From an uncultured Isosphaeraceae bacterium (lineage in GTDB: Bacteria > Planctomycetota > Planctomycetia > Isosphaerales > Isosphaeraceae): a DNA stretch of 64,000 bases. The stretch lies in the NCBI GenBank assembly GCA_945957605.1, contig CAMFLR010000008.1, positions 62,001 to 126,000 of the forward strand. Reading direction: 5' to 3'. The notes beneath the pieces are model-generated. The model was not told the DNA's origin, made no database searches, and was given only the letters and a program-made list of their open reading frames with translations. How positions within the stretch are numbered: position 1 is the stretch's first letter; every line of letters begins with the position of its first letter. The translations under genes and the position numbers were made by a program. Shown here piece by piece: positions 1 through 64,000 of the stretch.

Positions 1-20
1 CCAAACCCGCGCCGGTCGAA

Positions 21-1094
21 TTAGGTCCAGCGGAATCGCTTGAGAGCCCAGGCGAAGGTGCCGACGGTCCAGGCGCTGAGGACGAGCAAGGCCATCCAAA
101 CAACGCGGTCGCCCAGCCCAGCCCCCTCCAGCATGATCCCGCGCAGGGCCTGGAGTAACTGCGTGAGCGGCAGAGCCTGGATGAAAGGCTGAATCGCTTC
201 GGGGAAACGGTCGGACGAGAAGAACAGCCCGCCGAAAATCCACTGCGGCAGCATGACAAGGTTCATCATGCCGCTGACGCTTTCGGTCGTCTGCGCGCGA
301 GAGGCGAGCAGCAAACCAATCCCCGCGAACGCCAAAGCTCCCACCACTTCAACGAGCAAAAACAGCCCGATATTGCCGACGATCGGGACGCCGAAGAAGA
401 GAATCCCCATCCCCAACAGCACGAAGACGTCGGGAATAAGAAATGTCAGTCGCGCCAGTAGAACGGCGAGCAAGAAGTCGCGCCGGGGCATCGGCGTCGC
501 GGCGAACCGCTTGAGCAACTTGCCGATCCGGAAATTGACGAGCAAGAAACCAACGCCCCAAAGCCCGCCGCCCATCGTGTTCTGACCGATGAGGCCGGGA
601 ATGAGGAAGTCGATATACCGCCCGCCCGGCTTGGTTTCACGCTCGTCGCTGGTGACGATGGGGTCAGGGCGTCCGGCGGCTTTTTGCAGGACATCGTCGA
701 TTGCAGAGCGGGCCGCGGGAGCTTCGGGACGCGTTGGGTCGTAATGGTACGTCACTGACTTCGGCCCAATCGCCTCGATGACGAGCGGCGTTTTGCCAGT
801 GCGCAGGCGGCGTTTGGCTTCGACGTCGGAGTTGAGCAGGATTTTGAATTTCGGGTCGGACGGTCCGCTGGAAGCGTTGCGGGCTTCGACCGTCTTCAAG
901 ACGTCGGCCGAATGCGAATTCTCAATGAGGTCGGCGGTAATGGTTGGTGCTGAGGGCGACCGGAAGGCGATCCCCAGGCCGACCGCGAGGAGCGTTGGGA
1001 AGCCGTAGACCCAGAACAATCGTGCAGGCTGGCGATAAAACTCGCGCAGTCGCGTGAGGTAGAGCGATCGAAGCGGGTGATAGCTATCGGACAT
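21..1094 (-). CDS. ABC-2 type transporter permease
   Basis: Membrane-spanning subunit of an ABC exporter, 357 aa, with ABC-2 architecture. One N-terminal membrane segment (about residues 26-46) is followed by a long extracytoplasmic loop of about 120 residues. Five or so hydrophobic segments follow from about residue 165 to the C-terminus, including the stretch with LVNFRIGKLLKRFAATPM that is usual in this family. The ATG at 1094 opens with MSDSYHPLRSLYLTRLREF, a cytoplasmic amphipathic start. The partner ATPase lies upstream on the same strand, 348 bp away, so the two probably form one exporter. The substrate cannot be told from sequence; drug, lipid or polysaccharide export are all possible. 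Confidence 0.9.
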   Translation of the reverse strand: MSDSYHPLRSLYLTRLREFYRQPARLFWVYGFPTLLAVGLGIAFRSPSAPTITADLIENSHSADVLKTVEARNASSGPSDPKFKILLNSDVEAKRRLRTGKTPLVIEAIGPKSVTYHYDPTRPEAPAARSAIDDVLQKAAGRPDPIVTSDERETKPGGRYIDFLIPGLIGQNTMGGGLWGVGFLLVNFRIGKLLKRFAATPMPRRDFLLAVLLARLTFLIPDVFVLLGMGILFFGVPIVGNIGLFLLVEVVGALAFAGIGLLLASRAQTTESVSGMMNLVMLPQWIFGGLFFSSDRFPEAIQPFIQALPLTQLLQALRGIMLEGAGLGDRVVWMALLVLSAWTVGTFAWALKRFRWT

Positions 1095-1205
1095 GAGAGC
1101 GCCTGTATGGTTCTGGTTGAAGCCGGCCAGTCACAAGCCGATGGAAGGTTTTACTTTATGAGGACTTGCGCGGTCGAGATAACGGATACATTTAGGACTG
1201 GGTGG

Positions 1206-1310
1206 CCTGGACAACTTGTTGTCCAGGTAACGCAGCCACAAGAGGACAATGCGGAACTGTTTGCAACATCCTCTTGTCGCTTCGCGACCTGGACAAGCAA
1301 TTTGTCCCGG
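1206..1310. repeat. Nested foldback in the ABC ATPase-permease spacer
   Basis: The 348-bp spacer 1095-1442 holds no convincing gene. It carries four alternating copies of a CTGGACAA-type word. CCTGGACAAC (1206-1215) and GTTGTCCAGG (1218-1227) form a perfect 10-bp stem with a 2-nt loop. Alternatively, TTGTCCAGGT (1219-1228) pairs perfectly with ACCTGGACAA (1287-1296), enclosing a second perfect stem, ACAAGAGGA (1238-1246) with TCCTCTTGT (1269-1277). A further imperfect copy, TTGTCCCGG, sits at 1302-1310. The two folds are mutually exclusive. It could be a decayed mobile repeat or a leader-type switch on the minus-strand transcript; nothing here decides which. Confidence 0.6.
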
Positions 1311-1442
1311 CTACCCTGTTCCTCATTGTTCTCATGATCATTTGCGTAATACCTGTTGATCTCGATCGGAAGGTTCTTGCAGAGCCTGGTCCGCTCGGCA
1401 CACGGCATTTCGTGGCAATCGATTCGAATCATTCTCAATCAA

Positions 1443-2450
<1,008 letters not shown>

Positions 2451-2700
2451 GGGATCACGGTTCTCTGAGGCCGGGGCGGTTCTGGGAAAACAGCGAAGCC
2501 GCCGGGGAAGCCGCGTCAAAAATGCGCGTCACAGTCTAACCAATCGCTTAGGGCTCGCCCAGCCACCGGACCCGGACACACGACCCGGCGAACGGGTTCA
2601 AGCCGGGGGGCCGGCTGTTCCGATAGTTGGCGTTAAGGAAGGTCGACGGACGCGCCGGTGCGAACCGACGAGCCGGGCGTTCGTCAGGAGACGATGTGCG

Positions 2701-3918
2701 ATGGATCGAGACCGTTTCGCCCTGCCACACGCATCGACTTCCGCAGCCGGCGCGAACAAAACCGCGGGGCGCCTCATCTCTAGCCGTCTCAAGGGGCGGC
2801 ACCTCCTCGCGAAAGCCATCGACCACCACACGGGGCCGGTGCTGCTGACCGGCGACTACGGCGTCGGTAAAACCCGACTCCGCCAGGCCATCGAGGCTGA
2901 CTCAAAACCAGGCCGGTCGTGGGTGAATATCGACGTCGCACCAGCCACGACGGTGCCTGCGTTCTATTCACTGCTCAATCACGCGCTCGGCGTCGACGAT
3001 ACGTCACTCGACCGAGCCAAGCTGAGCGAATACCTCGGGTTGGAGCGGCTCGACAAATCCGAGTGGATTCTCGCCGTCGACGAGGCTCACAACCTCGACG
3101 ACCTCGTGCTCGAAGAAATCCGCCTGCTCTCAAACCGACTCGGGACTGGTGATGGCTTCGCGGCGATCTTGCTCGTTGGCCACACGACGCTCGTCCGCCG
3201 GCTTTCCTTTCGCGCAAACGAGGGGTTGGCCGAACGAATCACCGCTCACGTGCATTTGAGCCCGTTCGACGCCGATGAAGTCCTCGAACTGCTCAAACAC
3301 CACGACGCCAGGCGAGAATGGCCGGCCGAACTGGTCGAGCGAATTCACATCGTGACCGAGGGGCGTCCCGGGCGAATCGCCAGGCTGCTCCCGTTGATCG
3401 ACGAATCGGCGATCGAATCGGCTCCGGCCGCCAAAACGAAGGCGGACGCGCCCGCCGAACTTAAATCACAGCCCGTTGAGAGCTTCGAGCTCCGTCCCGA
3501 GCCGTTGGTTGGGCCGTCGAAACCGCCCCTTGTGGTGGAAGATGGGCTGATCGAAGTCGGCTGGGATTCCGATTCTGATGTAGATGAGTTGCTTGAAGCT
3601 GAAGACGAGTTAGAATCTGCCGACTCGCTGGTCGCGGAGATGGACTCCGACCACGAGGATCCGGAGCCAATCGAAGAGGGCGAGGAGCGGCTCAACGATC
3701 ACTACGCCGCGCTTCAGGCCTGGCAAGATTGGTCGGCTGCACACGAAAAGCCTGGCGACGTCGCCCAGCGACGCTGGCCGGAGGTCACTGAATCACAGGA
3801 CGAGACACCGTCGTCGCCAAGAGAAAAGACGCCAAACCTGTGGGTCGACGAGGAACACGGGTTTGCGCCATTGAGCCGACTTTTCGGGCGCAAGACACAG
3901 GAAAACGAGGCGGAATAA
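2701..3918 (+). CDS. ExeA-like AAA ATPase with acidic C-terminal tail
   Basis: P-loop ATPase of the ExeA/TniB-like AAA type, 405 aa from ATG 2701. Longer in-frame starts exist back to 2449, but they would overlap the divergent ABC gene's start and have a non-coding look. Walker A is GDYGVGKT (51-58), Walker B is ILAVDEAHN (about 123-131), and an AAA lid follows (residues 190-240). From about residue 260 the protein becomes a long acidic, low-complexity linker rich in Glu, Asp and Ser. It ends in a short region with WVDEEHGFAPLSRLFGRK. ExeA relatives act in secretion or transposition; no such partner is next door, so the job is unknown. It is divergent from the ABC operon. Confidence 0.8.
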   Translation: MDRDRFALPHASTSAAGANKTAGRLISSRLKGRHLLAKAIDHHTGPVLLTGDYGVGKTRLRQAIEADSKPGRSWVNIDVAPATTVPAFYSLLNHALGVDDTSLDRAKLSEYLGLERLDKSEWILAVDEAHNLDDLVLEEIRLLSNRLGTGDGFAAILLVGHTTLVRRLSFRANEGLAERITAHVHLSPFDADEVLELLKHHDARREWPAELVERIHIVTEGRPGRIARLLPLIDESAIESAPAAKTKADAPAELKSQPVESFELRPEPLVGPSKPPLVVEDGLIEVGWDSDSDVDELLEAEDELESADSLVAEMDSDHEDPEPIEEGEERLNDHYAALQAWQDWSAAHEKPGDVAQRRWPEVTESQDETPSSPREKTPNLWVDEEHGFAPLSRLFGRKTQENEAE

Positions 3919-4070
3919 CTCCAAGTCGTCGACTTGATGATATGATACTCGTGGAGATAGGCCCCGTGTACGTGGGTAGAATCCGTTGATGAAACAGTCC
4001 TCACGAGGCCGAAACCTATGGCAGTGAACGGCGATTGTCGTAAGACGTCGCAGCTTGCTGCTTTTTCTTC

Positions 4071-4218
4071 AAGAGCAGGTGCCGCCGGGTTGTGGAATTT
4101 GGTGCTCCCAGTTCCCTCACTTTCCCGAGTGAGGGCCGCGACAGCGGCTGATCCCATCTCGTGATCCATCTTTCGGGTGGCTCCCGGGCGAGACGCCTCA
4201 ACGACGGCACCTGCTCTT
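4071..4218. other. Multi-hairpin foldback, candidate structured RNA
   Basis: The 405-bp gap 3919-4323 lies between two convergent genes and has no convincing coding sequence. It holds a perfect 14-bp inverted repeat, AAGAGCAGGTGCCG (4071-4084) with CGGCACCTGCTCTT (4205-4218). Inside are four local hairpins: CCCTCACT/AGTGAGGG (4114-4135, 6-nt loop), GCCGC-GACA-GCGGC (4135-4148; it shares one base with the first, so they compete for it), CGGG/CCCG (4174-4186) and GGCG-AGA-CGCC (4187-4197). That is the layout of a closed multi-branch RNA. Neither flank has a terminator-like T run. A 15-bp palindrome, CAAGTCGTCGACTTG, sits at 3922-3936, followed by TATGAT at 3941. No known RNA family was recognised. 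Confidence 0.5.
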
Positions 4219-4323
4219 GCTACTCTTACTCGCTGAGATTGACACAGTTTCCGTTTGGTATCAGCACTTGTGAATTCGCTGTCCCCGGCGTGAAGCGCCG
4301 CGAAGTCCTCCGTCACGCGTTCA

Positions 4324-4908
4324 TTAGCGTTGCCCGTCCGGCTTGATCTGGCCGACGCACAGCCAGGTATGCGGCGGATCTGATCGGATCGGTTCGCTCA
4401 CGGCTGAGCCGACGTAGACGTGATGCTCTTTGGCTTCTGGCGAGTCAGGGGTGGCGAACACTGCGCGTAAAATCAGCGGGCCGTCGAGGTGGTCGAGGAG
4501 TTCTGCGGGAATGCTCCAGGAACCGTCCTGTAACTTGAGGTAGTCTGTCCTTGATTTACGCGGTTTGAGCTCAGAGTAATCCGGCCAATCTAAGCTGTAG
4601 GTATACGCATTTCCATTTGGCTTGATCTGATAGTGAGATTCGCCGTTGGCGGTGAGCACCGTAACTTTCAAAGTAATAAGTCCGTGGTCCCAACTGCCGC
4701 CCCGTGACCAGAGTCGGACGGTACGCGGCGAATCGTTGATCAATTCGACGGTCGCGACCTGCGCTTCGCGAAACCCTGGCTGCGGCAATTTGAGACGAAC
4801 AGCGACATGCGGCGGCCCCTTTTCTGAAGAATTGGGCGTGCATCCGATCGTAAAGATCGCGAACAATAGAAGCACGACAGGAAGGTTGCGGTTGAGCCAT
4901 TTGCACAT
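4324..4908 (-). CDS. Predicted lipoprotein, unknown function
   Basis: Hypothetical lipoprotein of 194 aa. The start at 4908 (MCKWLNRNLPVV) gives a compact signal peptide ending in a lipobox-like FTIGC at about residues 19-23. A start six codons upstream is possible but would precede the charged region. The mature part looks like a beta-rich soluble domain, with AVRLKLPQPGFREAQVATVEL and PRTVRLWSRGGSWDHGLITL segments. It contains no catalytic motif I recognise. Sorting to the inner or outer membrane is inferred from the lipobox only. No operon partner; the neighbouring small lipoprotein gene is upstream on the same strand. Confidence 0.7.
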   Translation of the reverse strand: MCKWLNRNLPVVLLLFAIFTIGCTPNSSEKGPPHVAVRLKLPQPGFREAQVATVELINDSPRTVRLWSRGGSWDHGLITLKVTVLTANGESHYQIKPNGNAYTYSLDWPDYSELKPRKSRTDYLKLQDGSWSIPAELLDHLDGPLILRAVFATPDSPEAKEHHVYVGSAVSEPIRSDPPHTWLCVGQIKPDGQR

Positions 4909-5093
4909 GGTTCCGCCCGTCGGCATAGATTGATCCGGCGCTCATCGCTATGGATCGAGACGCGGCCGGCCAACTAGATAGACGCCAGTTTTGTCGAGTT
5001 CGTTGTCAGAAATCCTAAAATTCGATGGAGGTAGGTCCACAAGCATTAAAGACGGAGAGGCGCAATCGGCGGTCAGGTTCCTCGACTGTCTGG

Positions 5094-5276
5094 TCAATAC
5101 ACCGTTCGACCTCGGATGCGATTCTGGAATTTGTAACGTCCCTGGTACTCCGGATGCTCATTCAGTCGACGAAGTTCCTCACTCTTTGCCATCATCCAGT
5201 GTCCGAGGCGCGTCTGTGGTTGGGCGCAACCCGGAACGGCAATGAGTAACGCAATCAATAAAAGAAACCGGTTCAT
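5094..5276 (-). CDS. Small predicted lipoprotein
   Basis: 60-aa hypothetical protein. From ATG 5276 (MNRFLLLIALLIAVPGC) it has a short signal peptide with a clean lipobox, VPGC at residues 14-17. The mature part of about 44 residues is polar and basic (MAKSEELRRLNEHPEYQGRY) and contains no cysteine other than the lipidated one. A start 12 codons upstream would put arginines ahead of the signal and is less likely. Tiny lipoproteins of this type are common in planctomycetes and are often missed. Function unknown. Confidence 0.6.
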   Translation of the reverse strand: MNRFLLLIALLIAVPGCAQPQTRLGHWMMAKSEELRRLNEHPEYQGRYKFQNRIRGRTVY

Positions 5277-5545
5277 GGTTCGATCCCGTCGAACTAAGCT
5301 ATGCTCCCTCATTCGATTTCATCGACATCTCGAACGCGCAGAAATCTCTTGTTTCCAAGGATGTTTTGCAGTGGTAGCCGTTACAGTCTGTCGCCTCGAT
5401 GCAAATTACGAGGCGTGTGCGATTTCAATCACGATGTGGCGTTAGTACCGCGAACCATGTGATTTGCTTGACGGTCAGCTTGCCCGATCGTTATAAAAAC
5501 GACTGATTTACGATTCATTTCCGGCGATTTTGAGCTTTTTATTTC

Positions 5546-6298
5546 ATGTCGAATCCCGACGCGTCCGCCTCGCAGCCAAGACTTCTCGTGTCGCTCGCGA
5601 CTTACGACGAAGCTCAAAACCTCGAAGCGCTCGTTCATGAGATTCGCAATCACGCGCCCCTCGCCGAAATCCTCGTCATCGACGACAATTCGCCCGACGG
5701 CACTGGCCAGATCGCCGATCGCCTACGCGACACATTTCCCGGCATCCACGTCATTCATCGCGCCAACAAGCAAGGGCTTGGCACGGCCGTCGTCGCCGGA
5801 ATGCAATACGCCATCGATCACGGCTTCGACTACTTCCTCAATCTCGACGCCGACTTTTCTCACCCGCCCCGATTTATCCCTGCCTTACTCGCAGGGATGG
5901 ATCGTCACGATGTGATGATCGGCTCGCGCTATGTTCCGGGCGGTGGTGTTGAGGGGGAATTCAATTTCAAGCGCAAGTTTATGAGCACGGGTATCAACTG
6001 GTATGCCCGGCTCTTGCTTGGATTGCGCACCAAGGACAACAGCGGCTCGTTCCGGTGCTATCGCGTATCGAAGTTGAAACTCATCGACTTCTCAAAAATC
6101 AAGTCGCGCGGTTATTCGTTCATGGAAGAGATTCTTTACTGGTGCCGCACCGTTGGCTGCACGATGGGCGAAACGCCTATTCTCTTCGAGAATCGCCGGT
6201 CGGGATATTCAAAAATCAACAAGCGAGAAGCCGTTAAGGCGTTGCAGATTATTCTGTTGCTCGGATTGGGCCGGCCGTTCGTCAAACGAACCGCATGA
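5546..6298 (+). CDS. Polyprenol monophosphomannose synthase-like glycosyltransferase (GT2)
   Basis: GT2-family enzyme of the Dpm1 type, 250 aa, predicted to transfer mannose (or another sugar) from a nucleotide sugar to polyprenyl phosphate at the cytoplasmic membrane face. The GT-A fold is clear: VSLATYDEAQNL near the N-terminus, the DDNSPDGT nucleotide-binding motif at about residue 48, LDADFSHPP carrying the metal-binding DxD at about 102, GSRYVPGG at about 130, and the C-terminal RRSGYSKI characteristic of Dpm1. There is no C-terminal membrane domain, so it is the short soluble form. It has no operon partner; a terminator follows 6 bp downstream but serves the opposite strand best. Confidence 0.9.
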   Translation: MSNPDASASQPRLLVSLATYDEAQNLEALVHEIRNHAPLAEILVIDDNSPDGTGQIADRLRDTFPGIHVIHRANKQGLGTAVVAGMQYAIDHGFDYFLNLDADFSHPPRFIPALLAGMDRHDVMIGSRYVPGGGVEGEFNFKRKFMSTGINWYARLLLGLRTKDNSGSFRCYRVSKLKLIDFSKIKSRGYSFMEEILYWCRTVGCTMGETPILFENRRSGYSKINKREAVKALQIILLLGLGRPFVKRTA

Positions 6299-6303
6299 AA
6301 TGA

Positions 6304-6342
6304 CAAAACACGATCGGGACGAGTGGTCCCGTCCGGATCGTG
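6304..6342 (-). terminator. Rho-independent terminator of the small paralogue pair
   Basis: CACGATC (6309-6315) pairs with GATCGTG (6336-6342), with an inner GGGAC/GTCCC stem. Read on the minus strand, the stem is followed by TTTTGTCATTT, so it terminates the operon ending at 6378. It may also stop the plus-strand glycosyltransferase transcript. Confidence 0.65.
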
Positions 6343-6377
6343 CTTGCGTGTTATTGTGCGTGTGGGCAGACGAGCGA

Positions 6378-6773
6378 TCAGACCGTTTGGCCGTCGTATT
6401 CGCGGACGGTCACATAAACTTCCTGGCAGGTTTCCGCGATGCGGTCGCCGAGACCTTGGTGCTTGGTCTCGAGCTGCGTCGAATACATCGCCAGGATCTT
6501 GCAGAGGAAGGTCGCTTGCGAGCCTTCTGCTTCGTGCACGAGCTGGTCGAGCGAATCCTCGATCTGGTCGGCGAGGTAGAGCAGGAACTGGGCCTGGCCC
6601 TTCACGTCGGCGAGTGCCTTGAAGAGGTCGGGCGAGATCGACGGAGCGGGTGCTTCGTCGTCGTAAGGCGTCTCGACGGGCGGTGCCGAGGTCACGCTGA
6701 GTGCTGAGGACGGACGGGACGAGACGAACGCGTTGCCGATCGGTGCGCGCTGAGCGGTGGCGGAAGCATTCAT
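6378..6773 (-). CDS. Small helical protein, paralogue of its upstream neighbour
   Basis: 131-aa protein of unknown function. The ATG at 6773 overlaps the stop of the preceding gene by 4 nt (ATGA), which indicates translational coupling. The first 50 residues are low complexity (Ala, Ser, Pro, acidic). Residues about 52-120 are predicted helical, starting LFKALADVKGQAQFLLYL and containing FLCKILAMYSTQLE. That helical block aligns with residues 20-90 of the upstream protein: matched positions are QF-x-x-YL, FL-x-x-L-I/L-x-M and the following L pattern. The two therefore look like products of a tandem duplication, perhaps forming a heteromer. No enzyme motif, signal peptide or membrane segment is visible. 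Confidence 0.75.
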   Translation of the reverse strand: MNASATAQRAPIGNAFVSSRPSSALSVTSAPPVETPYDDEAPAPSISPDLFKALADVKGQAQFLLYLADQIEDSLDQLVHEAEGSQATFLCKILAMYSTQLETKHQGLGDRIAETCQEVYVTVREYDGQTV

Positions 6774-7081
6774 GCTGCGTCTCCGTTCTCGTGGAAGGAG
6801 GAGGCGTTGTCCTCGCTCACCGCGGCTTCGAGCGAGTGGCAAAGCTCGCCCACGAGCCGCATGTTCTCGCATTCGACTGCGAGATTGGAGGCGTGCATTT
6901 CGATCAGTTGGCGGAGGAAGATTTTTGTACCTGGGTCGCTCTCACCCTGGAACCGATCGACGTCGGCCACTGCCGCGCGAACGAGGTAATCCATGAATTG
7001 GAGCTTGCCTCGGATCGAGGTGCAGAGTTTCTCGAGGTGCGAGAGGTCCGAACGATAGGGTGCGGAACTAAGTTGTGACAT
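6770..7081 (-). CDS. Small helical protein, first of a paralogous pair
   Basis: 103-aa protein of unknown function. The start chosen is ATG 7081 (MSQLSSAPYRSDLSHLEKL), preceded by AAGGAGAG. A longer frame runs upstream to 7450 but reads as non-coding, with Cys- and Arg-rich sequence. The body is helical: LEKLCTSIRGKLQFMDYL, then FLRQLIEMHASNLAVECENM. It overlaps the next gene by 4 nt. Its helical core aligns with that of the downstream protein, so the pair probably arose by duplication and diverged. No membrane segment or enzymatic motif was seen. The long leader upstream contains two hairpins (see 7209-7256). Confidence 0.72.
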   Translation of the reverse strand: MSQLSSAPYRSDLSHLEKLCTSIRGKLQFMDYLVRAAVADVDRFQGESDPGTKIFLRQLIEMHASNLAVECENMRLVGELCHSLEAAVSEDNASSFHENGDAA

Positions 7082-7208
7082 CCTTATCTGCTCTCCTTGA
7101 TCCGATAGGACTTGCGCCGGCGGGGATTCCATTGATCTGTCCAAGAACTGGACGAGATGAACCGGGACAATCCCTATATAACTCCTTCGCAAGCGCGTGA
7201 CGATAAGC

Positions 7209-7256
7209 GTCAGCAATCGTGCTGACCTACTCGGAACGAGAGTCAGCGTGACTCTC
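7209..7256. promoter_or_regulatory. Tandem hairpins in a divergent intergenic region
   Basis: The 472-bp gap 7082-7553 separates the divergent small-protein operon and aroF, and I see no gene in it. Two perfect hairpins stand 11 bp apart: GTCAGCA (7209-7215) with TGCTGAC (7220-7226), loop ATCG, and GAGAGTCA (7238-7245) with TGACTCTC (7249-7256), loop GCG. They share a GTCAG/CTGAC-like core. There is no T run after either, so they are not simple terminators. They could be an operator pair or part of a structured 5' leader for either gene. Confidence 0.45.
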
Positions 7257-7553
7257 TGGTCAAGAAGATAACATAGGACCCGATAACCGTCCGAAAACCT
7301 AGAGCAGTAAAGAACTTGTGACAGAACTCTGTCGTTGCAATCGGCACAATTGTTACGTTCAGAACTTTTTTGGTAATCGTTCAGGTTGGCGTCAGCATTC
7401 GAACCAGCATGATGCCGTTTTTCAGCAAAGCGCATGGATTTGCGCTTCACGTCAGCCTAGCGACCGGTTAAACTCTTCGGTTCACTCACGAACGAGGTCC
7501 AGACCCGGCCGCACGCACGCTTGCGCGGGTTCGACAGCGAGGGCGACGCGACG

Positions 7554-8591
7554 ATGATCATCGTGCTGAAACCGCATCCGACTCCCGAGCAGATCCAGCA
7601 TGTGATCGACCGGATCGTCGAACTGGGTTTTACACCGCACCTGAGCCAAGGGGTTTCCCGCACGATCATTGGTGTGATCGGCGATGAGGAAAAGCTCCAG
7701 GTTCAACCGCTCCAGGCGATTGAGGGCGTCGAGCAGGTGGTTCCGATCCTCAAACCCTACAAGCTGGCGAGCCGCGAATTCCACGCGGAAGACTCGCAGT
7801 TCGACATCAAGGGGATCAAGGTCGGCGGCGGCCATCTCATGATGATCGCTGGCCCCTGTGCCATTGAAAGCGAGCCGGTTCTCGTCGAGATCGCCGAAAA
7901 GGTAAAGGAAGCCGGCGCAAACATCCTGCGAGGCGGCGCCTTCAAGCCCCGTACAAGCCCTTACAGCTTCCAGGGTTTGGGCGAAGACGGCCTCAAGATC
8001 CTCAAAGCGACGGGCGAACGATTTGGCATGCCGGTCGTCACCGAGGTGATGGACCCTCGCCAGGTTGAGCTGGTCGTGAAGTACGCCGACATCATCCAGA
8101 TCGGCGCCCGCAACATGCAGAACTTCGACCTGCTCAAGGAAGTGGGCCGCACTCGCCTGCCGGTTCTGCTCAAGCGCGGACTCGCGGCGACGGTGAAGGA
8201 TCTGCTCATGTCGGCCGAGTACGTGCTGGCGCAGGGCAATCGCCGGGTGATTCTGTGCGAGCGCGGAGTCAAGAGCTTCGAAGACAGCACCCGCAACATG
8301 CTCGACCTGTCGATCGTCCCGAACGCCAAGGGAATGAGCCACCTGCCGATCATTGTGGACCCGAGCCACGCAACCGGCCGGCCCGACCTGATTCCGGCGA
8401 TGGCGCGTGCGGCGGTGGCCGCGGGAGCCGACGGCGTGCATATCGAGGTGCATTCTTGCCCCGAGAAGGCATTGTCTGACGGGCCGCAAGCCTTGCTGCC
8501 GAACCAATATGCGACGCTGATGAACGAACTTCGTGCCCTGGCCGAAGTGATGAACCGTACGATCGACGAGTGTGAAGGGGTGACTGTCTGA
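7554..8591 (+). CDS. aroF: 3-deoxy-7-phosphoheptulonate synthase (AroF/AroG type I-beta)
   Basis: First enzyme of the shikimate pathway: condenses phosphoenolpyruvate and erythrose 4-phosphate to DAHP. 345 aa from ATG 7554 ([15 protein letters not shown]), with an N-terminal ferredoxin-like regulatory domain (about residues 1-70) as in the Thermotoga-type enzyme. The barrel domain shows GPCAIES (about 98), [34 protein letters not shown] and ILCERG, which carry the metal and substrate ligands. The N-terminal domain suggests feedback control by an aromatic amino acid, from family knowledge. Its stop overlaps the tpiA start by 1 nt. Confidence 0.96.
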
Positions 8592-9373
8592 TGCGACCGC
8601 TGTTCATTGCCGGCAACTGGAAGATGAACCCGGGTACCTCCGAGGCCGCCGTTGCCCTCGCCGAAGCGGTGAAGGCGGGCGTGGGTCAGGAGACACGGGT
8701 TCGGGTCGCACTTTGCCCGCCGTCGGTCTTCCTCAACGCGGTCGATGGCGTGCTGGAAAACTCTCCTATCGGCCTGGGCGCCCAGAACATGCACTGGAAG
8801 GCCGACGGAGCCTACACCGGTGAGCTGTCGGGCTCGATGCTCGTCGACGCCGGTTGCACGCACGTCATCCTCGGCCACTCGGAACGCCGCCACGGCATGC
8901 ACGAGACGAGCCAGGAGGTCAACGAAAAGCTCAAGGCCGCCCTCGCTGCCAAGCTGATCCCGATCGTTTGCATCGGCGAGACCCTCGTCGAGCGCGAAGC
9001 GCACAAGACCGACGAGGTCGTGGGCACTCAGCTCGAAGAGTCGCTCAAGGGCTTGACCGCCGAGGAAATGAACGGCGTTGTTCTTGCCTACGAACCGGTC
9101 TGGGCGATCGGCACTGGCAAGACGGCGACCCCGGCTCAAGCTCAGCACGTGCACGCGTTCATTCGCAGCATGCTTCGCGAAATCTTTGGCGAAGCGACGG
9201 CGAGCCGTGTCATTGTCCAATACGGTGGAAGCGTGAAGCCGGAAAACGCGGCCGACCTGCTGGCGTGCCCGGATATCGACGGCTCGCTCGTCGGCGGTGC
9301 CAGCCTGAAGGCGGCTGATTTCCTCGGAATCATCAACGCCGGCCTGGCCGTCACCGCGAAGGGCAAGGCCTGA
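8591..9373 (+). CDS. tpiA: Triosephosphate isomerase
   Basis: Interconverts dihydroxyacetone phosphate and glyceraldehyde 3-phosphate in glycolysis and gluconeogenesis; cytoplasmic. 260 aa, full length for the family. The active-site elements are all present: NWKMN (Asn and Lys, residues 7-11), ILGHSERR with the electrophilic His, [13 protein letters not shown] with the catalytic Glu and the flexible loop, and [10 protein letters not shown] plus GGAS at the phosphate site. The ATG overlaps the aroF stop (TGATG), so translation is coupled. secG follows 78 bp downstream. Confidence 0.98.
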
Positions 9374-9451
9374 TTTTAAGGTCGCCCTGGCGACAATTGT
9401 CGCGCCGTCGCAGGAATTCTCACTTATTCGTGCATCGCAAGGACTCCGGTA

Positions 9452-9946
9452 GTGGCCATCCTCACGAGCTTATTGAACATCCTGGTGGTGTTGACCTCGC
9501 TGTTCCTGATCTGCCTGGTTCTGATCCAGCGTGGAAAGGGCGGCGGACTCGCAGGTGCATTCGGCGGGGTGGGCGGCTCGAGCGCGTTCGGCGCCAAGGC
9601 CGGCGACATCTTCACCCGGATCACCATGATCACGGCACTCGCCTGGATCTTCATGCTGATGGTCCTCGTGAATCTGTCGAACCGCGAGCGTTCGGCATTC
9701 ACCGACGAAGGTCTTCCCTCCGAGCCGTCGAAGAGCGCTTCGTCTCCCAAGGGAGCGACGGACCTTCCCGCCGTTCCCGGTTCGGGAGCGAGCACCGGTG
9801 CTGAACTGGCTCCGCCGCCAAGCATTCCGGCCGTGCCGACGACCCCGTCGACCAGCACGACCACTCCGCCCGCCAACCCGGTAAGCCCGGCCGGTCCGTC
9901 GGCCCCCTTGCCCGTTTCGCCCGCGCCTACCGAGACCAAGAAGTAA
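9452..9946 (+). CDS. secG: Preprotein translocase subunit SecG
   Basis: Small membrane subunit of SecYEG. 164 aa from a GTG start at 9452, preceded by CAAGGAC. It has two membrane segments (about residues 4-26 and 55-77) joined by the conserved loop IQRGKGGGLAGAFGG and GGSSAFGAKAGD, diagnostic of SecG. The C-terminal 80 residues are a Pro/Ser/Thr/Ala-rich tail, longer than in E. coli but common in planctomycetes. The tpiA-secG order is widespread in bacteria. A strong hairpin follows at 9992. Confidence 0.95.
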   Translation: MAILTSLLNILVVLTSLFLICLVLIQRGKGGGLAGAFGGVGGSSAFGAKAGDIFTRITMITALAWIFMLMVLVNLSNRERSAFTDEGLPSEPSKSASSPKGATDLPAVPGSGASTGAELAPPPSIPAVPTTPSTSTTTPPANPVSPAGPSAPLPVSPAPTETKK

Positions 9947-9991
9947 TCGATCGACGTTCGGTTAGCCGACTTCCGGTGCGACCCGCGACCC

Positions 9992-10012
9992 GGCCCACGA
10001 CTTTCGTGGGCC
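9992..10012 (+). terminator. Hairpin after secG, possible attenuator
   Basis: GGCCCACGA (9992-10000) pairs perfectly with TCGTGGGCC (10004-10012) with a 3-nt loop. There is only a short T-poor tail (TTCCGCCGTTTG), so termination may be partial, with read-through into yicC. Confidence 0.5.
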
Positions 10013-10058
10013 TTCCGCCGTTTGAGTCGCCGGCTCTCTTTTGCGGATCGAGGACCTT

Positions 10059-10931
10059 GTGCTGCTGAGCATGACAGGTTTTGGCGAAGCTCGGCTCCAG
10101 GACGACCGCTGGACGGTCATCGCAGAGCTACGCACCGTCAACAACCGTCATTTCAAACTCACGTCGCGCATCAGCGATCCGTACTCGTCGCTCGAACCCG
10201 ACGCTGAACGCCTGGTGCGCGAGTCGATTCGACGCGGAACCGTGCAGCTCACGCTTCGGGTGGAGCGTCCCCGCCGCGCAGAGGATTACAAGCTGAATTT
10301 GGTGGCGATCCGCAGCTATGCCGAACAGCTTTGTGCGCTTCAGGGTGGTGAGACGGTCACGATCTCGGCACTGATTGGCCTGCCGGGAATCGTCGAGGAA
10401 CGCCGGCCAGCGACTGACGACCCGCATCAGGATTGGCCCGAACTCTCCGCTGTCATCGCCAAGGCGCTAGCTGAGTTGCAGACAGCGCGACAGGAAGAGG
10501 GGAAAGCTATGGCAGCCGAGCTGCTTTCGCTCGGCAAGGTGATCGAAACGAACCTCGATCGCGTGCTGGAACGCGGTCCCGAAGTTGTCGCGGCTTATCA
10601 GAAGCGTCTCACCGAGCGAGTGCAAAACCTTGTGCGCGACCACGGGATTGTCGTCGAAGCCAAGGATTTGATTCGCGAGGTTGCCATTCACGCCGAGCGA
10701 GCCGACATCGCCGAGGAAATCACGCGACTCAGGGCTCATTTGAAGCAGTACGTCGAAGTGATCGACGAGGCGGAAAGCTCGGGCCGCAAGCTGGAATTCG
10801 TCGTGCAGGAAATGGGTCGAGAAACGAACACAATCGGCTCGAAGGCGAACGACTACGAAATCAGCCGCGCTGTGGTGGAAATGAAGGGGGCCTTGGAGAA
10901 GATCCGAGAGCTGATTCAGAACGTCGAATGA
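10059..10931 (+). CDS. yicC: YicC family endoribonuclease
   Basis: YicC/YloC-family protein, 290 aa; members are metal-dependent endoribonucleases linked to RNA turnover. The start chosen is GTG 10059 (giving M-L-L-S-MTGFGEAR), 6 nt after GAGG. A TTG at 10041 or the ATG at 10071 are alternatives. The N-terminal MTGFGEA motif and the C-terminal block with EMGRETNTIGSKAND are family hallmarks, and the acidic stretches that bind metal are intact. Its stop overlaps the gmk ATG by 4 nt, the usual yicC-gmk-rpoZ arrangement. Confidence 0.94.
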   Translation: MLLSMTGFGEARLQDDRWTVIAELRTVNNRHFKLTSRISDPYSSLEPDAERLVRESIRRGTVQLTLRVERPRRAEDYKLNLVAIRSYAEQLCALQGGETVTISALIGLPGIVEERRPATDDPHQDWPELSAVIAKALAELQTARQEEGKAMAAELLSLGKVIETNLDRVLERGPEVVAAYQKRLTERVQNLVRDHGIVVEAKDLIREVAIHAERADIAEEITRLRAHLKQYVEVIDEAESSGRKLEFVVQEMGRETNTIGSKANDYEISRAVVEMKGALEKIRELIQNVE

Positions 10932-11587
10932 GTGCGCAGGCGTCTGGTAACTTTGCGACGAGGGTCGATTTGAGTTCTTCCGCGAACGTTCACGACTGGT
11001 CGAACCTGGCAGGTCGACTCATTGTGGTGTCGGGCCCGTCGGGCAGCGGCAAAACCTCGCTCGTGCGCAAACTCGTCGCCCGGCCCGACAGCCCGGCTCG
11101 ACTTTCCGTATCAGCAACCACCCGCCCGCCTCGTCCAGGCGAGGAGAACGGCCGCGAATACTATTTCTTGACCCGAGCCGATTTCGAGTCTAAACGCGAC
11201 CGTGGCGATTTTCTCGAGTGGGCCGAGGTGCACGGCAACCTTTACGGCACACCCGCGGAACCGGTCCGGCAAGTCTTATCGCTCGGCCTCTGCGTGATCC
11301 TCGAGATCGACGTTCAAGGCGCGCTTCAGATCGTCGAGCGCGTGCCATCGACTGTGCTCGTCTTCGTCAACACGCCGACCTTCGAGATCCTCGAAGAACG
11401 CCTGCGGAGCCGCTCGACCGAAGACGAGGCGACGATTCAAATCCGCTTGAGCAATGCTCGCCGGGAAATTGACCTGAGTTCAAAATATCATCATCAACTT
11501 GTCAATGAAGATCTCGACCGGGCTGTCGATGCCCTGGCGGATCTATTGGCCCAGCTTGGCTGTGAAAGGACAACGCGCGATGCTTGA
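10928..11587 (+). CDS. gmk: Guanylate kinase
   Basis: Phosphorylates GMP to GDP using ATP. 219 aa, slightly long because of a roughly 25-residue N-terminal extension before the core. The P-loop [14 protein letters not shown] lies at about residues 36-49. [19 protein letters not shown] carries the GMP-binding residues, and [13 protein letters not shown] and ILEIDVQGA follow as in the family. It is translationally coupled to yicC upstream (ATGA) and overlaps rpoZ downstream by 8 nt, so the three are co-expressed. Confidence 0.97.
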
Positions 11588-11849
11588 TGAATTGAAGGAA
11601 GAATTGATCGTCAACAAGGTGGGCGGCCGGTTCAAGCTTTCGACCTTGATTCAGAAGCGAATGATCGCCCTGAACCAGGGTTCACGTCCCATGGTCGACG
11701 CGCGCGGCCTCGACAAAATGACGATCGTGATCCAGGAAATTATGCAGGACAAAATCTACCTGGACATGTCGGGCAACCTGCATTTGGCCGAAGCGACCGA
11801 GGCGGTTGAAGACGGCGGGACGGTCGATCTTACCCAGCCGTCAGAATGA
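11580..11849 (+). CDS. rpoZ: DNA-directed RNA polymerase subunit omega
   Basis: Small RNA polymerase subunit that helps beta-prime folding. 89 aa from ATG 11580 ([20 protein letters not shown]), overlapping the 3' end of gmk by 8 nt. A longer in-frame start inside gmk is unlikely. The core resembles planctomycete omega: [22 protein letters not shown], then a second helical block with [20 protein letters not shown]. Identification also rests on the gmk-rpoZ neighbourhood. Confidence 0.88.
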
Positions 11850-12013
11850 TCGGGTCGGAGCGAATCTGCTCCGATTCTTTGGGTCGTTCTTGAAAGGCGG
11901 TTGGCCGGCGCGTCCGATACATTTCGGGCGAAGCCGGCCTCGGGAAGGAGGCCCGGCAGGCGTGCATCCGCGCGCCTGTTTTCGGTCGGCTTCAGGATTG
12001 ACGAGGCAGACCG

Positions 12014-14278
12014 ATGTTCGACCGCGAACGCATGACCCGGCACAGTCTGGGTTACGCGCTGCTGTTCCTCGTGGTTTTCCTCGGGCTCAGCCTGGGAGGC
12101 TACGACCCAGCCGATCCTCCCGGCTCCGCGGCTCGCCCCGCGAATGCGCCCGTGAAGAATCCCTGCGGCCCCGTCGGCGCATCGATCGCGCACGCCGGCT
12201 ACCAGACGTTCGGCGTCGCCTCGTTCGGCCTGCTCTGGGGGCTCGTTGTCGTCGACCTGCTCCTGTTCGCACGCCAGAGAGTCTCAGACCCCGGCCTGAA
12301 GGCGTTCGGCCTGCTGATGGTCGCGACCGTCATCGCTGCCGCGTTTCATCGCTTTGGCGCGGGATTGAGGCCGAGCCCGCCGATTGGAGCAGGTGGATAC
12401 ATCGGTGCGCTCTGCGTGAACTTCCTCGAAGGGCAATTCGGTCCCGCAGGGATGTATTTGATCCTTTCCGCGGTGGGACTGGTCGGGCTCGGACTCTGCC
12501 GCGACACCCTCATTGCCTGGCCGTTCGCGCTCGTGATCCACCAGATCAAACACCGCCGTGCCGGCCAAGCCGCAATTCCCACAAACTCCGGCGAATCCAC
12601 TCGGCCGATCGTCGCCGAACCTGCGCGATTGGAACTCGCATCACCGCCATCGCGATTTGAAGGCCGCCCTGCCCTGGCCCGGACTGTCGCCGCGCCTCCG
12701 CAGCCCACGCCCAACAATAATCTCCCCGCGCGCCGGAGCAACGAGCCCTCTGTGCACGTGCCAATCCCGGCCGACGGCTCGTATGTGCTGCCGCCGCTTT
12801 CGCTGCTGGAACAACCCAGCCCTTTCCCTGTCCAGGAGCACGAAGCGCTCATTCATCAGCGTGCGCTCCTGGTCGAAAAAACCCTGCTCGAATTCGGTTG
12901 CCAGGTGCGTGTGGTGCAAATCGACACCGGCCCGGTGATCACTCAGTTCGAAATCGAACTCGAAGCTGGCTTGCGTGTGGCGAAGATCAACAGCATCGCC
13001 AACGACCTTGCGATCGCGCTCGCAGTGCCAAGCGTGCGTATCGTATCGCCGATTCCGGGGAAGACGACGGTCGGCATCGAAGTTCCAAACGAGCGCCGGA
13101 TGTTCGTGAAGCTGGGCGAAGTGGTGGAAGGCTCGCAATCGCGACTCGACCGACTCCGGATACCGCTGTTCCTTGGTAAGGATGTGAAAGGAACTTCGCT
13201 CTCGTTCGACCTCGCCGAAATGCCTCACCTGCTCATTGCAGGCCGAACTGGCACGGGTAAGTCGGTCTGTTTGAACGCGATGATTCTGTCGATTCTGATG
13301 ACGCGCCGGCCCGACGAAGTGAAGATGATCCTCATCGATCCGAAGCAGGTCGAACTGTCGCAGTTCAAGCGCATACCGCACCTGATGCATCCGGTGATCA
13401 CCGATAATAAAAAGGCTGAGTCGCTACTCTCCTGGGCATGCGACAAGATGGACGAGCGTTACGGCTATTTGGCACGGGCCGAGGTGCGGAATATTCAGGG
13501 TTTCAACGCTCTGGGCGCTGAGGAAATCTACAATCGCCTTCGCCCCGAGGATGAGGAAGAAAAGAAGAATATCCCCACATATATGCCGTCGATTGTGATC
13601 ATCATCGACGAAATGGGTGACCTGATTGCGCAAGTGGGTAAGGAAGTCGAAACGCACATTGTGCGGCTCGCCCAGAAAGCTCGTGCCGCAGGGATTCACC
13701 TGATCTTGGCCACGCAGAAACCGACGGTCGACGTCATTACCGGGCTCATCAAGAGCAACCTTCCCGCACGTATCGCGTTTCAGGTTTCGAGCCGCAACGA
13801 CTCGCGCGTCGTCCTCGACGAAATGGGCGCCGACAAGCTGCTCGGCAACGGCGATATGCTCTTCCTGATCCCCGGCACGTCGCACCTCGTTCGTGCCCAG
13901 GGGACGTACGTATCTGACGCCGAAGTTAATCGGGTATGTGAATATCTCGCTCAGTATCCCGTCGAATTCACCCGCGAGCTGGTGCAAATGCAGGTGGGTG
14001 GGCTCGCGGGTAAAGAGCGTGGTGCGGGCTTGAAGGAACGCGACGAGTTGTACGAGCCGGCGATCGAAATCGTCATCCGCGAAGGCCGCGGCTCGTGCTC
14101 GCTCTTGCAACGTGCGCTTGGGATAGGCTACGGCCGAGCCGCTCGACTCATCGACTTCATGGCCGAAGACGGGATCGTTGGCGAGTACAAGAGTGGCTCC
14201 GCGCGGGAGGTCCTCTACTCGTGGGACGAGTGGGAGCAACTCAGGGGCGGGGCGAATTCGGGCGGAGCGGCGGCGTAG
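12014..14278 (+). CDS. ftsK: FtsK/SpoIIIE DNA translocase
   Basis: Hexameric ATP-driven DNA pump that clears chromosomes from the division plane. 754 aa. Four hydrophobic segments span about residues 10-30, 58-80, 98-116 and 145-175, followed by a Pro/Arg-rich linker (about 180-240). Then comes the motor: an alpha domain (about 255-370), Walker A GRTGTGKSV at about 410, Walker B IVIIIDEMGDL at about 530, and LATQKPTVDVITGLIKSN. A winged-helix gamma domain (about 690-745, LLQRALGIGYGRAARLID) would read polar DNA motifs. The 3' end overlaps the convergent phosphatase gene by 38 bp. It is retained although planctomycetes generally lack FtsZ. Confidence 0.96.
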   Translation: MFDRERMTRHSLGYALLFLVVFLGLSLGGYDPADPPGSAARPANAPVKNPCGPVGASIAHAGYQTFGVASFGLLWGLVVVDLLLFARQRVSDPGLKAFGLLMVATVIAAAFHRFGAGLRPSPPIGAGGYIGALCVNFLEGQFGPAGMYLILSAVGLVGLGLCRDTLIAWPFALVIHQIKHRRAGQAAIPTNSGESTRPIVAEPARLELASPPSRFEGRPALARTVAAPPQPTPNNNLPARRSNEPSVHVPIPADGSYVLPPLSLLEQPSPFPVQEHEALIHQRALLVEKTLLEFGCQVRVVQIDTGPVITQFEIELEAGLRVAKINSIANDLAIALAVPSVRIVSPIPGKTTVGIEVPNERRMFVKLGEVVEGSQSRLDRLRIPLFLGKDVKGTSLSFDLAEMPHLLIAGRTGTGKSVCLNAMILSILMTRRPDEVKMILIDPKQVELSQFKRIPHLMHPVITDNKKAESLLSWACDKMDERYGYLARAEVRNIQGFNALGAEEIYNRLRPEDEEEKKNIPTYMPSIVIIIDEMGDLIAQVGKEVETHIVRLAQKARAAGIHLILATQKPTVDVITGLIKSNLPARIAFQVSSRNDSRVVLDEMGADKLLGNGDMLFLIPGTSHLVRAQGTYVSDAEVNRVCEYLAQYPVEFTRELVQMQVGGLAGKERGAGLKERDELYEPAIEIVIREGRGSCSLLQRALGIGYGRAARLIDFMAEDGIVGEYKSGSAREVLYSWDEWEQLRGGANSGGAAA

Positions 14279-14894
14279 GATCGCCGGGCCAGTAGTCGAC
14301 GAGCCTGAGCGTTTTGCCATCCCAGCGCAGGTCGTGCACGCCGACGAAGTCGATCGGAATCCGGTCGAAGTCTGCGTGCGAGTATTCGTCGATTACTGCT
14401 GCGAGCAGCACGCGATTGATCACACCATGTGCGACGACCACAACCGTCAGGCCGCGCTCATTCTCTAGCAACTCTCGCAACGCCGGGACTGCGCGAGCGA
14501 GCATGACGTCGAACGATTCGCCCCCTTCGTGCGTGAACGACGTTTCACCCGCGATCCAGCGAGATTTTGCTTCTTCGTAGACTGGCCATCCCTCGTGGCG
14601 CGGTATGCCGCTCATGGGGCCCATCTTGCGTTCGTGCAACTTGGCGCACGTTTTGAGCGTCAGTCCGCACGCCTCAGCAATCACTCGTGCGGTCTCCTCG
14701 GCCCGGCGCATTCCTGACGAATACACGGCGTCGATGCCAATTGCCGCCAGCCGCTCGGCGACTCTTCGCGCTTGAATGAAGCCGGCGGCACCGATGCCGA
14801 TGTCGGATTCGGCGCCGTGGAAGAGGTCTGGCGCGGATGTTTCGGCGTGACGGAGCAACAAGACACGCGTTTCGCTGAGAGAAGAGGCAGCCAT
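14241..14894 (-). CDS. Histidine phosphatase family protein (phosphoglycerate mutase-like)
   Basis: 217-aa branch-1 histidine phosphatase. The phospho-histidine motif LLLRHAETS is at about residues 12-20, SSGMRRAEETA at about 59 supplies a phosphate-binding Arg, HERKMG at about 86 is the family's acidic/helix motif, and VVAHGVINRVLL at about 152 supplies the second catalytic His. The family includes cofactor-dependent phosphoglycerate mutases, CobC and many small-molecule phosphatases; substrate cannot be assigned. It converges on ftsK with a 38-bp overlap, which is unusual but occurs between tail-to-tail genes. Confidence 0.9.
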   Translation of the reverse strand: MAASSLSETRVLLLRHAETSAPDLFHGAESDIGIGAAGFIQARRVAERLAAIGIDAVYSSGMRRAEETARVIAEACGLTLKTCAKLHERKMGPMSGIPRHEGWPVYEEAKSRWIAGETSFTHEGGESFDVMLARAVPALRELLENERGLTVVVVAHGVINRVLLAAVIDEYSHADFDRIPIDFVGVHDLRWDGKTLRLVDYWPGDPTPPLRPNSPRP

Positions 14895-15041
14895 CGGTTC
14901 GAATAGTCTCAGGGGATGCGGTCGGATCGAGCGGGTTGCCGGCTCGGATCAATGAATACCGTCGCGGTTTGAGATAGTTAGTGATAACCTGATTTTCAGT
15001 GAATGGGAACGGACGGGCGCCGTTTTTTGACGGAGCGACTC

Positions 15042-15371
15042 ATGAACTCCGGCGAAATTCCGCAAGTAAATCCGCGACGAAAAGTTCGACTCCGCTTGAG
15101 CGTGGCGGGCCTGATGGTGCTGGTTGCGTTAAGTGCGATCGTCTTGTTCGTTTACGAATCGGCGGAACGCCAGCATCGGAAATTGATCGCCCAGGCTGTT
15201 TCCGTGATCCAAACGAACCGTCCCGATATCGATTTGACCGATTTTGACGTCACGCTCGGAAAGACCAGTGCCGATGGGCAATTCACCGCGATCGACTTCC
15301 AATCGCGCAGCGATCGCCGGACGATGTTTGGTGTGACCGTTCCCCGGTCGGGTCAACGTCCGCACAATTGA
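15042..15371 (+). CDS. Small single-pass membrane protein, unknown
   Basis: 109-aa hypothetical from ATG 15042 (MNSGEIPQVNPRRKVRLRL). A basic N-terminus is followed by one membrane segment (LSVAGLMVLVALSAIVLFVY, about residues 18-37), then a soluble region of about 70 residues with DLTDFDVTLGKTSADGQFTA. The arrangement suggests a cytoplasmic N-terminus and an extracytoplasmic C-terminal domain. An in-frame ATG at 15003 would add 13 residues. No family recognised. Its neighbours, a phosphatase and an adenylate kinase, are not in an obvious operon with it. Confidence 0.6.
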   Translation: MNSGEIPQVNPRRKVRLRLSVAGLMVLVALSAIVLFVYESAERQHRKLIAQAVSVIQTNRPDIDLTDFDVTLGKTSADGQFTAIDFQSRSDRRTMFGVTVPRSGQRPHN

Positions 15372-15570
15372 GATTAACCGCGAACTCGATCGCAAAATAG
15401 TCAAAAGAATAACAATATGTAAAATGCGCACGGAATCGGCGACGGTGGGGTTGCCGAGGACGGTGGCGCCGGTTCATGATATAAACTAGAAGGAGAATCT
15501 GCCGCGTTCGGCGGCCTCCAACTTTCAGCGTGCCAGCACGCTCGCAGCTCCCGTACGATGGGTTGATACC

Positions 15571-16215
15571 ATGCCGACCACGCGCAAATACCGCACAATT
15601 CTGCTTTTCGGCATGCCTGGTAGCGGCAAAGGGACCCAGGGATCGGTGCTGGGACAGCTTCCCGGCCTGATTCACATCTCCTGCGGCGACGTGTTTCGCA
15701 AAATCCCCAAATACGGCGAGCTTGGACGCGAGATCGTCACGTTCACGTCGCAAGGGCTGATGGTGCCCGACGAGCTGACGGTCCGCATCTGGGAGCGGCA
15801 CATCCAGATTCTCGAAATGCAGGAACTCCTGCTTCCCGAGCAGCACACGCTCGTGCTCGACGGCCTCCCGCGTAACTACTCGCAGGCCGTGACGCTCGAT
15901 CGCGTGCTCGACGTCACGCAGATCTTCCACTTGAAGATCAACGATAACGAGGAAGCGAAAGACCGCCTTCGCGCTCGCGCGTTGCGCGAAAACCGGCTCG
16001 ACGACATGAACGACGGCGTCATCGCCCGCCGGCTTCAAACTTATTACGAAGAGACCTACGACACTCTGAAGTTCTACGATTCGTCGTTGATTTACGATGT
16101 CGACGCGTCGCAATCGCCGCTCGACGTGCTCCGGACGATCATCTGCCGGCTTTCCGACATGCGGCATCTCGTCGACGCAACCACGAAGCAGAAGGCGAGC
16201 GTTTCCGCCCCCTGA
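15571..16215 (+). CDS. adk: Adenylate kinase-like nucleoside monophosphate kinase
   Basis: 214-aa P-loop kinase interconverting AMP+ATP and 2 ADP, or a close variant. The P-loop FGMPGSGKGTQ is at residues about 11-21, ISCGDVFRKIP follows in place of the usual ISTGDLLR, and LVLDGLPRNYSQA matches the DGFPR motif. DRLRARALRENRLDD is the lid-side arginine region, with a short LID and no zinc cysteines. The threonine-to-cysteine change in the NMP-binding motif and the short lid make it a divergent member, so exact nucleotide preference is uncertain. The next gene starts 22 bp after its stop. Confidence 0.88.
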   Translation: MPTTRKYRTILLFGMPGSGKGTQGSVLGQLPGLIHISCGDVFRKIPKYGELGREIVTFTSQGLMVPDELTVRIWERHIQILEMQELLLPEQHTLVLDGLPRNYSQAVTLDRVLDVTQIFHLKINDNEEAKDRLRARALRENRLDDMNDGVIARRLQTYYEETYDTLKFYDSSLIYDVDASQSPLDVLRTIICRLSDMRHLVDATTKQKASVSAP

Positions 16216-16237
16216 CCTTCCGGAGCGGTTCGCTCGC

Positions 16238-17218
16238 ATGATCGTCCCACGCTTCTGGGCCGAAGCGCGTCTTCAACACCGAGAGCCGAGGCGGCAGATC
16301 ACGCTGCGCCGCTCAGGCTGGTCAAACGAAAGTCAAACCGCAGCGCAGGCGATGGCCGACGCCCGCGTGCGCGACGCCATGGAGCGTGCCCAGCGCGGTG
16401 AACGACTTCCACGCAACGATCGCAAAGTGCCCTACAACGGCGGCGACGGGGTACCGATTCGCGAGGAGATCGTCGCCACGCATGGGGAAAGCGTGATCAC
16501 GCGCAATTCTTACGGTGCACTCTGCCTGAACACGCCGAACGTGCTTTTTGCCGACGTCGATTTTGCAGTCGCTCCTTATGGCGGTCTATCCTGTGTTGCG
16601 GCCTCGCTTTTCGCCATTTTGTTGGCTTGCGCGGCCTTTCTGTTTAAGTTTCGCCCAGCACTGGCCATTGGGCTGATTGTCGGCGGATTCGCCCTGCTCT
16701 TCCTGACTAACCTCATGGTGCGTATTGCTCGGAAGCGCTATCAAGAGCAGTGCGAAGGAACCGCGATCGGCCGCGTTGAACGCTTCGCGGATCAAAATCT
16801 CGACTGGTCAATGCGACTATATCGCACGCCGGCGGGACTGCGCGTGCTGGTGACTCACAAGACGTTTGATCCCAACGACGAAGGCGTATCTCAATTGTTC
16901 TCCGAGATCGGCGTCGATCGCATCTATGCGCGGATGTGTGCAAACCAGCAATGCTTTCGCGCCAGGCTGACGCCCAAGCCCTGGCGGATGGGTATCAAGG
17001 CGCACATCAAACCACAGCCTGGTGTCTGGCCGATCAACCCCGATCGTCTTCCCGATCGCAATGCCTGGCTTGCCGTCTACGACGAGCAGGTTCGCTCGTT
17101 CGCCGCATGCAGATATCTCAGCACGCTTGGTCCCGGCGCGATGGATTCGTCGGTGCGTCCGGTGGTTGAACTCCACGATCGAATCAGCCAGGCGCTGACC
17201 GAATTGCCCATCGCGTGA
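16238..17218 (+). CDS. Conserved membrane protein, unknown function
   Basis: 326-aa protein of unrecognised family from ATG 16238; longer frames would run into the adenylate kinase gene. The N-terminal 100 residues are polar. Two adjacent hydrophobic segments (about residues 110-130 and 135-155, from GGLSCVAASLFAILLACAAF to GLIVGGFALLFLTNLMV) form a hairpin. The C-terminal half is soluble, with YRTPAGLRVLVTHKTFDPND and an ARMCANQQCFRARLTPKPWR segment containing two cysteines. It probably sits in the inner membrane with both ends cytoplasmic. It lies 22 bp after the adenylate kinase, so co-transcription is likely. Confidence 0.7.
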   Translation: MIVPRFWAEARLQHREPRRQITLRRSGWSNESQTAAQAMADARVRDAMERAQRGERLPRNDRKVPYNGGDGVPIREEIVATHGESVITRNSYGALCLNTPNVLFADVDFAVAPYGGLSCVAASLFAILLACAAFLFKFRPALAIGLIVGGFALLFLTNLMVRIARKRYQEQCEGTAIGRVERFADQNLDWSMRLYRTPAGLRVLVTHKTFDPNDEGVSQLFSEIGVDRIYARMCANQQCFRARLTPKPWRMGIKAHIKPQPGVWPINPDRLPDRNAWLAVYDEQVRSFAACRYLSTLGPGAMDSSVRPVVELHDRISQALTELPIA

Positions 17219-17402
17219 ATCTTTACGTCGGTCGCCCCAAGACCGAAGCGGTTGCGAAGTTGGGGCGAGGGCGGTAACTTGATTTGCTGCTGATTTCCCC
17301 GGCGCCGCCTCTCGCCCTTCACGGCTGCCTGGATCAGGATTTGGACGTTTCAGGTCCCATCCCAATCGCCCAACGAGTTTCACCGACGCAAAGGAGCTGC
17401 GG

Positions 17403-19664
17403 ATGTCGGCAACCGCGCCGCCGGAAGAGCAACAAGCTTTCGAACCCTTCACACCTGCCCAAACCAATCTGCCCGAACTAACGTTCCCCTCGCTCATCAT
17501 GGGGGCCCTGCTCGGCATCGTCTTCGGCGCATCGTCGCTGTATCTCTCTCTCAAAGTCGGCATGACAGTCTCGGCGAGTATTCCCGTCGCCGTGCTCTCT
17601 ATCGCCATCTTCCGCGCTCTGGGGAAAGGGCATGGCCGAGTGCTCGAAAACAACATCGTGCAAACCGCCGGATCCGCGGGCGAATCGATCGCCTTCGGCG
17701 TCGGCGTCACGATGCCCGCGTTGATGATCCTCGGCTACGACCTCGACGAATCACTATTCAAGTTCAGTGGCATTTCCGTCACGCGCGTGATGCTCGTTGC
17801 CTGCCTGGGCAGCTTGCTCGGCATTTTGATGATGATTCCGCTTCGACGAGCATTCATCGTCAAGCAGCATGGGAAGTTGCTTTATCCTGAAGGAACGGCG
17901 TGCGCCAAGGTGCTCGTTGCAGGCGATGCCGGCGGTGCCAGCGCGAAACCTGTCATTTTCGGACTTGTTCTCGCGTTCATCTACCAGGTGATGGGGCACG
18001 GCCTCAAGCTCTGGCAAGAGGCTCCTGCCTATGCGTTCAAGAAGTTCCGCGGTGCGTTTGTCGCGAGCGCGGCCGATCCCATCCTTCTTGGCGTGGGCTA
18101 TGTGATTGGCTTCCGTACCTCGGCGATCATGGTCGGCGGCGGTTTGCTCGCTTCGTTCGTCCTGACGCCGATTTTTGCAATGTTCGTGGGCGGCAATGTC
18201 ACTCAAGAGTTGAACCTCGCGGAAACGCAGGCGCTCTGGGGTAAGATTCGCGCCGAATATGTTCTTTACATCGGTGCGGGTGCAGTCGCAACGGGCGGTC
18301 TGATCAGCTTGATCCAATCACTGCCGATCATCGGTGCGGGGATTGCCGGTAGCTTCAAGTCGCTGGGTCGGAAGAATGCGGCCGCGGGCAGTGAAGCGAC
18401 TGGCACTGCGCGCACGGAACGTGACATGCCGATCTGGGTTGTGGCGCTCGGTTGCCTCGGCTTGGTAGCGGCGATTGCGGCGACCGATCTCATCCCCACG
18501 ACCAACACTGGCCGAATCGTGGGTGCCTGTTTGATCGTCGTGCTTGGCTTCCTGTTCGTTACGGTTTCGTCGCGACTCACGGGTGAAATCGGTTCTTCGT
18601 CGAATCCGATTTCGGGCATGACCGTCGCCACACTCTTGCTCACGTGTGTGGTGTTTTATTTGCTTGGCTGGATCGGCCCCGAGTATCGCCTCGCCGCGCT
18701 GTCGATCGCAGGGATCGTCTGCGTTGCGTCTTCGAATGGCGGTACGACATCGCAAGACCTCAAGACCGGCTATCTCATCGGCGCAACGCCGTGGAAGCAG
18801 CAGATCGCGATTCTTGTCGGTGCGCTGACGTCGGCCATCGTCATCGGCGTGACATTGCTTTCGCTCAATGAAGCGAGCACGGTTTACACAACCAAAGCCG
18901 AGCATCTGCCGCTTAAGAGTCCACCCGCTGTTAGCACGCTGACGGCAACGCAAACCTACGAAGGCAAGGAATACAAGGTCTGGCGCATTGCTTCGCCTGA
19001 AAAAGACGCCGACGGCAAGACCATTGCCCTGCCAGGCAAGTATCTGGTCAATCCCGACACCGGTAAGACAGAAGTTTATGTCGATCCCGGCATCAATGGT
19101 CGCGTGAAAGTCCGCGACGACGATCAGAAGGTTGAAAAATTCGAGGCGCCCAAGGCGTCACTCATGGCGCTGATCATCAACGGCATCATGTCGGGCGAGA
19201 TGCAATGGGGCCTCGTGATCATCGGTGCCTTCATCGCGATCGTCTTGCAACTCGCAGGCGTGCCGGCCCTGGCGTTCTCCGTCGGAGTTTATTTGCCGCT
19301 TGAAGCCTCGATGCCCATCTTCATCGGCGGACTCGTCCGCTGGGCCGTCGACAAGGTGTCAAAGACCGACGCGAGTGAATCCGACTCGAGCCCGGCAGTC
19401 TTGCTTTCGAGCGGTTACATCGCCGGCGGAGCAATCGCCGCCACGCTGGTCGCATTCCTGGCGTTCATTCCCAAGGCGACGACCCTGATCGATATTTCCC
19501 GCCATCTTCCGGCGTCTTACAACGAGAACCCCCTGCCCGCCGTCATCACATTCGCCGCGCTGGCTGTGATTCTTTTCCTGGTGGGTACGGGCTACATGCT
19601 CAAGGATAAGCCGCAACCGCCGGCCAACATCAAGCCCCAGCGATCGGACGAGCTTTACAATTAA
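17403..19664 (+). CDS. OPT family oligopeptide transporter
   Basis: Proton-coupled importer of small peptides or metal-chelator complexes in the inner membrane; 753 aa with about 15 predicted helices. Family motifs include ASIPVAVLSIAIFRALGKG near the N-terminus, NNIVQTAGSAGESIAFGVG, LYPEGTACAKVL, GSSSNPISGMTVATLLLTC and NGGTTSQDLKTGYLIGATP. A soluble insertion of about 80 residues (roughly 495-575) interrupts the C-terminal half. ATG 17403 is preceded by AAGGAGCTGCGG. The S46 peptidase gene begins 13 bp after its stop, so peptide uptake and peptide cleavage are probably co-expressed. Confidence 0.95.
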   Translation: MSATAPPEEQQAFEPFTPAQTNLPELTFPSLIMGALLGIVFGASSLYLSLKVGMTVSASIPVAVLSIAIFRALGKGHGRVLENNIVQTAGSAGESIAFGVGVTMPALMILGYDLDESLFKFSGISVTRVMLVACLGSLLGILMMIPLRRAFIVKQHGKLLYPEGTACAKVLVAGDAGGASAKPVIFGLVLAFIYQVMGHGLKLWQEAPAYAFKKFRGAFVASAADPILLGVGYVIGFRTSAIMVGGGLLASFVLTPIFAMFVGGNVTQELNLAETQALWGKIRAEYVLYIGAGAVATGGLISLIQSLPIIGAGIAGSFKSLGRKNAAAGSEATGTARTERDMPIWVVALGCLGLVAAIAATDLIPTTNTGRIVGACLIVVLGFLFVTVSSRLTGEIGSSSNPISGMTVATLLLTCVVFYLLGWIGPEYRLAALSIAGIVCVASSNGGTTSQDLKTGYLIGATPWKQQIAILVGALTSAIVIGVTLLSLNEASTVYTTKAEHLPLKSPPAVSTLTATQTYEGKEYKVWRIASPEKDADGKTIALPGKYLVNPDTGKTEVYVDPGINGRVKVRDDDQKVEKFEAPKASLMALIINGIMSGEMQWGLVIIGAFIAIVLQLAGVPALAFSVGVYLPLEASMPIFIGGLVRWAVDKVSKTDASESDSSPAVLLSSGYIAGGAIAATLVAFLAFIPKATTLIDISRHLPASYNENPLPAVITFAALAVILFLVGTGYMLKDKPQPPANIKPQRSDELYN

Positions 19665-19677
19665 GGAGATTCACCCA

Positions 19678-21765
19678 ATGATTCGTTTACGCGACCGGAT
19701 GCTCGCGCTCGCAGTTCTGTTTGCTCTCGCTCGCGGAGGCCTCGTGCAAGCCGACGAAGGAATGTGGACCTTTGACAATCTGCCGGCCGCCCAGCTCAAG
19801 GCGCAGTACGGCTTCGAGCCGACGAAGGAGTGGATCGAACATCTCCGCTCGTCGGCCGTGCGATTCAACAGCGGCGGCTCGGGATCGTTCGTTTCGGCCG
19901 ACGGACTTGTGATGACGAATCACCACGTCGGCGCCGATACGCTTCAAAAAATCAGCACCAAAGACAAAGACTATTATAAAGAAGGTTTCCTGGCGAAGTC
20001 GCACGCCGAGGAAGCGAAGGCGCCAGACCTCGAGTTGAATGTGCTCGTGTCGATCGAGGACGTGACCGATCGCGTGCTCGCCGCCGTCACGAAGGATATG
20101 GACGACGCGAAGGCCGCCGTGGCCAAGCGCGGAGCGATGGCAAAGATCGAGAAGGAATCGCTCGATAAGACGGGGAACCGGAGCGATGTCGTCACCCTTT
20201 ACCAGGGCGGCCGCTATTCGCTTTACACCTATAAGAAGTACACCGATGTTCGCCTGGTGTTCGCGCCGGAGTTCGACATCGCCTTCTTCGGCGGCGATCC
20301 TGACAACTTCGAGTATCCCCGCTACGACCTCGACGTTTGCTTCTTCCGCGCCTACGAAAACGGCAAGCCTGCAAAGCCGACGCACTTCCTCAAATGGAGC
20401 CCGGAAGGTTCCAAGGAAGGCGACCTGACGTTCGTCGCCGGCCATCCTGGTCGTACCAGCCGCCTGTTCACGATGGCGCACCTGGAATACCTGCGTGACA
20501 AGAGCTTCCCGCTGTTGCTCGACATGCTTCATTCTCGTGAAGCGCACCTGCTCGAATTCAGCAAGCGCGGCCATGAAGAAGCTCGCCAGGCGAAGGAAGA
20601 TCTCTTCAGCATTCAAAACAGCCGCAAGGCGCGAATTGGTGGTCACAAGGGACTCAAAGATGACGCTCTGATGGCCCGCAAACGCGCGGCCGAAACCGAG
20701 CTTCGCGCCAAGATCAAGAGCGACGACGCCAAGCACGCTGCGTTTGGCGCAGCTTGGGATAAGATCGCCGAAGCGCAAAAGGTTGCTGATTCGATTCGAG
20801 TCCCGTACGCGACGCTTGAAGCTGGCTATGCCTTCGATTCGAATCTCTTCTCGATCGCGAGAAACTTGGTTCGTCTGGCCGAAGAGAAGACAAAGCCGAA
20901 TGCCGACCGTTTGCGTGAGTATCGCGACAGTGCGCTCGAATCTCTCGAACTCGACCTCTTCTCGACGGCTCCGATTTATCCTGAATTCGAGGCTGCGAAG
21001 CTCGCGCATTCGCTGAAGTTCTGGCAGAAAGTATCGCCCGACGATCAGCTGATCGCCAAGGTGCTCGAAGGCCGCACGCCCGAAGAGGCGGCCAAGGCAA
21101 TCGTCGCCAGCAGCAAGTTGGGCGATGTCGCGGTCCGCAAAGCGCTTGCTGAAGGTGGCACCGCGGCGATCAAAGCGAGCCACGATCCGATGATCAAGCT
21201 CGCGCTGGTCGTCGACAAGGAGGCACGTGAAATCCGCAAGATTCGCGAAGATAACGTCGACGGCGTGCAGAGCGCTCAGTACGCGCTGATCGCCAAGGCA
21301 CTGTTCTCGGAGAAGGGCGACTCGACCTATCCCGACGCGACTTTCACACTTCGTCTCGCGTTCGGCCAGGTGAAGGGGTTGCTGATCGACAGCAAAATCA
21401 TCCCTGCCTACACCACGATGGGCGGTGCGTTCGAGCACGCCGACAAGCATCACAACGAGCCGCCTTACAAGCTTCCGCAGAGCTGGCACGATGCGAAGGC
21501 GAAGCGGGCGTTCCGTCTCGACACGCCTCTGAACTTCATCTCGACGGCCGACATCATCGGCGGCAACTCGGGCAGCCCGGTGGTGAATCGTGAGAATGAG
21601 GTCGTCGGACTGATCTTCGACGGCAACATCGACTCGCTCGTGCTTGATTTCGCGTACGACGATCGCCTGGCGCGTGCGGTTTCGGTCGATTCGCGAGCGA
21701 TCCTGACGTCGCTCAAGACGATCTACAATGCGCAGGCGCTCGCCGATGAGTTGACGGGTAAGTAA
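19678..21765 (+). CDS. S46 family dipeptidyl-peptidase
   Basis: Secreted or periplasmic serine exopeptidase of the DPP7/DPP11 family, 695 aa, releasing dipeptides from polypeptide N-termini. A signal peptide (RDRMLALAVLFALARGG, cleavage near QADEG) is followed by a chymotrypsin-like domain: GSGSFVSADGLVMTNHHVG gives the catalytic His (about residue 82) and IGGNSGSPVVN near residue 627 the catalytic Ser. The helical cap characteristic of S46 occupies the middle third. ATG 19678 follows AAGGAG with good spacing, 13 bp after the OPT gene. This pairing suggests use of environmental protein. A terminator follows. Confidence 0.94.
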   Translation: MIRLRDRMLALAVLFALARGGLVQADEGMWTFDNLPAAQLKAQYGFEPTKEWIEHLRSSAVRFNSGGSGSFVSADGLVMTNHHVGADTLQKISTKDKDYYKEGFLAKSHAEEAKAPDLELNVLVSIEDVTDRVLAAVTKDMDDAKAAVAKRGAMAKIEKESLDKTGNRSDVVTLYQGGRYSLYTYKKYTDVRLVFAPEFDIAFFGGDPDNFEYPRYDLDVCFFRAYENGKPAKPTHFLKWSPEGSKEGDLTFVAGHPGRTSRLFTMAHLEYLRDKSFPLLLDMLHSREAHLLEFSKRGHEEARQAKEDLFSIQNSRKARIGGHKGLKDDALMARKRAAETELRAKIKSDDAKHAAFGAAWDKIAEAQKVADSIRVPYATLEAGYAFDSNLFSIARNLVRLAEEKTKPNADRLREYRDSALESLELDLFSTAPIYPEFEAAKLAHSLKFWQKVSPDDQLIAKVLEGRTPEEAAKAIVASSKLGDVAVRKALAEGGTAAIKASHDPMIKLALVVDKEAREIRKIREDNVDGVQSAQYALIAKALFSEKGDSTYPDATFTLRLAFGQVKGLLIDSKIIPAYTTMGGAFEHADKHHNEPPYKLPQSWHDAKAKRAFRLDTPLNFISTADIIGGNSGSPVVNRENEVVGLIFDGNIDSLVLDFAYDDRLARAVSVDSRAILTSLKTIYNAQALADELTGK

Positions 21766-21778
21766 TCCGCAAAAATGG

Positions 21779-21812
21779 AGGCCATGCCTGGCGTTAGGCC
21801 CAGGCGTGGCCT
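21779..21812 (+). terminator. Terminator after the OPT-S46 operon
   Basis: AGGCCATGCCTGG (21779-21791) pairs with CCAGGCGTGGCCT (21800-21812), 13 bp with one G-U pair and an 8-nt loop, then TCGTTTCGC. The short T tract makes it moderate rather than strong. Confidence 0.6.
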
Positions 21813-21954
21813 TCGTTTCGCTATGTCAACTGCCAGCGGATTTTGATGGCTCCGCGCCGATGTCTCGTGGTATCCTAAAACGATCACCTGCCAGAATTCG
21901 TCCTTCCGACCGCGCACGACGCCCAATACCGCCACAATCCGGGAGACCATTGCC

Positions 21955-23280
21955 ATGACGCCAGTCGACCGTCGGCACTTCTTGAAGAATTCGGCTGCGC
22001 TTGCCGCCAGCCTTGCTGCGCTTGAAGCCTCCTCGGTGCGTGCAGCCGAACCCGGCGCTGATGAATCGGGCAAGGCCGCTGGGCCGAACGATGTTTTGCG
22101 CGTGGCGGTCATCGGCGTTCGCGGCCGTGGAATGGAACACATCCAGGGCTACAGCCGGCTCAAGGACGTCAAGATCACCACGATTTGCGACGTCGACCGC
22201 AACGTTATCGGCCCGGCGATGGCGGCCGTCACCGCCAAGAACGGCTCGGCTCCGGCTTACGTACAGGACCTGCGCAAGGTTTTCGAAGACAAGAATATCG
22301 ACGCCGTGTCGATCGCCACGCCCAACCACTGGCACTCGCTCGCGACGATCTGGGCTTGCCAGGCTGGCAAGGATGTTTATGTCGAGAAACCGGTGAGCCA
22401 CAACGTGTGGGAAGGCCGGAAGATGGTCGAAGCGGCTCGCAAGTACGAGCGGATCGTCCAGACCGGTACCCAGTGCCGCAGCCACAAGGGTATTCAGGAC
22501 GCGATGGATTTCCTTCGCTCCGGCAAGCTCGGCAAGATCTACATGGCGAAGGGACTTTGCTACAAGCCGCGCGGATCGATCGGCCACAAGCCGGAAGGCA
22601 CTCCGCCCGAAGGGCTGAACTACGACCTCTGGACCGGCCCGGCTGAGATGAAGCCGTTCAACCCCAACAAGCTGCACTACAACTGGCACTGGGTCTGGAA
22701 CACCGGCAACGGCGACCTGGGCAACCAGGGGATCCACCAGATGGACCTCGCCCGTTGGGGCCTGGGCAAGGATGAATTCCCCAAGTCGGTCCAGGCAAGC
22801 GGCGGCCGTTTCGGCTACAAGGACGACGGCGAAACACCCAATACCGAGCTGGTTTCGCTCGAATACGACGACTGCATGCTGCAGTTTGAAGTCCGCGGCC
22901 TCCCCACGAACGACGAACTTGGTGCGAAGGTCGGCGATATCTTCTACGGCACCGAGGGCGTGCTGGCGATCACCAGCTACACCAACTGGCAGAGCTACCT
23001 TGGTCCCAAGCTCGAGAAGGGACCTGGCGGCAGCGGCGGCGGCGATCACTTCGCCAACTTTACGAAGGCCGTGCACGCGCGTAATCCTAAGCTGCTCAAT
23101 GCCGACATCGAGCAGGGTCATCTCTCGAGCGCGCTTTGCCACCTCGGCAACATCTCGTACCGCCTGGGACGCAAGCTGCACATCAACCCGTCGTCGGAGT
23201 CGTTCGTGAACGACGCCGAGGCCGATCGTATGCTCACTCGCGAATATCGCGCTCCGTACATCGTGCCGGCGAAGGTCTGA
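21955..23280 (+). CDS. Gfo/Idh/MocA family oxidoreductase with TAT leader
   Basis: 441-aa NAD(P)-dependent oxidoreductase, predicted to be exported folded by the twin-arginine pathway: DRRHFLKNSAALAASLAAL at residues 5-23, cleaving near VRAAEP. The Rossmann domain has RVAVIGVRGRGMEHIQG. YVEKPVSHNVWEGR (about 143) contains the EKP motif with the catalytic-domain lysine. The C-terminal dimerisation/substrate domain includes NWHWVWNTGNGDLGNQGIHQ. Planctomycetes carry many such proteins, often linked to sugar oxidation or epimerisation; the substrate here is unknown. It is a single-gene unit with its own terminator. Confidence 0.93.
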   Translation: MTPVDRRHFLKNSAALAASLAALEASSVRAAEPGADESGKAAGPNDVLRVAVIGVRGRGMEHIQGYSRLKDVKITTICDVDRNVIGPAMAAVTAKNGSAPAYVQDLRKVFEDKNIDAVSIATPNHWHSLATIWACQAGKDVYVEKPVSHNVWEGRKMVEAARKYERIVQTGTQCRSHKGIQDAMDFLRSGKLGKIYMAKGLCYKPRGSIGHKPEGTPPEGLNYDLWTGPAEMKPFNPNKLHYNWHWVWNTGNGDLGNQGIHQMDLARWGLGKDEFPKSVQASGGRFGYKDDGETPNTELVSLEYDDCMLQFEVRGLPTNDELGAKVGDIFYGTEGVLAITSYTNWQSYLGPKLEKGPGGSGGGDHFANFTKAVHARNPKLLNADIEQGHLSSALCHLGNISYRLGRKLHINPSSESFVNDAEADRMLTREYRAPYIVPAKV

Positions 23281-23302
23281 GCCAGCGGCGTCGAGCCAAT
23301 AC

Positions 23303-23340
23303 AAACGGCCGCGACATACAACCGGGTGTCGCGGCCGTTT
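23303..23340 (+). terminator. Strong rho-independent terminator
   Basis: AAACGGCCGCGACA (23303-23316) pairs perfectly with TGTCGCGGCCGTTT (23327-23340), a 14-bp stem with a 10-nt loop, followed by TTGATTTG. It ends the oxidoreductase transcript and could act for the convergent minus-strand operon as well. Confidence 0.85.
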
Positions 23341-23364
23341 TTGATTTGTACTGATATCGGCCGA

Positions 23365-24030
23365 TTAACTCGCCTCTTTGCGAGACGTTTGCGGAAAAAC
23401 GACGACGGGGCGATCATCAGCTTGTGAGTCGCCTTCATTTCCCTGCTGCGCGAGTTGTTCGAGCAAACGCTCGACGTGATCTTCAATACTCGCGAGCCGG
23501 CGGCTGAGGGCGATTGTATCGAGCTGTGCAGCGTCTTGCGGCGTCATGTCGATGATGCCGTTGTTTTCGATCGTGCGCAGCTTGGCGTCGAGGGTGCGAA
23601 GACGTTCGTCGATGTCGAGCGCACGGGCGTGATCGCGGGCGTCCATGAAGTTTGCACGCTCGACCAGGGCTTCGCGGCCCCATATGAGTTCATTCACACG
23701 AACTTCGAGCGACGTGACACGATCGGCTTCGTTGTTCCGCATCTGCGCTTCGAGCGCCAGGAGATGCTGCCAGCGCGCTTCCGCAATTGCGTCGGTTTGA
23801 TTCATACGCAGAACCAGGGCTTCGCGGGCCCAGAAGCTCGATTGGCGGTCCTCATCGACTTCGTCGAGCCGGTACTCTGCACGAATCAAACGCCCGCGCA
23901 GACCGCGATTGAGCCGGGCCTGTATCCGCTCGGCGAGGGGCTGAGGCAGCCAGTTGAAGAGTCGCCTGAGAATTGAAACCCGGGAACGGGGTTGAGCAAT
24001 CTCGGGTGTTTGCTTCGCTCCTTCAGCCAT
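23365..24030 (-). CDS. Coiled-coil protein linked to glycosyltransferases
   Basis: 221-aa soluble protein. After a basic N-terminal region (RLFNWLPQPLAERIQARLNR) residues about 50-200 form a long helical, coiled-coil-like rod. The word REALV recurs in matching context (WAREALVLRMNQTDA and WGREALVERANFMDA, about 50 residues apart), suggesting an internal repeat. It is the last gene of a minus-strand unit after two GT4 genes, 36 bp downstream of the nearer. It may organise or anchor the glycosyltransferases, or act in chain-length control; that role is inferred from position only. Confidence 0.72.
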   Translation of the reverse strand: MAEGAKQTPEIAQPRSRVSILRRLFNWLPQPLAERIQARLNRGLRGRLIRAEYRLDEVDEDRQSSFWAREALVLRMNQTDAIAEARWQHLLALEAQMRNNEADRVTSLEVRVNELIWGREALVERANFMDARDHARALDIDERLRTLDAKLRTIENNGIIDMTPQDAAQLDTIALSRRLASIEDHVERLLEQLAQQGNEGDSQADDRPVVVFPQTSRKEAS

Positions 24031-24066
24031 AACAAGGCTCCTTCCGCCCGTTCTTCGTCGCGCAGA

Positions 24067-25335
24067 TCAGGCGCAAAACGGTTCTTGAACAATCGCGTGT
24101 GCCAGCCGCTCGGCGATAACCGCCATTCGGTACGCGTCGTCGAAATCACCAGACGCCTCTTGGGCGCTCGACGCCGCACACGCGAGCATGTCTTCAATTT
24201 TGGGAATGATGACATCAATCGAAAAATCACGCCAGACCGCTGCCTGCCCGCGTCTGCCGATTGGCGCGAGGTCGATCCTCCCGCCCAGGACGTCGCCGAT
24301 CGCGTGGGCAAAGGATCGCGCATCGCGCTGGACCTTGACGCAATGCACGCCGTCGACCAGCCACTCCGCGATCCCGCAACTGCGTGTGATCACCGGCACG
24401 CAGCCCTGCGCTGCTGCTTCGAGAGGCGCGAAGCCGAAGGGCTCTCGTGCCTCGGTCGCAAAGGCAAATACGTCGTATTCGCTTAACTGTCTCGTGAGCT
24501 CGGCCTGGGGAATCGACCCGTGGAACTGCACCAGAGACTCGAGCGAGTATCGGCTTACAAGCTCGGGAATCGAGCGATCGACGATCGGCCCATAAACATC
24601 AACTGAGAAGTTGGTTTGCCCTTCGTCTCGCAGAATTCGTGCGGCTTCGACCAGGATGTCCATTCCTTTGTCGCGCGTTACGCGTCCGGCCGAGACGATT
24701 CGCAACTCGCCCGAGTTGTAGAATCGCGTGCGCGGAGCGGGACGGCGGCCCGTCACCCAGTTCGGCAGCAAGCGGACATCGCCATCGAGGATGACGCCCT
24801 TGGCGCGAATCCGCCTGAGCATCGTTTCGGAACAGGAGATGTAATGTCCCGAAATGAACCGGTTGAATGCTTGGGCGAGCTTCGGCACGACGTGCCAGTT
24901 GTTCGAGCAAAGCATCGCCGGCACCTCGTCCATCAGGTGCCATACCCATGGCACTCCGAGGTACTGCAGGCAGCCCATCAATCCAAGTCCGCCCAGGCCG
25001 TTGATCATCCAGACGTAAACAACGTCGGGCTGAAAATCCTGGATCTCTTGGATCAGTAAATGAACATTGTGTGACGAAAATAAATTCGCATCAACTTCCC
25101 AGACCTGGTTCACCGCCGGGTGGCTGACTGGCCGTGTGGCGTTATACCAGATGTCGGTCAGGTGAAGCTTGCGGCTGACGTGTGGCTCGGGCCGCACCGG
25201 GGTGCGCGGAGTGCTCGTGAGCACTCGGACGTTGTGCCCGCGGCGGCGGAGCGCATCGACTGCTTGTTTGCAGCCGAGTTCATAGCCGCCCTGGGCATCC
25301 GGTGGATAGATATAACTGAGAACGAGAATGTTCAC
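24067..25335 (-). CDS. GT4 family glycosyltransferase
   Basis: 422-aa retaining glycosyltransferase of the GT-B fold. The N-terminal acceptor domain begins MNILVLSYIYPPDAQGGYEL, with the glycine-rich loop near the nucleotide-sugar site. The C-terminal donor domain has IVSAGRVTRDKGMDILVEA (about 232) and the EX7E signature within TEAREPFGFAPLEAAAQG (about 330). No membrane segment, so it is cytoplasmic or membrane-peripheral. Its ATG overlaps the stop of the upstream GT4 gene by 4 nt. Together they probably add successive sugars to a surface or lipid-linked glycan. Confidence 0.92.
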   Translation of the reverse strand: MNILVLSYIYPPDAQGGYELGCKQAVDALRRRGHNVRVLTSTPRTPVRPEPHVSRKLHLTDIWYNATRPVSHPAVNQVWEVDANLFSSHNVHLLIQEIQDFQPDVVYVWMINGLGGLGLMGCLQYLGVPWVWHLMDEVPAMLCSNNWHVVPKLAQAFNRFISGHYISCSETMLRRIRAKGVILDGDVRLLPNWVTGRRPAPRTRFYNSGELRIVSAGRVTRDKGMDILVEAARILRDEGQTNFSVDVYGPIVDRSIPELVSRYSLESLVQFHGSIPQAELTRQLSEYDVFAFATEAREPFGFAPLEAAAQGCVPVITRSCGIAEWLVDGVHCVKVQRDARSFAHAIGDVLGGRIDLAPIGRRGQAAVWRDFSIDVIIPKIEDMLACAASSAQEASGDFDDAYRMAVIAERLAHAIVQEPFCA

Positions 25336-26438
25336 GCGGCGACCTCCGCGGGCCGATTCGCGTTGATGAGCGAGTCGTAAAGTCGAGCCATCTTGCGGCC
25401 GGCGGCTTCGAGTGAGAATTCTTCGACCACCACTTCGCGAGCGCGTCGACCCAGGGCGTCAACGCGATCGCGATCACCGACGAGTTCGATGAGTCGCTCG
25501 CGCAGTTCATCGATTGTGTCGAACACAAAACCAGTCTCGCCTGGGCGAACGAATTCGGGCATGCCAGCCAGGTTCGAGACGATTCCCGGCGTTCCGCACG
25601 CCATCGCTTCGAGCGTGGTGAAACCCATGAGTTCGGGCGCGGCGTAGTAGTTGCCTTGGTAGTCGCGATGGACCGACGGCAGGACGTTCACCCAGGCCGA
25701 ACGATAGAGTTCGCGAATGCGGGCGTCGTCGGCGTCGGTGATGAAGTGAACGTTCTTCCCGGCCGCGAGTTGATTCAGATGAGAGAAGTATGCGTTGTTC
25801 GTGGGACGTCCGCAGACGATCAGCGGCATGTCGCTCGGAACAGCTTGAATGAGACGATCGATCCCCTTATGCGGGAGCAATCGTCCGACATAGAGCACAT
25901 ACTTTCGCTCGACCGGTGATTCAGGTGGCGTGAATGTGTCGACATCGACGCCTCCTTTGATCACCTCGATCGGCGCGCGTCCTTGAAAGAACGATGCGCT
26001 GAAATCTGAGACGGGGACGATGCGATCGGCCAGATCCGTCAGCCCGTAGTACGCGCCCAAGCGGCTGGAATCGCCACCGTGGTCGGTTACGCAGATTGGC
26101 TTGTGGAGCTGTTTCGCGACGAGGATGCCGACCTCGGAACAGCGAGTGTGCGCCTGATGGACGTGTACCAGCGACGCGTCGGCGAACGCTTCTGGGAGGT
26201 CCCAGGAGAGAACGTCGAGCGGGTTACTTGGCTTGCGCGCGGCGGGCAAGATACGGAGCCCGACGCCAGGCGCGAGTTGACGATAGTCGGCCTTCTGGCC
26301 GAACGAGACGAGCTCGACGGAGAATCCCTCACCGCTGGCCGCAACACCGCGCGCCAGGTTGGTGGGATGCCGCTCGCCGCCCCCGATGTACGATTCGTCC
26401 GCAAAATAAAGCGGCGTAAGATAGGCAATTTTCCGCAC
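25332..26438 (-). CDS. GT4 family glycosyltransferase
   Basis: 368-aa GT-B glycosyltransferase, first gene of a three-gene minus-strand unit. It begins MRKIAYLTPLYFADESYIGGG. The donor domain contains KYVLYVGRLLPHKGIDRLIQA (about 178) and the EX7E region in APELMGFTTLEAMACGTPG. It overlaps the following GT4 by 4 nt. The two are about as long as, but clearly distinct from, each other, so they likely use different acceptors. The N-terminal stretch to about residue 45 is polar, with no signal peptide. Confidence 0.92.
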   Translation of the reverse strand: MRKIAYLTPLYFADESYIGGGERHPTNLARGVAASGEGFSVELVSFGQKADYRQLAPGVGLRILPAARKPSNPLDVLSWDLPEAFADASLVHVHQAHTRCSEVGILVAKQLHKPICVTDHGGDSSRLGAYYGLTDLADRIVPVSDFSASFFQGRAPIEVIKGGVDVDTFTPPESPVERKYVLYVGRLLPHKGIDRLIQAVPSDMPLIVCGRPTNNAYFSHLNQLAAGKNVHFITDADDARIRELYRSAWVNVLPSVHRDYQGNYYAAPELMGFTTLEAMACGTPGIVSNLAGMPEFVRPGETGFVFDTIDELRERLIELVGDRDRVDALGRRAREVVVEEFSLEAAGRKMARLYDSLINANRPAEVAA

Positions 26439-26510
26439 GCTGAACGCTCCCGGAAGCGACGACGCCAGAGGGCCAGGCGTGGACGCGCGGGAGTTCTAGC
26501 AAACGATGCA

Positions 26511-26544
26511 AAAAGGGTCAAGGCAAATCAATGCCTCGACCCTT
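26511..26544 (-). terminator. Terminator of the ApbE-DoxX-oxidoreductase unit
   Basis: On the minus strand, AAGGGTCGAGGC pairs with GCCTTGACCCTT (arms 26533-26544 and 26513-26524, one G-U pair, 8-nt loop), followed by TTTGC. It lies 38 bp after the stop of the oxidoreductase gene. Confidence 0.7.
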
Positions 26545-26582
26545 CTTGTGTGTTCATCCGTTTCTAGCAAGCGTACTGAGAA

Positions 26583-28136
26583 TTAGCTCCGCTGGACGAT
26601 TTCCTTCGAGCCTTCGGGCACGTCGGAGGCCTTCCAGTCGAACCACTTCTCGTTGAACTCGATCCGGCGCTTCTGGCTCATCGCCAGGTTGCTGGTGAGG
26701 GCAATCACCGCGTCGGCAAGGGCCACTTCACCACGGCAGCGCGGGAGGTGTTCCTTATCGTCGTGGTAGTTCGACGCATTGCCATTGCGGATGCAATAAG
26801 CGAAGTGCTCGAGCTCTTCGCGATAGCCGCGCGACGGATCGGCCACGGCGACGCCGCCAATGCTCGAAGCAGCGGTCGGGCCGGCTGCACTCGGGCTGGC
26901 TTCGATCGTCGGTTTGCCGGCGCCCTTGGTTTCGACGGTGATATTCGTCGATCGCGAAGCAGCCCAGCCGCCCGCTTCCTTGAAGAGGAGGATTTCCTTC
27001 TCTTCTTCGACGAACATCGTGCCGTTCGATCCCATGATCTCTTCGCCGTAACGCTCGAATGCGTTGGTGTTGATCGACGAATAGGTGACGACCGTGTGAT
27101 CCTTCTCGGCCTTGCCCGGGAACTCGAAGGTGACGAACACGTGGTCGTCGACTTCGCGGTTATCGGTGTAGAAGAAGGTACCGCCAATGCCGGTGACGGC
27201 CAGCGGGTGCTTCTTGCCGAGGAAGATCGAGCAAGCATCGAGCTGGTGGCTACCAAGCTCGGCCATCAGGCCGGCACCCGTGCGGTTGTAGAGCCGCCAA
27301 CGCACGAGCTCGTCGAGGCTCTTGTAACCGTACTTCGCGTAGTCGACCTTCTCATCCATCGGCGGGATGGTCGGCTTCCACGAATCGACGTAGATGATAT
27401 TGCCTTGCTTGTCGCGGGCGAAAACCGGCTCGCCCGTCGTCTTATCCATCACCGGCTTGCCGTCCTTGTCGCGTTCGACAGTCGGCTTGGCATTGTTGCG
27501 GTGCCAGAGGGCCCGGATGTGGCGGATATCGCCGAGCATGCCGTTCTGGACGAGGTAGTTCGCGTTGTCGTACAGCACCGAGTAGTGGCGCTGGTGACCG
27601 ATCGCGAGCAGCTTGTTCTTGTCGTGCGCTGTGCGCACCATCTGCTTGCATTCGGTGATGTTATGCGCCATCAGCTTTTCGCAGAAGACGTGCTTGCCCG
27701 CGTTCATCGCCTTGATGGCGATCGGCGCGTGCAGCCAGAGCGGCAGCGCGATGACAAGCATCTCGACGTTGGGATCGGCGAGCAACGCGTCGATATCGTC
27801 GTACTGCTTGAGCTTCTTCGCTTCTTCCGCGCCGTAATCCTTGTGGGCGGTGAATTCCTTACGGCAACGCTCAGCCTGCGACGGGCGAATGTCGCAGAAG
27901 CCGATGTAATTGACATATGCGCGGTTGTGGTCGCGAATCATCGCCTGGCAACCTTCGTTGCCGGTGCCGATGATCGCGGCGTTCACCGCTTTGCCAATCT
28001 TGTTGTAGCCGAAGTAGAACGCACCGAGCGCGGGAGCGGCGGCGGCGGCCTTGAGGAAATCGCGACGGGTCGAACCGATGGCGCTATGCGCGTTCAAACG
28101 GCCCAGAGCCCGCTGTTCGGGAGTCAAATTGGTCAT
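26583..28136 (-). CDS. Gfo/Idh/MocA family oxidoreductase with TAT leader
   Basis: 517-aa NAD(P)-dependent oxidoreductase from ATG 28136 (MTNLTPEQRALGRLN), a start that gives GGAGCGAGCG ahead of it. The twin-arginine motif is STRRDFLKAAAAAPALGAF at about 23-41, unusually far from the N-terminus, a feature seen in planctomycete members. The Rossmann site is NAAIIGTGNEG. The usual EKP is EKL here (HVFCEKLMAHNITECKQM), with the Lys kept. A roughly 60-residue insertion with DKDGKPVMDKTTGEPVFARD extends the substrate domain. It is last in an ApbE-DoxX-oxidoreductase run, 14 bp after DoxX. Substrate unknown. Confidence 0.92.
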   Translation of the reverse strand: MTNLTPEQRALGRLNAHSAIGSTRRDFLKAAAAAPALGAFYFGYNKIGKAVNAAIIGTGNEGCQAMIRDHNRAYVNYIGFCDIRPSQAERCRKEFTAHKDYGAEEAKKLKQYDDIDALLADPNVEMLVIALPLWLHAPIAIKAMNAGKHVFCEKLMAHNITECKQMVRTAHDKNKLLAIGHQRHYSVLYDNANYLVQNGMLGDIRHIRALWHRNNAKPTVERDKDGKPVMDKTTGEPVFARDKQGNIIYVDSWKPTIPPMDEKVDYAKYGYKSLDELVRWRLYNRTGAGLMAELGSHQLDACSIFLGKKHPLAVTGIGGTFFYTDNREVDDHVFVTFEFPGKAEKDHTVVTYSSINTNAFERYGEEIMGSNGTMFVEEEKEILLFKEAGGWAASRSTNITVETKGAGKPTIEASPSAAGPTAASSIGGVAVADPSRGYREELEHFAYCIRNGNASNYHDDKEHLPRCRGEVALADAVIALTSNLAMSQKRRIEFNEKWFDWKASDVPEGSKEIVQRS

Positions 28137-28150
28137 CGCTCGCTCCGGTA

Positions 28151-29194
28151 TCAACGAGTCTTTTTGGGATGTGAAACGACAACGCGTTCGGACGGTTCGG
28201 CATTCAGTTCGGCCGCAACCTCATGCACAAGCTTCGCCATCGCCCGGCGCTGGCGGATTCGCGTAATCCAGCCGAAGAGAATCGCGTCGAGACCAAGCCA
28301 TAGGCTGGTCGGCGTGAAGGCAAGCGCGAGACAGGCGATCAGCTCGATGAGGTTCTTGTTGACGTACAGATAATGGCCTTCGACGTTCGGCGGCTCGGGC
28401 AGACCCGGCCAGGGCGGAAGGCTGATGTAGAAGAGCGTGAGGAAGCCAGCGGCACCAAGCGCGGCGATCGGCGAGAGCAGACCGAGGATGAGGCACAGGC
28501 CGCAGATGGTTAGCCCGTACATCGTGATGCGGTCGGCCCGCTGAACTTCGGACATCGGCGCTTTGAATTCACCGTACTGATCGCGCTGTTCCTTCGTCGC
28601 CAGGGCGATCCAGCCGTCGTTGAGGGACTTCGCCCAGGTGTCGATCGGCGCGATGAGCGTTCGGCGATCGCCATCGAGCAACTTCCGCGCTTCGTAGAAC
28701 CGCTCGACCTCGTAGCTCATCTTGTTCGGCTTGGCGTCGAGTGCGGCCAGCGAGTCGAGATTATCGAGATACTTCTTGATCTTCTCGCGATTCTCGGGGT
28801 CTTCGAACCACGCCTGGGCAACCTGTTCACGGGCGACCAGTTCCTTCCCAGCTGCTTCCTGCTGCTCCTTGCCGAAAGCGAAGTGGTTGGCGATGCGGTG
28901 CATCTGGTCTTGCCACGATGTCTTGAGCTTTTCCAGGTTCAGGGCGTCTCGGCTGTCGACGTCGGGAATCAGGTTGCGGAACTCGTGGGCGAGCGGCCCT
29001 GTCGCGTTGCGCTGATACCCTTCGGAGGTGAACGTCGGCCCTTTGGTGGGGTGGAAGTATGCCCCGAGGTATTGCTTACCTTCGTCGGTCGACATGATCT
29101 TCTGCATCCCCTCGTAAAGGAGATGCCAGCCGATGGCGATCCGGAGAAGCACCAGGAACAGTGCGGCAAAGAAGCCGGGATATTTGCTTCGCAA
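28151..29194 (-). CDS. DoxX-like membrane protein with large soluble insertion
   Basis: 347-aa DoxX-superfamily membrane protein. The first membrane segment is ALFLVLLRIAIGWHLLYEG (about 10-28), ending in the DoxX-type GxxK region. Then a roughly 180-residue soluble, helical insertion (about 35-215, with KIKKYLDNLDSLAALDAK). Three further segments follow: ITMYGLTICGLCLILGLL, ALGAAGFLTLFYISLPPW and LIELIACLALAFTPTSLWLG. DoxX proteins often pair with redox enzymes. It sits between ApbE (21 bp upstream) and the TAT-leader oxidoreductase (14 bp downstream). The insertion makes it about twice the usual DoxX length. Confidence 0.85.
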   Translation of the reverse strand: MRSKYPGFFAALFLVLLRIAIGWHLLYEGMQKIMSTDEGKQYLGAYFHPTKGPTFTSEGYQRNATGPLAHEFRNLIPDVDSRDALNLEKLKTSWQDQMHRIANHFAFGKEQQEAAGKELVAREQVAQAWFEDPENREKIKKYLDNLDSLAALDAKPNKMSYEVERFYEARKLLDGDRRTLIAPIDTWAKSLNDGWIALATKEQRDQYGEFKAPMSEVQRADRITMYGLTICGLCLILGLLSPIAALGAAGFLTLFYISLPPWPGLPEPPNVEGHYLYVNKNLIELIACLALAFTPTSLWLGLDAILFGWITRIRQRRAMAKLVHEVAAELNAEPSERVVVSHPKKTR

Positions 29195-29215
29195 GGCAAC
29201 CAGGGGACGGCTCCT

Positions 29216-30334
29216 TTACTCAGAGAGGAAGTACGGCTCGGAAGCAACTCGACCCGGACGGAAATCCGCGTCGGTCAGCCCCCAGGTTAACACGTCAGGC
29301 TGCGTCGAGCTTGCGCCCTTGAGCAGGAAAATCACCCCAACTTCCGGGTGAGCTTTGAGATACGATTGGGTGGCTTCTGGGCCGAGAAGATAGAACGCCG
29401 TCGACAGCGCATCGGCTTCGGCAGCAGTGGGAGCGAGAACAGTGACCGAGAGCGGTCCATCGGCGGGCGGTTCGCCGGTGCGCGGGTCGATCAGGTGGCC
29501 GTAAACCCGGCCGCCTTCTTCAAACTGTTGAAACGACGCTCCCGAAGTCCCCATACCACGATTGCGAAGATGCAACGTGCCGATGGGACGCTCGGGATCG
29601 AGTGGATTCCGCACGCCGATCTCCCACCGACCACCGAACTTGTCCGGCGGCGAACCGAGGGCGTAAAGGCTCGACCGACCGCCGTGGATCAGCGCGGGAG
29701 TCGGATACCAATAGTCGCCCACGACGCGGGCCGCTTCATCAATAGCGTGCCCTTTACCGATCGACCCGAGGTTGATCGCGATACCCGCGCGATCGAAGGC
29801 GATCGTCCGCCGCTCGGGATCGAGCGTTACGTGTTGATAGCCGGTTCTCGCTCGAGCGTCAGTCAGAGCTTGTTCGCTGGGAACCCGCTTGGGGCCGCGC
29901 ACGAAACCCCAAGCTAGCGATAACGCACCTGAAGTGACGTCATAAGCCCCTGCGGTTTCACGAGAAAGAGCGATCGCCTTGGACAGCAGCTTGAACAATC
30001 CAGATTCGACTGGCATCGCGCCCAAATGGGCAGTCGAGTTGATCGCGGCGATTTCCGAATCGTCGCGATAGACCGTCATTTGGGCTTCGAGTTCGTCGAC
30101 AACGTCGAGGGCTCGGGTTGCCAACTCGACTGCGCCAGGTGTGTGAAACGGCAGGCGGACTTCAAAATACGAGCCCATTGCCTGGCGTGAGGCGTTCAGC
30201 AGGTCGTAGGCCGATGATTTCTGAGCCGCACTGCCCGACGATTCCCGCGTCGGACGGACTCCACGCATCCGGAGGAGGTCGCGCCGGCTCAGCGAGCGTT
30301 GAGAAGGCTCGAACGTGGCCCGCGACCGCCTCAT
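29216..30334 (-). CDS. apbE: FAD:protein FMN transferase (ApbE)
   Basis: 372-aa flavin transferase that attaches FMN from FAD to Thr/Ser of secreted redox proteins, with Mg2+. Family motifs: MGSYFEVRLPF (about 54), YDVTSGALSLAWGFVRGP (about 142), INLGSIGKGHAIDEAARV (about 193) and HLIDPRTGEPPADGPLSVTV (about 285), the last two lining the FAD site. The N-terminus has SRRDLLRM, TAT-like but with a weak hydrophobic stretch, so export route is uncertain. It leads an ApbE-DoxX-oxidoreductase unit. No obvious flavinylation target motif (D-x-x-TGAT type) was seen in its two neighbours. Confidence 0.9.
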   Translation of the reverse strand: MRRSRATFEPSQRSLSRRDLLRMRGVRPTRESSGSAAQKSSAYDLLNASRQAMGSYFEVRLPFHTPGAVELATRALDVVDELEAQMTVYRDDSEIAAINSTAHLGAMPVESGLFKLLSKAIALSRETAGAYDVTSGALSLAWGFVRGPKRVPSEQALTDARARTGYQHVTLDPERRTIAFDRAGIAINLGSIGKGHAIDEAARVVGDYWYPTPALIHGGRSSLYALGSPPDKFGGRWEIGVRNPLDPERPIGTLHLRNRGMGTSGASFQQFEEGGRVYGHLIDPRTGEPPADGPLSVTVLAPTAAEADALSTAFYLLGPEATQSYLKAHPEVGVIFLLKGASSTQPDVLTWGLTDADFRPGRVASEPYFLSE

Positions 30335-30570
30335 CGACTATTCTCCGATCGGTGATTTGCTCGAAATCGTTGTTGGGCGGGAGGTTAGGTGAAAAGGAGT
30401 GCGCGACTTCGCGCGGACACGCCGATCGACCGTTACCAATTCCTCATCATAGCTAACCTTGCGAACATCGAAAAGGGTTGAGGGATCGGCTTATCGGTGT
30501 TTCTTATCGACGATGTGGGTTTCGTCCAGTCGCAGGACATTGGGTGAGTCGGCAGAGTCTTCATTCGAAG

Positions 30571-31083
30571 TTACGCCGGCCGTCCGCTCCCGAATTGAAC
30601 TTTCGGGTTGAGAGCTTTTAATCTGTCTAGGAATTCGCCAAATGGTTGAACGGGCGCGAACAGTGCCACCGTTCCCCTCTGATGATTGATACGGATCGTC
30701 GTTGAAAGATCGGGATAACCACCAGGAGCAATTCGATCGATTGCATATGCAGGTACTCGCAATACCCCATTGCCCGAGTGAAACCAGAGATAACCAAACC
30801 GATCAATGAAGACCGTGTGAACGTATCTCCGAAATTGGATGGTCAGGAATGTCGCGATCGCAATACCAAACCACGGCATGATGTCGTCGTTAGTGAACTG
30901 CTGCGGCACGTTGGCCATCAGCATCTCGCCAGTGATCACGCGATACGGAAGTCGAAGCGCTAAAGTGATGAATCCGATCTGCATAAGAGGTCCCAGCAGC
31001 CGCGCCATGAGATAGAGGAGGCCAGGTAGCAGGCTGAGACTGAAAAGGCGGCGCGGCTCACGGGCCGTCGAATTCTGTGCCAT
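30571..31083 (-). CDS. Two-helix membrane protein, unknown
   Basis: 170-aa hypothetical from ATG 31083 (MAQNSTAREPRRLFSL); a GTG three codons earlier is possible. Two hydrophobic segments: LLPGLLYLMARLLGPLMQIGFITLAL (about 17-42) and MPWFGIAIATFLTIQF (about 69-84). A C-terminal domain (about 85-165) with YVHTVFIDRFGYLWFHSGNG and STTIRINHQRGTVALFAP looks beta-rich, perhaps PH-like, though I cannot assign a family. It stands alone on the minus strand. Confidence 0.68.
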   Translation of the reverse strand: MAQNSTAREPRRLFSLSLLPGLLYLMARLLGPLMQIGFITLALRLPYRVITGEMLMANVPQQFTNDDIMPWFGIAIATFLTIQFRRYVHTVFIDRFGYLWFHSGNGVLRVPAYAIDRIAPGGYPDLSTTIRINHQRGTVALFAPVQPFGEFLDRLKALNPKVQFGSGRPA

Positions 31084-31304
31084 CGTTTGCACATCTCAAC
31101 TTCAGTGAGAGAGGCGATTTTCTGAAAGGGGAATGATCAATTGCCTTGCGTTCGGCGTAGAGAGGCTCAGATTCAGTTTCCTCACAAGGACGCGTTCGCT
31201 AGGTTGGTCCATCAGAATAAACTCGTTAGTAATTCCCCGTTATTGTCAATTTTTGGCGAAATGAGACGAACTCTCGCGGCTGTCAGAATGTCCGCTGAGA
31301 ACCA

Positions 31305-31757
31305 ATGAGCACGGAGCGACCGATCGACGAGCTGGTGGCGATGTTTCTCGCAGGCACCCTGCCCCGTGCGGAGTGGACGCACCGCGCTCACTTGCGCGTC
31401 GGATTGTGGCATGCGATCAGGTTCGATCCGGCTGAAACACTCAACCAGTTACGAAATGCCATTCGGAATTACAATGAATCGGTTGGAGTTGCGAATACTC
31501 TGACGTCGGGCTATCACGAGACGATTACGCGATTTTATGTTGCTGTGATTCATCGCTTTTTGAACGTAGCCGGCCGAAAGCGGCCCATCGAACAACTCGC
31601 CGAAGAGTTGATTGCAAACCACGGCGATCCCAAGTTGCCGCTAACCTTTTGGTCGCGCGACCGATTGATGTCGGCCGACGCGCGATGTGGTTGGCTTGAG
31701 CCCGACCTGAAAGCGTTTGATCCTTTCGAATTGAAGAGTAGTGAGAGTGAACGATGA
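31305..31757 (+). CDS. Conserved protein with His motifs, coupled to KptA
   Basis: 150-aa cytoplasmic protein of unknown function. It is helical, with a [14 protein letters not shown] motif (about residues 24-37), a [12 protein letters not shown] motif (about 66-77) and [13 protein letters not shown]. The regularly spaced histidines (HRAH, YHE) could bind metal, but this is a guess. Its stop overlaps the KptA ATG by 4 nt (ATGA), showing translational coupling with an RNA-modifying enzyme. I do recall similar WTHxAHLR proteins as widely distributed unknowns; no activity is known to me. Confidence 0.78.
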
Positions 31758-32296
31758 GTGACGAACTCGTAAGAACAAGCAAGTTTTTGAGCCTGATCCT
31801 CCGGCATCAGCCCGAAAAGATCGGCCTGACCCTCGATGCCAACGGCTGGGCCGATGTGGATGAGTTGATTCTCCGGGCAAACGAGGCAGGCAAACGGCTG
31901 AACCGAAACCTGCTCGATCGCATCGTCGCGGAAAACGACAAGAAGCGATTCGCGTTCAGTGAAGACGGGACCCGAATTCGCGCAAGTCAGGGGCATTCGA
32001 TCGACATCGATCTTGCGCTGACTCCCTCAACACCTCCCGATGTGCTTTATCACGGGACGGCGTCGCGATTTGTCGAGTCAATTCGTGCGGAAGGTTTGCA
32101 TTCGGGTAACCGGCAGCATGTCCATCTTTCGCTGGACGTTGCCACCGCGACGATGGTCGGTTCGCGACATGGAAAACCGGTCGTGCTGGTGATTCGCGCG
32201 GGTGAGATGGTCGCGGCAGGACATCAATTCTATCTGTCAGCGAATGGCGTTTGGCTGACGGAATTGGTGCCTGCTGCGTTCATTGATTCTCCGTAA
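31754..32296 (+). CDS. kptA: RNA 2'-phosphotransferase (Tpt1/KptA)
   Basis: 180-aa enzyme that transfers a 2'-phosphate from RNA to NAD+, giving ADP-ribose 1'',2''-cyclic phosphate. The N-terminal winged-helix domain begins [20 protein letters not shown] and contains GWADVDEL. The ADP-ribosyltransferase-like domain has [17 protein letters not shown] (about 97), the HVHLSLD segment (about 118) and [10 protein letters not shown]. All conserved Arg/His/Arg positions expected of the family appear kept. It is the second gene of an overlapping pair. Bacterial substrates for this enzyme are not settled. Confidence 0.94.
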
Positions 32297-32413
32297 GCCT
32301 CGACCACGGACTCATGCTAGTTGCGATCGTGGCTGCGTCGAGCCGCGAACGCCGGTAACATGTCTTGAGGGGTCGGCGTTTCGAGTTGCAATCGCGTGAC
32401 TACGGGGTGGTCG

Positions 32414-32782
32414 ATGCGCGGAGCCAAGGGCCAACTGAGCGATGAAGAGTTCATCGACCGCATGCGACGCGTAGTCGAGCGGTTTCATCGTTGGCGGCCG
32501 TGGCTTATTGGATTCCACGTGATCATGCTTTGCGTCGTGTTGAGCCTTTTGTTTTGTTTTCAAAGCGAGCTGAATAGGCTAGCACTACTTCATGTGAATT
32601 TCTTTGGTTTCTGGCTAGGAATCGTTTTGGGATTCATGGTCGGCGATCTCACCGCGCGGAGCGTGAAAGGAATCTTCGATGCGCTGTTCGGCGTTCGAAC
32701 CGAAACGCTCTTGCTGAAATACCACGATGAACTCGTGCAACTTCGAGCAGAACACGAGACTTCGATGCCCGAAGTGGTCTGA
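32414..32782 (+). CDS. Small two-helix membrane protein, unknown
   Basis: 122-aa hypothetical from ATG 32414, preceded by GGGGTGG; GTG 32396 would add six residues. Helical N-terminal region (SDEEFIDRMRRVVERFHRWR), then two membrane segments (LIGFHVIMLCVVLSLLFCF and FFGFWLGIVLGFMVGDLTA) and a polar C-terminus with TLLLKYHDELVQLRAEHE. No known family recognised. A bidirectional terminator follows. Confidence 0.68.
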   Translation: MRGAKGQLSDEEFIDRMRRVVERFHRWRPWLIGFHVIMLCVVLSLLFCFQSELNRLALLHVNFFGFWLGIVLGFMVGDLTARSVKGIFDALFGVRTETLLLKYHDELVQLRAEHETSMPEVV

Positions 32783-32811
32783 CACACCAATCGCTGAACT
32801 GGCGACTCACG

Positions 32812-32850
32812 AAAAAAAGGCTCGGGACCGGCCTCAACCGATCCCGAGCC
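32812..32850. terminator. Bidirectional terminator
   Basis: GGCTCGGGA (32819-32827) pairs perfectly with TCCCGAGCC (32842-32850), around a 14-nt loop. On the minus strand it is followed by a run of seven T (32818-32812), serving the 32886-34790 gene. On the plus strand ATTTTTCG follows about 8 nt later, serving 32414-32782. Confidence 0.8.
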
Positions 32851-32885
32851 ACCTGTGATTTTTCGTTCCTATCGAAGCTCGAAAA

Positions 32886-34790
32886 TCAGCCCGCACCACC
32901 GGCCGCTTGCCGCTCCTTCTCGTCATTCGGCACCCAGTCGGGCGTGATTCCGGCCTTGGCACGCAAGCCTGCCATGCGATGATCGCCGTCGTCCTCAAAC
33001 GCCTTGCGCATCGCGTCCGACTGATAGAGCATCGGCATGCCGGTCAGGCCGTAGAGTCCGCTGAAGGTCGCGGGATCGCGCTTGTCGAGCGTGACAACAT
33101 AATACGTTGACTTGGGCAGGTCGGAACCAACAGCCACTTCGCCCGTCTTGAGCGAGAACATGGCGTCGCGCAGCTCGTCGCTCGCCTTGGGAATCTCATG
33201 CAGTTCCGACTTGGCCGGCGGCGCGAATTGCAGGCCGCGGCCCGGGATCGGCATGCCCATGACCATTCGCGACACGCTGTCGACCGGCACCACGGGGCGT
33301 CCGCCAACAACGGCTTCCTTGAACTTGCCGCCATCCTTCTTCGTCGCTTCGGCCAGTTCCTTCGCCGCCTTCTCCGCAAGCTCGCGCGCCCTGGCAAGCT
33401 TCCAGGCCGCGATCACCTGCGGCTTGACTTCGGGCAGGGGAGCAATGTGGGGCTCGAGATCCTCGAGCTTGCGAACCACGTAGCGGAAGCCCGAAGGCTC
33501 GCTGAAATCCATGCCGTCGAAGAGCGGTGACTTGGGAGCGAAAATCGCATCGGCGAACTTGAGCTCGCCCGGCGTTTCGGGGTTCAAGCCAACCGAGGCA
33601 GTTCCCAACCGGCCGTAGTTCTTGGCGAGGTCGTAGCTCAGAAGCGGCGTGATCTCGTGATTGAGACCGGCGGCCTTTGCAGCGTCAGCGAGGCTCGAAG
33701 CCGTGGGGACGGTGGCCGTTTCCTTCTCGCCGTTCTTCTTGGCGTCGGCATTGTCGCTGACGGCGTCGTGGTATTCATCGGAGAACTTGTCGATGACGTC
33801 GGCGCGGAACTTCTCGAGCTTGTCGCTGATTTGCTCGCCGGCGCGTTCGCGGCTGAGAGCTTCCGCTAGGGCGTCTTTCACCTCGGCAAACGGCAAGTAT
33901 TGCGGAGGCGTGAGCAATCCCTTCTCGTCATCCTTGAAGATGTCGGGCGGGAACTCGTTCGGCCGGGTGAATTGATCTTTGCGGGATTCGTAGTAAGTCT
34001 TGAGCTCGGTCTCGGTCAACTTCTCGCGGATCCCCTTTGCGACCGCTGCGCCGTCGATTGAGACGACTTCGACTTTGATCTCGCGAGGAATCTTGAAGCC
34101 GGGCGTGTCGCGGTTCGGGTCGGGCAGCGTACCTTTATATGAGGTGTAGAGCGTCTCGATGTCGGATTCGCTCGGCTCGCCGACCTTGTCGAGATAGTTG
34201 GTCGCGGGGAACGACACCATCTTGAACGATGACCGTTCGTTCTGGTCGCGGTATGAGTCGAAGACGTCGAGCGGGGTGATGAGCGGCTGGCCGAGCATGA
34301 CGCGGGCCTGCACGAGGCGAATTTGCGACGCCAGGCAAGTAAGCGTCTGCTCACCGGTGACTTCACCGCCCAGATCGCGAAGTATGCTTTCAAAAAGCTG
34401 GCGGGTCATCTGTCCGCGCGACTGGCGTTTCAGCCATTCGCGGGCGAAATCCGACCCTTCGGGAATCCCCAGGCGATCGGCCTCGTGCTTGAGAATCAGT
34501 CCGTCGACGAGTTCACGCGTTGTGTAGCCGCCGAAAGGAACCTGATCGGCACCACCGCTGGCGATCATGATGAACCGGTTTGCGACACCGCGCATCTGGG
34601 CGAATTCTTGCAACTCGGACGAACGGACCGGTTTGCCGAAGAGGTCGACAACCACGCGGTCGCCACTGCGAGCGTTGTTACGGCTGATCGACTTGTTCAG
34701 CGAGTCCGAGAGCACGAAAGCGACCATCGCCATGATCGCGAACACGGCGAGAAGTTTTTTCTGGTGGCGTCGAAAAACCGCGAACGGCAT
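32886..34790 (-). CDS. PpiD/SurA-like membrane-anchored folding factor
   Basis: 634-aa protein from ATG 34790 (MPFAVFRRHQKKLLAVFAI), preceded by GAGG at good spacing; an upstream TTG at 34802 is less likely. A single N-terminal membrane anchor (about 13-30) is followed by a SurA_N/PpiD-like helical chaperone region (about 45-200, with LIPEGSDF-type segments). A long domain with SDIETLYTSYKGTLPDPN and ELKTYYESRKDQF repeats comes next. I do not see a clear parvulin catalytic signature, so enzyme activity is doubtful. It would assist folding of exported proteins on the outer face of the inner membrane. Single gene with a strong terminator. Confidence 0.8.
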   Translation of the reverse strand: MPFAVFRRHQKKLLAVFAIMAMVAFVLSDSLNKSISRNNARSGDRVVVDLFGKPVRSSELQEFAQMRGVANRFIMIASGGADQVPFGGYTTRELVDGLILKHEADRLGIPEGSDFAREWLKRQSRGQMTRQLFESILRDLGGEVTGEQTLTCLASQIRLVQARVMLGQPLITPLDVFDSYRDQNERSSFKMVSFPATNYLDKVGEPSESDIETLYTSYKGTLPDPNRDTPGFKIPREIKVEVVSIDGAAVAKGIREKLTETELKTYYESRKDQFTRPNEFPPDIFKDDEKGLLTPPQYLPFAEVKDALAEALSRERAGEQISDKLEKFRADVIDKFSDEYHDAVSDNADAKKNGEKETATVPTASSLADAAKAAGLNHEITPLLSYDLAKNYGRLGTASVGLNPETPGELKFADAIFAPKSPLFDGMDFSEPSGFRYVVRKLEDLEPHIAPLPEVKPQVIAAWKLARARELAEKAAKELAEATKKDGGKFKEAVVGGRPVVPVDSVSRMVMGMPIPGRGLQFAPPAKSELHEIPKASDELRDAMFSLKTGEVAVGSDLPKSTYYVVTLDKRDPATFSGLYGLTGMPMLYQSDAMRKAFEDDGDHRMAGLRAKAGITPDWVPNDEKERQAAGGAG

Positions 34791-35014
34791 GGCGATCCTC
34801 AAGGTGCTCGAAATCAGGCCGTTTTTGGGTGCCGTTTCGTCGGCTCCCCTTGACAGGCCCGGATACGCTAGCTTATTGAAAGGCGCGGCATCCGGTCACC
34901 GGCCCAACTCGCAGTGTACCATGACCGGGCTTGATCTCAACAGCAATCGCCGACGACATTCTTACGCGACGGATCGACCCAAACGTCCATCGCGGAGCAG
35001 GATAGGGTAACAAC

Positions 35015-37654
35015 GTGGCTCGAAAGTCCGCTGCTTCGTCCGATAAGAAGACCACTACGTCAAAGGCCCCCAAGAAGGCGGCCAAGCCAAAAGCGACGAC
35101 CGCCAAGGCTGCGTCCAAGGCCTCCAAGGCTGACTCTCAGGAAAAAACTGAGGGGGCGCCTCGCGGGAAAAAATTGGTGATCGTCGAGAGCCCGAAAAAG
35201 GCCAAGGCGATCAACAAGTTTCTCGGCTCGGGATTCGTCGTCAAGGCGAGCATGGGGCACGTACGTGACTTGCCCAAACGCAAGCTGGGGCTTGATGTTG
35301 CGAACGGCTACGAACCTTCTTACGAGGTGATGCCCGCCAAGAAGGAGACGATCACCGACCTCAAGCGCGAAGCCGCGAAGGCCAGCATGGTCTATCTCGC
35401 GACTGACCCTGACCGCGAGGGTGAGGCGATCGCCTGGCACCTCAAGGAAGCGCTCGAGATCGACAACGATCGCGCCATGCGGGTGCTGTTCTTCGAAATC
35501 ACCGAGAAGGCGGTGAAGGAAGCGTTCAACCACGTCGGCCCGATCGACATGGACAAGGTGAACGCCCAGCAGGCCCGCCGATTCCTCGACCGCTTCGTCG
35601 GTTACGAACTGAGCCCCCTGCTCTGGAAAAAGGTGGCACGCCACCTGAGCGCGGGCCGAGTGCAGTCGGTCGCCGTACGCCTCATTGCCGACCGCGAAAA
35701 GGAAATTCGCGCGTTCGTTTCCGAGGAATACTGGAAGATCACTGCTCAGCTCAGTCCGAAGGGAGCTTCGGCCGAATCCGACCGCTTCGAGGCCGAGCTT
35801 TCCGAGTGGAAGGGCGAAAAGTTCGCCGCGGCGACCGAAGTTGCGGCCCACGCAATTCGCGACGCCTTGGCGACAAGCCCGTACAACGTGGCGTCGGTCG
35901 AGGAGGTCGAGAAACTCGACAAGGCCGACCCGCCGTTTAAGACTTCAACGCTGCAACAGCAAGCGGCGATTCGACTTCGGTTCTCCGGCAAACGGACGAT
36001 GAAGATCGCCCAAGAGCTGTATGAAGGTATCGACGTCGGCGGCGATGGTCCGACCGGTTTGATCACCTACATGCGTACCGACAGCTTGCGAGTTTCGGAC
36101 GACGCGCTCACCGGTGTCCGTGAGCTGATTGAGACGAGCTACGGCAGTAAATATTTGCCGAGCAAGCCGTTACGGTACGCCGCGGGCAAGATGGCTCAGG
36201 AAGCTCACGAGGCGATTCGCCCGACCGACCTTTCGCTCGACCCCGAGACGATCAAAGGCAAGCTGACTCACGACCAGTATCGGTTGTATCAGCTTATCTA
36301 CAAGCGGTTTGTGGCGAGCCAGATGAATCCGGCGATCTTCTCCGTGACGAACGTCGTCATCGAAGCGGGCGACGGAAAGTTCAAGACGCAGGGGAAGATC
36401 CTCAAGTTCGACGGTTATCGTCGTGCTCTGCCGCCGGGCGGCAAGCAGGAAGATCAACTCCTGCCGAACCTTGCGCCACAATTGGCGCTCGACCTGCACG
36501 AGCTGAATCCAACGCAGCACTTTACTCAGCCGCCGCCGCGCTACACGGAAGCGACGCTGATCAAGGCGCTCGAAAAGGAAAACATCGGCCGGCCAAGTAC
36601 TTACGCTCCGATCATCCAGACCATTCAGGACCGGATGTATGTGGAGCAGAAGGAACGGCGGTTCCAGGCGACCGAGTTGGGGATGATCGTGACTGACCTG
36701 CTGGTCAAGCACTTCCCCAAGATCATGGACTTCAAGTTCACCGCCCAGATGGAGGACGAACTCGACGACATCGCGACCAAGAAGGAAGAAATGGTCAAGG
36801 TGCTCGACGACTTCTATCACCCCTTCAAGGACGCGCTCAAGGTCGCCGAGACCAAAATGGAGCGCGTTCAGGTGCCGTCGTCGGAGAAGTGCCTCGAATG
36901 TGGCGCTCCGATGGTCGTGAAGTTCAGCCGGACCGGCTCATTCCTTGGCTGCTCGCGTTACCCCGAGTGCAAGGCGACGCGTCCGATGGACGGCAGCGTT
37001 CGCGCAGCCGCCGTCGAGACCGAGCACATTTGCGCCAAGTGCGGTAAGCCGCTGGTGATGCGCGAGAGCAAGCGCGGTCCATTCCTGGCCTGCTCGGGCT
37101 ACCCGGCTTGCAAGGAGTCGTACAACCTCGACGCCGAAGGGAAACCCGTTCCGTCCGTGGTCGAAACCGAGCACGCGTGCAACAAATGCGGCAAGCCGAT
37201 GGCTTTGCGTCAAGGATCGCGAGGCGCGTTCCTCGGCTGCACTGGTTATCCCAAGTGCCGCAACACGATGCCGGTCGACGACAAGGGCAAGCCGGTTGAG
37301 ACCGTCACCGTCGATGTGAAGTGTGAAAAATGCGGTGGTCCGATGGGCGTGAAGCAAGGCCGCCGAGGACCATTCCTCGGTTGCCTGAATTACCCCAAGT
37401 GCCGCAGCACGGCGCCGATTCCTGACGAACTCAAGGAAAAGCTGGGCGACCTCCCCTCGCCCGCCGCTGAGGCTGGTCCGGATCTCAAGACGATCGAGGT
37501 GGCCGAGGTTTGCGACAACTGCGGCGGACCGATGACCGTCCGCAAGGGGCGCCGCGGGTACTTCCTCGGCTGTGCCAAGTATCCCAAGTGCAAGGGGACG
37601 AAGGAGCCGAGCGAGGCGTCGCTCGAGAAGATCATGGCGGCGACCGGCGGCTAA
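35015..37654 (+). CDS. topA: DNA topoisomerase I with five C-terminal zinc ribbons
   Basis: Type IA topoisomerase, 879 aa from a GTG start. Residues about 4-48 are a Lys/Ala-rich, histone H1-like tail. The TOPRIM domain starts at VIVESPKKAKAINKFLG and includes DPDREGEAIAWHL. The catalytic tyrosine is in GLITYMRTDSLRVS (about 347). From about residue 625 come five CxxC-x(~16-17)-C-x(5)-C zinc ribbons: CLECGAP, CAKCGKP, CNKCGKP, CEKCGGP and CDNCGGP, each with an FLxC-x-x-YPxC half. E. coli TopA has fewer, so this is expanded. The enzyme relaxes negative supercoils. A long hairpin terminator follows. Confidence 0.97.
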   Translation: MARKSAASSDKKTTTSKAPKKAAKPKATTAKAASKASKADSQEKTEGAPRGKKLVIVESPKKAKAINKFLGSGFVVKASMGHVRDLPKRKLGLDVANGYEPSYEVMPAKKETITDLKREAAKASMVYLATDPDREGEAIAWHLKEALEIDNDRAMRVLFFEITEKAVKEAFNHVGPIDMDKVNAQQARRFLDRFVGYELSPLLWKKVARHLSAGRVQSVAVRLIADREKEIRAFVSEEYWKITAQLSPKGASAESDRFEAELSEWKGEKFAAATEVAAHAIRDALATSPYNVASVEEVEKLDKADPPFKTSTLQQQAAIRLRFSGKRTMKIAQELYEGIDVGGDGPTGLITYMRTDSLRVSDDALTGVRELIETSYGSKYLPSKPLRYAAGKMAQEAHEAIRPTDLSLDPETIKGKLTHDQYRLYQLIYKRFVASQMNPAIFSVTNVVIEAGDGKFKTQGKILKFDGYRRALPPGGKQEDQLLPNLAPQLALDLHELNPTQHFTQPPPRYTEATLIKALEKENIGRPSTYAPIIQTIQDRMYVEQKERRFQATELGMIVTDLLVKHFPKIMDFKFTAQMEDELDDIATKKEEMVKVLDDFYHPFKDALKVAETKMERVQVPSSEKCLECGAPMVVKFSRTGSFLGCSRYPECKATRPMDGSVRAAAVETEHICAKCGKPLVMRESKRGPFLACSGYPACKESYNLDAEGKPVPSVVETEHACNKCGKPMALRQGSRGAFLGCTGYPKCRNTMPVDDKGKPVETVTVDVKCEKCGGPMGVKQGRRGPFLGCLNYPKCRSTAPIPDELKEKLGDLPSPAAEAGPDLKTIEVAEVCDNCGGPMTVRKGRRGYFLGCAKYPKCKGTKEPSEASLEKIMAATGG

Positions 37655-37687
37655 TATCCCGCCGTCGGACAAACCGTTCGATTGCCG

Positions 37688-37733
37688 AAGGGCATGACCT
37701 TTGAATCAAAAGGTCATGCCCTTCTTCTTTTTT
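37688..37733 (+). terminator. Strong rho-independent terminator of topA
   Basis: AAGGGCATGACCTTT (37688-37702) pairs perfectly with AAAGGTCATGCCCTT (37709-37723), 15 bp with a 6-nt loop, followed by CTTCTTTTTT. Confidence 0.92.
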
Positions 37734-38162
37734 GGCTTCATGCAAAACGCCGATGGGCTCCCGCCCCGCATAGCTGGTCGATTTCAGCCAAGTGGACTCG
37801 GACGTTCTGAACGTCCGGAATTCGTCACGTTCACCGAGATTCACCTCGGCTAATTGGCTTATTCGCAGGCCTTGGGCGGCATTACGCTTGTTAACGCCCT
37901 GGACGCTCGGCGTTGCTGTCTTTACGTTTTGGGCGTCCAGCGAGCCATGGTGGCGTACAGATGCGGAAAACCATCGTCCCGGCGGCGGGGCGATTCCAGG
38001 TGCAACTGAATTGCGTGCTAAGACTTAGGAATTGGAGCCGAAGCCGAAGCCATTCGTGCGAGACGTTCTTTTACGCGTCCGCTCTTGCGGAAAGGTGCGG
38101 ATGTTGTTTCAAATCGAGAGGTCACCTAGCTGACGGGCGAACATCACGGAGGAGCCAATCTG
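37734..38162 (+). other. Leader region of the CsrA-like gene; no gene seen
   Basis: This 429-bp stretch has no convincing reading frame. It contains a 17-bp palindrome, GGACGTTC-T-GAACGTCC (37800-37816), and a longer inverted repeat CTGGACGC/GCGTCCAG around 37900-37938. A strong ribosome binding site, GGAGGAG at 38148-38154, lies 8 nt before the ATG at 38163. The palindromes are candidate operator or RNA structures upstream of the CsrA-like gene. Confidence 0.4.
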
Positions 38163-38339
38163 ATGTTGATTCTTGAACGGCACGACGGCGACTCGCTAAT
38201 CATCATCCATGAAGGCCAACGGATGGTGATCCGTTGGTTCAGCAAGGGCCGCATTGGGCTCGAAGGCGATAAGGATTGGGTCTTCATTCGCGGTGAGATC
38301 GAGGATCGACCGCAATACGCCGCCACGAACACACGCTAA
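38163..38339 (+). CDS. CsrA-like RNA-binding regulator
   Basis: 58-aa protein resembling the carbon storage regulator CsrA/RsmA, which binds GGA motifs in mRNA leaders. It starts MLILERHDGDSLIII, matching CsrA's MLILTRRVGETLMIG, and continues with GRIGLEGDKDWVFIRGEI, matching the RIG and VxxHREEI strands. Leu4 and Arg6 of the RNA-binding face and the Arg near position 45 are kept; Arg7 is His. The central strand is about two residues shorter than in E. coli. A strong GGAGGAG site precedes the ATG. It lies 3 nt before the next gene, so the two form an operon. Confidence 0.78.
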   Translation: MLILERHDGDSLIIIHEGQRMVIRWFSKGRIGLEGDKDWVFIRGEIEDRPQYAATNTR

Positions 38340-38342
38340 ACG

Positions 38343-38669
38343 ATGGAGGCGTGGGCGGTGTCTCTCGCGCCGGTTCCCGAAGTTCGTAAGATGGTCGCAG
38401 TGGCCCGCCGGTTCGTCGCCGGGGAAGTCCATTTCTCTCAGGTTCTCGTGCCGGCTGAGTTGTGTGCGTTTTGGGCCAATGTCCATGGTGCACATCCGGC
38501 GATCCGGGCGCTAGCGGCCGAGTGGGCCATGCTCGCCGACCGCGTATGGAATGAGTGGGGCCAGCATGGCCCGGGCGTACACCTGCCAGTCGAGGATTTT
38601 CGTCGACGGGTGGCCAAGGATCTCGGGGCTCTGGCGGACGCTACGACTGACCCTGAGTTACCTCTTTAA
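38343..38669 (+). CDS. Small protein coupled to CsrA-like gene, unknown
   Basis: 108-aa hypothetical whose ATG lies 3 nt after the CsrA-like stop. It has a high third-position GC like its neighbours. The sequence is helical and tryptophan-rich (AELCAFWANVHGAHPAIRAL, then LADRVWNEWGQHGPGVHLP). No cysteine motif, signal peptide or membrane segment. The tight spacing suggests the pair acts together, for example as a CsrA antagonist or target; that is inference. No family recognised. Confidence 0.65.
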   Translation: MEAWAVSLAPVPEVRKMVAVARRFVAGEVHFSQVLVPAELCAFWANVHGAHPAIRALAAEWAMLADRVWNEWGQHGPGVHLPVEDFRRRVAKDLGALADATTDPELPL

Positions 38670-38752
38670 ACGAAACAACCCCATGCCTCGGCGCTGATTT
38701 TGGCCGGGACACGGGGTGAGTTTGGTTTGACTGGGTTCCTGATCGGTGCCGA

Positions 38753-40702
38753 TCAGCCGAGCACGGGGTTGAGACCCATGTTCTTCCGCATTTCGGCGCG
38801 CTGCTTCTCGTAAACCATCAGCAGCTTGCGATCACGGAAGTGCTGCCGTTCCTTCTTTGCCTGGCCGGAGAGCATCAGCCGACGCATTGCGGTGCTGGTC
38901 AGCTCGCCTTTGCCCTTGTATCGCTTACGAATGCGGATCGCCGGTTTTTCGCCGTGGGCTTCGAGGATTTCATCTTCGAGCGAGACGAAAAACTCGCAGT
39001 GCCCCGGGTCGCCCTGGCGGGCGCATCGACCGGCAAGCTGGCGGTCAATTCGGCGTGATTCGTGCCGCTCGGTGCCAATCACATGGAGGCCGCCAAGATC
39101 GGCGACACCTGGCCCCAGCTTGATGTCGGTACCACGACCGGCCATATTCGTTGCGACCATCACTTTACGTGATTGGCCGGCATCCTTGACGATTTGGGCC
39201 TCGATCTCGTGATTCTTTGCGTTGAGAATCTGGTGCTCGATTCCCGCCTTCGTGAGCAGAGCACTCAGCTTTTCCGATTTTTCGATTGATCGGGTACCGA
39301 TGAGCACCGGCACATTTTTGTCGTGCCAGGAAACGATCTGATCCGCAATCGCCTGGAATTTCTCGTCTTCGGTCGAAAACACGCGGTCCGACACCCAGAC
39401 GCGACGACAAGGGCGGTTCGTGGGAACCTTGAACACGCCGACCTTGTAGATACGCCTCATCTCAGCCGCGTCGGTTGAGACCGTCCCGGTCATACCGCCG
39501 AGTTTTTTGTAGCGTTTGAAGAAGTCCTGAACCGTCACGCGAGCGGCGGTGATGGTTTCGAGCGTAACTTCAATTCGCTCTTTAGCTTGAATCGCCTGAT
39601 GCAAACCGTCCTGCCACTGGCGGCCGGGCATCATACGACCAGTGAACTCGTCGACGATCACGATCTCGCCGTTCACGACGACGTAATCACGGTCGCGAAT
39701 ATAGGCAATCTGGGCGCGCAGGGCGCGTTCGACGTACTCGTAAAGGCCGTCGACCGTCAGCATCGAGAATGCGGAATGACCAGCGACCGCTTGCACCTTG
39801 CGGCGTCCGGCGGCGTTCAGCTCGGCCTTGCGTTCGGCGGGATCGTACTTGAAATCCTTTGTGCGGACGAGAGTTGCGGCGAGCTGGTCGGCACCGTAGT
39901 AGGCGGCGGCTTCTTCCTGCGTCGGCTGGTTGTTGGCACCGATGATTAGCGGTGTACGGGCTTCGTCGATCAGGATGGAGTCGGCTTCGTCGATAATTGC
40001 GTAGTGATGCGTGCGCTGGACGGCCGATTGCCCTTCGTTGGTCATTCCTCGACCGAGGAATGCCTGCTCAAAGGTTTTGCGTTCGTTGTCGCCCATCTGC
40101 AAGCGTTTGAGTTCGTCGCGGAGGAAGTCGAAGCCGAATTCCTTGCTCGTGCCGTAAGTGATGTCGCAGGCGTAAGCTGCGCGACGGGCACCGTCGCTCA
40201 TGCCGGTTTCGATACAACCGACCGAGAGGCCGAGCAGTCCGTAAACCGGGCGCAGCGAATCGGCATCGCGCTTGGCGAGGTAGTCGTTGACGGTCACAAC
40301 GTGCACGCCCTTGCCTGGAAGCGCATTCAGAAACGCGGGCAAAGTGGCGACGAGGGTCTTTCCTTCGCCGGTTTCCATTTCGGCGACGCATCCGTTGTGA
40401 ATCGACGCTCCCCCGAAAATCTGCACGTCGTAGTGACGCTGCTTGATGGTTCGCTTCGCTGCCTCGCGAACGAGCGCAAATGCTTCGACCATCAGACTAT
40501 TGAGCGAATCGCCCTGACGCGCCTTCAGGCGAAGCTGGTGGCTGATTTCAGCCAGCTCGGCGTCGGTCTTCTTTTCGAATTCGGGTTCGAGTGCGTTGAC
40601 CTGCTTCGCGATCACGGCATAACGACCCAACCGACGCGAATGAGACGATCCCGCAACTCCCTTCACCTGATTCAACCAAATCGGGCCGAGATGGCTCGCC
40701 AT
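38753..40702 (-). CDS. Short SecA-like ATPase lacking the wing and most of the scaffold
   Basis: 649-aa SecA homologue, well short of a canonical SecA (about 830-1000). NBD1 is intact: MRLKAR-type N-terminus, ATP-binding METGEGKTLVATLP (about 109-122), YGTSKEFGFDFLRD, and the DEAD box IIDEADSILIDEARTPL (about 236-252). The preprotein-crosslinking region and NBD2 (VLIGTRSIEKSEKLS, NMAGRGTDIKLGPGVADLGG, GRCARQGDPG) are present. The protein stops about 25 residues into the long scaffold helix (KLLMVYEKQRAEMRKN), so the helical wing, rest of the scaffold and zinc tail are missing. It is likely a SecA2-type or specialised paralogue. Single gene, convergent with the CsrA pair. Confidence 0.92.
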   Translation of the reverse strand: MASHLGPIWLNQVKGVAGSSHSRRLGRYAVIAKQVNALEPEFEKKTDAELAEISHQLRLKARQGDSLNSLMVEAFALVREAAKRTIKQRHYDVQIFGGASIHNGCVAEMETGEGKTLVATLPAFLNALPGKGVHVVTVNDYLAKRDADSLRPVYGLLGLSVGCIETGMSDGARRAAYACDITYGTSKEFGFDFLRDELKRLQMGDNERKTFEQAFLGRGMTNEGQSAVQRTHHYAIIDEADSILIDEARTPLIIGANNQPTQEEAAAYYGADQLAATLVRTKDFKYDPAERKAELNAAGRRKVQAVAGHSAFSMLTVDGLYEYVERALRAQIAYIRDRDYVVVNGEIVIVDEFTGRMMPGRQWQDGLHQAIQAKERIEVTLETITAARVTVQDFFKRYKKLGGMTGTVSTDAAEMRRIYKVGVFKVPTNRPCRRVWVSDRVFSTEDEKFQAIADQIVSWHDKNVPVLIGTRSIEKSEKLSALLTKAGIEHQILNAKNHEIEAQIVKDAGQSRKVMVATNMAGRGTDIKLGPGVADLGGLHVIGTERHESRRIDRQLAGRCARQGDPGHCEFFVSLEDEILEAHGEKPAIRIRKRYKGKGELTSTAMRRLMLSGQAKKERQHFRDRKLLMVYEKQRAEMRKNMGLNPVLG

Positions 40703-40955
40703 TTTCCAGATCTCCCAGATTTCCCAAACTTAGGCGATGGGCGAACGAACCGACGAATGCGCAGCATCCCCTCTGGCGGCCGGCGGTTCTCTCAACATCA
40801 ACGGGACATCGTGCGCGGCGATTCTCCCGGTGATCCGGCCGAAGTTTTGATGTGATCGCAAAGTACGGGTTAGATCGACGCCGGGCTATGAATGCGCGTG
40901 CGCGCTGGTGAGAATGAATTCCTTCTGTTTTGCATCCAAATCGGGAGACGCTTCC

Positions 40956-41864
40956 ATGCGACAGGTCACCTTGGCTGCTGCGTTGTTACTGGTTTCGGTT
41001 CAGATTGTCGACGCTCAGGTCGGCGGCAATGTTGGATACAACCAGGGGCCAGGTCGCGCTCGCGCCGAACAGAATGAACGAGCCAAGCGTCAGCTCTCGC
41101 GCGACGAGATGCCACCGTCGGAGACGTCGATTTACCTTGATGCGTCGATCTTGCTGAACGCGAAAGCCGACGAGTTCGTGGCAGTGTTCGCGCTGTCCGA
41201 AAGCGCGGACTCCGTCGAAGGGTGCCAGGAGAAGATGAAGGCGACGGTCGATCGTTTCACCGAGGCATTGAAGCCGCTCGGGATCAACGCCGACGCGATT
41301 TTCGTCGACTTCACCGCACAGACCAAGACGTACGCCTACAAGGTTGAAGGCAACCTTGCGAAGGAGCACCTTGAAGGGTTCGAGCTCAAGAAAACAGTGT
41401 CGATTCGCTATCGCGACAAGACGCTCATCGACCGAGTGATCGTCGCTGCCAGCAAGGCGAAGATTTACGACCTGATCAAGGTCGACTACGTCGTCACCGA
41501 TCCGGCTCCGATGCAGGAAAAGCTTGCCGACGCCGCGTCTGCGGTCATCAAAGCGAAGGCTGCGCGACACGGTCGATTGTTGGGCCTCAAGCTCAAGGCA
41601 GTACCGCAGGTCTATGCCGAGCGATATTCGACCTACTTCCCCACCGAGATGTATGACTCATACGTGGCGGCGGAAGGCGAGGCGATCGCGACCGGCTTCG
41701 ACCACAATCGCACGACGGTTCAATCACTGCGCAAGACGCGCACCTTTTATTACAACCCGCTCAACGGAAGCCAGTTCGATCGCGTGATCGAACCGGTCGT
41801 CATCGAGCCGGTTGTGCAGTTTACGCTTTATCTCAAGCTCAGATACGAGATCGACAAGCCTTGA
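40956..41864 (+). CDS. SIMPL domain-containing secreted protein
   Basis: 302-aa protein with an N-terminal signal peptide (MRQVTLAAALLLVSVQIVDA, cleavage near AQVGG) from ATG 40956, preceded by GGGAGA. The mature part carries a SIMPL (DUF541) domain: SETSIYLDASILLNAKADEF with the usual beta-strand followed by a helix (KMKATVDRFTEALKPLGINA), and DRVIVAASKAKIYDLIKVDY. SIMPL proteins are periplasmic or outer-membrane proteins of uncertain function, some forming ring assemblies. It stands divergently from the short secA, 253 bp away. Confidence 0.8.
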   Translation: MRQVTLAAALLLVSVQIVDAQVGGNVGYNQGPGRARAEQNERAKRQLSRDEMPPSETSIYLDASILLNAKADEFVAVFALSESADSVEGCQEKMKATVDRFTEALKPLGINADAIFVDFTAQTKTYAYKVEGNLAKEHLEGFELKKTVSIRYRDKTLIDRVIVAASKAKIYDLIKVDYVVTDPAPMQEKLADAASAVIKAKAARHGRLLGLKLKAVPQVYAERYSTYFPTEMYDSYVAAEGEAIATGFDHNRTTVQSLRKTRTFYYNPLNGSQFDRVIEPVVIEPVVQFTLYLKLRYEIDKP

Positions 41865-41888
41865 TTTGCAGAACTGTTTGGCTCGCGC

Positions 41889-42251
41889 TCAGAATCGGAA
41901 AGTGATCAAAATGATTGCGACGATCATGAGCGCGAAGCCTGCGAGCTGCGAAGAGGTCAGCGTTTCGCCGAGATGATATGTCGAAACGATCGCTACGCAG
42001 ACTACCCCGCACCCAAGATGAAACGCCGCCATTTGTGCGCCCGAGTAGACGCTTCGGCCCCAACGCGACGACGAAACATTGAGCAGATACTCGGGCAGTA
42101 CCAGGAACCAGCTAAAGAAGAAGGCGGTCCAGAAGCCCCAGTTTTTGAATTTGAGATGTCCGATCCAGGCGAACGACATCAGCATCGCCGCCGCAAACAG
42201 CATGATCGGCACGAAGATCCGCTGTGCCACCAACGCACACTCCACCATCAT
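41889..42251 (-). CDS. DUF486/DMT-like small membrane protein
   Basis: 120-aa integral membrane protein with four predicted helices: IFVPIMLFAAAMLMSFAWIG, NWGFWTAFFFSWFLVLPEYL, FHLGCGVVCVAIVSTYHLG and GFALMIVAIILITFRF. The LKFKNWG segment followed by FSWFLVLPEYLLNVSSSRWG is typical of DUF486, a half-size relative of the DMT transporters that works as a dimer. Start ATG 42251 is chosen over a longer frame that would add a basic stretch. Substrate unknown. It stands alone on the minus strand, 24 bp after the SIMPL gene's convergent stop. Confidence 0.85.
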   Translation of the reverse strand: MMVECALVAQRIFVPIMLFAAAMLMSFAWIGHLKFKNWGFWTAFFFSWFLVLPEYLLNVSSSRWGRSVYSGAQMAAFHLGCGVVCVAIVSTYHLGETLTSSQLAGFALMIVAIILITFRF

Positions 42252-42342
42252 CGAGGAATGGCCAATCAATCTTCGCGATCGATACACTCGACCGTGGAGA
42301 GAAGTCTGCCCGCGCTTCGTGAATCGTCAAGTTACGCCAACG

Positions 42343-42370
42343 AAAAACGGGCCGTCGAAAGACAGCCCGT
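42343..42370 (-). terminator. Rho-independent terminator of the DUF1559-lipoprotein unit
   Basis: On the minus strand, ACGGGCTGTC pairs with GACGGCCCGT (arms 42370-42361 and 42356-42347, one G-U pair, loop TTTC), followed immediately by TTTT. Confidence 0.88.
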
Positions 42371-42403
42371 AGCGTTTGAGTCAGGTTGATCGCTCGACCG
42401 CAG

Positions 42404-42838
42404 TTACTCCGTTCCTGCGAACTTCGCCGACTTGAACTCTTCTGGTGTCATGCTTTTGGTCGAGCGATCGAGCATCATCACCGGACCACCTTGCGAGGGC
42501 ACGTCTTTAAGATAGGCAAGCACCTCAGTTGCGCCCGTGGATTTTGGCTCTTCCTCGGTGTCGGGCAAAGTCGCGCCGTAACGCACCACGACGTCACCTT
42601 TACGAAGGGTTTCGTAGGCCGTGAGCGTCGCGTTCGCGTAAGGTGCGAGATCCTTGAGCGACTTCGGCGGCTTCTTGCTGTTGATCTGATAGACGCGATA
42701 CAGTTCGCCCACCTCGCGGAGCTTCACGTCGTTCAGCTTTTCGGGCGTGAGCGGCGTGTTGCTCGATCCCCCGCAGCCAGCTTGTGCAAGACATGTGGCA
42801 ATCGCGATCGCGAGAATTCCGTGAATTCGACTCTTCAT
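42404..42838 (-). CDS. Predicted lipoprotein downstream of DUF1559 protein
   Basis: 144-aa lipoprotein from ATG 42838 (MKSRIHGILAIAIATCL), with lipobox AQAGC at about 18-22. A longer frame would begin inside the upstream gene. The mature domain is polar with REVGELYRVYQINSKKPPKS, LKDLAPYANATLTAYETLR and a C-terminal SMTPEEFKSAKFAGTE. This KPPKSLKDL pattern is common in lipoproteins that sit directly downstream of DUF1559 genes in planctomycetes. Function unknown. A strong terminator ends the unit, 27 nt between the genes. Confidence 0.82.
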   Translation of the reverse strand: MKSRIHGILAIAIATCLAQAGCGGSSNTPLTPEKLNDVKLREVGELYRVYQINSKKPPKSLKDLAPYANATLTAYETLRKGDVVVRYGATLPDTEEEPKSTGATEVLAYLKDVPSQGGPVMMLDRSTKSMTPEEFKSAKFAGTE

Positions 42839-42864
42839 ATCATCAATTCCTTGCCGCGATCGCA

Positions 42865-43950
42865 TCAATATGAGTCAGCACTAATGACTTCGCCGCCGCC
42901 AATCGAACCGATCGCGGCCCAGGTTGGGGCGCTAACCGAGTTCTTGATGAAGCGGACCGAGCCATCGCACATCCCGACATTCACGCCGCCCGAGTGATTG
43001 CTCCGCGCCGCGATGTGTCCGCAGCTAAAGGCGGAATTCGCGCAATCGTATTGCATCGAGTTGGGAGTGATCGTGTGCGAGTAAAACGCCACCGGCGAAA
43101 GTGCCCGATAATATTCCTGGCCGCGATATTTCAGCCGTGTTGCACTCGTTGCGGCATTGTTGCAGCCAGGGAGATATGAAGACGTATTGTAGGCCGCGGC
43201 GCTCGGCGCGACGAACACGTTGAGATAGCTCAGTGCGGGAACTTCGGCCACGGTGTTGGCGACCGCGGTGGAACGCAGCGTTTCTGAGAAAAGCGAAGAG
43301 TTGCTGGTGCCATCGGTGATCGTGGCAATTGTTACCTTGCTGGTGACGGCCTGATAGTTCGGGTTCGGTGCGCCGTTGAGCGTTGCGGGAGCGGTCGCGT
43401 CGATCGTCACGTTGAATGCGCCGCGGAGCACGATATTGGATTCTTGCAGGAGCGCGGTGCTTCCCAGTTCAGCGCACGACGTGGCGCCGACCGATCCAAA
43501 GTAATTGTTGTAGCCGATGAATCCGCCCAGCTTACTGTTTGACGGGTCGGAAGGGCACACGAATGCCGAAACGATCTGGCTGCCCGAAGTGTAGTTTGGG
43601 CTGTTGGTCGTGTTGTTGAAAATGTCGTTGAGATTGAACTGGAAGTTGAACGTGCTGTAGGCGTTCGAACCCTCCATGAACGGCAGTACCTGCACGATCG
43701 GCGTGGCGCGGGGATATGCCGGCACGAGATAGAGCGGCGTTGGGCCATAACCCGGCGGGAACTGCGAATTGGTCGACTCGAAGTTCATCACGGCCAGGCC
43801 GAGCTGCTTCAAATTGTTCGTGCACTGCGAACGGCGAGCCGCTTCTCGTGCGGCCTGCACGGCGGGAAGCAGCAGGGCGATAAGCACTGCGATGATCGCG
43901 ATGACGACGAGCAATTCAATAAGCGTGAAGCCACGTTTGGCCTTCAGCAT
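42865..43950 (-). CDS. DUF1559 domain-containing protein with pilin-like leader
   Basis: 361-aa protein from ATG 43950. It has a type IV pilin-like leader, [20 protein letters not shown] (residues 6-25), with the Gly-Phe cleavage context, followed by [20 protein letters not shown]. The rest is the DUF1559 (SBP_bac_10) domain, ending with the family motif around [17 protein letters not shown] (H-x9-DG). Planctomycetes have dozens of these, thought to be assembled by a pilus-like or type II secretion system at the cell surface. It precedes a small lipoprotein gene by 27 nt, a recurrent pair. Confidence 0.95.
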
Positions 43951-44107
43951 GACGGAGCGTTCCTTCCCTAGACCGGAATTCGAGCTTTGAGCAAGTCGTT
44001 CCCGTCCGAGACAACCGAAGTCGTTATCTGGCGGGTTACACAAATGTCAGACAATAGCTTTTGGTTGATGAACCAACGCGTGAGCTTTTATGAAGATTCG
44101 TGGAAGC

Positions 44108-45115
44108 TTACTTGATTCCAAATTGAGAAATGATCGGACTATCGCCGGAAAGATCAAGATATTGGGGCGACTTAAGAGCCAGACCGCCCTCGCGCTTGGC
44201 CTGTTCGAGCAACCAATTCCACTTCCGTTCGTTGACGGCTTCGTCTATGGCAGAATCGTTGTTCAGCGGTGTCCATAGCACATACGTGCCATTGCCAAGT
44301 TGCACAAAAAGCAGCGACGGTTGGTCTGCGAGAATGCGAAGGGGGAGATACGGAGGTCGGGACTCACCATCGAACTCGGCCGATTTCCGTTTCAGGAAAC
44401 CCGCGATTTTGGCTCCGAGCGCAACGCGCGTTTGCGCAGTGACTTTTGGATCTTTGGGGTCACCTTTGGGTGGCGCCATGTCGCCTGGCCAGGTGATTCC
44501 GTCCTTCGGAGTCTCGTGTGGCGGCTGCGCCCTGATGTCGAGCAGCCATCCCGCCTTCTCGACGTCGATATCGTTTTCGGGAAGAACGACCGAATCCGCA
44601 TCGACAAAGTAAGAGCTATTTTCGATACGTATGCGTGCGACCGGTTCGCGATACTGAAGCGAGATTACAACTTTGTTGGGGTATGACTTGGTCGCGCGGA
44701 CCGCGCCTGAAATCCACGGCAGGCGCTTGAAGTCTTTAATCAGGTCGTCGAGATCGAGCTCGGCCATCGAAACTTTAGGGAGATGTCCGCCGCCCAAACG
44801 GGCTTCCTCGAGTAATCCAACCCTCCCCGATTTGATCCACTTTGGCGGCGCTGGGTCGATCTCGATGTCGCGAAATGCGAGCTTATAACTTTCTTGCCCG
44901 TGCAGCCACCCAATAACATAGCGGGAAACGTTCGAACCGCCGACTACCAGCAAGCCAAGCAACAGCGCGGCCCAGAGGCCAACGTTGCCAATCTTGGACA
45001 GGCGGAGCCGGCGTTCCCTCACCTGCGTTTCTCCCGTCCCTAGGGGTTGAGCGCCGAGAGGTTTCCCGCTTTCGGTCGGGCGTTTACCAGAGGTTGATTT
45101 GGAGGTTGAGTTCAT
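44108..45115 (-). CDS. ftsQ: FtsQ-like cell division protein
   Basis: 335-aa bitopic membrane protein. The start chosen is ATG 45115 (MNSTSKSTSGKRPTESG), within the 3' end of murB (32-nt overlap). A polar N-terminal tail of about 45 residues leads to one membrane segment (VGLWAALLLGLLVVGGSNV, about 44-62). Then a POTRA-like domain with FRDIEIDPAPPKWI, LIKDFKRLPWISGAVRATKS and YPNKVVISLQYREPVARI. The last three segments match FtsQ/DivIB's PW-x-x-x-A-x-V, YP-x-x-L-x-V and EREP patterns. It is last in a MurC-like/MurB/FtsQ unit, as in dcw clusters. FtsQ connects early and late division proteins in most bacteria. Confidence 0.82.
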   Translation of the reverse strand: MNSTSKSTSGKRPTESGKPLGAQPLGTGETQVRERRLRLSKIGNVGLWAALLLGLLVVGGSNVSRYVIGWLHGQESYKLAFRDIEIDPAPPKWIKSGRVGLLEEARLGGGHLPKVSMAELDLDDLIKDFKRLPWISGAVRATKSYPNKVVISLQYREPVARIRIENSSYFVDADSVVLPENDIDVEKAGWLLDIRAQPPHETPKDGITWPGDMAPPKGDPKDPKVTAQTRVALGAKIAGFLKRKSAEFDGESRPPYLPLRILADQPSLLFVQLGNGTYVLWTPLNNDSAIDEAVNERKWNWLLEQAKREGGLALKSPQYLDLSGDSPIISQFGIK

Positions 45116-45965
45116 AACCCGACTGCGCTGCAACCTTCGACCGAATTTGTTCGATCAGGGCGAGCACATCGGCCGACTTCGCGCCGCTCTGGGCGACGAT
45201 GAAGTTGGCGTGACGGTCGGAAACTTCCGCACCGCCGACTCGCAACCCCTTCAATCCTGCCTGCTCAATCAAGGCACCCGCCGAGATCTCAGGCGTCGGA
45301 TTCTTGAAAATACAGCCCGACGATTGGTGACCGTACGGCTGGTTTTCCTTCTTGATGATCCAGATACGTCGCATCCGGCGTACCACCGACTCAGGATCTT
45401 CCGGCTCGAGCTCGAATTCCGCCGAGAGAATCACCGGCTCGTCGAGGTCGGACGAACGATACCCAAACGCGATCTCGTCGCGCTCGCGTACCTGGATCTT
45501 ACCAGCGCTGTCCAGCACCGTCGCGCGAACGACGAAATTGCCGATCGCCCCTTGCCGTCCACCCGAGTTCCCGCGCAGCGATCCACCGACAGTTCCTGGA
45601 ATGCCGGTCAGAACTTCGAGACCAGCGAGACCGGCTCGCGCCGTCTGGGAGATCAAGGCCGTAAGTGGAACGGCCGCACCGGCTTCGACGTGCGTCCCTT
45701 CGATCTTCACGTCGGCGAAGAGCGGGCTTTCGAGCTGAATGACCAGCCCGGGAAAACCTTCGTCGCGGACGAGGATGTTGGACCCGCCGCTCAGAATTCG
45801 TGTGGGAACCCCCTGCTCGCGTGCCCGGTTCAGGAGGCCAACGAGCTCTTCCACGGTTCCAGGCCGGGCGAAAAACGCTGCCGGCCCGCCGAGGCGAAAC
45901 CAGGTCAGCGGAGCCAGCGGCTCATCGGCCTTGACGATCGCGCGGAAGTCGTCGAATGAATGCAT
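45084..45965 (-). CDS. murB: UDP-N-acetylenolpyruvoylglucosamine reductase
   Basis: 293-aa FAD-dependent reductase that completes UDP-MurNAc synthesis in the cytoplasm, type II in length. Motifs: TWFRLGGPAAFFARPGTVEEL (FAD/substrate), LSGGSNILVRDEGFPGLVI, GIPGTVGGSLRGNSGG (pyrophosphate loop), GHQSSGCIFKNP with the catalytic Ser, and HANFIVAQSGAKSADV. A Glu near the C-terminus (YELNLQINLW) fits the second catalytic residue. It overlaps the upstream MurC-like gene by 44 nt and the downstream ftsQ by 32 nt, so the three are co-expressed. Presence of MurB supports peptidoglycan synthesis. Confidence 0.95.
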   Translation of the reverse strand: MHSFDDFRAIVKADEPLAPLTWFRLGGPAAFFARPGTVEELVGLLNRAREQGVPTRILSGGSNILVRDEGFPGLVIQLESPLFADVKIEGTHVEAGAAVPLTALISQTARAGLAGLEVLTGIPGTVGGSLRGNSGGRQGAIGNFVVRATVLDSAGKIQVRERDEIAFGYRSSDLDEPVILSAEFELEPEDPESVVRRMRRIWIIKKENQPYGHQSSGCIFKNPTPEISAGALIEQAGLKGLRVGGAEVSDRHANFIVAQSGAKSADVLALIEQIRSKVAAQSGYELNLQINLW

Positions 45966-47250
45966 CGGCTATCGTTCCCACTTCGCCGGCCCCAAGCGTC
46001 AGCAAGACGTCGCCGGGTTCTAGATGCTTGTCCAGGTCAGAAATGGCTTCGTCGAGACTCTCGACACGACGGGAGGTGACCCCTGCACCCTCTAGCATAC
46101 CCGCCCATTCGCCGGAGTCGACGCCTGCTTCTACAAGAAGAATACGATCTGCTGCGCGAAGTTCAGCAACTGTCGCACAACAAGGCGGTCCCTCGGGGGC
46201 GAAAACCGTCCAGAGCCGGCGCCTACCATACAGATTTCGGGCCAGAGCCAGGGTTTCCGCCACGTCCGACGCCGCCACTGCATCGTCGTCACATAGCGTA
46301 ACACCTCGATAGCTTCCGCGTGACTCAAAAGCGCGAGAAATGCCCGCAAAGTCTTCCAACGCTTGTTTAATCGCCCGCGTCGGCACCTCAATTCGCTTAC
46401 AAACCGCGACCGTCGCCAGCGCACTGAGCACGCTCGACCGTCCGGGAACTTGCAATCGAATCTCCGCCGCGAACTGGCCGTGATGGAAGGCCCTGAAGCG
46501 GAACCGCCCGCGCTCTTCACGGAGGTCGGTCCCCCACCAATCGCTTCCCGGCTCGAGCGACAGAGTATCGACCTGCGCATTCTCTGCAAGCGAGGCTTCG
46601 CTCATGAGCGCCGGATTCGCCAAGACGAGCGAGCCATTGCGGCTGACTCGTTCCGCAAGTTGAACCAGCACTGTACGTTCGGCCGGATCGATCTGGGCGA
46701 CGTCAAGCATCACCGCAATCGAGGGCCCCGGCTCGCCAAGCAATTCTGGCGTGAGTGCTTGTGTGATATCGATAACAGTCTGGGCGCCACGTCCGGCTCG
46801 GGCGGGTCCGCCGAGCTGACGCGAATTTCCTCTCAGAAGCACGCTGGGGTCGAAACCGGCCTGGGCGAGTGTCCAGCCGATCATCGCCGCGGTCGTTCGC
46901 CCCTGTCTTTGCCCGGCGACGGCAATCCCCTGCTTTCGTCCCAAAAGTTGGCGAACGACGGCGGGATAGGATGCCTGGGCGATTCCATCGCGTGCTGCGA
47001 CGAGTCGATCGGAGTGTTCGCGGGAGACATCGGGCGAATAGACGAGCCATCGCGCCGTATGTGGAAGTGAGACAGGGTGATGCGCTGAATCGACCCGGGC
47101 TGAGCCGATGGTCTGGGAGACCTCGTAGCCTTCGTCGGCGAGCCAGCGTGCCAGGCCTGCCATCGCGTCGTCGCGACCGCCCACCAGATGTGCCTGGATC
47201 GGCTTCGAGTGTGCAAGGTCAGGTTGGGTTTGTGTTTCCGACCGATCCAT
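45922..47250 (-). CDS. MurC-like protein, probably catalytically inactive
   Basis: 442-aa homologue of UDP-N-acetylmuramate-L-alanine ligase from ATG 47250. The fold is MurC's: a Rossmann start with AMAGLARWLADEGYEVSQ, a central domain, and an end with GDVLLTLGAGEVGTIADAF. The catalytic motifs have changed. The P-loop (GTHGKTTT in MurC) reads GQRQGRTT (113-120), losing the lysine. EADESD is DITQAL (161-166), NIEADHMD is LDVAQID (182-188), DDYGHHPTE is DDDAVAASD (321-329), and the QPHRYSRT-type motif is APEGPPCCA (351-359). All three domains are affected, so loss of ligase activity is likely while the reading frame stays intact. It precedes murB with a 44-nt overlap. Confidence 0.85.
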   Translation of the reverse strand: MDRSETQTQPDLAHSKPIQAHLVGGRDDAMAGLARWLADEGYEVSQTIGSARVDSAHHPVSLPHTARWLVYSPDVSREHSDRLVAARDGIAQASYPAVVRQLLGRKQGIAVAGQRQGRTTAAMIGWTLAQAGFDPSVLLRGNSRQLGGPARAGRGAQTVIDITQALTPELLGEPGPSIAVMLDVAQIDPAERTVLVQLAERVSRNGSLVLANPALMSEASLAENAQVDTLSLEPGSDWWGTDLREERGRFRFRAFHHGQFAAEIRLQVPGRSSVLSALATVAVCKRIEVPTRAIKQALEDFAGISRAFESRGSYRGVTLCDDDAVAASDVAETLALARNLYGRRRLWTVFAPEGPPCCATVAELRAADRILLVEAGVDSGEWAGMLEGAGVTSRRVESLDEAISDLDKHLEPGDVLLTLGAGEVGTIADAFIRRLPRDRQGR

Positions 47251-47672
47251 TCGCAAACATCCCCGCCACTGGGCCAATGTGTTGTGACAAGACGGGCTGG
47301 GCCTGGCGCTGCCACCCGCTCAACCCGTGCAATCCTTACTATCGGCCCAATTGGCAACGGCTTCACAATCTTTCCCACGAACAGCCAAGGTTTGGCATGC
47401 CTGAAATTCGATGGCTCCGACTTGAGACATTTCGCGCCAATTCTTCCGTTTTCTACCCTCCTCTGCGTGCTTGGTTTTCGACCGATCTTCAACGAAACGA
47501 AAGCGAACGATTGGTCACTGATCACAGCGCGAAGTAACGCGAATCTTGCGACCTTGAAGACGAACTACAGTGAACGACTCGAAGCGTTTGACTTGATGGC
47601 GCCCGATCACTTCGCGAACCTCTCGCCAGCCAAACGTGACCTGCAGAGCGACTGCTATGAGATGAGGTGAAA
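47251..47672. other. Intergenic region between the MurC-like gene and the S24/S26-like gene
   Basis: This 422-bp region separates divergent genes. A plus-strand frame from ATG 47277 to 47537 encodes 86 residues that start MCCDKTGWAWRCHPLNP, rich in Cys and Trp. Its second half has ordinary third-position composition and no family resemblance, so it is not called as a gene. The rest holds nothing I can support; promoters for both flanking genes presumably lie here. Confidence 0.35.
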
Positions 47673-47975
47673 ATGGGTTGGGCCACAAGTTACATCGCGA
47701 GTCTGAAGAGCGGCCAGACCGTTTCGTTCCGGCCTCGCGGAAACTCGATGAAGGGGAAGATTGAATCTGGCCAACTCTGCACCGTCACGCCGGTCGATCA
47801 TGGCACTCTCGAAGTTGGCGATATCGTGCTGTGCAAAGTAAATGGTCAAGAATACTTGCATTTGATCAAAGCGATTCAGGGACCGCGATTTCAGATCGGC
47901 AACAATCGTGGCCGGATCAACGGCTGGGTTTCCGCTGGCGCGATTTTTGGCCGCTGCACGCGCGTCGAGAACTAA
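47673..47975 (+). CDS. Minimal S24/S26-like peptidase domain protein
   Basis: 100-aa protein resembling the catalytic domain of S24/S26 peptidases (LexA/signal peptidase fold). FRPRGNSMKGKIESGQLCTV supplies a candidate nucleophile, Ser25; EVGDIVLCKVN is the usual strand; and EYLHLIKAIQG supplies a candidate Lys66. The Ser-Lys spacing of 41 is near the S24 family's. There is no DNA-binding domain and no membrane anchor. Start ATG 47673 follows GAGGTGAAA; a GTG two codons earlier is possible. It is followed by an Ig-like protein and two other small genes. A regulatory or phage-derived role is possible. Confidence 0.75.
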   Translation: MGWATSYIASLKSGQTVSFRPRGNSMKGKIESGQLCTVTPVDHGTLEVGDIVLCKVNGQEYLHLIKAIQGPRFQIGNNRGRINGWVSAGAIFGRCTRVEN

Positions 47976-48051
47976 GCCCACCTTTTTGTTATTCTCAAAA
48001 TCGCTGGCACATCCCCCCTGCACCTCGGAAACTTAAATGAGGGAACATGTC

Positions 48052-48450
48052 ATGAATCGTTTGATCTTTGCGCTGTTTTGCGCGGTCGCAGTTGTGGCCG
48101 CTCACGCGGATGACATCACGCTCGAGTCGGCTCCTCCGGTCATTGTGAAGTCAACCATTCTGGCTGGAAGTGATAACGTCGACCCTGCGACAAACGAGAT
48201 TCGCGTGACATTTAGCAAGGATATGACGACCAATTCCTACTCGGTCTCCACGCACAGCCCCGAATCCGCGCCCGAGTTTTCTGGAAAGCCGCGCTACCTC
48301 GACGACAAGCGGACCTGTGTGATCTCGGTGAAACTTCAACCGGGGAAGACCTATGCCCTCTGGCTTAACTCCAACAAATTCCGCAATTTCAAAGATACGA
48401 ACGGTCAACCCGCGCTTCCCTACTTGCTTGTGTTCCGGACCAAAGGGTGA
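48052..48450 (+). CDS. Secreted Ig-like (Big_5/SbsA-type) protein
   Basis: 132-aa protein from ATG 48052, with signal peptide MNRLIFALFCAVAVVAAHAD. The mature part is one Ig-like domain of the Big_5 type: PPVIVKSTILAGSDNVDPAT, EIRVTFSKDMTT, then PGKTYALWLNSNKFRNFKD and a C-terminal strand LPYLLVFRT. Such domains occur as adhesive or structural modules in bacterial surface proteins; here it is freestanding. It lies 76 bp after the S24/S26-like gene and 16 bp before the DUF4184 gene. Confidence 0.8.
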   Translation: MNRLIFALFCAVAVVAAHADDITLESAPPVIVKSTILAGSDNVDPATNEIRVTFSKDMTTNSYSVSTHSPESAPEFSGKPRYLDDKRTCVISVKLQPGKTYALWLNSNKFRNFKDTNGQPALPYLLVFRTKG

Positions 48451-48466
48451 TTGAGCGCGTCGACTG

Positions 48467-49282
48467 ATGCCGTTCACTCCGACGCACATCCTCGCCATCG
48501 TGCCGATCGCGCGACTCCTTCGCGGGTGGCTTCCCTTCTCTGCGCTGGCGATCGGCGCGATGATTCCCGACTTGCCGCTCTTCGTGCCCTGGATTTCCGA
48601 CTACGACGTAACTCATTCGTTCGTCGGAGCAGCGACCGTCTGCACTCCGCTGGGCGTCGCTCTTTTCTATATTTACCATCGCTGCTTCAAACGTCCGCTA
48701 CACGCGCTCATGCCTTCGTCGATTCGATCGCGAACTGAATTACTGGCCAACTCACAGCCGAGATTTGCGATCGTTCCGCTCGTCACGATTGCCGTCTTAC
48801 TCGGCGCAATCACACATCTCGTATGGGATGCGTTCACGCACGAAGGACGCTGGGGTACCGAGCTGATCCCCGCGCTCAACCAAGTTGCATTCGTCTATCG
48901 GAGCCAGCCGGTTCCTGGTTATAAAGTCGTGCAATACTGCAGCACGTTTCTAGGGATGCCGCTTCTGATCGTCCTTGCACTACGCTGGCTCAGAGATCAG
49001 CCGGTGCTGCAAATCAAGGAGAAGGAAGCCACTCTTTCCGGTCTCCAAAGGCTTGTGATCGCAACACTTGCGATAGCGCTTGTGACCGCTACATTTTGTG
49101 TTACAATTATGTACAAACAAGAGCATGACTCGGCGTATTTACGACTTGGCCGGGCGATTAAACGGTCGGGCATGGCCGCGATGCTTGTTTGTGCTGGTTA
49201 CGGTTTGGTGTACCAGTCGCTCTGGCGACAGAGGTCTCGAGAGGTCGAATCGACCCCGCCTGCGGAGTTCCCTCATGATTGA
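48467..49282 (+). CDS. DUF4184 family membrane protein
   Basis: 271-aa membrane protein of the DUF4184 family. The N-terminus MPFTPTHILAIVPIARLL and the following segment with GAMIPDLPLFVPW, containing His and Asp that could bind metal, are family features. ITHLVWDAFTHEGRWGTEL is the second conserved block. About six membrane helices are predicted. Function unknown; the His/Asp pattern recalls membrane-bound hydrolases of the YdjM/LexA-regulated type, which is a loose comparison. It overlaps the next gene by 8 nt. Confidence 0.85.
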   Translation: MPFTPTHILAIVPIARLLRGWLPFSALAIGAMIPDLPLFVPWISDYDVTHSFVGAATVCTPLGVALFYIYHRCFKRPLHALMPSSIRSRTELLANSQPRFAIVPLVTIAVLLGAITHLVWDAFTHEGRWGTELIPALNQVAFVYRSQPVPGYKVVQYCSTFLGMPLLIVLALRWLRDQPVLQIKEKEATLSGLQRLVIATLAIALVTATFCVTIMYKQEHDSAYLRLGRAIKRSGMAAMLVCAGYGLVYQSLWRQRSREVESTPPAEFPHD

Positions 49283-49742
49283 TCCGCCGCGAATTGTCAG
49301 GATGACACCCCAACACACCGCCGTGCTGCATCTGACCATTCCTCGCAGCCAGATTCAGCAGGTGATGGGACCGGGACTTCAGGAGGTAATCGCCGCGGCC
49401 GAGGCGCAGGGGCTGAATCCCGTCGGACCCTGGTACACGCATCACTTCCGGCTCGATCCCGAAGTCTTTGAATTCGAGATTTGCGTTCCTGTCGATCGCC
49501 CGTTTGCTCCCGCAGGCCGCGTTAGGCCAGGCGAAGTTCTAACAGCGACGGTCGCGCGTACCGTTTATCGCGGCCCGTTTGAAGGACTGCCAGACGCCTG
49601 GGGCGAATTCTCGGAATGGATTGAGACCGAAGGTCTGGCAACTGGGCCAGACATCTGGGAAGTATATCTGAGTGGTCCCGAGGTGAGTGGCGATCCCGCA
49701 GACTGGAAAACCGAGTTGAATAGGCTCGTTGTGAACGGGTAG
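49275..49742 (+). CDS. GyrI-like small-molecule binding domain protein
   Basis: 155-aa protein from ATG 49275, overlapping the DUF4184 stop by 8 nt. It matches the GyrI-like/AraC effector-binding domain: PPRIVRMTPQHTAVLHLTIP, then MGPGLQEVIAAAEAQGLNPV, GPWYTHHF, FEFEICVPVDRPF, and a C-terminal DAWGEFSEWIETEGL with IWEVYLSGPE. Such domains bind hydrophobic small molecules as homodimeric or two-repeat units. No DNA-binding domain is attached, so it may be a ligand sensor or a small-molecule hydrolase. Confidence 0.88.
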   Translation: MIDPPRIVRMTPQHTAVLHLTIPRSQIQQVMGPGLQEVIAAAEAQGLNPVGPWYTHHFRLDPEVFEFEICVPVDRPFAPAGRVRPGEVLTATVARTVYRGPFEGLPDAWGEFSEWIETEGLATGPDIWEVYLSGPEVSGDPADWKTELNRLVVNG

Positions 49743-49881
49743 ATATTTCCTCGCAGACTGCGAGCATTCAACGTCCGTCGTCATGGTGACGGTGGATCGG
49801 CTTCGATAGCAGCGGAACAAGCAGGTATTCTCACCAGGGAGTGGGCGTGTGAGTACAGCGCCACATTCGTGGCGGAACAAG

Positions 49882-51099
49882 TTAGGCCGACGGGGACGGC
49901 GGCGTACTTACCATCTGCTGCCTTAACGAATTCGACTGCTCGATCAGGATCGCATCCATCGACAGATCCCCCTGCGAGCCTATCCAACGCATCATTGCCG
50001 AGAGAAACAATTCCTTCAGATAGGCGAACGAAAATCCCTCTGTATTGGCAACGACAGCGCTCCATCCCGCCTCCGAAGGTCGCAACGCCGTCTCAAGAGA
50101 GACCGACCACAGCTTCACATAGGCCAGGCGTTCGGTGGCGGCGGGCAGGTCGAAATGGTATTTCCGATCAAATCGGCTTGGCCGGTCGAGGATCGCTGGA
50201 TCGAGGCGTTCGGGATGATTTGTAGTCGCCAACGCGACTACGCCGGTATTGGCCGCAAATCCATCGAGTTCGTTCAGAAAAAACGAGCGGTTTTCCGAAT
50301 TGATCAACGAGTCCAGGTCTTCAAGCACCAGAATGCAAGGGGCCGATTTCCTCGCTTTCTTGAAGACTTCGCGAATACAGTCATGCTCGGTTCCGTGCTG
50401 AGCATCAAAACTCTTCACATAAAGACATGGCTTGCCCAACGAGTTGATGAGCGATTTTACGGCGTGAGTTTTACCATTACCCGGCGGGCCGATGAACAAA
50501 ACACCGCGTTTCCAGGGGATACCGTATTTTTCATAGCTTTCCCTAGTTGCGAAGAACCGACAAAGATCGTCGCGAATCTCGGCCTTCAGTTTTCCGGCAA
50601 GAATAAGATTCTCAAATGTGGCAGAGCGAATGGCATGAAATAGCGACTCGCTCTTGCTCCAACAGCCACCGTCGAAGACGAGGACTTCATCGCGAATTTC
50701 GGCGTTCCACGAACTTACTTGCGAGAAAAACATCTCGGCCGTTACCTCGTCGTCGGCCATTAGCCAAACGTAGCATTGATCGTGAAAGCCTACGTTCCAG
50801 GTCAAAATCAGTGCGTCTAGACTTTTGCCGTTCCAGGTTATCTCGTACCAAGCATTCTGCGCGTTTCTGGAGAGGCTGAGTTCCGGGTCCCACGTGGTTG
50901 AAATCTGATGATGCACGCCTGACTTGAGCTCAACTTGGCAAAGTCCCGCTGCTGCGTACTTCTCGATGTCGAAGTAATCCTGTGGCCCTTCCAGAATCGC
51001 TCGCTCGGGAAACAAGCTCGAAAGCCTTTCGCTCACTGTGTAGGCAAGTGCGTTCGAGGGAAGCGCAAGCATTGAGCTGATGAAATCATAAGTGTCCAT
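49882..51099 (-). CDS. BCS1-like AAA ATPase
   Basis: 405-aa AAA+ protein from ATG 51099 (MDTYDFISSMLALPSN); an upstream TTG would add four residues. An N-terminal domain of about 190 residues with EYITWNGKSLDALILTW-type sequence resembles the BCS1 N-region loosely. Walker A is IGPPGNGKTHAVKSL (about 214), Walker B is ILVLEDLDSLIN (about 262), with the second region of homology VVALATTNHPERLDPAILDR and arginine finger FDRKYHF. BCS1 is mainly known from mitochondria, where it moves folded proteins; bacterial relatives are less studied. No membrane anchor is obvious. It stands alone. Confidence 0.86.
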   Translation of the reverse strand: MDTYDFISSMLALPSNALAYTVSERLSSLFPERAILEGPQDYFDIEKYAAAGLCQVELKSGVHHQISTTWDPELSLSRNAQNAWYEITWNGKSLDALILTWNVGFHDQCYVWLMADDEVTAEMFFSQVSSWNAEIRDEVLVFDGGCWSKSESLFHAIRSATFENLILAGKLKAEIRDDLCRFFATRESYEKYGIPWKRGVLFIGPPGNGKTHAVKSLINSLGKPCLYVKSFDAQHGTEHDCIREVFKKARKSAPCILVLEDLDSLINSENRSFFLNELDGFAANTGVVALATTNHPERLDPAILDRPSRFDRKYHFDLPAATERLAYVKLWSVSLETALRPSEAGWSAVVANTEGFSFAYLKELFLSAMMRWIGSQGDLSMDAILIEQSNSLRQQMVSTPPSPSA

Positions 51100-51311
51100 A
51101 AGGTTTCTCAAATTGATCAGCTAATGGTTGCAGCCTAGACCGACAGACATCCTGCAACGCAAAGAAGTTCGCGACGCCGTTAAAATCTCGTGAAAAGGCG
51201 CGCGGAAGAAAACACGCGAGCTCGAAATCTGAGCCCGCTGTTGAAAAGCAACGCATGATCGTTGGCCGCCAGATGACAGAGTTTTGCAAGCCTTCGCAGA
51301 GCAAACGCGTC

Positions 51312-53858
51312 TCACTGGATCGCGGAGATTTCTCGCGACAACGCATTGAAAAGAAGTCGGAACGTGCCATGCGTCTGGCCGCGATTCTGTGGTGGGAAGC
51401 CGAAGAGAACGACATTTCCCTTCCCGTACGGGACAAGCACTTCTGCCGCTTTGCTACGAATGTGTTCAGGGCCGAGTAACCACCCGGATTGAAGCGGCGA
51501 CGCCGCACCGTATCGCACAAGTGCGATCGGATCTCCTGCAGGCGAACCTGCCGCCGGTTCCTTCAGGTCGAACGCCAGCGACCTCGAAAAATAGAGTGAT
51601 AAATCCCACGAAATTCCGCTGGTGAGCGCATGATCGGTCTGAATCGCTGCCTGAAGGATCGACCCAGGACAATAGAATGAACGCGTGCTCAATCCCTTGA
51701 GTGATTCTGTGACTGGCAGCGCGAGCTCTTCGATGAGATAGCTTGACGCGTGTTCGAGACCGATCAACGTGCCGCCGTTTTCCGCGAATTCGCGAAGGGC
51801 CGCGGCACCTTTTGTTCCTAGACCTCCCACGAACGGCGGAGCGGTTTGGCCTGCGCGGAAGCCCTCGCGAATCGTTCGCGGTGGACTCGATGCGAAGAGG
51901 ATCACGTCGAAGGAATCGCGAAGCTTACCACTGAGAATGTCTTCGTTGTGTAATGATGTGTACGCGAATCCCCTTCGTTCGAGCACAAGCCGCGTCCAGC
52001 CCTCGTCCATGCTCGCGACCCAGGGCTGATAAATTCCAACGCGCCGGGGAGAGAGTTTCACTCCCTCGGGCGATTCCGAGTCGCGTCGGATGATAAACGA
52101 AATCCGCGGCAGCACCTGATCGATGGCTGCGCTGGCTTCGGGAGTCGAAGGGAAAGAGAACCGTTCGCTCCGTCCATCTTCCCCACGCTTGACGAAAACC
52201 GGCACACCTTTCTTGTGAAGTGCGTTGAGCAACAAGAATACTTCGTTCGATTCATTTGCGACCGAGAACGATTTCTCGTTACCAACGCCTTCGGTTCTGC
52301 CGTAAGGTGCCCGCACGACTTCGAGACGCTCGCTCTTGGCATCGATCGGCCGGTCGAGCCGGATCGTCTGCACGCCCATTTGCAGCGGCAATGTCCAGCC
52401 GGCAACGTCGTACGGCGGTTCTGCGCTGCCGTCGGGATTGAAGCGGTCGGGATAAACTTGTCGCTCCATCATATCCTTGAGGTGGCGGCGATAAGGCTGC
52501 GCAGAACGCATGAGGAGACTGCCAGCGGGAATGCGCGTCGTACCGTTGGTGAATGGTGCGGAGACGTGCTCGATCTCGATTCCCGTTTTATGAAGTATCG
52601 CCGCCATTTCGTAAGCGGTGGCAATATCGGTTTGATTCGGCGGAATCACCCAGCCAAACGGCGGGAACGCCTCGCCGGCACGAATCGCGTCGCGTCCCAT
52701 GTCGCGATAGTTCGACTGGAACATCGAGCCGTAACGCGCAGCCAGCGTAAGCACCGACCGACAGCAAATCATTTGATCGGTGATGATGTCGCGGAGTCGC
52801 CAGGTCCCACCCTGCCAAGGCACGGGAAAGTTGACTGCAAGCTTGTGATTCGCAAAACCACGCGTCGCACCGCCCAGCCTATCGCGCGAAATTGTGATCG
52901 GTGTCGCCATCTTCGCGCTGGCCGATTCGGTGAGCAATCCCACCATGTTGTGGCGTTGCGGAGTCGTGCGATTTCCACCATTCCACCAGTTATCGTACAT
53001 GGCGTTCGTCAACACACCCTGGCGTCGCGCGCTTGTGAGATCGAGGGCCATGTGCGAACCGAGTAGCGCGATCGATTCGGTTAGCCGCGCGTCGATGTTC
53101 GGATTCACAGGATCGAAAAACGGCGGCACGAAAATTCTCGCGCCATTGGATCCCATCTGGTGAATATCGTAGGTGATTGTTGGAAACCAATCCTCATACA
53201 AAAATTTGCTCAAAATTTTCGTTTCTTCAAGATTGAGCATGAAGAAATCACGATTCGTGTCGTGGCCGGCATATTTGTGATACAGCCACGGCAACCCTTC
53301 GCCTTCCCAGGCGTGCCCCTTCGAGCGTTCGTACCAGTCGTAAACAATGTCGACACCGTCCGGGTTGCACGACGGTACGAGCAGCAGGATCGTCTTGTCG
53401 AGAATTTCGTGCGTCGTCGCGTCGTCTCGGGTTGCGAGTTGATGCAACAGCGCGATGCTCGTCAGAGTTGACGCAACTTCAATGGAATGAATCGAGCATG
53501 TGATGAGAACGACAGGCTTGGACGCGCTGACTGCAAGCTGCGAGCCCGGTAAACGTGGGTCGCTCACCTGGTGTTGAAGTTGGCGGTAATGATCGATGTT
53601 GCGAATCGTCTCGGGGCTCGAAATGATCGCGGCGAGAAAGGGACGTTCCTCGGTCGATCGTCCCAATTCGCGCACGATGACGCGATCGGATTGCCGATCG
53701 ACTTCGTGGAAATAGTCAGTCAGTGCGGTCCATCGCACGAGGTGGCGATCTTCCCCGATTCGGAAGCCGAGGAAAGTGGTTGGGTCGGGCACATTGCCGG
53801 CAAGAACCGGGCTGGCGACCAGCGAGAGGGCCAACGCCAGCGTGATCCTGGGTCGCAT
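51312..53858 (-). CDS. Secreted M14-family zinc carboxypeptidase-like protein
   Basis: 848-aa peptidase of the M14 clan from ATG 53858, with signal peptide MRPRITLALALSLVASPVLA. The zinc motif HSIE (within VLITCSIHSIEVASTLTS) fits HxxE, and the second zinc His is in YDIHQMGSNGARIFVPPF. Beyond the roughly 330-residue M14 core there is a second half of about 450 residues, ending in a region like glutamine amidotransferase-fold domains (EFAENGGTLIGLEHASSYLI). It overlaps the upstream Gfo/Idh/MocA gene by 1 nt. It is predicted periplasmic or secreted; substrate unknown. Confidence 0.88.
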   Translation of the reverse strand: MRPRITLALALSLVASPVLAGNVPDPTTFLGFRIGEDRHLVRWTALTDYFHEVDRQSDRVIVRELGRSTEERPFLAAIISSPETIRNIDHYRQLQHQVSDPRLPGSQLAVSASKPVVLITCSIHSIEVASTLTSIALLHQLATRDDATTHEILDKTILLLVPSCNPDGVDIVYDWYERSKGHAWEGEGLPWLYHKYAGHDTNRDFFMLNLEETKILSKFLYEDWFPTITYDIHQMGSNGARIFVPPFFDPVNPNIDARLTESIALLGSHMALDLTSARRQGVLTNAMYDNWWNGGNRTTPQRHNMVGLLTESASAKMATPITISRDRLGGATRGFANHKLAVNFPVPWQGGTWRLRDIITDQMICCRSVLTLAARYGSMFQSNYRDMGRDAIRAGEAFPPFGWVIPPNQTDIATAYEMAAILHKTGIEIEHVSAPFTNGTTRIPAGSLLMRSAQPYRRHLKDMMERQVYPDRFNPDGSAEPPYDVAGWTLPLQMGVQTIRLDRPIDAKSERLEVVRAPYGRTEGVGNEKSFSVANESNEVFLLLNALHKKGVPVFVKRGEDGRSERFSFPSTPEASAAIDQVLPRISFIIRRDSESPEGVKLSPRRVGIYQPWVASMDEGWTRLVLERRGFAYTSLHNEDILSGKLRDSFDVILFASSPPRTIREGFRAGQTAPPFVGGLGTKGAAALREFAENGGTLIGLEHASSYLIEELALPVTESLKGLSTRSFYCPGSILQAAIQTDHALTSGISWDLSLYFSRSLAFDLKEPAAGSPAGDPIALVRYGAASPLQSGWLLGPEHIRSKAAEVLVPYGKGNVVLFGFPPQNRGQTHGTFRLLFNALSREISAIQ

Positions 53859-54901
53859 CAGGTAGTTCCCCACGGTCCGTCAACCGACTGATGTGTCCGG
53901 CTCGACTCCTGCGCCGCGTCGAGCACGCGCACGACTTCGCGTGCCTGCTCGGCAGTCACCGCAAGCTCGGCCTTCCCCTGCAAATGATCAGCGATGTTCG
54001 CGTAAAAGCCGTCCCAACTCGGTTTCAGAGTGGCGACTGGCGACTCGACGCGACTTCCATCCTGTTCGACAACCAGCGTGCCGACATGCCCCGCAGGTTC
54101 AAACGCCTTACCGATATTTCCAGCGCGCAAAGCCTCTTCCTGAGGATCGACGCCGAACTTCAAGAACGCCCCTTCGGTCCCAAGAATCGACCAGCGCGGC
54201 CGGTCGAGTCGGCAGATGCGACTCGTCTCGATCTCGAAGAGAACGTCGTCGAATTCCATGACGATCTTGCCGTGCCCGCCGCTATCAACGCCTGGCCAGG
54301 GGGCGGGCGTAACCCAGGCGGCCAGCCGCCGGCATGGGCCAAGTCCCAGGTTTAGCGCCTGGTCGATCAAATGCGCACCCCAGTCGTGCAGGATCGTCCC
54401 GGCGGCGATGGCCTTCCCGCGCCAACTGCGCGGCGAAGCGTAACGGCAAACCGAGCTCTGGAACAGCAACGGCCGGCCGATGGCACCCTTCGCGAGCAAA
54501 TCCAAGACGGTCGCATAATCCCAATCCCAGCGCCTGTTGTGGAAGACCGACAACATTTTGCCGGAACGGTCGCGGGCTGCAATCATCGCGTCGGTTTCCG
54601 CGACGGAAAGAGCCATCACCTTGTCCACGACGCAATGCTTGCCCGCGTGCAGGCTCTTGATTGCGAGCTCGGCATGCGAGTCGTGTGGCGTCGCAATGAC
54701 GATGAGCTCGACCGACGATTCCGCGAGCGCCTCGTCGATATCCGCATAGCCGCGAATACCTTCCGCGAGTTCCCCTTCACGCCTCAGTTTCGGGTCGCGG
54801 GCGACAAAGCCGACGACGTTGATCGCCGGTTGCCGACGCAGGAGCGGAATGTGGAAGTGACGGCCGGCCAGTCCATAGCCCACAACAACAGTGTTGATCA
54901 T
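53858..54901 (-). CDS. Gfo/Idh/MocA family oxidoreductase, cytoplasmic
   Basis: 347-aa NAD(P)-dependent oxidoreductase without a leader. Rossmann motif VVVGYGLAGRHFHIPLL at the N-terminus; the family's EKP is DKV here (HCVVDKVMALSVAETDAM), keeping the Lys; FHNRRWDWDYATVLDLLA is the substrate-domain block. VFHNRRWD resembles YdgJ/GfoB-type scyllo-inositol dehydrogenases, so a cyclitol or sugar substrate is possible. It is first in a two-gene unit: its TGA overlaps the M14 peptidase's ATG by 1 nt. The unit's two products act in different compartments, so the functional link is unclear. Confidence 0.92.
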   Translation of the reverse strand: MINTVVVGYGLAGRHFHIPLLRRQPAINVVGFVARDPKLRREGELAEGIRGYADIDEALAESSVELIVIATPHDSHAELAIKSLHAGKHCVVDKVMALSVAETDAMIAARDRSGKMLSVFHNRRWDWDYATVLDLLAKGAIGRPLLFQSSVCRYASPRSWRGKAIAAGTILHDWGAHLIDQALNLGLGPCRRLAAWVTPAPWPGVDSGGHGKIVMEFDDVLFEIETSRICRLDRPRWSILGTEGAFLKFGVDPQEEALRAGNIGKAFEPAGHVGTLVVEQDGSRVESPVATLKPSWDGFYANIADHLQGKAELAVTAEQAREVVRVLDAAQESSRTHQSVDGPWGTT

Positions 54902-55068
54902 CGCACGACCCCCAAGGCATTCGGTTTGACGTGGCCGGGGTCGATCCGAATAATCATAAGGGAACCTCGATCATGCTTCGGCACCTCTCCCGCTCGCAGG
55001 TTCCATAATGACGGGGGACTCGTCGTGTTTCGAGCCCTCGCTCCGAGGAAACTGAAAGCGAGGGCAAG

Positions 55069-56370
55069 ATGCCTCCCCTACATCGCGCAAAACCGCGTAT
55101 CGTCACGTCCCTGCCTGGCCCCAACGCCGCCCAGTGGATCGCACGCGATTCACGCGTGATCTCCCCCTCCTACACGCCGATGTACCCGCTGGTGGTGCGT
55201 AGAGCGAGCGGCTGCATTGTCGAAGATGTTGACGGCAATCGCTTTCTCGACATGACCGCCGGCATAGCGGTGACATCGGTCGGCCATTCGCATCCGGCGG
55301 TCGTGAAGGCGATTCGTCGTCAGGCCGGGCGGCTGATTCACATGTCGGGCACCGACTTCCATTACGAGCCGCAAATCGAACTGGCGGAACGTCTCGCGGA
55401 GTTGGCGCCGGGAGATGGGCCGAAACGCGTCTTTTTCGCGAATAGCGGGACAGAGTCGGTGGAAGCCGCCTTGAAGTTAGCGCGCCGGCATACCGGTCGA
55501 CAAAACGTCATCGCGTTCTTCGGTAGCTTCCACGGCCGCACATACGGTTCGATGTCCTTGAGTGCCAGCAAACCGCTGCAGCGCGAAGGCTTCGGGCCGC
55601 TCGTCCCCGGCATTTATCACGCGCAGTACGGAAATCTGGAAAGCGTGCGAACGCTGCTTCCCCACACATGCCCGCCGCACGAGTTGGCCGCCATATTCGT
55701 TGAGCCGATTCAGGGCGAGGGCGGTTACATCGTTCCGCCGGATGATTTCCTTGCAGGATTGCGGGCGATTTGCGACGAACATGGTGCGCTACTCGTGTTC
55801 GACGAGGTACAGTCCGGCATCGGTCGCACCGGCAAGATGTTCGCATCCGAGCACTGGAATGTTGTGCCTGATATCACTTGCTTGGCGAAGGGTATCGCCG
55901 ACGGCATGCCGCTCGGCGCGATTGTGGCTCACGCGCACGTGATGGACTGGCCGCGCGGCAGTCACGCGTCGACGTTCGGCGGCAATCCCGTAAGCTGCGC
56001 CGCTGCACTGGAAACGCTTCGACTGGTCGAAACGCGTTACATGGAGCGAGCACAAGAACGCGGTGAGCAGTTAGTGGCGGGGCTGCACAAGCTCGCGACT
56101 GAATTTGAATTGATCAAAGAAGTGCGCGGCAAGGGTTTGATGATCGGCATGGAAATCCAGCGTGACGGCAAACCCGCGCCCCAACTCCGCGACGCGATCG
56201 TTCAGGCTGCGTTCGAGCACGGTATGCTCATTCTGCCATGTGGTCCCAGCACGATTCGTTTTTGCCCGCCACTCTGCTTGCGACGCGGGCAGGTGCGACT
56301 GGCCGTCGCCCTCTTGCGCAAGGTAATATTGCAGCTCGAATCTCAGGCTCAAAGAGTCGACGCCGTTTGA
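55069..56370 (+). CDS. Class III aminotransferase (acetylornithine/GABA-type)
   Basis: 433-aa PLP-dependent aminotransferase. Motifs: VEDVDGNRFLDMTAGIAVTSVGH at the substrate side, FFANSGTESVEAALKLARR (phosphate), FFGSFHGRTYGSMSLSASK (PLP ring), EPIQGEGGYIVPP, VFDEVQSGIGRTGKMFASEH, and the PLP-Lys in CLAKGIADGMPLGAI. It resembles 4-aminobutyrate and acetylornithine aminotransferases; the precise amine cannot be set from sequence. The next gene, of unknown function, begins 13 bp after its stop and is probably co-transcribed. Confidence 0.93.
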   Translation: MPPLHRAKPRIVTSLPGPNAAQWIARDSRVISPSYTPMYPLVVRRASGCIVEDVDGNRFLDMTAGIAVTSVGHSHPAVVKAIRRQAGRLIHMSGTDFHYEPQIELAERLAELAPGDGPKRVFFANSGTESVEAALKLARRHTGRQNVIAFFGSFHGRTYGSMSLSASKPLQREGFGPLVPGIYHAQYGNLESVRTLLPHTCPPHELAAIFVEPIQGEGGYIVPPDDFLAGLRAICDEHGALLVFDEVQSGIGRTGKMFASEHWNVVPDITCLAKGIADGMPLGAIVAHAHVMDWPRGSHASTFGGNPVSCAAALETLRLVETRYMERAQERGEQLVAGLHKLATEFELIKEVRGKGLMIGMEIQRDGKPAPQLRDAIVQAAFEHGMLILPCGPSTIRFCPPLCLRRGQVRLAVALLRKVILQLESQAQRVDAV

Positions 56371-56383
56371 GGAGACTCGCCCA

Positions 56384-57790
56384 ATGTCGATCGCCACGGA
56401 ACCGCGCGAGACGCCTCAATTCGCATGGCAGCGCTGGCCCGAAACCGAAGCGTTTGTCGATCAGTTGATCGCGCAAGCCCTCGAACACAACGCATTCGCC
56501 GCGCGGTTGAGCGAACGGATGCAAACCGAAACAAGCACCCGATTCAAGGACTGGGTCGATCATCTTGTCATCGAGCAACAGCCGGGCCTCGCGAGCAAAC
56601 TCACAACGCTCGGCTTTACGCGAACCAACATCGTTCACGGTTTCAACACGCCGGTTTTCGCGCATGAAGGCGGCATGTTTCCACGTCTGGCGATCCTTCC
56701 CGCCGGAACGATTCCTGTGCGCGAGGTGGCGATCAAGGTCGAGTCGATCGCCGATTTCTCCGAGGCACACGATCTCGGATTGAAGATCGAAGGCTATCCG
56801 CTCGGGCCGTATCGGATCGCACGCATCGCCGGCACGCCCACGAGTCTTGCCGTTGTCGAACGCCGAGGATTTCTCGGCTTCGATCCCTTCTCCGGCGACA
56901 TGGCGCGAGCCGGCCGGATGTCGCCTCATTCCGCTCGTGATGCGCTCGGCGCTCGCGAGATCTGGCAAACCCGCCGCCGCAAGTTCGACGATGACGCGAA
57001 GGGTTTTGATGCCGCCGATGCTGCGCTCGATCGCATGATCGAACTGGCGGGCGGCCCCGACCTCGCGTGTCATCTCGTTTTCGAGGTCGAGCGCGATTAC
57101 TGGACTTCGCGCAATCGAGCGGCGCAGGTTCAAAAGATGCGTCAGGACAAGCTTGGCCTCGGTTGGGCGAATCACGATCACCACACGTTCCGCTCGTCGC
57201 GCAAGTATTTCCCGCGATTGATGAAGATATTTCGCCGTCTCGGCTTCGTGATCAGGGAGCGCTTCCACGCAGGCGAGCACGCCGGCTGGGGCGCGCAAAT
57301 CGTCGAGCATCCCACGACGGGGATCGTCATTTTTGCCGATCTCGACCTCGCGCCCGAGGAAGCGACGTTCGACTTCACATCGCACGCCCTGCCCGATTTG
57401 CCCAGGCCCAACACCGTTGGTCTCTGGGTGGGCTTGCACGGTGAGTCGTTCCTTGAAGCCGGGATGCACCATCTCGAAGCGCAATTTGATTTCGACCGCC
57501 TGCGCGACGATCTGCAATCCGAAGCTTCGATTGAAACGATGAAACCATTTTCAAACTTTCCATTTCTCCGTCAGGCGTTCACACGCGGCGAGCAGTGGCG
57601 AGTCGCCCGCGATCGCGCTGATCGTTTGCTTGCTCAAGGTGCAATTGATGCCGAACAGCACAGCAAATTCCTGGCGGAAGGGGCGATTGGCAGTCACCTG
57701 GAAAACCTTCAACGTACCGAGGGCTACAAGGGGTTCAATCAGCAAGCTGTGAGCGCAATTATTGCGGCGACAGATCCGCGTTTGCAGTAG
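56384..57790 (+). CDS. Conserved protein of unknown function downstream of aminotransferase
   Basis: 468-aa soluble protein that I do not recognise. The sequence is well conserved-looking, with FPRLAILPAGTIPVREVAIKVESI, PLGPYRIARI and a C-terminal half containing GWANHDHHTFRSSRKYFPRL (several His), AGEHAGWGAQIVEHPTTGIVIFADLD and TVGLWVGLHGESFLEAGM. The GWGAQIVEHP and VGLWVGLHGES segments, with HxxH-like and Glu positions, could be metal ligands, as in VOC-type or 2-oxoadipate dioxygenase/decarboxylase-like (DUF1338) folds; the latter is a tentative comparison. Position 13 bp after a class III aminotransferase suggests amino-acid catabolism, for example of lysine via aminoadipate. Confidence 0.7.
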   Translation: MSIATEPRETPQFAWQRWPETEAFVDQLIAQALEHNAFAARLSERMQTETSTRFKDWVDHLVIEQQPGLASKLTTLGFTRTNIVHGFNTPVFAHEGGMFPRLAILPAGTIPVREVAIKVESIADFSEAHDLGLKIEGYPLGPYRIARIAGTPTSLAVVERRGFLGFDPFSGDMARAGRMSPHSARDALGAREIWQTRRRKFDDDAKGFDAADAALDRMIELAGGPDLACHLVFEVERDYWTSRNRAAQVQKMRQDKLGLGWANHDHHTFRSSRKYFPRLMKIFRRLGFVIRERFHAGEHAGWGAQIVEHPTTGIVIFADLDLAPEEATFDFTSHALPDLPRPNTVGLWVGLHGESFLEAGMHHLEAQFDFDRLRDDLQSEASIETMKPFSNFPFLRQAFTRGEQWRVARDRADRLLAQGAIDAEQHSKFLAEGAIGSHLENLQRTEGYKGFNQQAVSAIIAATDPRLQ

Positions 57791-57840
57791 AATTGCATAT
57801 CGGCCCTTTGATCTCGTTGAGTTGCTACAGCCGAAAGCTC

Positions 57841-57945
57841 GGGTGCCACTGGCTATGCCAGTGCTCTTGAATGTGACCGAGGAAAGAGGATTATCGGCGT
57901 AGCGAGTGGCACCCAGCCCCAAATCATGCGGTGACAGAGCACTGG
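57841..57945. repeat. REP-like element of interleaved inverted repeats
   Basis: Two interleaved inverted repeats: GGGTGCCACT (57841-57850) with AGTGGCACCC (57905-57914), and CCAGTGCTCT (57858-57867) with AGAGCACTGG (57936-57945). A local hairpin CACTGGC-TAT-GCCAGTG (57847-57863) joins them. The GTGCCACTGG...CCAGTG word resembles repeats that I recall from planctomycete genomes; a search would be needed to show copies. It ends 23 bp before the Uma2 gene. Confidence 0.65.
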
Positions 57946-57968
57946 GCATAAATCGTAGGAGGTCACAC

Positions 57969-58583
57969 ATGGATATCCTGGTAACAGATGAGGTTCTAAA
58001 GAGAAAGCTTCTCCGGAAACGCCGAGCGAGCGGTGGGGACCGGTACGACGAAGTTTGGAATGGAGTGTACGTAATGTCGCCGCTGGCCGATTTGCAGCAT
58101 CAAGAGATTGCGATGCAACTCAGTGCGATTCTGCAATTCATTCTCGGGTTTCCCCGCAAAGCCAGGGTCTATGGCGGATTGAACGTGAGTGACCGTGAGA
58201 GCGATTGGAAGAAGAACTACCGCGTACCCGATGTCGCTGTAATTTTTCCAGATAATCGCGCGATCCTCGCGGAAGCAGTTTGTGTTGGCGGTCCAGATTT
58301 CGTCGTTGAAATTGTGAGCAAAGGCGATCGGTCGCGACGGAAGCTCAAATTCTACGCGGCGATCGGGGTCCGCGAACTGCTTATCATTGACCGCAAACCC
58401 TGGTCAGTCGAGCTTTATCGCCCTAACTCCGGACAACTCGAACTTGCCGGTACATCACGTCTAGACTCGTCTGAAGTTGTGACGAGCGAAGTCGTTCCGC
58501 TTACTTTCCAACTCATCAGCAACAACGATCGCCCGCGGATCGAAGTGAAGTCCGGTGCTGAAACCTGGTTTGTCGAGACATGA
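57969..58583 (+). CDS. Uma2 family endonuclease-like protein
   Basis: 204-aa DUF820/Uma2 protein from ATG 57969 with AGGAGGT upstream. The PD-(D/E)XK-type core is visible: YRVPDVAVIFPDN (catalytic Asp), FVVEIVSKGDRSRRK (Glu and Lys) and KFYAAIGVRELLIIDRKPW. The N-terminal block RASGGDRYDEVWNGVYVMSP is typical. The family is very abundant in planctomycetes and cyanobacteria; it is thought to be of nuclease descent, though its biological role is unsettled. A REP-like repeat lies just upstream, as is common around mobile or multi-copy genes. Confidence 0.9.
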   Translation: MDILVTDEVLKRKLLRKRRASGGDRYDEVWNGVYVMSPLADLQHQEIAMQLSAILQFILGFPRKARVYGGLNVSDRESDWKKNYRVPDVAVIFPDNRAILAEAVCVGGPDFVVEIVSKGDRSRRKLKFYAAIGVRELLIIDRKPWSVELYRPNSGQLELAGTSRLDSSEVVTSEVVPLTFQLISNNDRPRIEVKSGAETWFVET

Positions 58584-58767
58584 TCTTCTCACAAGCCAGC
58601 CTTCTATATCCTGCGAACATGCCTTGGCTCGCCCTGCCGCAAACTCGCCCTTGACCGAATTTTGCCCGAATCGTATGGTTTCGGCGAATTGCCTCCGGAA
58701 ACTTGAGCAGATTTCCGGCGGGTGACATATTTGTCGAAAATGGTCGGTTTACGGAGGAACCCACGCC

Positions 58768-60111
58768 ATGGTCGCAACGGATCGCGGTCAACGTCTTTCT
58801 GGCAGGCATGTCCTGGCCGCCACTCTGGCCTTTTCGGCCGTTGTTTCCGGAGGCCTGCCCGCGTTCGGTCAGGGTGTGCGCAAGGCCCTCGGCATTCCGC
58901 CGCGTGCTGCTGCTCAACCCACCGCCGCACCTGCGGCTGCCGCGGCCAACACCCCGCAGGCTGCGCGACCTGGTCAGGTCGAGGAACCGCGGTTCGAGGT
59001 GAAGGCGATTCCCGTCAGCCCAACCGACGCAATTGCTTACGTCAATAACGAGCCGATCACTCGCCAGCAGCTTGCCGACGAATGCGTCGCTCGCGAAGGC
59101 AAGAAGGTGCTCGATACCCTCATCGCCCGCCGGCTGATCGAGCAGGAAATGCGCAAGCGCAAGCTCGAAGTGACCGCGGCCGAGATCGACGAGGAAATCG
59201 AAGCGACCGCTGCCCGCCTTGGCAACGTGAGCCGTGACGTGTGGCTCCGTACGCTCGACAAGGAGCGCGGAATTAGCCCCGCAATGTACGCTCGCGACAT
59301 CATCTTCCCCTCGATCGCTTTGCGCAAGCTGGCATCGCCGCGGGTTCAGGTGACCGAGGAAGATATCCGCGCCTCGATGGAAGCAAACTTCGGTGAGAAG
59401 ATGCACTGCCGGATCATCATGACCGACAAGTCGCACACCGCCATCGAGATCTGGGAAGAACTCAAGAAGAACCCCAACGCGTTCGAGAAGCTCGCCCGCG
59501 ACCGCTCGCGTGACTCCTCGACGGCGGCACTCGGCGGCCTGCTCCCCGAGCCGATTGCCCGTCACGCCTATCCCCGTCCGGTTTCCGACGCGGCGTTCGA
59601 TCAACTCGTCGACGGCGACCGCAAGGACACCGATCCGACGCACAAGCCGAAGGACGGCGACGTTAGCGGTCCGATTCAGGTCAACGACGTCGCTTGGGTG
59701 ATCATCAAGCGCGAGAAGCTCATTCCGGGCAAGCCGTACGACAAGAACGACCCCGCGCTTCGTGCTTCGCTCCACAAGCAGATGTTCGACGTCAAGCTTC
59801 AGGAAGCGATGACCGACCTGATGAACGACCTCATGAAGCAGTCGGCCGTCAAGAACATGCTGACCGGTCGTGAGAAGGAAGCCAACGAGGAAGAGACCGC
59901 CGACTTCCAGGCTGCCAAGGACACCAAGGTCAAGCTGATGGCGGGTGAAGCGCCGACGACCCGTCCCGGTACTGCCAGCACTGGCGTTCGTTCAACCGCT
60001 CCGAGCGAGCCGACCCCGGCCATTCGCGCTGGCGGCCCGCCCGCAGGTGTTGGAGCCGACGTCGCCGATCAGGCGGAGACGCTTCGTAAGCCAATCGCCG
60101 CCCCGCGCTAA
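58768..60111 (+). CDS. Parvulin-type peptidylprolyl isomerase (SurA-like), secreted
   Basis: 447-aa periplasmic folding factor. A signal peptide-like N-terminus (GRHVLAATLAFSAVVSGGLPAFGQ, cleavage near FGQG) precedes a Pro/Ala-rich linker (to about 75). The SurA N-domain includes AYVNNEPITRQQLADECVA, LIARRLIEQEMRKRKLEV and ADEIDEEI-type helices. The parvulin domain (about 205-315) has HCRIIMT, FEKLARDRSRDSSTAALGGL and DGDVSGPIQVNDVAWVIIKR. The C-terminal 70 residues are low complexity. Single gene with a strong terminator. Confidence 0.9.
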   Translation: MVATDRGQRLSGRHVLAATLAFSAVVSGGLPAFGQGVRKALGIPPRAAAQPTAAPAAAAANTPQAARPGQVEEPRFEVKAIPVSPTDAIAYVNNEPITRQQLADECVAREGKKVLDTLIARRLIEQEMRKRKLEVTAAEIDEEIEATAARLGNVSRDVWLRTLDKERGISPAMYARDIIFPSIALRKLASPRVQVTEEDIRASMEANFGEKMHCRIIMTDKSHTAIEIWEELKKNPNAFEKLARDRSRDSSTAALGGLLPEPIARHAYPRPVSDAAFDQLVDGDRKDTDPTHKPKDGDVSGPIQVNDVAWVIIKREKLIPGKPYDKNDPALRASLHKQMFDVKLQEAMTDLMNDLMKQSAVKNMLTGREKEANEEETADFQAAKDTKVKLMAGEAPTTRPGTASTGVRSTAPSEPTPAIRAGGPPAGVGADVADQAETLRKPIAAPR

Positions 60112-60155
60112 TGCGTTGACCGGCGGTTCAATTCGCCTCTGCTAATAACAAGACC

Positions 60156-60196
60156 GACCGGCGCGAGAGTTCATCTCGCGCCGGTCGATTTTATTT
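60156..60196 (+). terminator. Strong rho-independent terminator
   Basis: GACCGGCGCGAGA (60156-60168) pairs perfectly with TCTCGCGCCGGTC (60174-60186), 13 bp with loop GTTCA, then GATTTTATTTA. It ends the parvulin gene. The rest of the 356-bp gap 60112-60467 holds no gene I can support; a minus-strand frame of 94 codons (60195-60479) has one hydrophobic stretch but overlaps this terminator and the next gene's start. Confidence 0.9.
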
Positions 60197-60467
60197 ATAT
60201 AGTCCGGTTGGACCCGAGGCCCTGTTGTCTTTCAGAAGGTTGCGGAGGTCGTGTCGTCAGGTCTTGCCGGTGGGCAAGAGCAACTATCGACGCCGGAATG
60301 GCCCCGACATGCGTCAAAATGATCATCACGGTAAGAATTGCGCGCAAGGTGCGGTTTTTTTGCAACGAGTCGAGGATGCGACCTGAACGACTAAGCGTTA
60401 TAGTAGGGAACAGGATCGTGCATTTGCTCTCTCCCGTTGCCATTGCCTCGACAGGATTTCCGTCGCG

Positions 60468-61706
60468 ATGATCGATCACACCACGAATCCGGATTCGCCG
60501 GATGAAAGCTTTGACCTCGAAGTCGCTCCGCGCGTTCGCGGCTTGCCCCCCTACCTGTTCGGCAAGATCAACGACCTCAAGTATCGCAAGCGACGGGCCG
60601 GCATCGATGTGATCGACCTGGGGATGGGCAACCCGACCGACCCACCCGAATCATGGGTGATCGACAAGCTCTGCGAAGCGGCACGCGATCTCAAAAACCA
60701 TCGCTATTCTGTCGCGGCGGGCGTTTACAATCTCCGCAGGGAAGTTGCGGCCAAGTACTCGAACCGCTTCGGCGTGACGCTCGACCCCGACACAGAAGTT
60801 GTCGCCACGATTGGCTCGAAAGAAGGCTTCAGCCACATGTGCCTGGCCATTCTCGGCCCAGGCGATACAGCACTTGTGCCCGCGCCTTACTTTCCGATCC
60901 ATGTTCACGCCGTCGCGCTAGCGAGCGGTAACGTGATCTCGCTCGACGTCCGCGATCCCCAGGCGTTTCTCTCGAACGTCGCACGGGTTTGCGAGAGCCT
61001 GTTTCCCAAGCCCAAGATCCTGATCCTCAACTACCCGCACAACCCGACCACAACGGTCGTCGACAAGGACTTCTACAAGGAAGTCGTCGTCCTGGCCAAG
61101 AAATACAAGTTTCACGTCATCAGCGACTTCGCATATGGCGATATCGTGTTCGACGGCGTCGAGGTTCCCAGCTTCCTTTCCGTCCCGGGCGCAAAGGACG
61201 TTGGCTGCGAATTCACGACGATGTCGAAGGGGTACAACATGGCGGGCTGGCGCGTCGGCTTTGCAGCCGGCAACCGCGACATGCTCGGCGCGCTGAAAGC
61301 GATCAAGGGCTATTACGATTACGGCCTGTTTCAGGCCGTGCAGGTCGCTGCGATCGTCGCGCTACGTCACGGCGAGCCGGCGCGGCTGGCTCAGGTCGCG
61401 GAATATCAGATGCGCCGGGACGTGCTGGTCGACGGCTTGAACCGGCTCGGCTGGGATGTGCAAACTCCCAAGGCGAGCATGTTCGTCTGGGCACCGATTC
61501 CCGAGCCCTGGCGATCGAAGATGGGGTCGATCGACTTCGCGATGAAGTTGCTCGAAGAGGCTGAGGTCGCCGTTTCGCCAGGTCGCGGCTTTGGCGAAGC
61601 GGGTGAAGGCTTCCTTCGGCTCGCCCTCATCGAAAACGAACAGCGCCTGCGGCAGGCGGTCCGACAGATCGGCCGTTGCCTCAAGCAGGAAAAAGCGACC
61701 ACCTGA
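60468..61706 (+). CDS. Class I/II aminotransferase, AlaC-like
   Basis: 412-aa PLP-dependent aminotransferase resembling alanine transaminase AlaC and LL-diaminopimelate aminotransferases. Motifs: [17 protein letters not shown] at the N-terminus, [69 protein letters not shown] (Asn for PLP), [12 protein letters not shown] (Asp, Tyr) and the PLP-Lys in [16 protein letters not shown], with the C-terminal Arg in [14 protein letters not shown]. It probably makes or uses alanine from glutamate and pyruvate. A zinc-binding mini-protein gene follows 80 bp downstream. Confidence 0.92.
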
Positions 61707-61786
61707 CTCACGGACCGATCGCGAGCGTCTACCTCGGGGGTCTTTCGAGGTGGACGCACATTCTTAGGATAGATCGGAGGCGAATC

Positions 61787-61987
61787 ATGCGTTGTTCGTT
61801 TTGCGATCGACCGCTCGAGTGCGCGCTCTGTCGCAAGGTATATGAACCGCCCGATGAGGCAGCGTATCACGCACTTTCCGATCCGGAAGCCGCGATCGAC
61901 TGTCCCGAGTGCGAGGCGTCCCTCGTTTGCTACTGGTGCCAGACGCCTTACAGCAAACTTGGAGACGAAGAAGAGGGCGAGAACTAG
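61787..61987 (+). CDS. Four-CxxC zinc-binding mini-protein
   Basis: 66-aa protein from ATG 61787, with GGAGG at good distance upstream; a longer in-frame start would overlap the aminotransferase. It contains four CxxC pairs: CSFC (3-6), CALC (13-16), CPEC (39-42) and CYWC (48-51), so it could bind two zinc ions in ribbon-type knuckles. A short acidic tail (KLGDEEEGEN) follows. No DNA-binding or enzyme domain is attached. It is co-directional with the aminotransferase and may be in its operon. Function unknown. Confidence 0.78.
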   Translation: MRCSFCDRPLECALCRKVYEPPDEAAYHALSDPEAAIDCPECEASLVCYWCQTPYSKLGDEEEGEN

Positions 61988-62008
61988 CTCGCCCCGACCT
62001 TCGCTGGT

Positions 62009-63088
62009 TTAAACGCCCTGTCGTCCCTGGTTGTCGTGCGGGACGACATTGTTCATCGACCGGGCGGCACCGGAATTCACCGAGTCGATGCGTCCGAAGA
62101 TCATGCGTCCCGCGCTGGTTTGCAGCACGCTCGTGACCGTCAGTTTGATCGTCTCATTCAGGTGCGTTTGCCCCTGTTCGGCGACGACCATCGTGCCGTC
62201 GTCGAGGTAGCCGATTCCCTGCCCTGGTTCTTCGCCGCGCTTGATGAGCTTGACCACCAGGCTTTCACCGGGCAGCACAATTGGCTTCATTGCGTTCGCG
62301 AGGTCATTCAGGTTGATGACCTCAACGCCTTGCAGCCGCGCGATCTTGTTCAGATTGTAGTCGTTCGTCACGACACGTCCGCCGAGGTGGCGGGCCAGGA
62401 CGACGAGCTTCTGGTCGACCTCACGCACTCCGGCGAGCTCGGGGAGGTCGGAGTCGTGGATCTTCACCTCCACGCCCGTTGATTTCTGAAGCTTGTTCAG
62501 AATGTCGAGCCCCCGACGCCCGCGATTGCGGCGGAGTTTGTCGGAGCTGTCGGCGATTCCTTGAAGCTCCTGCAAAACGAAGCGCGGGACGACAATTGGC
62601 TGGTCGATCACGCGAGTTTCGACCACGTCGGCGATGCGGCCGTCGATGACGACTGAAGTGTCGAGCACGAGCGGGCGTGTGCCTTTCATCTCGCGCGAGA
62701 ATTCCATGTACGGAATGATGAAGCGGAAATCATCTTTTGTCTGCAAAATTGTGCTGACGCAAATATAGCAAATGATGATCATCAAAAGGCCGGTGATTGC
62801 CTTTTGCGTTCCTTCAATGGTGGTGATCATCGCGAGCGAAGGCTCGATGGCGCTTTGAATCAGGCCGCTGAGAATCAGGCCGACCATGAGGCCGAGATAA
62901 ACGCCTGAAATCGTCTGAATTTTCTTGCGGGGGGTGATGAGGTCGATGAAGACGACCGCAACAGCGACGACGAGCACGCCGCCGAATAGCAGTACCCAAC
63001 CGGTCGATCCCTCGGAGACGCGTGCTAGCCGCGCTCCCAGGCCAGCGACGACCAGAATGAATACGGCTCGAATGATCCAGAGCAACAT
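62009..63088 (-). CDS. PIN/TRAM-domain membrane protein (YacL-like)
   Basis: 359-aa protein with four N-terminal membrane segments (WIIRAVFILVVAGLGA, VLLFGGVLVVAVAVVFIDLI, GVYLGLMVGLILSGLI and AITGLLMIIICYICVST). Then a PIN domain (about 140-255) with LVLDTSVVIDGRIADV (first Asp), RFVLQELQGIADSSD (Glu) and VVTNDYNLNKIARL (Asp), then a TRAM domain (about 280-345) with GESLVVKLIKRGEEPGQGIG and DDGTMVVAE. It matches the YacL family, possibly an RNA- or DNA-acting nuclease anchored in the membrane. Its neighbour downstream is a HIT-family protein. Confidence 0.93.
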   Translation of the reverse strand: MLLWIIRAVFILVVAGLGARLARVSEGSTGWVLLFGGVLVVAVAVVFIDLITPRKKIQTISGVYLGLMVGLILSGLIQSAIEPSLAMITTIEGTQKAITGLLMIIICYICVSTILQTKDDFRFIIPYMEFSREMKGTRPLVLDTSVVIDGRIADVVETRVIDQPIVVPRFVLQELQGIADSSDKLRRNRGRRGLDILNKLQKSTGVEVKIHDSDLPELAGVREVDQKLVVLARHLGGRVVTNDYNLNKIARLQGVEVINLNDLANAMKPIVLPGESLVVKLIKRGEEPGQGIGYLDDGTMVVAEQGQTHLNETIKLTVTSVLQTSAGRMIFGRIDSVNSGAARSMNNVVPHDNQGRQGV

Positions 63089-63157
63089 GGAAGCCTCACG
63101 ATCCAGGCATGACCCGCGTTCGTAACCTGGTCAAGAATCCCGGAGAAAAAATCGCAA

Positions 63158-63673
63158 TCAAGCAGGCTGGCCGCCGAAAGCCTCGGCAAGCTCGGCCGCG
63201 AGACGGTCGTAAAAATCGTATAAACTCTCGATGATCACTTTCGTTTGGCCCAGCACCGGCATGAAGTTCGTGTCGCCGTCCCAACGGGGCACGATGTGCC
63301 AGTGCAAGTGCCCGGGAAGCCCAGCTCCAGCCGACTTCCCCAGATTCAAACCGACGTTGTACCCCTGCGGCCGCATCATGACGTCGAGCACACCGACGAG
63401 ACGCGCAAGCAACTCGACCGGCTCGTTTCGCTCGACATCCGTCAGCTCGTCCAGCCGTCCCTTGTGAACGAGCGGGGCGACGAGCAAATGACCATTATTG
63501 TACGGATAGCGATTGAGAAAAACCGCTGAGTGGATTCCGCGAAAAACGAGCAGGTTCTCCCGGTCGTCGCGCGAAGCGATTCCGCGACAAATAAAGCAGC
63601 CGCCTTCCGGCTCGGCTTTTTTTGCCGATTCATGAATATACTGCGCCCGCCACGGAGCCCACAGATGATCCAT
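63158..63673 (-). CDS. HIT family protein (Ap4A phosphorylase-like)
   Basis: 171-aa histidine triad protein. The HIT motif is HLHWHIVPRW (about residues 103-112). The N-terminus MDHLWAPWRAQYIHESAKK and a CFIC pair (about 26-29) place it with the Ap4A phosphorylase-like planctomycete and actinobacterial group. LVFRGIHSAVFLNRYPYNNGHLLVAP is the substrate strand region. Members hydrolyse or phosphorolyse nucleotides such as diadenosine tetraphosphate. It lies upstream of the PIN/TRAM gene (69 bp between), and the two are probably co-transcribed. Confidence 0.94.
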   Translation of the reverse strand: MDHLWAPWRAQYIHESAKKAEPEGGCFICRGIASRDDRENLLVFRGIHSAVFLNRYPYNNGHLLVAPLVHKGRLDELTDVERNEPVELLARLVGVLDVMMRPQGYNVGLNLGKSAGAGLPGHLHWHIVPRWDGDTNFMPVLGQTKVIIESLYDFYDRLAAELAEAFGGQPA

Positions 63674-63859
63674 TCGCCTCGCTCGCGTTGCTGAACGACC
63701 CGAGTGAACGCGCCACGACTGTGGCGGCTGGCCGAGATTCGGCCGTTCAGGACGCTTCGCCGAAAGGCGTTTTCAGCGCATCCTGCCGGTAGCGTCTCAT
63801 CTTAACAAGGATGAGTGCTTGTGTCGCGAGGCTTCCGCCATTTTATGGGCAACGCATGA

Positions 63860-64000
63860 TTAGTCGAGGATTCGACGGTCCCAGACCGGGTATAACTTGG
63901 CCCAAGCTCGTCCTTCAACCCGATCAATCGGCACGAATTCCCAGGACCGCGGCAACCTGTTGGCCTCGGCCGCACCCGCCACGAGCAATTGCCCTTCCGG
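63860..64000 (-). CDS. 3' end of an unidentified gene (partial)
   Basis: An open frame enters from the right edge and ends at TAA 63862-63860, giving the last 46 residues of a protein: it includes PEGQLLVAGAAEANRLPRSW, then FVPIDRVEGRAWAKLYPVWD and RRILD. Third positions are GC-rich as in neighbouring genes, and it is followed by a 186-bp gap before the HIT gene. Too short to assign a family. Confidence 0.5.
   Translation of the reverse strand, partial: PEGQLLVAGAAEANRLPRSWEFVPIDRVEGRAWAKLYPVWDRRILD

Follow-up and report, generated by a model that had tools for sequence, protein, structure and literature searches.

Introduction

Small RNAs with C-rich sequences in hairpin loops have been described in distant groups of bacteria. 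In the case of Xanthomonas, the available text on sX13 reports an RNA of 115 nt that has three stem-loops with apical C-rich loops and a 5' region free of structure, and that represses mRNAs carrying G-rich motifs near the start codon and does so without Hfq (PMC3771888). Conserved C-rich hairpin loops (UCCC) lying in unpaired regions are also ascribed, in the text accessible to us, to RNAIII and the other UCCC-signature RNAs of Staphylococcus aureus (PMC2837412). The Rhodopirellula-1 motif is introduced, in the accessible part of its source, as a candidate structured RNA of Planctomycetes and Proteobacteria (PMC2864571). Regarding Isosphaeraceae, our literature search returned no report of a small RNA of this family, nor of an RNA from an intergenic region of Singulisphaera acidiphila, nor, among the titles and abstract openings listed, of the RNA presented here, and the accessible main text of two large surveys of intergenic RNAs (PMC8632094, PMC11109978) contained none of five planctomycete terms.

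The locus studied here lies in a stretch of 64,000 nt from an uncultured Isosphaeraceae bacterium, hereafter the window. An original prediction had pointed out a closed foldback at 4071-4218 and had offered two readings for it, a multi-branch structured RNA or a small non-autonomous mobile element. The first reading is supported and the second is not: relatives covary, and most genomes of one bacterial family have conserved the RNA. The foldback makes up the 3' part of a longer conserved RNA, about 240 nt in length (about 3984-4221), so that the predicted extent was too short; the conserved unit begins near 3984. Altogether, we describe a conserved structured RNA that is not bound to either neighbouring gene and is probably a regulatory RNA of Isosphaeraceae.

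Results

Structure and parts of the RNA

The perfect 14-bp arms of the predicted foldback were found at 4071-4084 (AAGAGCAGGTGCCG) and 4205-4218 (CGGCACCTGCTCTT), and the pairing can be extended to 17 of 18 positions (4070-4087 with 4202-4219). The MFE structure of 4060-4225 also contains the local hairpins expected within the closing stem, including the one with a GACA tetraloop (GGCCGC-GACA-GCGGCT, 4134-4149). The fold of this segment reaches -75.4 kcal/mol on the + strand (z -4.6) and -78.0 kcal/mol on the - strand (z -5.2), with 0 of 200 dinucleotide shuffles as good in both cases. The GACA hairpin had been regarded as a notable feature, but its sequence is not conserved, as GACAGC occurs in 1 of 33 aligned rows, the window's own. 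The conserved hairpins are instead those at 4094-4115 and 4116-4133.

The whole RNA was described by a covariance model, R1, built from six training sequences, one of them the window, which itself matches with 186.5 bits. A second covariance model, R2, covers the 3' domain only and was built from 33 sequences. The parts of the RNA are as follows, with the basis of each in brackets:

3984-4221, + strand: whole conserved RNA as modelled, about 240 nt (R1 covariance model)
3986-4014, + strand: 5' conserved element, UGAUGAAA ... CCGAAA (conserved columns in 23 aligned sequences and anchored column count)
4024-4058, + strand: hairpin P0 (covariation)
4070-4086, + strand: 5' arm of the closing helix P1, holding GCAGG (covariation, conservation)
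4094-4115, + strand: hairpin P3, with apical UGCUC at 4103-4107 (fold, covariation, conservation)
4116-4133, + strand: hairpin P4, with a C-rich apical loop, UCCCG at 4123-4127 (fold, covariation, conservation)
4134-4149, + strand: GACA-tetraloop hairpin of the window, sequence not conserved (fold, aligned rows)
4150-4202, + strand: variable region, folding differently between genomes (alignment and folds of relatives)
4203-4219, + strand: 3' arm of the closing helix P1, followed by a pyrimidine-rich tail (covariation, composition)

Sequence conservation is concentrated in a few short motifs. Two of them are invariant (33/33 rows each): GCAGG, within the 5' arm of P1, and UCCCG, which places a C-rich motif in the apical loop of P4. 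UGCUC in the loop of P3 is exact in 29 of 33 rows. Despite these invariant motifs, the identity of the window to the other rows drops to 48%. The tail 3' of P1 averages 84% C+T and 41% T over 12 nt in 35 sequences, against 53% C+T and 23% T in a control 100 nt further on. The 5' element lies outside the modelled helices; it is conserved in many genomes and absent or unrecognisable in several. The variable region is absent in both genomes of genus g21, where the short 3' domain (102 and 99 nt; L052 in G044 and L053 in G043) consists of the closing helix, P3 and P4 only. This short form is perhaps a natural minimal version of the RNA.

As to coding potential, a mechanical ORF on the - strand (3714-4316) crosses the stretch that had been described as free of genes. 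It is not read as a gene because, from relative to relative, the distances between the conserved motifs fall in all three phases, and a conserved protein was rejected on the same grounds for either strand. Stop counts alone are not decisive, some + frame being open in 29 of 33 rows and some - frame in 33 of 33. A leader peptide starting in UGAUGAAA was dropped by eye, as some genomes lack the ATG and the stops vary. The 5' element has a UGAUGA...GAAA arrangement, which we take to recall a hammerhead core; this candidate was likewise discarded, since no stem II was seen by eye between the motifs and no Rfam model matched.

Covariation of the helices

Covariation of P1, P3 and P4 was evaluated in a sequence-only alignment of 33 rows, of which 26 had been gathered with R1 and 7 by blastn, a collection that favours the helices of R1 and the + strand. 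Its counts leave out L043 (in G012, cut by the contig end), L061, and the later finds L111, L112, L113 and L120. For P1, P3 and P4 together, 87.8% of the cells are paired, compared to 44.6-55.3% with the partners slid by 1-3 columns, and 77 cells carry two-sided changes, compared to 13-32 in the slid controls. The covariation score of these helices was reached by 0 of 500 shuffles, the changed-pair count by 1 and the pair-type count by 2; given that the rows are mutually related and that R1 had supplied 26 of the 33, these figures are not to be taken as probabilities. P1 has the strongest support, with 91.8% of its cells paired. Support is weaker for P3 (81.1%, a test of its four inner pairs only) and for P4 (80.8%, in a register that fits the rows with shorter loops, those with longer loops, the window included, being off by one there).

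The hairpin P0, likewise aligned by sequence alone, behaved similarly, with 87.8% of cells paired against 33.3-56.5% in controls and two-sided changes in 5 of 7 pairs; 0 of 500 shuffles reached its covariation score, and 4 and 10 reached the two counts. The expectation that relatives would show covariation thus holds for P0 and P1, and more weakly for P3 and P4. An outer helix enclosing P3 and P4 was left out of the model: pairs from the same genome gave -7.6 kcal/mol and pairs swapped between genera -7.4 kcal/mol, in a comparison whose 3' segment started too far downstream in part of the rows. An alternative in which the P3 loop UGCUC would pair with the 5' arm GAGCA found no support, as four rows with an AAGCA arm still have the UGCUC loop.

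Strand of the RNA

The + strand is favoured, not proven. Across the 33 rows, G-U cells outnumber A-C cells by 109 to 46, and by 59 to 15 within P1, and the + fold is the more stable one in 27 rows. The pyrimidine-rich tail after the + strand 3' arm points the same way, and - strand cmsearch scores are far lower, with a model that was itself built on the + strand. Against these observations stands the reading that the functional RNA is the - strand, whose loops GGGAGCA and CGGGAA resemble the binding motif of CsrA-like proteins and could bind such proteins. It would agree with the window itself, where the - strand folds as well as the + strand, in fact slightly better, and with the 6 of 33 rows, the window among them, that fold better on the - strand. 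It would also agree with the 7 rows found by blastn, which show no excess of G-U over A-C (14:14, and 5:4 in P1). The whole excess comes from the 26 rows found with the + strand model (95:32, and 54:11 in P1), a subset that may lean because of how it was collected. Model selection is nevertheless unlikely as the source of the excess, because the RNA was found in 37 of 45 genomes, most of them at the same locus; this is an argument and not a test. Overall, we regard a - strand RNA as very unlikely.

Distribution among genomes

A nucleotide search of the family gave matches in 8 of 45 genomes, with conservation extending upstream to about 3984. With R1, matches were obtained in 34 of the 45 Isosphaeraceae genomes, a single one in each except for a weak second match in G013 (L061), which does not align and was dropped. 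R2 matched 36 of 45; it added G002, G007 and G040, none of which had been used in building it, and missed G012, where the contig ends inside the RNA. The union of both models amounts to 37 of 45 genomes and 18 of the 21 genera among them. Named records with the RNA include Singulisphaera acidiphila DSM 18658, Singulisphaera sp. GP187, Paludisphaera soli and assemblies labelled 'Isosphaeraceae bacterium'. In Singulisphaera acidiphila DSM 18658 the match is placed at about 1,852,253-1,852,483 of NC_019892.1, on the minus strand of that record. G003 has a degenerate copy (22.9 bits) upstream of its glycosyltransferase gene. Neither R1 nor R2 matched in the four g18 genomes and G011, and the RNA is absent from G005 and G021, even though the AAA-ATPase and glycosyltransferase genes that usually flank it still adjoin there. 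Its absence in G005, G021 and genus g18 suggests that the RNA is dispensable.

Outside the family, searches were run with stricter filters, which lose weak matches: 1 of 352 genomes of a class sample gave a marginal match (G240, E 1.3e-3, threshold 0.01), and in a phylum sample (392 genomes, threshold 0.001) G448 alone matched besides the window's own genome, again marginally (E 2.4e-4). The G240 and G448 matches are read as chance, both lying inside long ORFs and neither having GGUGCUCCC. A pattern scan over one genome per species (84,980 species) found 17 stretches, 14 planctomycete and 3 other. The 14 planctomycete stretches score at least 61 bits with R2. The hits in Actinoplanes and two Brevundimonas, unscored by R2 at the place of the pattern, were set aside. 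As far as these searches reach, the RNA is confined to Isosphaeraceae and has been kept there over long evolutionary times.

These results also bear on the reading as a non-autonomous mobile element or decayed repeat, which the terminal inverted arms around a structured core had suggested. Such an element should be found in further copies; the 8.8-Mb genome has one full-length match, the other 14 genome matches spanning 15-29 bases. In most loci the RNA occupies the orthologous site, its helices show compensatory changes, and the phage and plasmid collections hold no record covering 80% of it. Because the RNA is single-copy and orthologous in place, this reading is rejected, with practically no probability left to it. 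An integron attC site was dropped by eye, no core sites being seen.

Gene neighbourhood

The genes around the RNA in the window are:

2449-3918, + strand: AAA-ATPase gene (Pfam AAA_22), the usual upstream neighbour (Pfam, relatives' loci)
4324-4926, - strand: lipoprotein-like ORF, a label given by eye (no Pfam match)
5546-6298, + strand: family 2 glycosyltransferase gene, the usual downstream neighbour (Pfam, relatives' loci)

In the window the RNA does stand between convergent genes, as originally described, the AAA-ATPase gene ending at 3918 and the ORF at 4324-4926 running on the - strand. This layout is not typical: the usual order, on one strand, is AAA-ATPase gene, RNA, glycosyltransferase gene. 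In 26 of 33 aligned loci the AAA gene precedes the RNA on the same strand, at a distance of 6-254 nt in 21 of them and of 320-689 nt in the other 5, and the glycosyltransferase gene is downstream and co-directional in 25 of the 32 aligned loci other than the window; some loci with a missing neighbour are contig ends.

Several side observations concern these genes. The ORF at 4324-4926 lies between the RNA and the glycosyltransferase gene. It is probably a recent arrival in the window, because it has no tblastn match in 34 relative loci. Further on, the - strand ORF at 6378-6872 has no Pfam match, and many loci contain relatives of it close to either the RNA or the glycosyltransferase gene; the - strand ORF at 6770-7450 resembles, by eye, a relative of it. 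At 1198-1296, between two - strand ORFs, there are overlapping inverted repeats (28 nt, 86%; 18 nt, 83%) with a common TTGTCCAGG-like unit.

The position behind the AAA gene in 26 loci also fits a part of its mRNA. The RNA could then be a cis element of the 3' region of the AAA-ATPase mRNA, namely an elaborate 3' end acting as terminator or stabiliser, or a small RNA cut from it, and the pyrimidine-rich tail after P1 would suit such an end. There are, however, loci that depart from this arrangement. For G017, no AAA gene was found within 8.0 kb on the upstream side, where a divergent gene of methylthiotransferase type (Pfam Radical_SAM, UPF0004, TRAM_2) adjoins the RNA. In G031 both flanking genes lie on the minus strand, the upstream one being a response regulator by Pfam and thus divergent, and the AAA gene is about 5 kb off on the other strand. 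The AAA gene is 2.0 kb from the RNA in G030 and 6.3 kb in G032, and G005 and G021 keep it without the RNA. A terminator, moreover, would not need to keep loop sequences. We consider a 3'-region element improbable. In G017, a + strand ORF without Pfam match overlaps the divergent upstream gene.

Co-directionality with the glycosyltransferase gene would likewise be expected if the RNA were a leader or riboswitch of that gene. This is contradicted by genus g17, in which no glycosyltransferase was found in the 1.5-2.5 kb downstream of the RNA in any of the 6 genomes and a convergent gene follows, and by the window, where a convergent ORF and 1.3 kb intervene. In G031, too, no glycosyltransferase was found within 2.1 kb downstream. 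A leader or riboswitch is, in our judgement, hardly probable.

As a whole, the RNA is not tied to either neighbour and persists without one or the other. This independence argues for a promoter of its own and for a free-standing RNA gene.

Proposed mechanism

We favour a free-standing gene for a trans-acting structured small RNA, encoded on the + strand, whose C-rich loops act on G-rich mRNA sites, a reading we hold with slightly less than even confidence. The RNA would be transcribed from its own promoter; a simple consensus scan of window positions 3850-4400 gave neither a sigma-70-like promoter nor a terminator, and the predicted lack of a terminator T run was borne out by a simple scan of the window. 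In the transcript, the 5' conserved element and hairpin P0 would precede the 17-bp GC-rich closing helix P1, which would cage P3 with its apical UGCUC, P4 with its apical UUCCCG, and the variable arm. P1 and the pyrimidine-rich tail probably also form or protect the 3' end. Through the rigid cage, the C-rich loops with their UCCC signature could be offered to several mRNAs at G-rich sites that resemble Shine-Dalgarno sequences, and loop pairing in trans would then lower the translation of these presumed targets, repression being the sign of regulation that we infer. By analogy with known RNAs, pairing of C-rich loops with G-rich sites is, in our view, the likeliest mechanism, the chances for it being about evenly balanced.

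A search for such sites before the start codons of 63 gene-like ORFs, restricted to the window and of low power, gave GGGA in 7 of 63 against 5 and 7 in the two controls, GGGAG in 4 of 63 against 0 and 3, and CGGGAA in 0 of 63 in all sets. That target enrichment was not seen before these ORFs would be in line with the main rival to an antisense mechanism, in which the RNA serves as a ribonucleoprotein scaffold: the invariant loops and the GCAGG arm would be bound by protein or hold a tertiary fold, and no mRNA pairing would take place. A protein-binding or tertiary site would account for the compact caged fold and for loop and arm sequences that are retained in 18 genera. On the other side, neither usual neighbour always travels with the RNA, which is still compatible with a protein encoded elsewhere. 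We judge this role possible and, on balance, unlikely. A step further, the caged multi-hairpin RNA might represent a new structural class specific to Isosphaeraceae, a ribonucleoprotein core and not an antisense regulator, in which the long closing helix would hold the sequence-invariant loops and the invariant GCAGG arm; this we rate as decidedly unlikely.

Discussion

Planctomycetota are a phylum with unusual cell biology, and a conserved RNA with invariant loops provides a defined entry point to RNA regulation in planctomycetes. In addition, an intergenic stretch that would otherwise stay blank receives an annotation from the covariance models in 37 of the 45 genomes, among them the complete genome of Singulisphaera acidiphila DSM 18658.

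The original prediction had recognised no family, and the Rfam scan agrees: no family of Rfam 15 reached its gathering score in the window, and with E values up to 10 only two matches appeared in 3900-4330, at 14.4 and 11.9 bits and thus far from their cut-offs of 33 and 36. 6S RNA, tmRNA and RNase P RNA are comparable as conserved structured bacterial RNAs. None of them matched in the window, and each scored over cut-off elsewhere in the same genome (6S RNA at C3:361893-362053, tmRNA at C3:163090-163454, RNase P RNA at C6:362195-362633). As a separate observation, Isosphaeraceae 6S RNA scores close to or below the Rfam cut-off: 16 of 45 genomes exceed it, and 36 of 45 have a match at E <= 0.001, so that 6S RNA seems to be under-called in this family by the standard model.

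On this evidence we have a new RNA family whose kind, the structured bacterial small RNA, is already known. The Rhodopirellula-1 motif appears, in the accessible part of its source, without an Rfam accession, so the Rfam scans of the window may miss it. RNAIII is larger and is also an mRNA. Going by the accessible text, the RNA presented here resembles RNAIII in its UCCC loops and in its supposed way of action; it differs in coming from another phylum and in matching no Rfam family. With sX13, likened here by its description in the available text, it shares a strong structure and apical C-rich loops on stems, whereas sX13 measures 115 nt and our RNA about 240 nt, with its hairpins caged by a 17-bp helix.

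Follow-up and report, generated by a model that had tools for sequence, protein, structure and literature searches.

An uncultured Isosphaeraceae bacterium (GCA_945957605.1) carries, overlapping its murB, a full-length homologue of the Mur ligase MurC that has lost the P-loop lysine and most of its catalytic residues and that evolves under purifying selection. We refer to this gene as psi-murC. Read from its sequence, the product is probably a MurC-derived pseudoenzyme, and we lean towards a role as a non-catalytic partner of a retained MurB/FtsQ module. Since a catalytic residue is missing from the neighbouring MurB as well and the peptidoglycan pathway around it went largely undetected, the analysis as a whole suggests that old wall enzymes have been kept for another job. 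The window, i.e. the whole stretch of DNA analysed, comprises 64,000 nucleotides of contig CAMFLR010000008.1; its features are listed in Table 1, together with a MurE homologue read at other loci.

Table 1. Positions of the features in the window (MurE: locus coordinates) and the basis on which each was assigned
Feature	Position	Strand	Basis
psi-murC, full-length disarmed MurC homologue, 442 aa	45922..47250	-	ORF, profile, PDB search, AlphaFold2 model, motif alignment
Former P-loop GQRQGRTT (residues 113-120), canonical GTHGKTTT	46891..46914	-	alignment; R115 invariant in 11/11 psi-MurCs
DITQAL (residues 161-166), canonical EADE(S/Y)	46753..46770	-	alignment; first Glu kept in 8/11
DDDAVAASD (residues 321-329), canonical DDYxHHPTx	46264..46290	-	alignment
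Overlap of psi-murC stop and murB start, 44 nt	45922..45965	-	locus comparison
murB with its FAD-binding motifs; Gln289 (NLQINLW) at the catalytic Glu position	45084..45965	-	profile, alignment, 55-genome reading
MurB codon 289, Q vs E in all 8 PBP-bearing relatives (E. coli Glu325 equivalent)	45099..45101	-	alignment
ftsQ homologue: membrane anchor, POTRA, FtsQ-type fold	44108..45133	-	Foldseek 8hhf_Q, E 2.8e-9
Short SecA, 649 aa, no SecA_SW wing domain	38753..40702	-	domain reading, locus comparison
Degraded MurE homologue	L146:11332-12840, also L101; MurE loci L086-L102	-	motif reading

Gene and predicted fold

The gene lies on the minus strand, with its ATG at 47250 and its stop codon at 45922-45924, and all 442 codons stay open. 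A preliminary description of this DNA, which gave no strand, had claimed an intact frame and homology to MurC, and both claims hold. Against the TIGR01082 equivalog profile psi-MurC scored 120.3 bits, below the curated cut-off of 335.1 bits, and its orthologue from Singulisphaera acidiphila scored 217.7 bits; PF01225 was uninformative for so divergent a protein. A sequence search of the PDB returned MurC 9ir5 with an E-value of 6.6e-24 over residues 14-432. An AlphaFold2 model (pLDDT 79.7, pTM 0.79) was compared to resolved structures by Foldseek, where the 22 best matches consisted of 21 MurC structures and one Mpl. In structural alignment the best match, Haemophilus influenzae MurC 1p3d, covered 410 residues with a Z-score of 38.6 and an rmsd of 2.9. 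According to these comparisons the three-domain MurC-type Mur ligase fold is predicted to be complete.

Lost, kept and new residues

For motif comparison psi-MurC was aligned with nine canonical planctomycete MurCs, and 11 members of the psi-MurC family were read. Each motif that had been described as lost was verified as such. In the window copy K117 is replaced by G, E161 by D, E164 by Q, N276 by S, R307 by A, H325 by V and H353 by E, and both the DH of (E)ADHxD and a C-terminal R are deleted, such that only D321-D322 are retained of the set involved in catalysis and in binding of ATP and Mg (EADE Glu, xDHxD, Asn, Arg and DDYxHH). Most losses are common to all 11 members rather than private to this copy. 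T114, H115 and K117 from the P-loop, N276, R307 from the hinge, H325 from the HH motif and C-terminal H353, all invariant in the nine canonical MurCs, are absent from every psi-MurC, and the xDHxD pair is missing from all or nearly all of them. The exception is E161, Asp in the window copy and Glu in 8 of the 11. The alignment revealed no complete alternative set of catalytic motifs elsewhere in the protein.

Structural glycines are kept, and nearly all members have D321-D322. Most also have H21, G24 and G29 of the N-domain (of which G29 is missing from the window copy) and GAG at 420-422. In addition, the family has acquired specific residues that are invariant among the 11, i.e. R115 in the former P-loop, Q145-L146, R311, T426 and D429. 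These kept and new residues are what the main functional rival of the partner role builds on, namely that psi-MurC is a ligand sensor or regulator whose old clefts bind some nucleotide, such as a UDP-sugar, R115 standing in for the P-loop His. The invariant residues, R115 and R311 among them, could then form a new ligand site and not a protein interface. In this reading psi-MurC would report envelope precursor supply, for instance to MurB or to WecA-like transferases, of which the genome encodes two. At the UDP site, however, G27 and GSD 46-48 are missing or variable in several psi-MurCs including the window copy, and we regard ligand sensing as unlikely.

Selection and conservation

Comparison of four pairs of relatives gave dN/dS values of 0.18, 0.21, 0.28 and 0.29 (p 7.9e-20 to 5.1e-38), rough figures since pairs are few and several have dS > 1. 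The proposal that psi-murC is retained by selection is hereby supported, and the neutral evolution expected of a pseudogene was not seen. In each of three regions taken alone, N-terminal, middle and C-terminal, pN was lower than pS (p <= 2.4e-4). The single pair of canonical MurCs that was measured had a dN/dS of 0.066, lower than any of the psi-murC values, which counts against the partner role. Compared pair by pair, dN is about 2-8 times that of the neighbouring MurB for psi-MurC and about 3-4 times for canonical MurC, from which, roughly, psi-MurC does not seem to evolve out of proportion to MurB.

Conservation is redistributed along the protein. Formerly catalytic blocks are less conserved in psi-MurC than in canonical MurC (101-120: 0.37 vs 0.53; 161-180: 0.30 vs 0.49), whereas other blocks are more conserved (241-260: 0.71 vs 0.26; 301-320: 0.82 vs 0.33; 401-420: 0.75 vs 0.35); since the canonical set spans several families and is deeper, the contrast between blocks is the informative part. 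Pairwise identity among psi-MurCs reaches 0.64-0.82 in blocks 241-280, 301-320 and 401-440. As a sequence pattern this is what would characterize a retooled protein, not a decaying one.

The main null is a passive, slowly eroding relic, in which a non-functional psi-murC is kept open mainly by the murB start inside its 3' end and by the translation that drives murB, and is lost lineage by lineage. The ancestral 41-44-nt overlap with murB, at least two losses that fit the MurB tree and the dN/dS above that of the canonical pair are all in line with it. The overlap accounts for the last ~14 codons only, however, whereas the constraint covers the whole protein: the N-terminal and middle regions, remote from the overlap, are constrained (p 5e-5 to 1e-17), and blocks 241-320 rank among the most conserved. 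A relic leaves this remote constraint unexplained and we consider it quite improbable.

An altered ligase that is still catalytic, using another substrate and a chemistry without P-loop, would fit the strong conservation of the new residues, the full three-domain fold, the Glu that 8 of the 11 retain at 161 and the nearly universal D321-D322. It would have to manage with the P-loop Lys, the xDHxD pair, the Asn, the hinge Arg and both His gone from all or nearly all members, and no alternative nucleotide motif is visible in psi-MurC, which makes such an enzyme very unlikely.

Distribution and origin

psi-MurC was found in 11 of the 37 Isosphaeraceae genomes searched and every copy is disarmed. 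Carriers include Singulisphaera acidiphila DSM 18658 (NC_019892, complete chromosome) and MAGs labelled Isosphaeraceae. The genome studied here is an assembly of 33 contigs, 95% complete and 3.5% contaminated, but an artefact of assembly, frameshift or contamination can be dismissed, as ten other, independent genomes, the complete S. acidiphila chromosome among them, carry this gene with these losses in open frames without internal stops. The disarmed copies form one clade with a support of 100/100. Mapped on the MurB tree, presence of psi-MurC requires three changes, as for one origin followed by two losses. The other 26 Isosphaeraceae lack psi-MurC; in those read, murB and ftsQ are still present and adjacent, with a different gene upstream where the stretch was readable.

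The peptidoglycan pathway

According to the preliminary description, a catalytic murC should be encoded at another site. This was not borne out: profile searches identified none, either here or in 36 other Isosphaeraceae. In this genome no protein matched TIGR01082 above cut-off, and the PF08245 matches are FolC and the MurE homologue only. All 37 Isosphaeraceae lack a MurC above cut-off, whereas one is present in eight genomes from other families of the class.

Profile searches of this genome also failed to detect MurA, MraY, MurD, MurF, MurG, SEDS polymerases and PBP transpeptidases, the absence of MurD and MurF being judged from PF08245 and from cross-matching by the MurE and MurC profiles; control genomes did give matches. 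Candidates were scrutinized and rejected. The sole PF00275 protein is AroA (446 bits vs 70 for murA), both PF00953 proteins match WecA best (mraY scores of 46 and 52 bits against 192), and a protein with a 52-bit match to MurG has diglucosyl diacylglycerol synthase as its best match. SEDS polymerases (PF01098) were found in none of the 37 Isosphaeraceae genomes, and PBP transpeptidases (PF00905) in none of 36, the exception being one fragmented MAG (G004; contigs C163, C423 and C498). This MAG, with 5% contamination, also shows a strong MurE match (455 bits) and no MurB match, and represents either contamination or a real exception.

According to a survey from 2025, murB is conserved across the whole PVC superphylum, and Isosphaerales, Gemmatales and Pirellulales have lost murA, C, D, F, G, J and ftsW (PMC12283558). 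An earlier genome comparison reported several, not all, peptidoglycan genes in Isosphaeraceae, including murB, murE and mraY (PMC5352709). The absences found here agree with the losses of the former and with the partial gene set of the latter, except that the mraY candidates of this genome look WecA-like. Judged by gene content, Isosphaeraceae would make no peptidoglycan.

MurB and MurE

Loss of catalytic residues extends to the neighbouring MurB and to the MurE homologue of this genome, which the preliminary description had missed. The window MurB scores 191 bits against TIGR00179 (cut-off 144.5) and has the PF01565 FAD-binding domain. The catalytic positions of MurB are Arg159, Ser229 and Glu325 in the E. 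coli enzyme. Ser229 acts in proton transfer (PMC9952037). The window MurB retains the Arg and a Cys at the Ser position. Gln289 sits at the position of the Glu in the C-terminal LELExxxW motif, where it aligns to the E of two solved MurBs, so that the full Arg, Ser (or Cys) and Glu set is not present.

These positions were read in 55 genomes of the class (loci L115-L144 and L155-L181), in which genomes of one family are not independent as counts of loss. All eight PBP-bearing genomes have the full set of Arg, Cys or Ser, and Glu. The Glu is lost in all 33 readable Isosphaeraceae (28 Q, 3 R, 1 A, 1 N). The six genomes of family f3 keep the Glu, but carry Arg at the Cys position and His at the Arg position; the four of family f5 have Y, I or W for Cys and Q, G or S for Glu; family f4 has Y and Q; and a genome of family f7 has Arg for Cys. 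That different residues were lost in different families points to more than one loss.

Among the PBP-less genomes read, an intact MurB occurs only once, as a second copy in a genome of family f4 (G039), which also has a canonical murC. There, at G039:C1:6282439-6295590, the canonical murC, murE, a second protein of the EPSP synthase family (MurA-like) and the intact second murB are clustered; the genome has a broken murB elsewhere and gave no PBP or SEDS match. Perhaps this cluster was acquired for another product.

The MurE homologue has, in the Isosphaeraceae read, lost the HDHLDYH and DYAHTPD motifs and kept the DNPR motif in most. Its P-loop is variable, the Lys being lost in many Isosphaeraceae including this genome.

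Gene neighbourhood

The order psi-murC, murB, ftsQ and secA is conserved among related loci. The overlap of psi-murC with murB measures 41 or 44 nt in the other psi-murC loci and 14-44 nt between murC and murB of peptidoglycan-making relatives. We rejected it as evidence of a new link, since it predates loss of the pathway and thus, by itself, signals none.

The model of the window FtsQ has a pLDDT of only 69; Foldseek also matched it to other FtsQ structures, and Pfam POTRA_1 was below cut-off in this protein and above it in the FtsQ of S. acidiphila. The short SecA keeps its Walker A motif and is ~80% identical between genera. In most Isosphaeraceae loci read (L035, L038-L041 and L149) it is encoded directly downstream of ftsQ, and in the window inserted genes part the two. 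Between them lie a DUF1559 pilin-like gene with an N-methylation motif (42865-44043, minus strand) and small neighbours.

Discussion

We propose that Isosphaeraceae lost peptidoglycan synthesis and that the ancestral MurC would have lost ATP binding and catalysis, its fold being retained for a continuing task at the protein level. This task would most likely be that of a structural partner of MurB, which is encoded by the overlapping gene and itself lacks one catalytic residue, and through MurB psi-MurC may be linked to the membrane-anchored FtsQ homologue. Such a module might work in the envelope or in division without peptidoglycan. The idea of a partner of MurB or the divisome, raised in the preliminary description, is compatible with the conserved gene order. 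Contact between psi-MurC and MurB is suggested by their shared disarmament, by the kept overlap, ancestral and weak as an argument alone, and by two precedents. Against the partner role is that 26 of 37 Isosphaeraceae have no psi-MurC, with murB and ftsQ kept in those read, which means that MurB and FtsQ do not need it.

The first precedent is the MurCB fusion of Verrucomicrobium spinosum, which is functional and essential (PMC12283558). In this PVC bacterium MurC and MurB form a single protein, whereas the psi-murC carriers have two overlapping genes. The second is plant MurE/PAP11, a peripheral component of the plastid RNA polymerase whose function in angiosperms is apart from peptidoglycan synthesis (PMC12681378). 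As proposed for psi-MurC, this homologue of a Mur ligase serves outside peptidoglycan synthesis as one of the proteins of a different complex, and the psi-MurC model matches the plastid RNA polymerase chain 8r6s_Q at rank 50 with a Z-score of 22.6. PAP11 is however a MurE from a plant organelle, with a known partner complex, whereas that of psi-MurC is our inference. With canonical MurC (PDB 1p3d) psi-MurC shares full-length homology, the three-domain fold, gene order and the murB overlap; it differs by its lost P-loop Lys, DH pair, Asn, Arg and His, by scoring 120 bits where the cut-off is 335, and by a setting in which no peptidoglycan pathway was detected.

Both the loss of the pathway in Isosphaerales (PMC12283558, 2025) and Mur ligases with other jobs were known already. 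That survey covers the same lineages and absent functions and counts murC among the losses; we find that some Isosphaeraceae keep a disarmed murC, along with a MurB without its full catalytic residues. In the open-licence papers searched we found no report of the retention of disarmed MurB, MurC and MurE, none of MurB catalytic loss wherever PBPs are absent, and nothing relevant on a MurC pseudoenzyme.

More tentatively, and with a good deal of doubt, PBP-less planctomycetes may possess a dedicated module of non-catalytic former wall enzymes that serves as a scaffold in the envelope or in division, with a disarmed MurB in every PBP-less family examined and in part of the Isosphaeraceae also a disarmed MurC, next to FtsQ and the short SecA ATPase. 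A murB or murE found in a planctomycete should not be taken as evidence of peptidoglycan synthesis. For the question of how bacteria divide when FtsZ and the common wall machinery are missing, what seemed leftover wall genes become a few candidates for non-catalytic proteins, open to study in the culturable Singulisphaera acidiphila.
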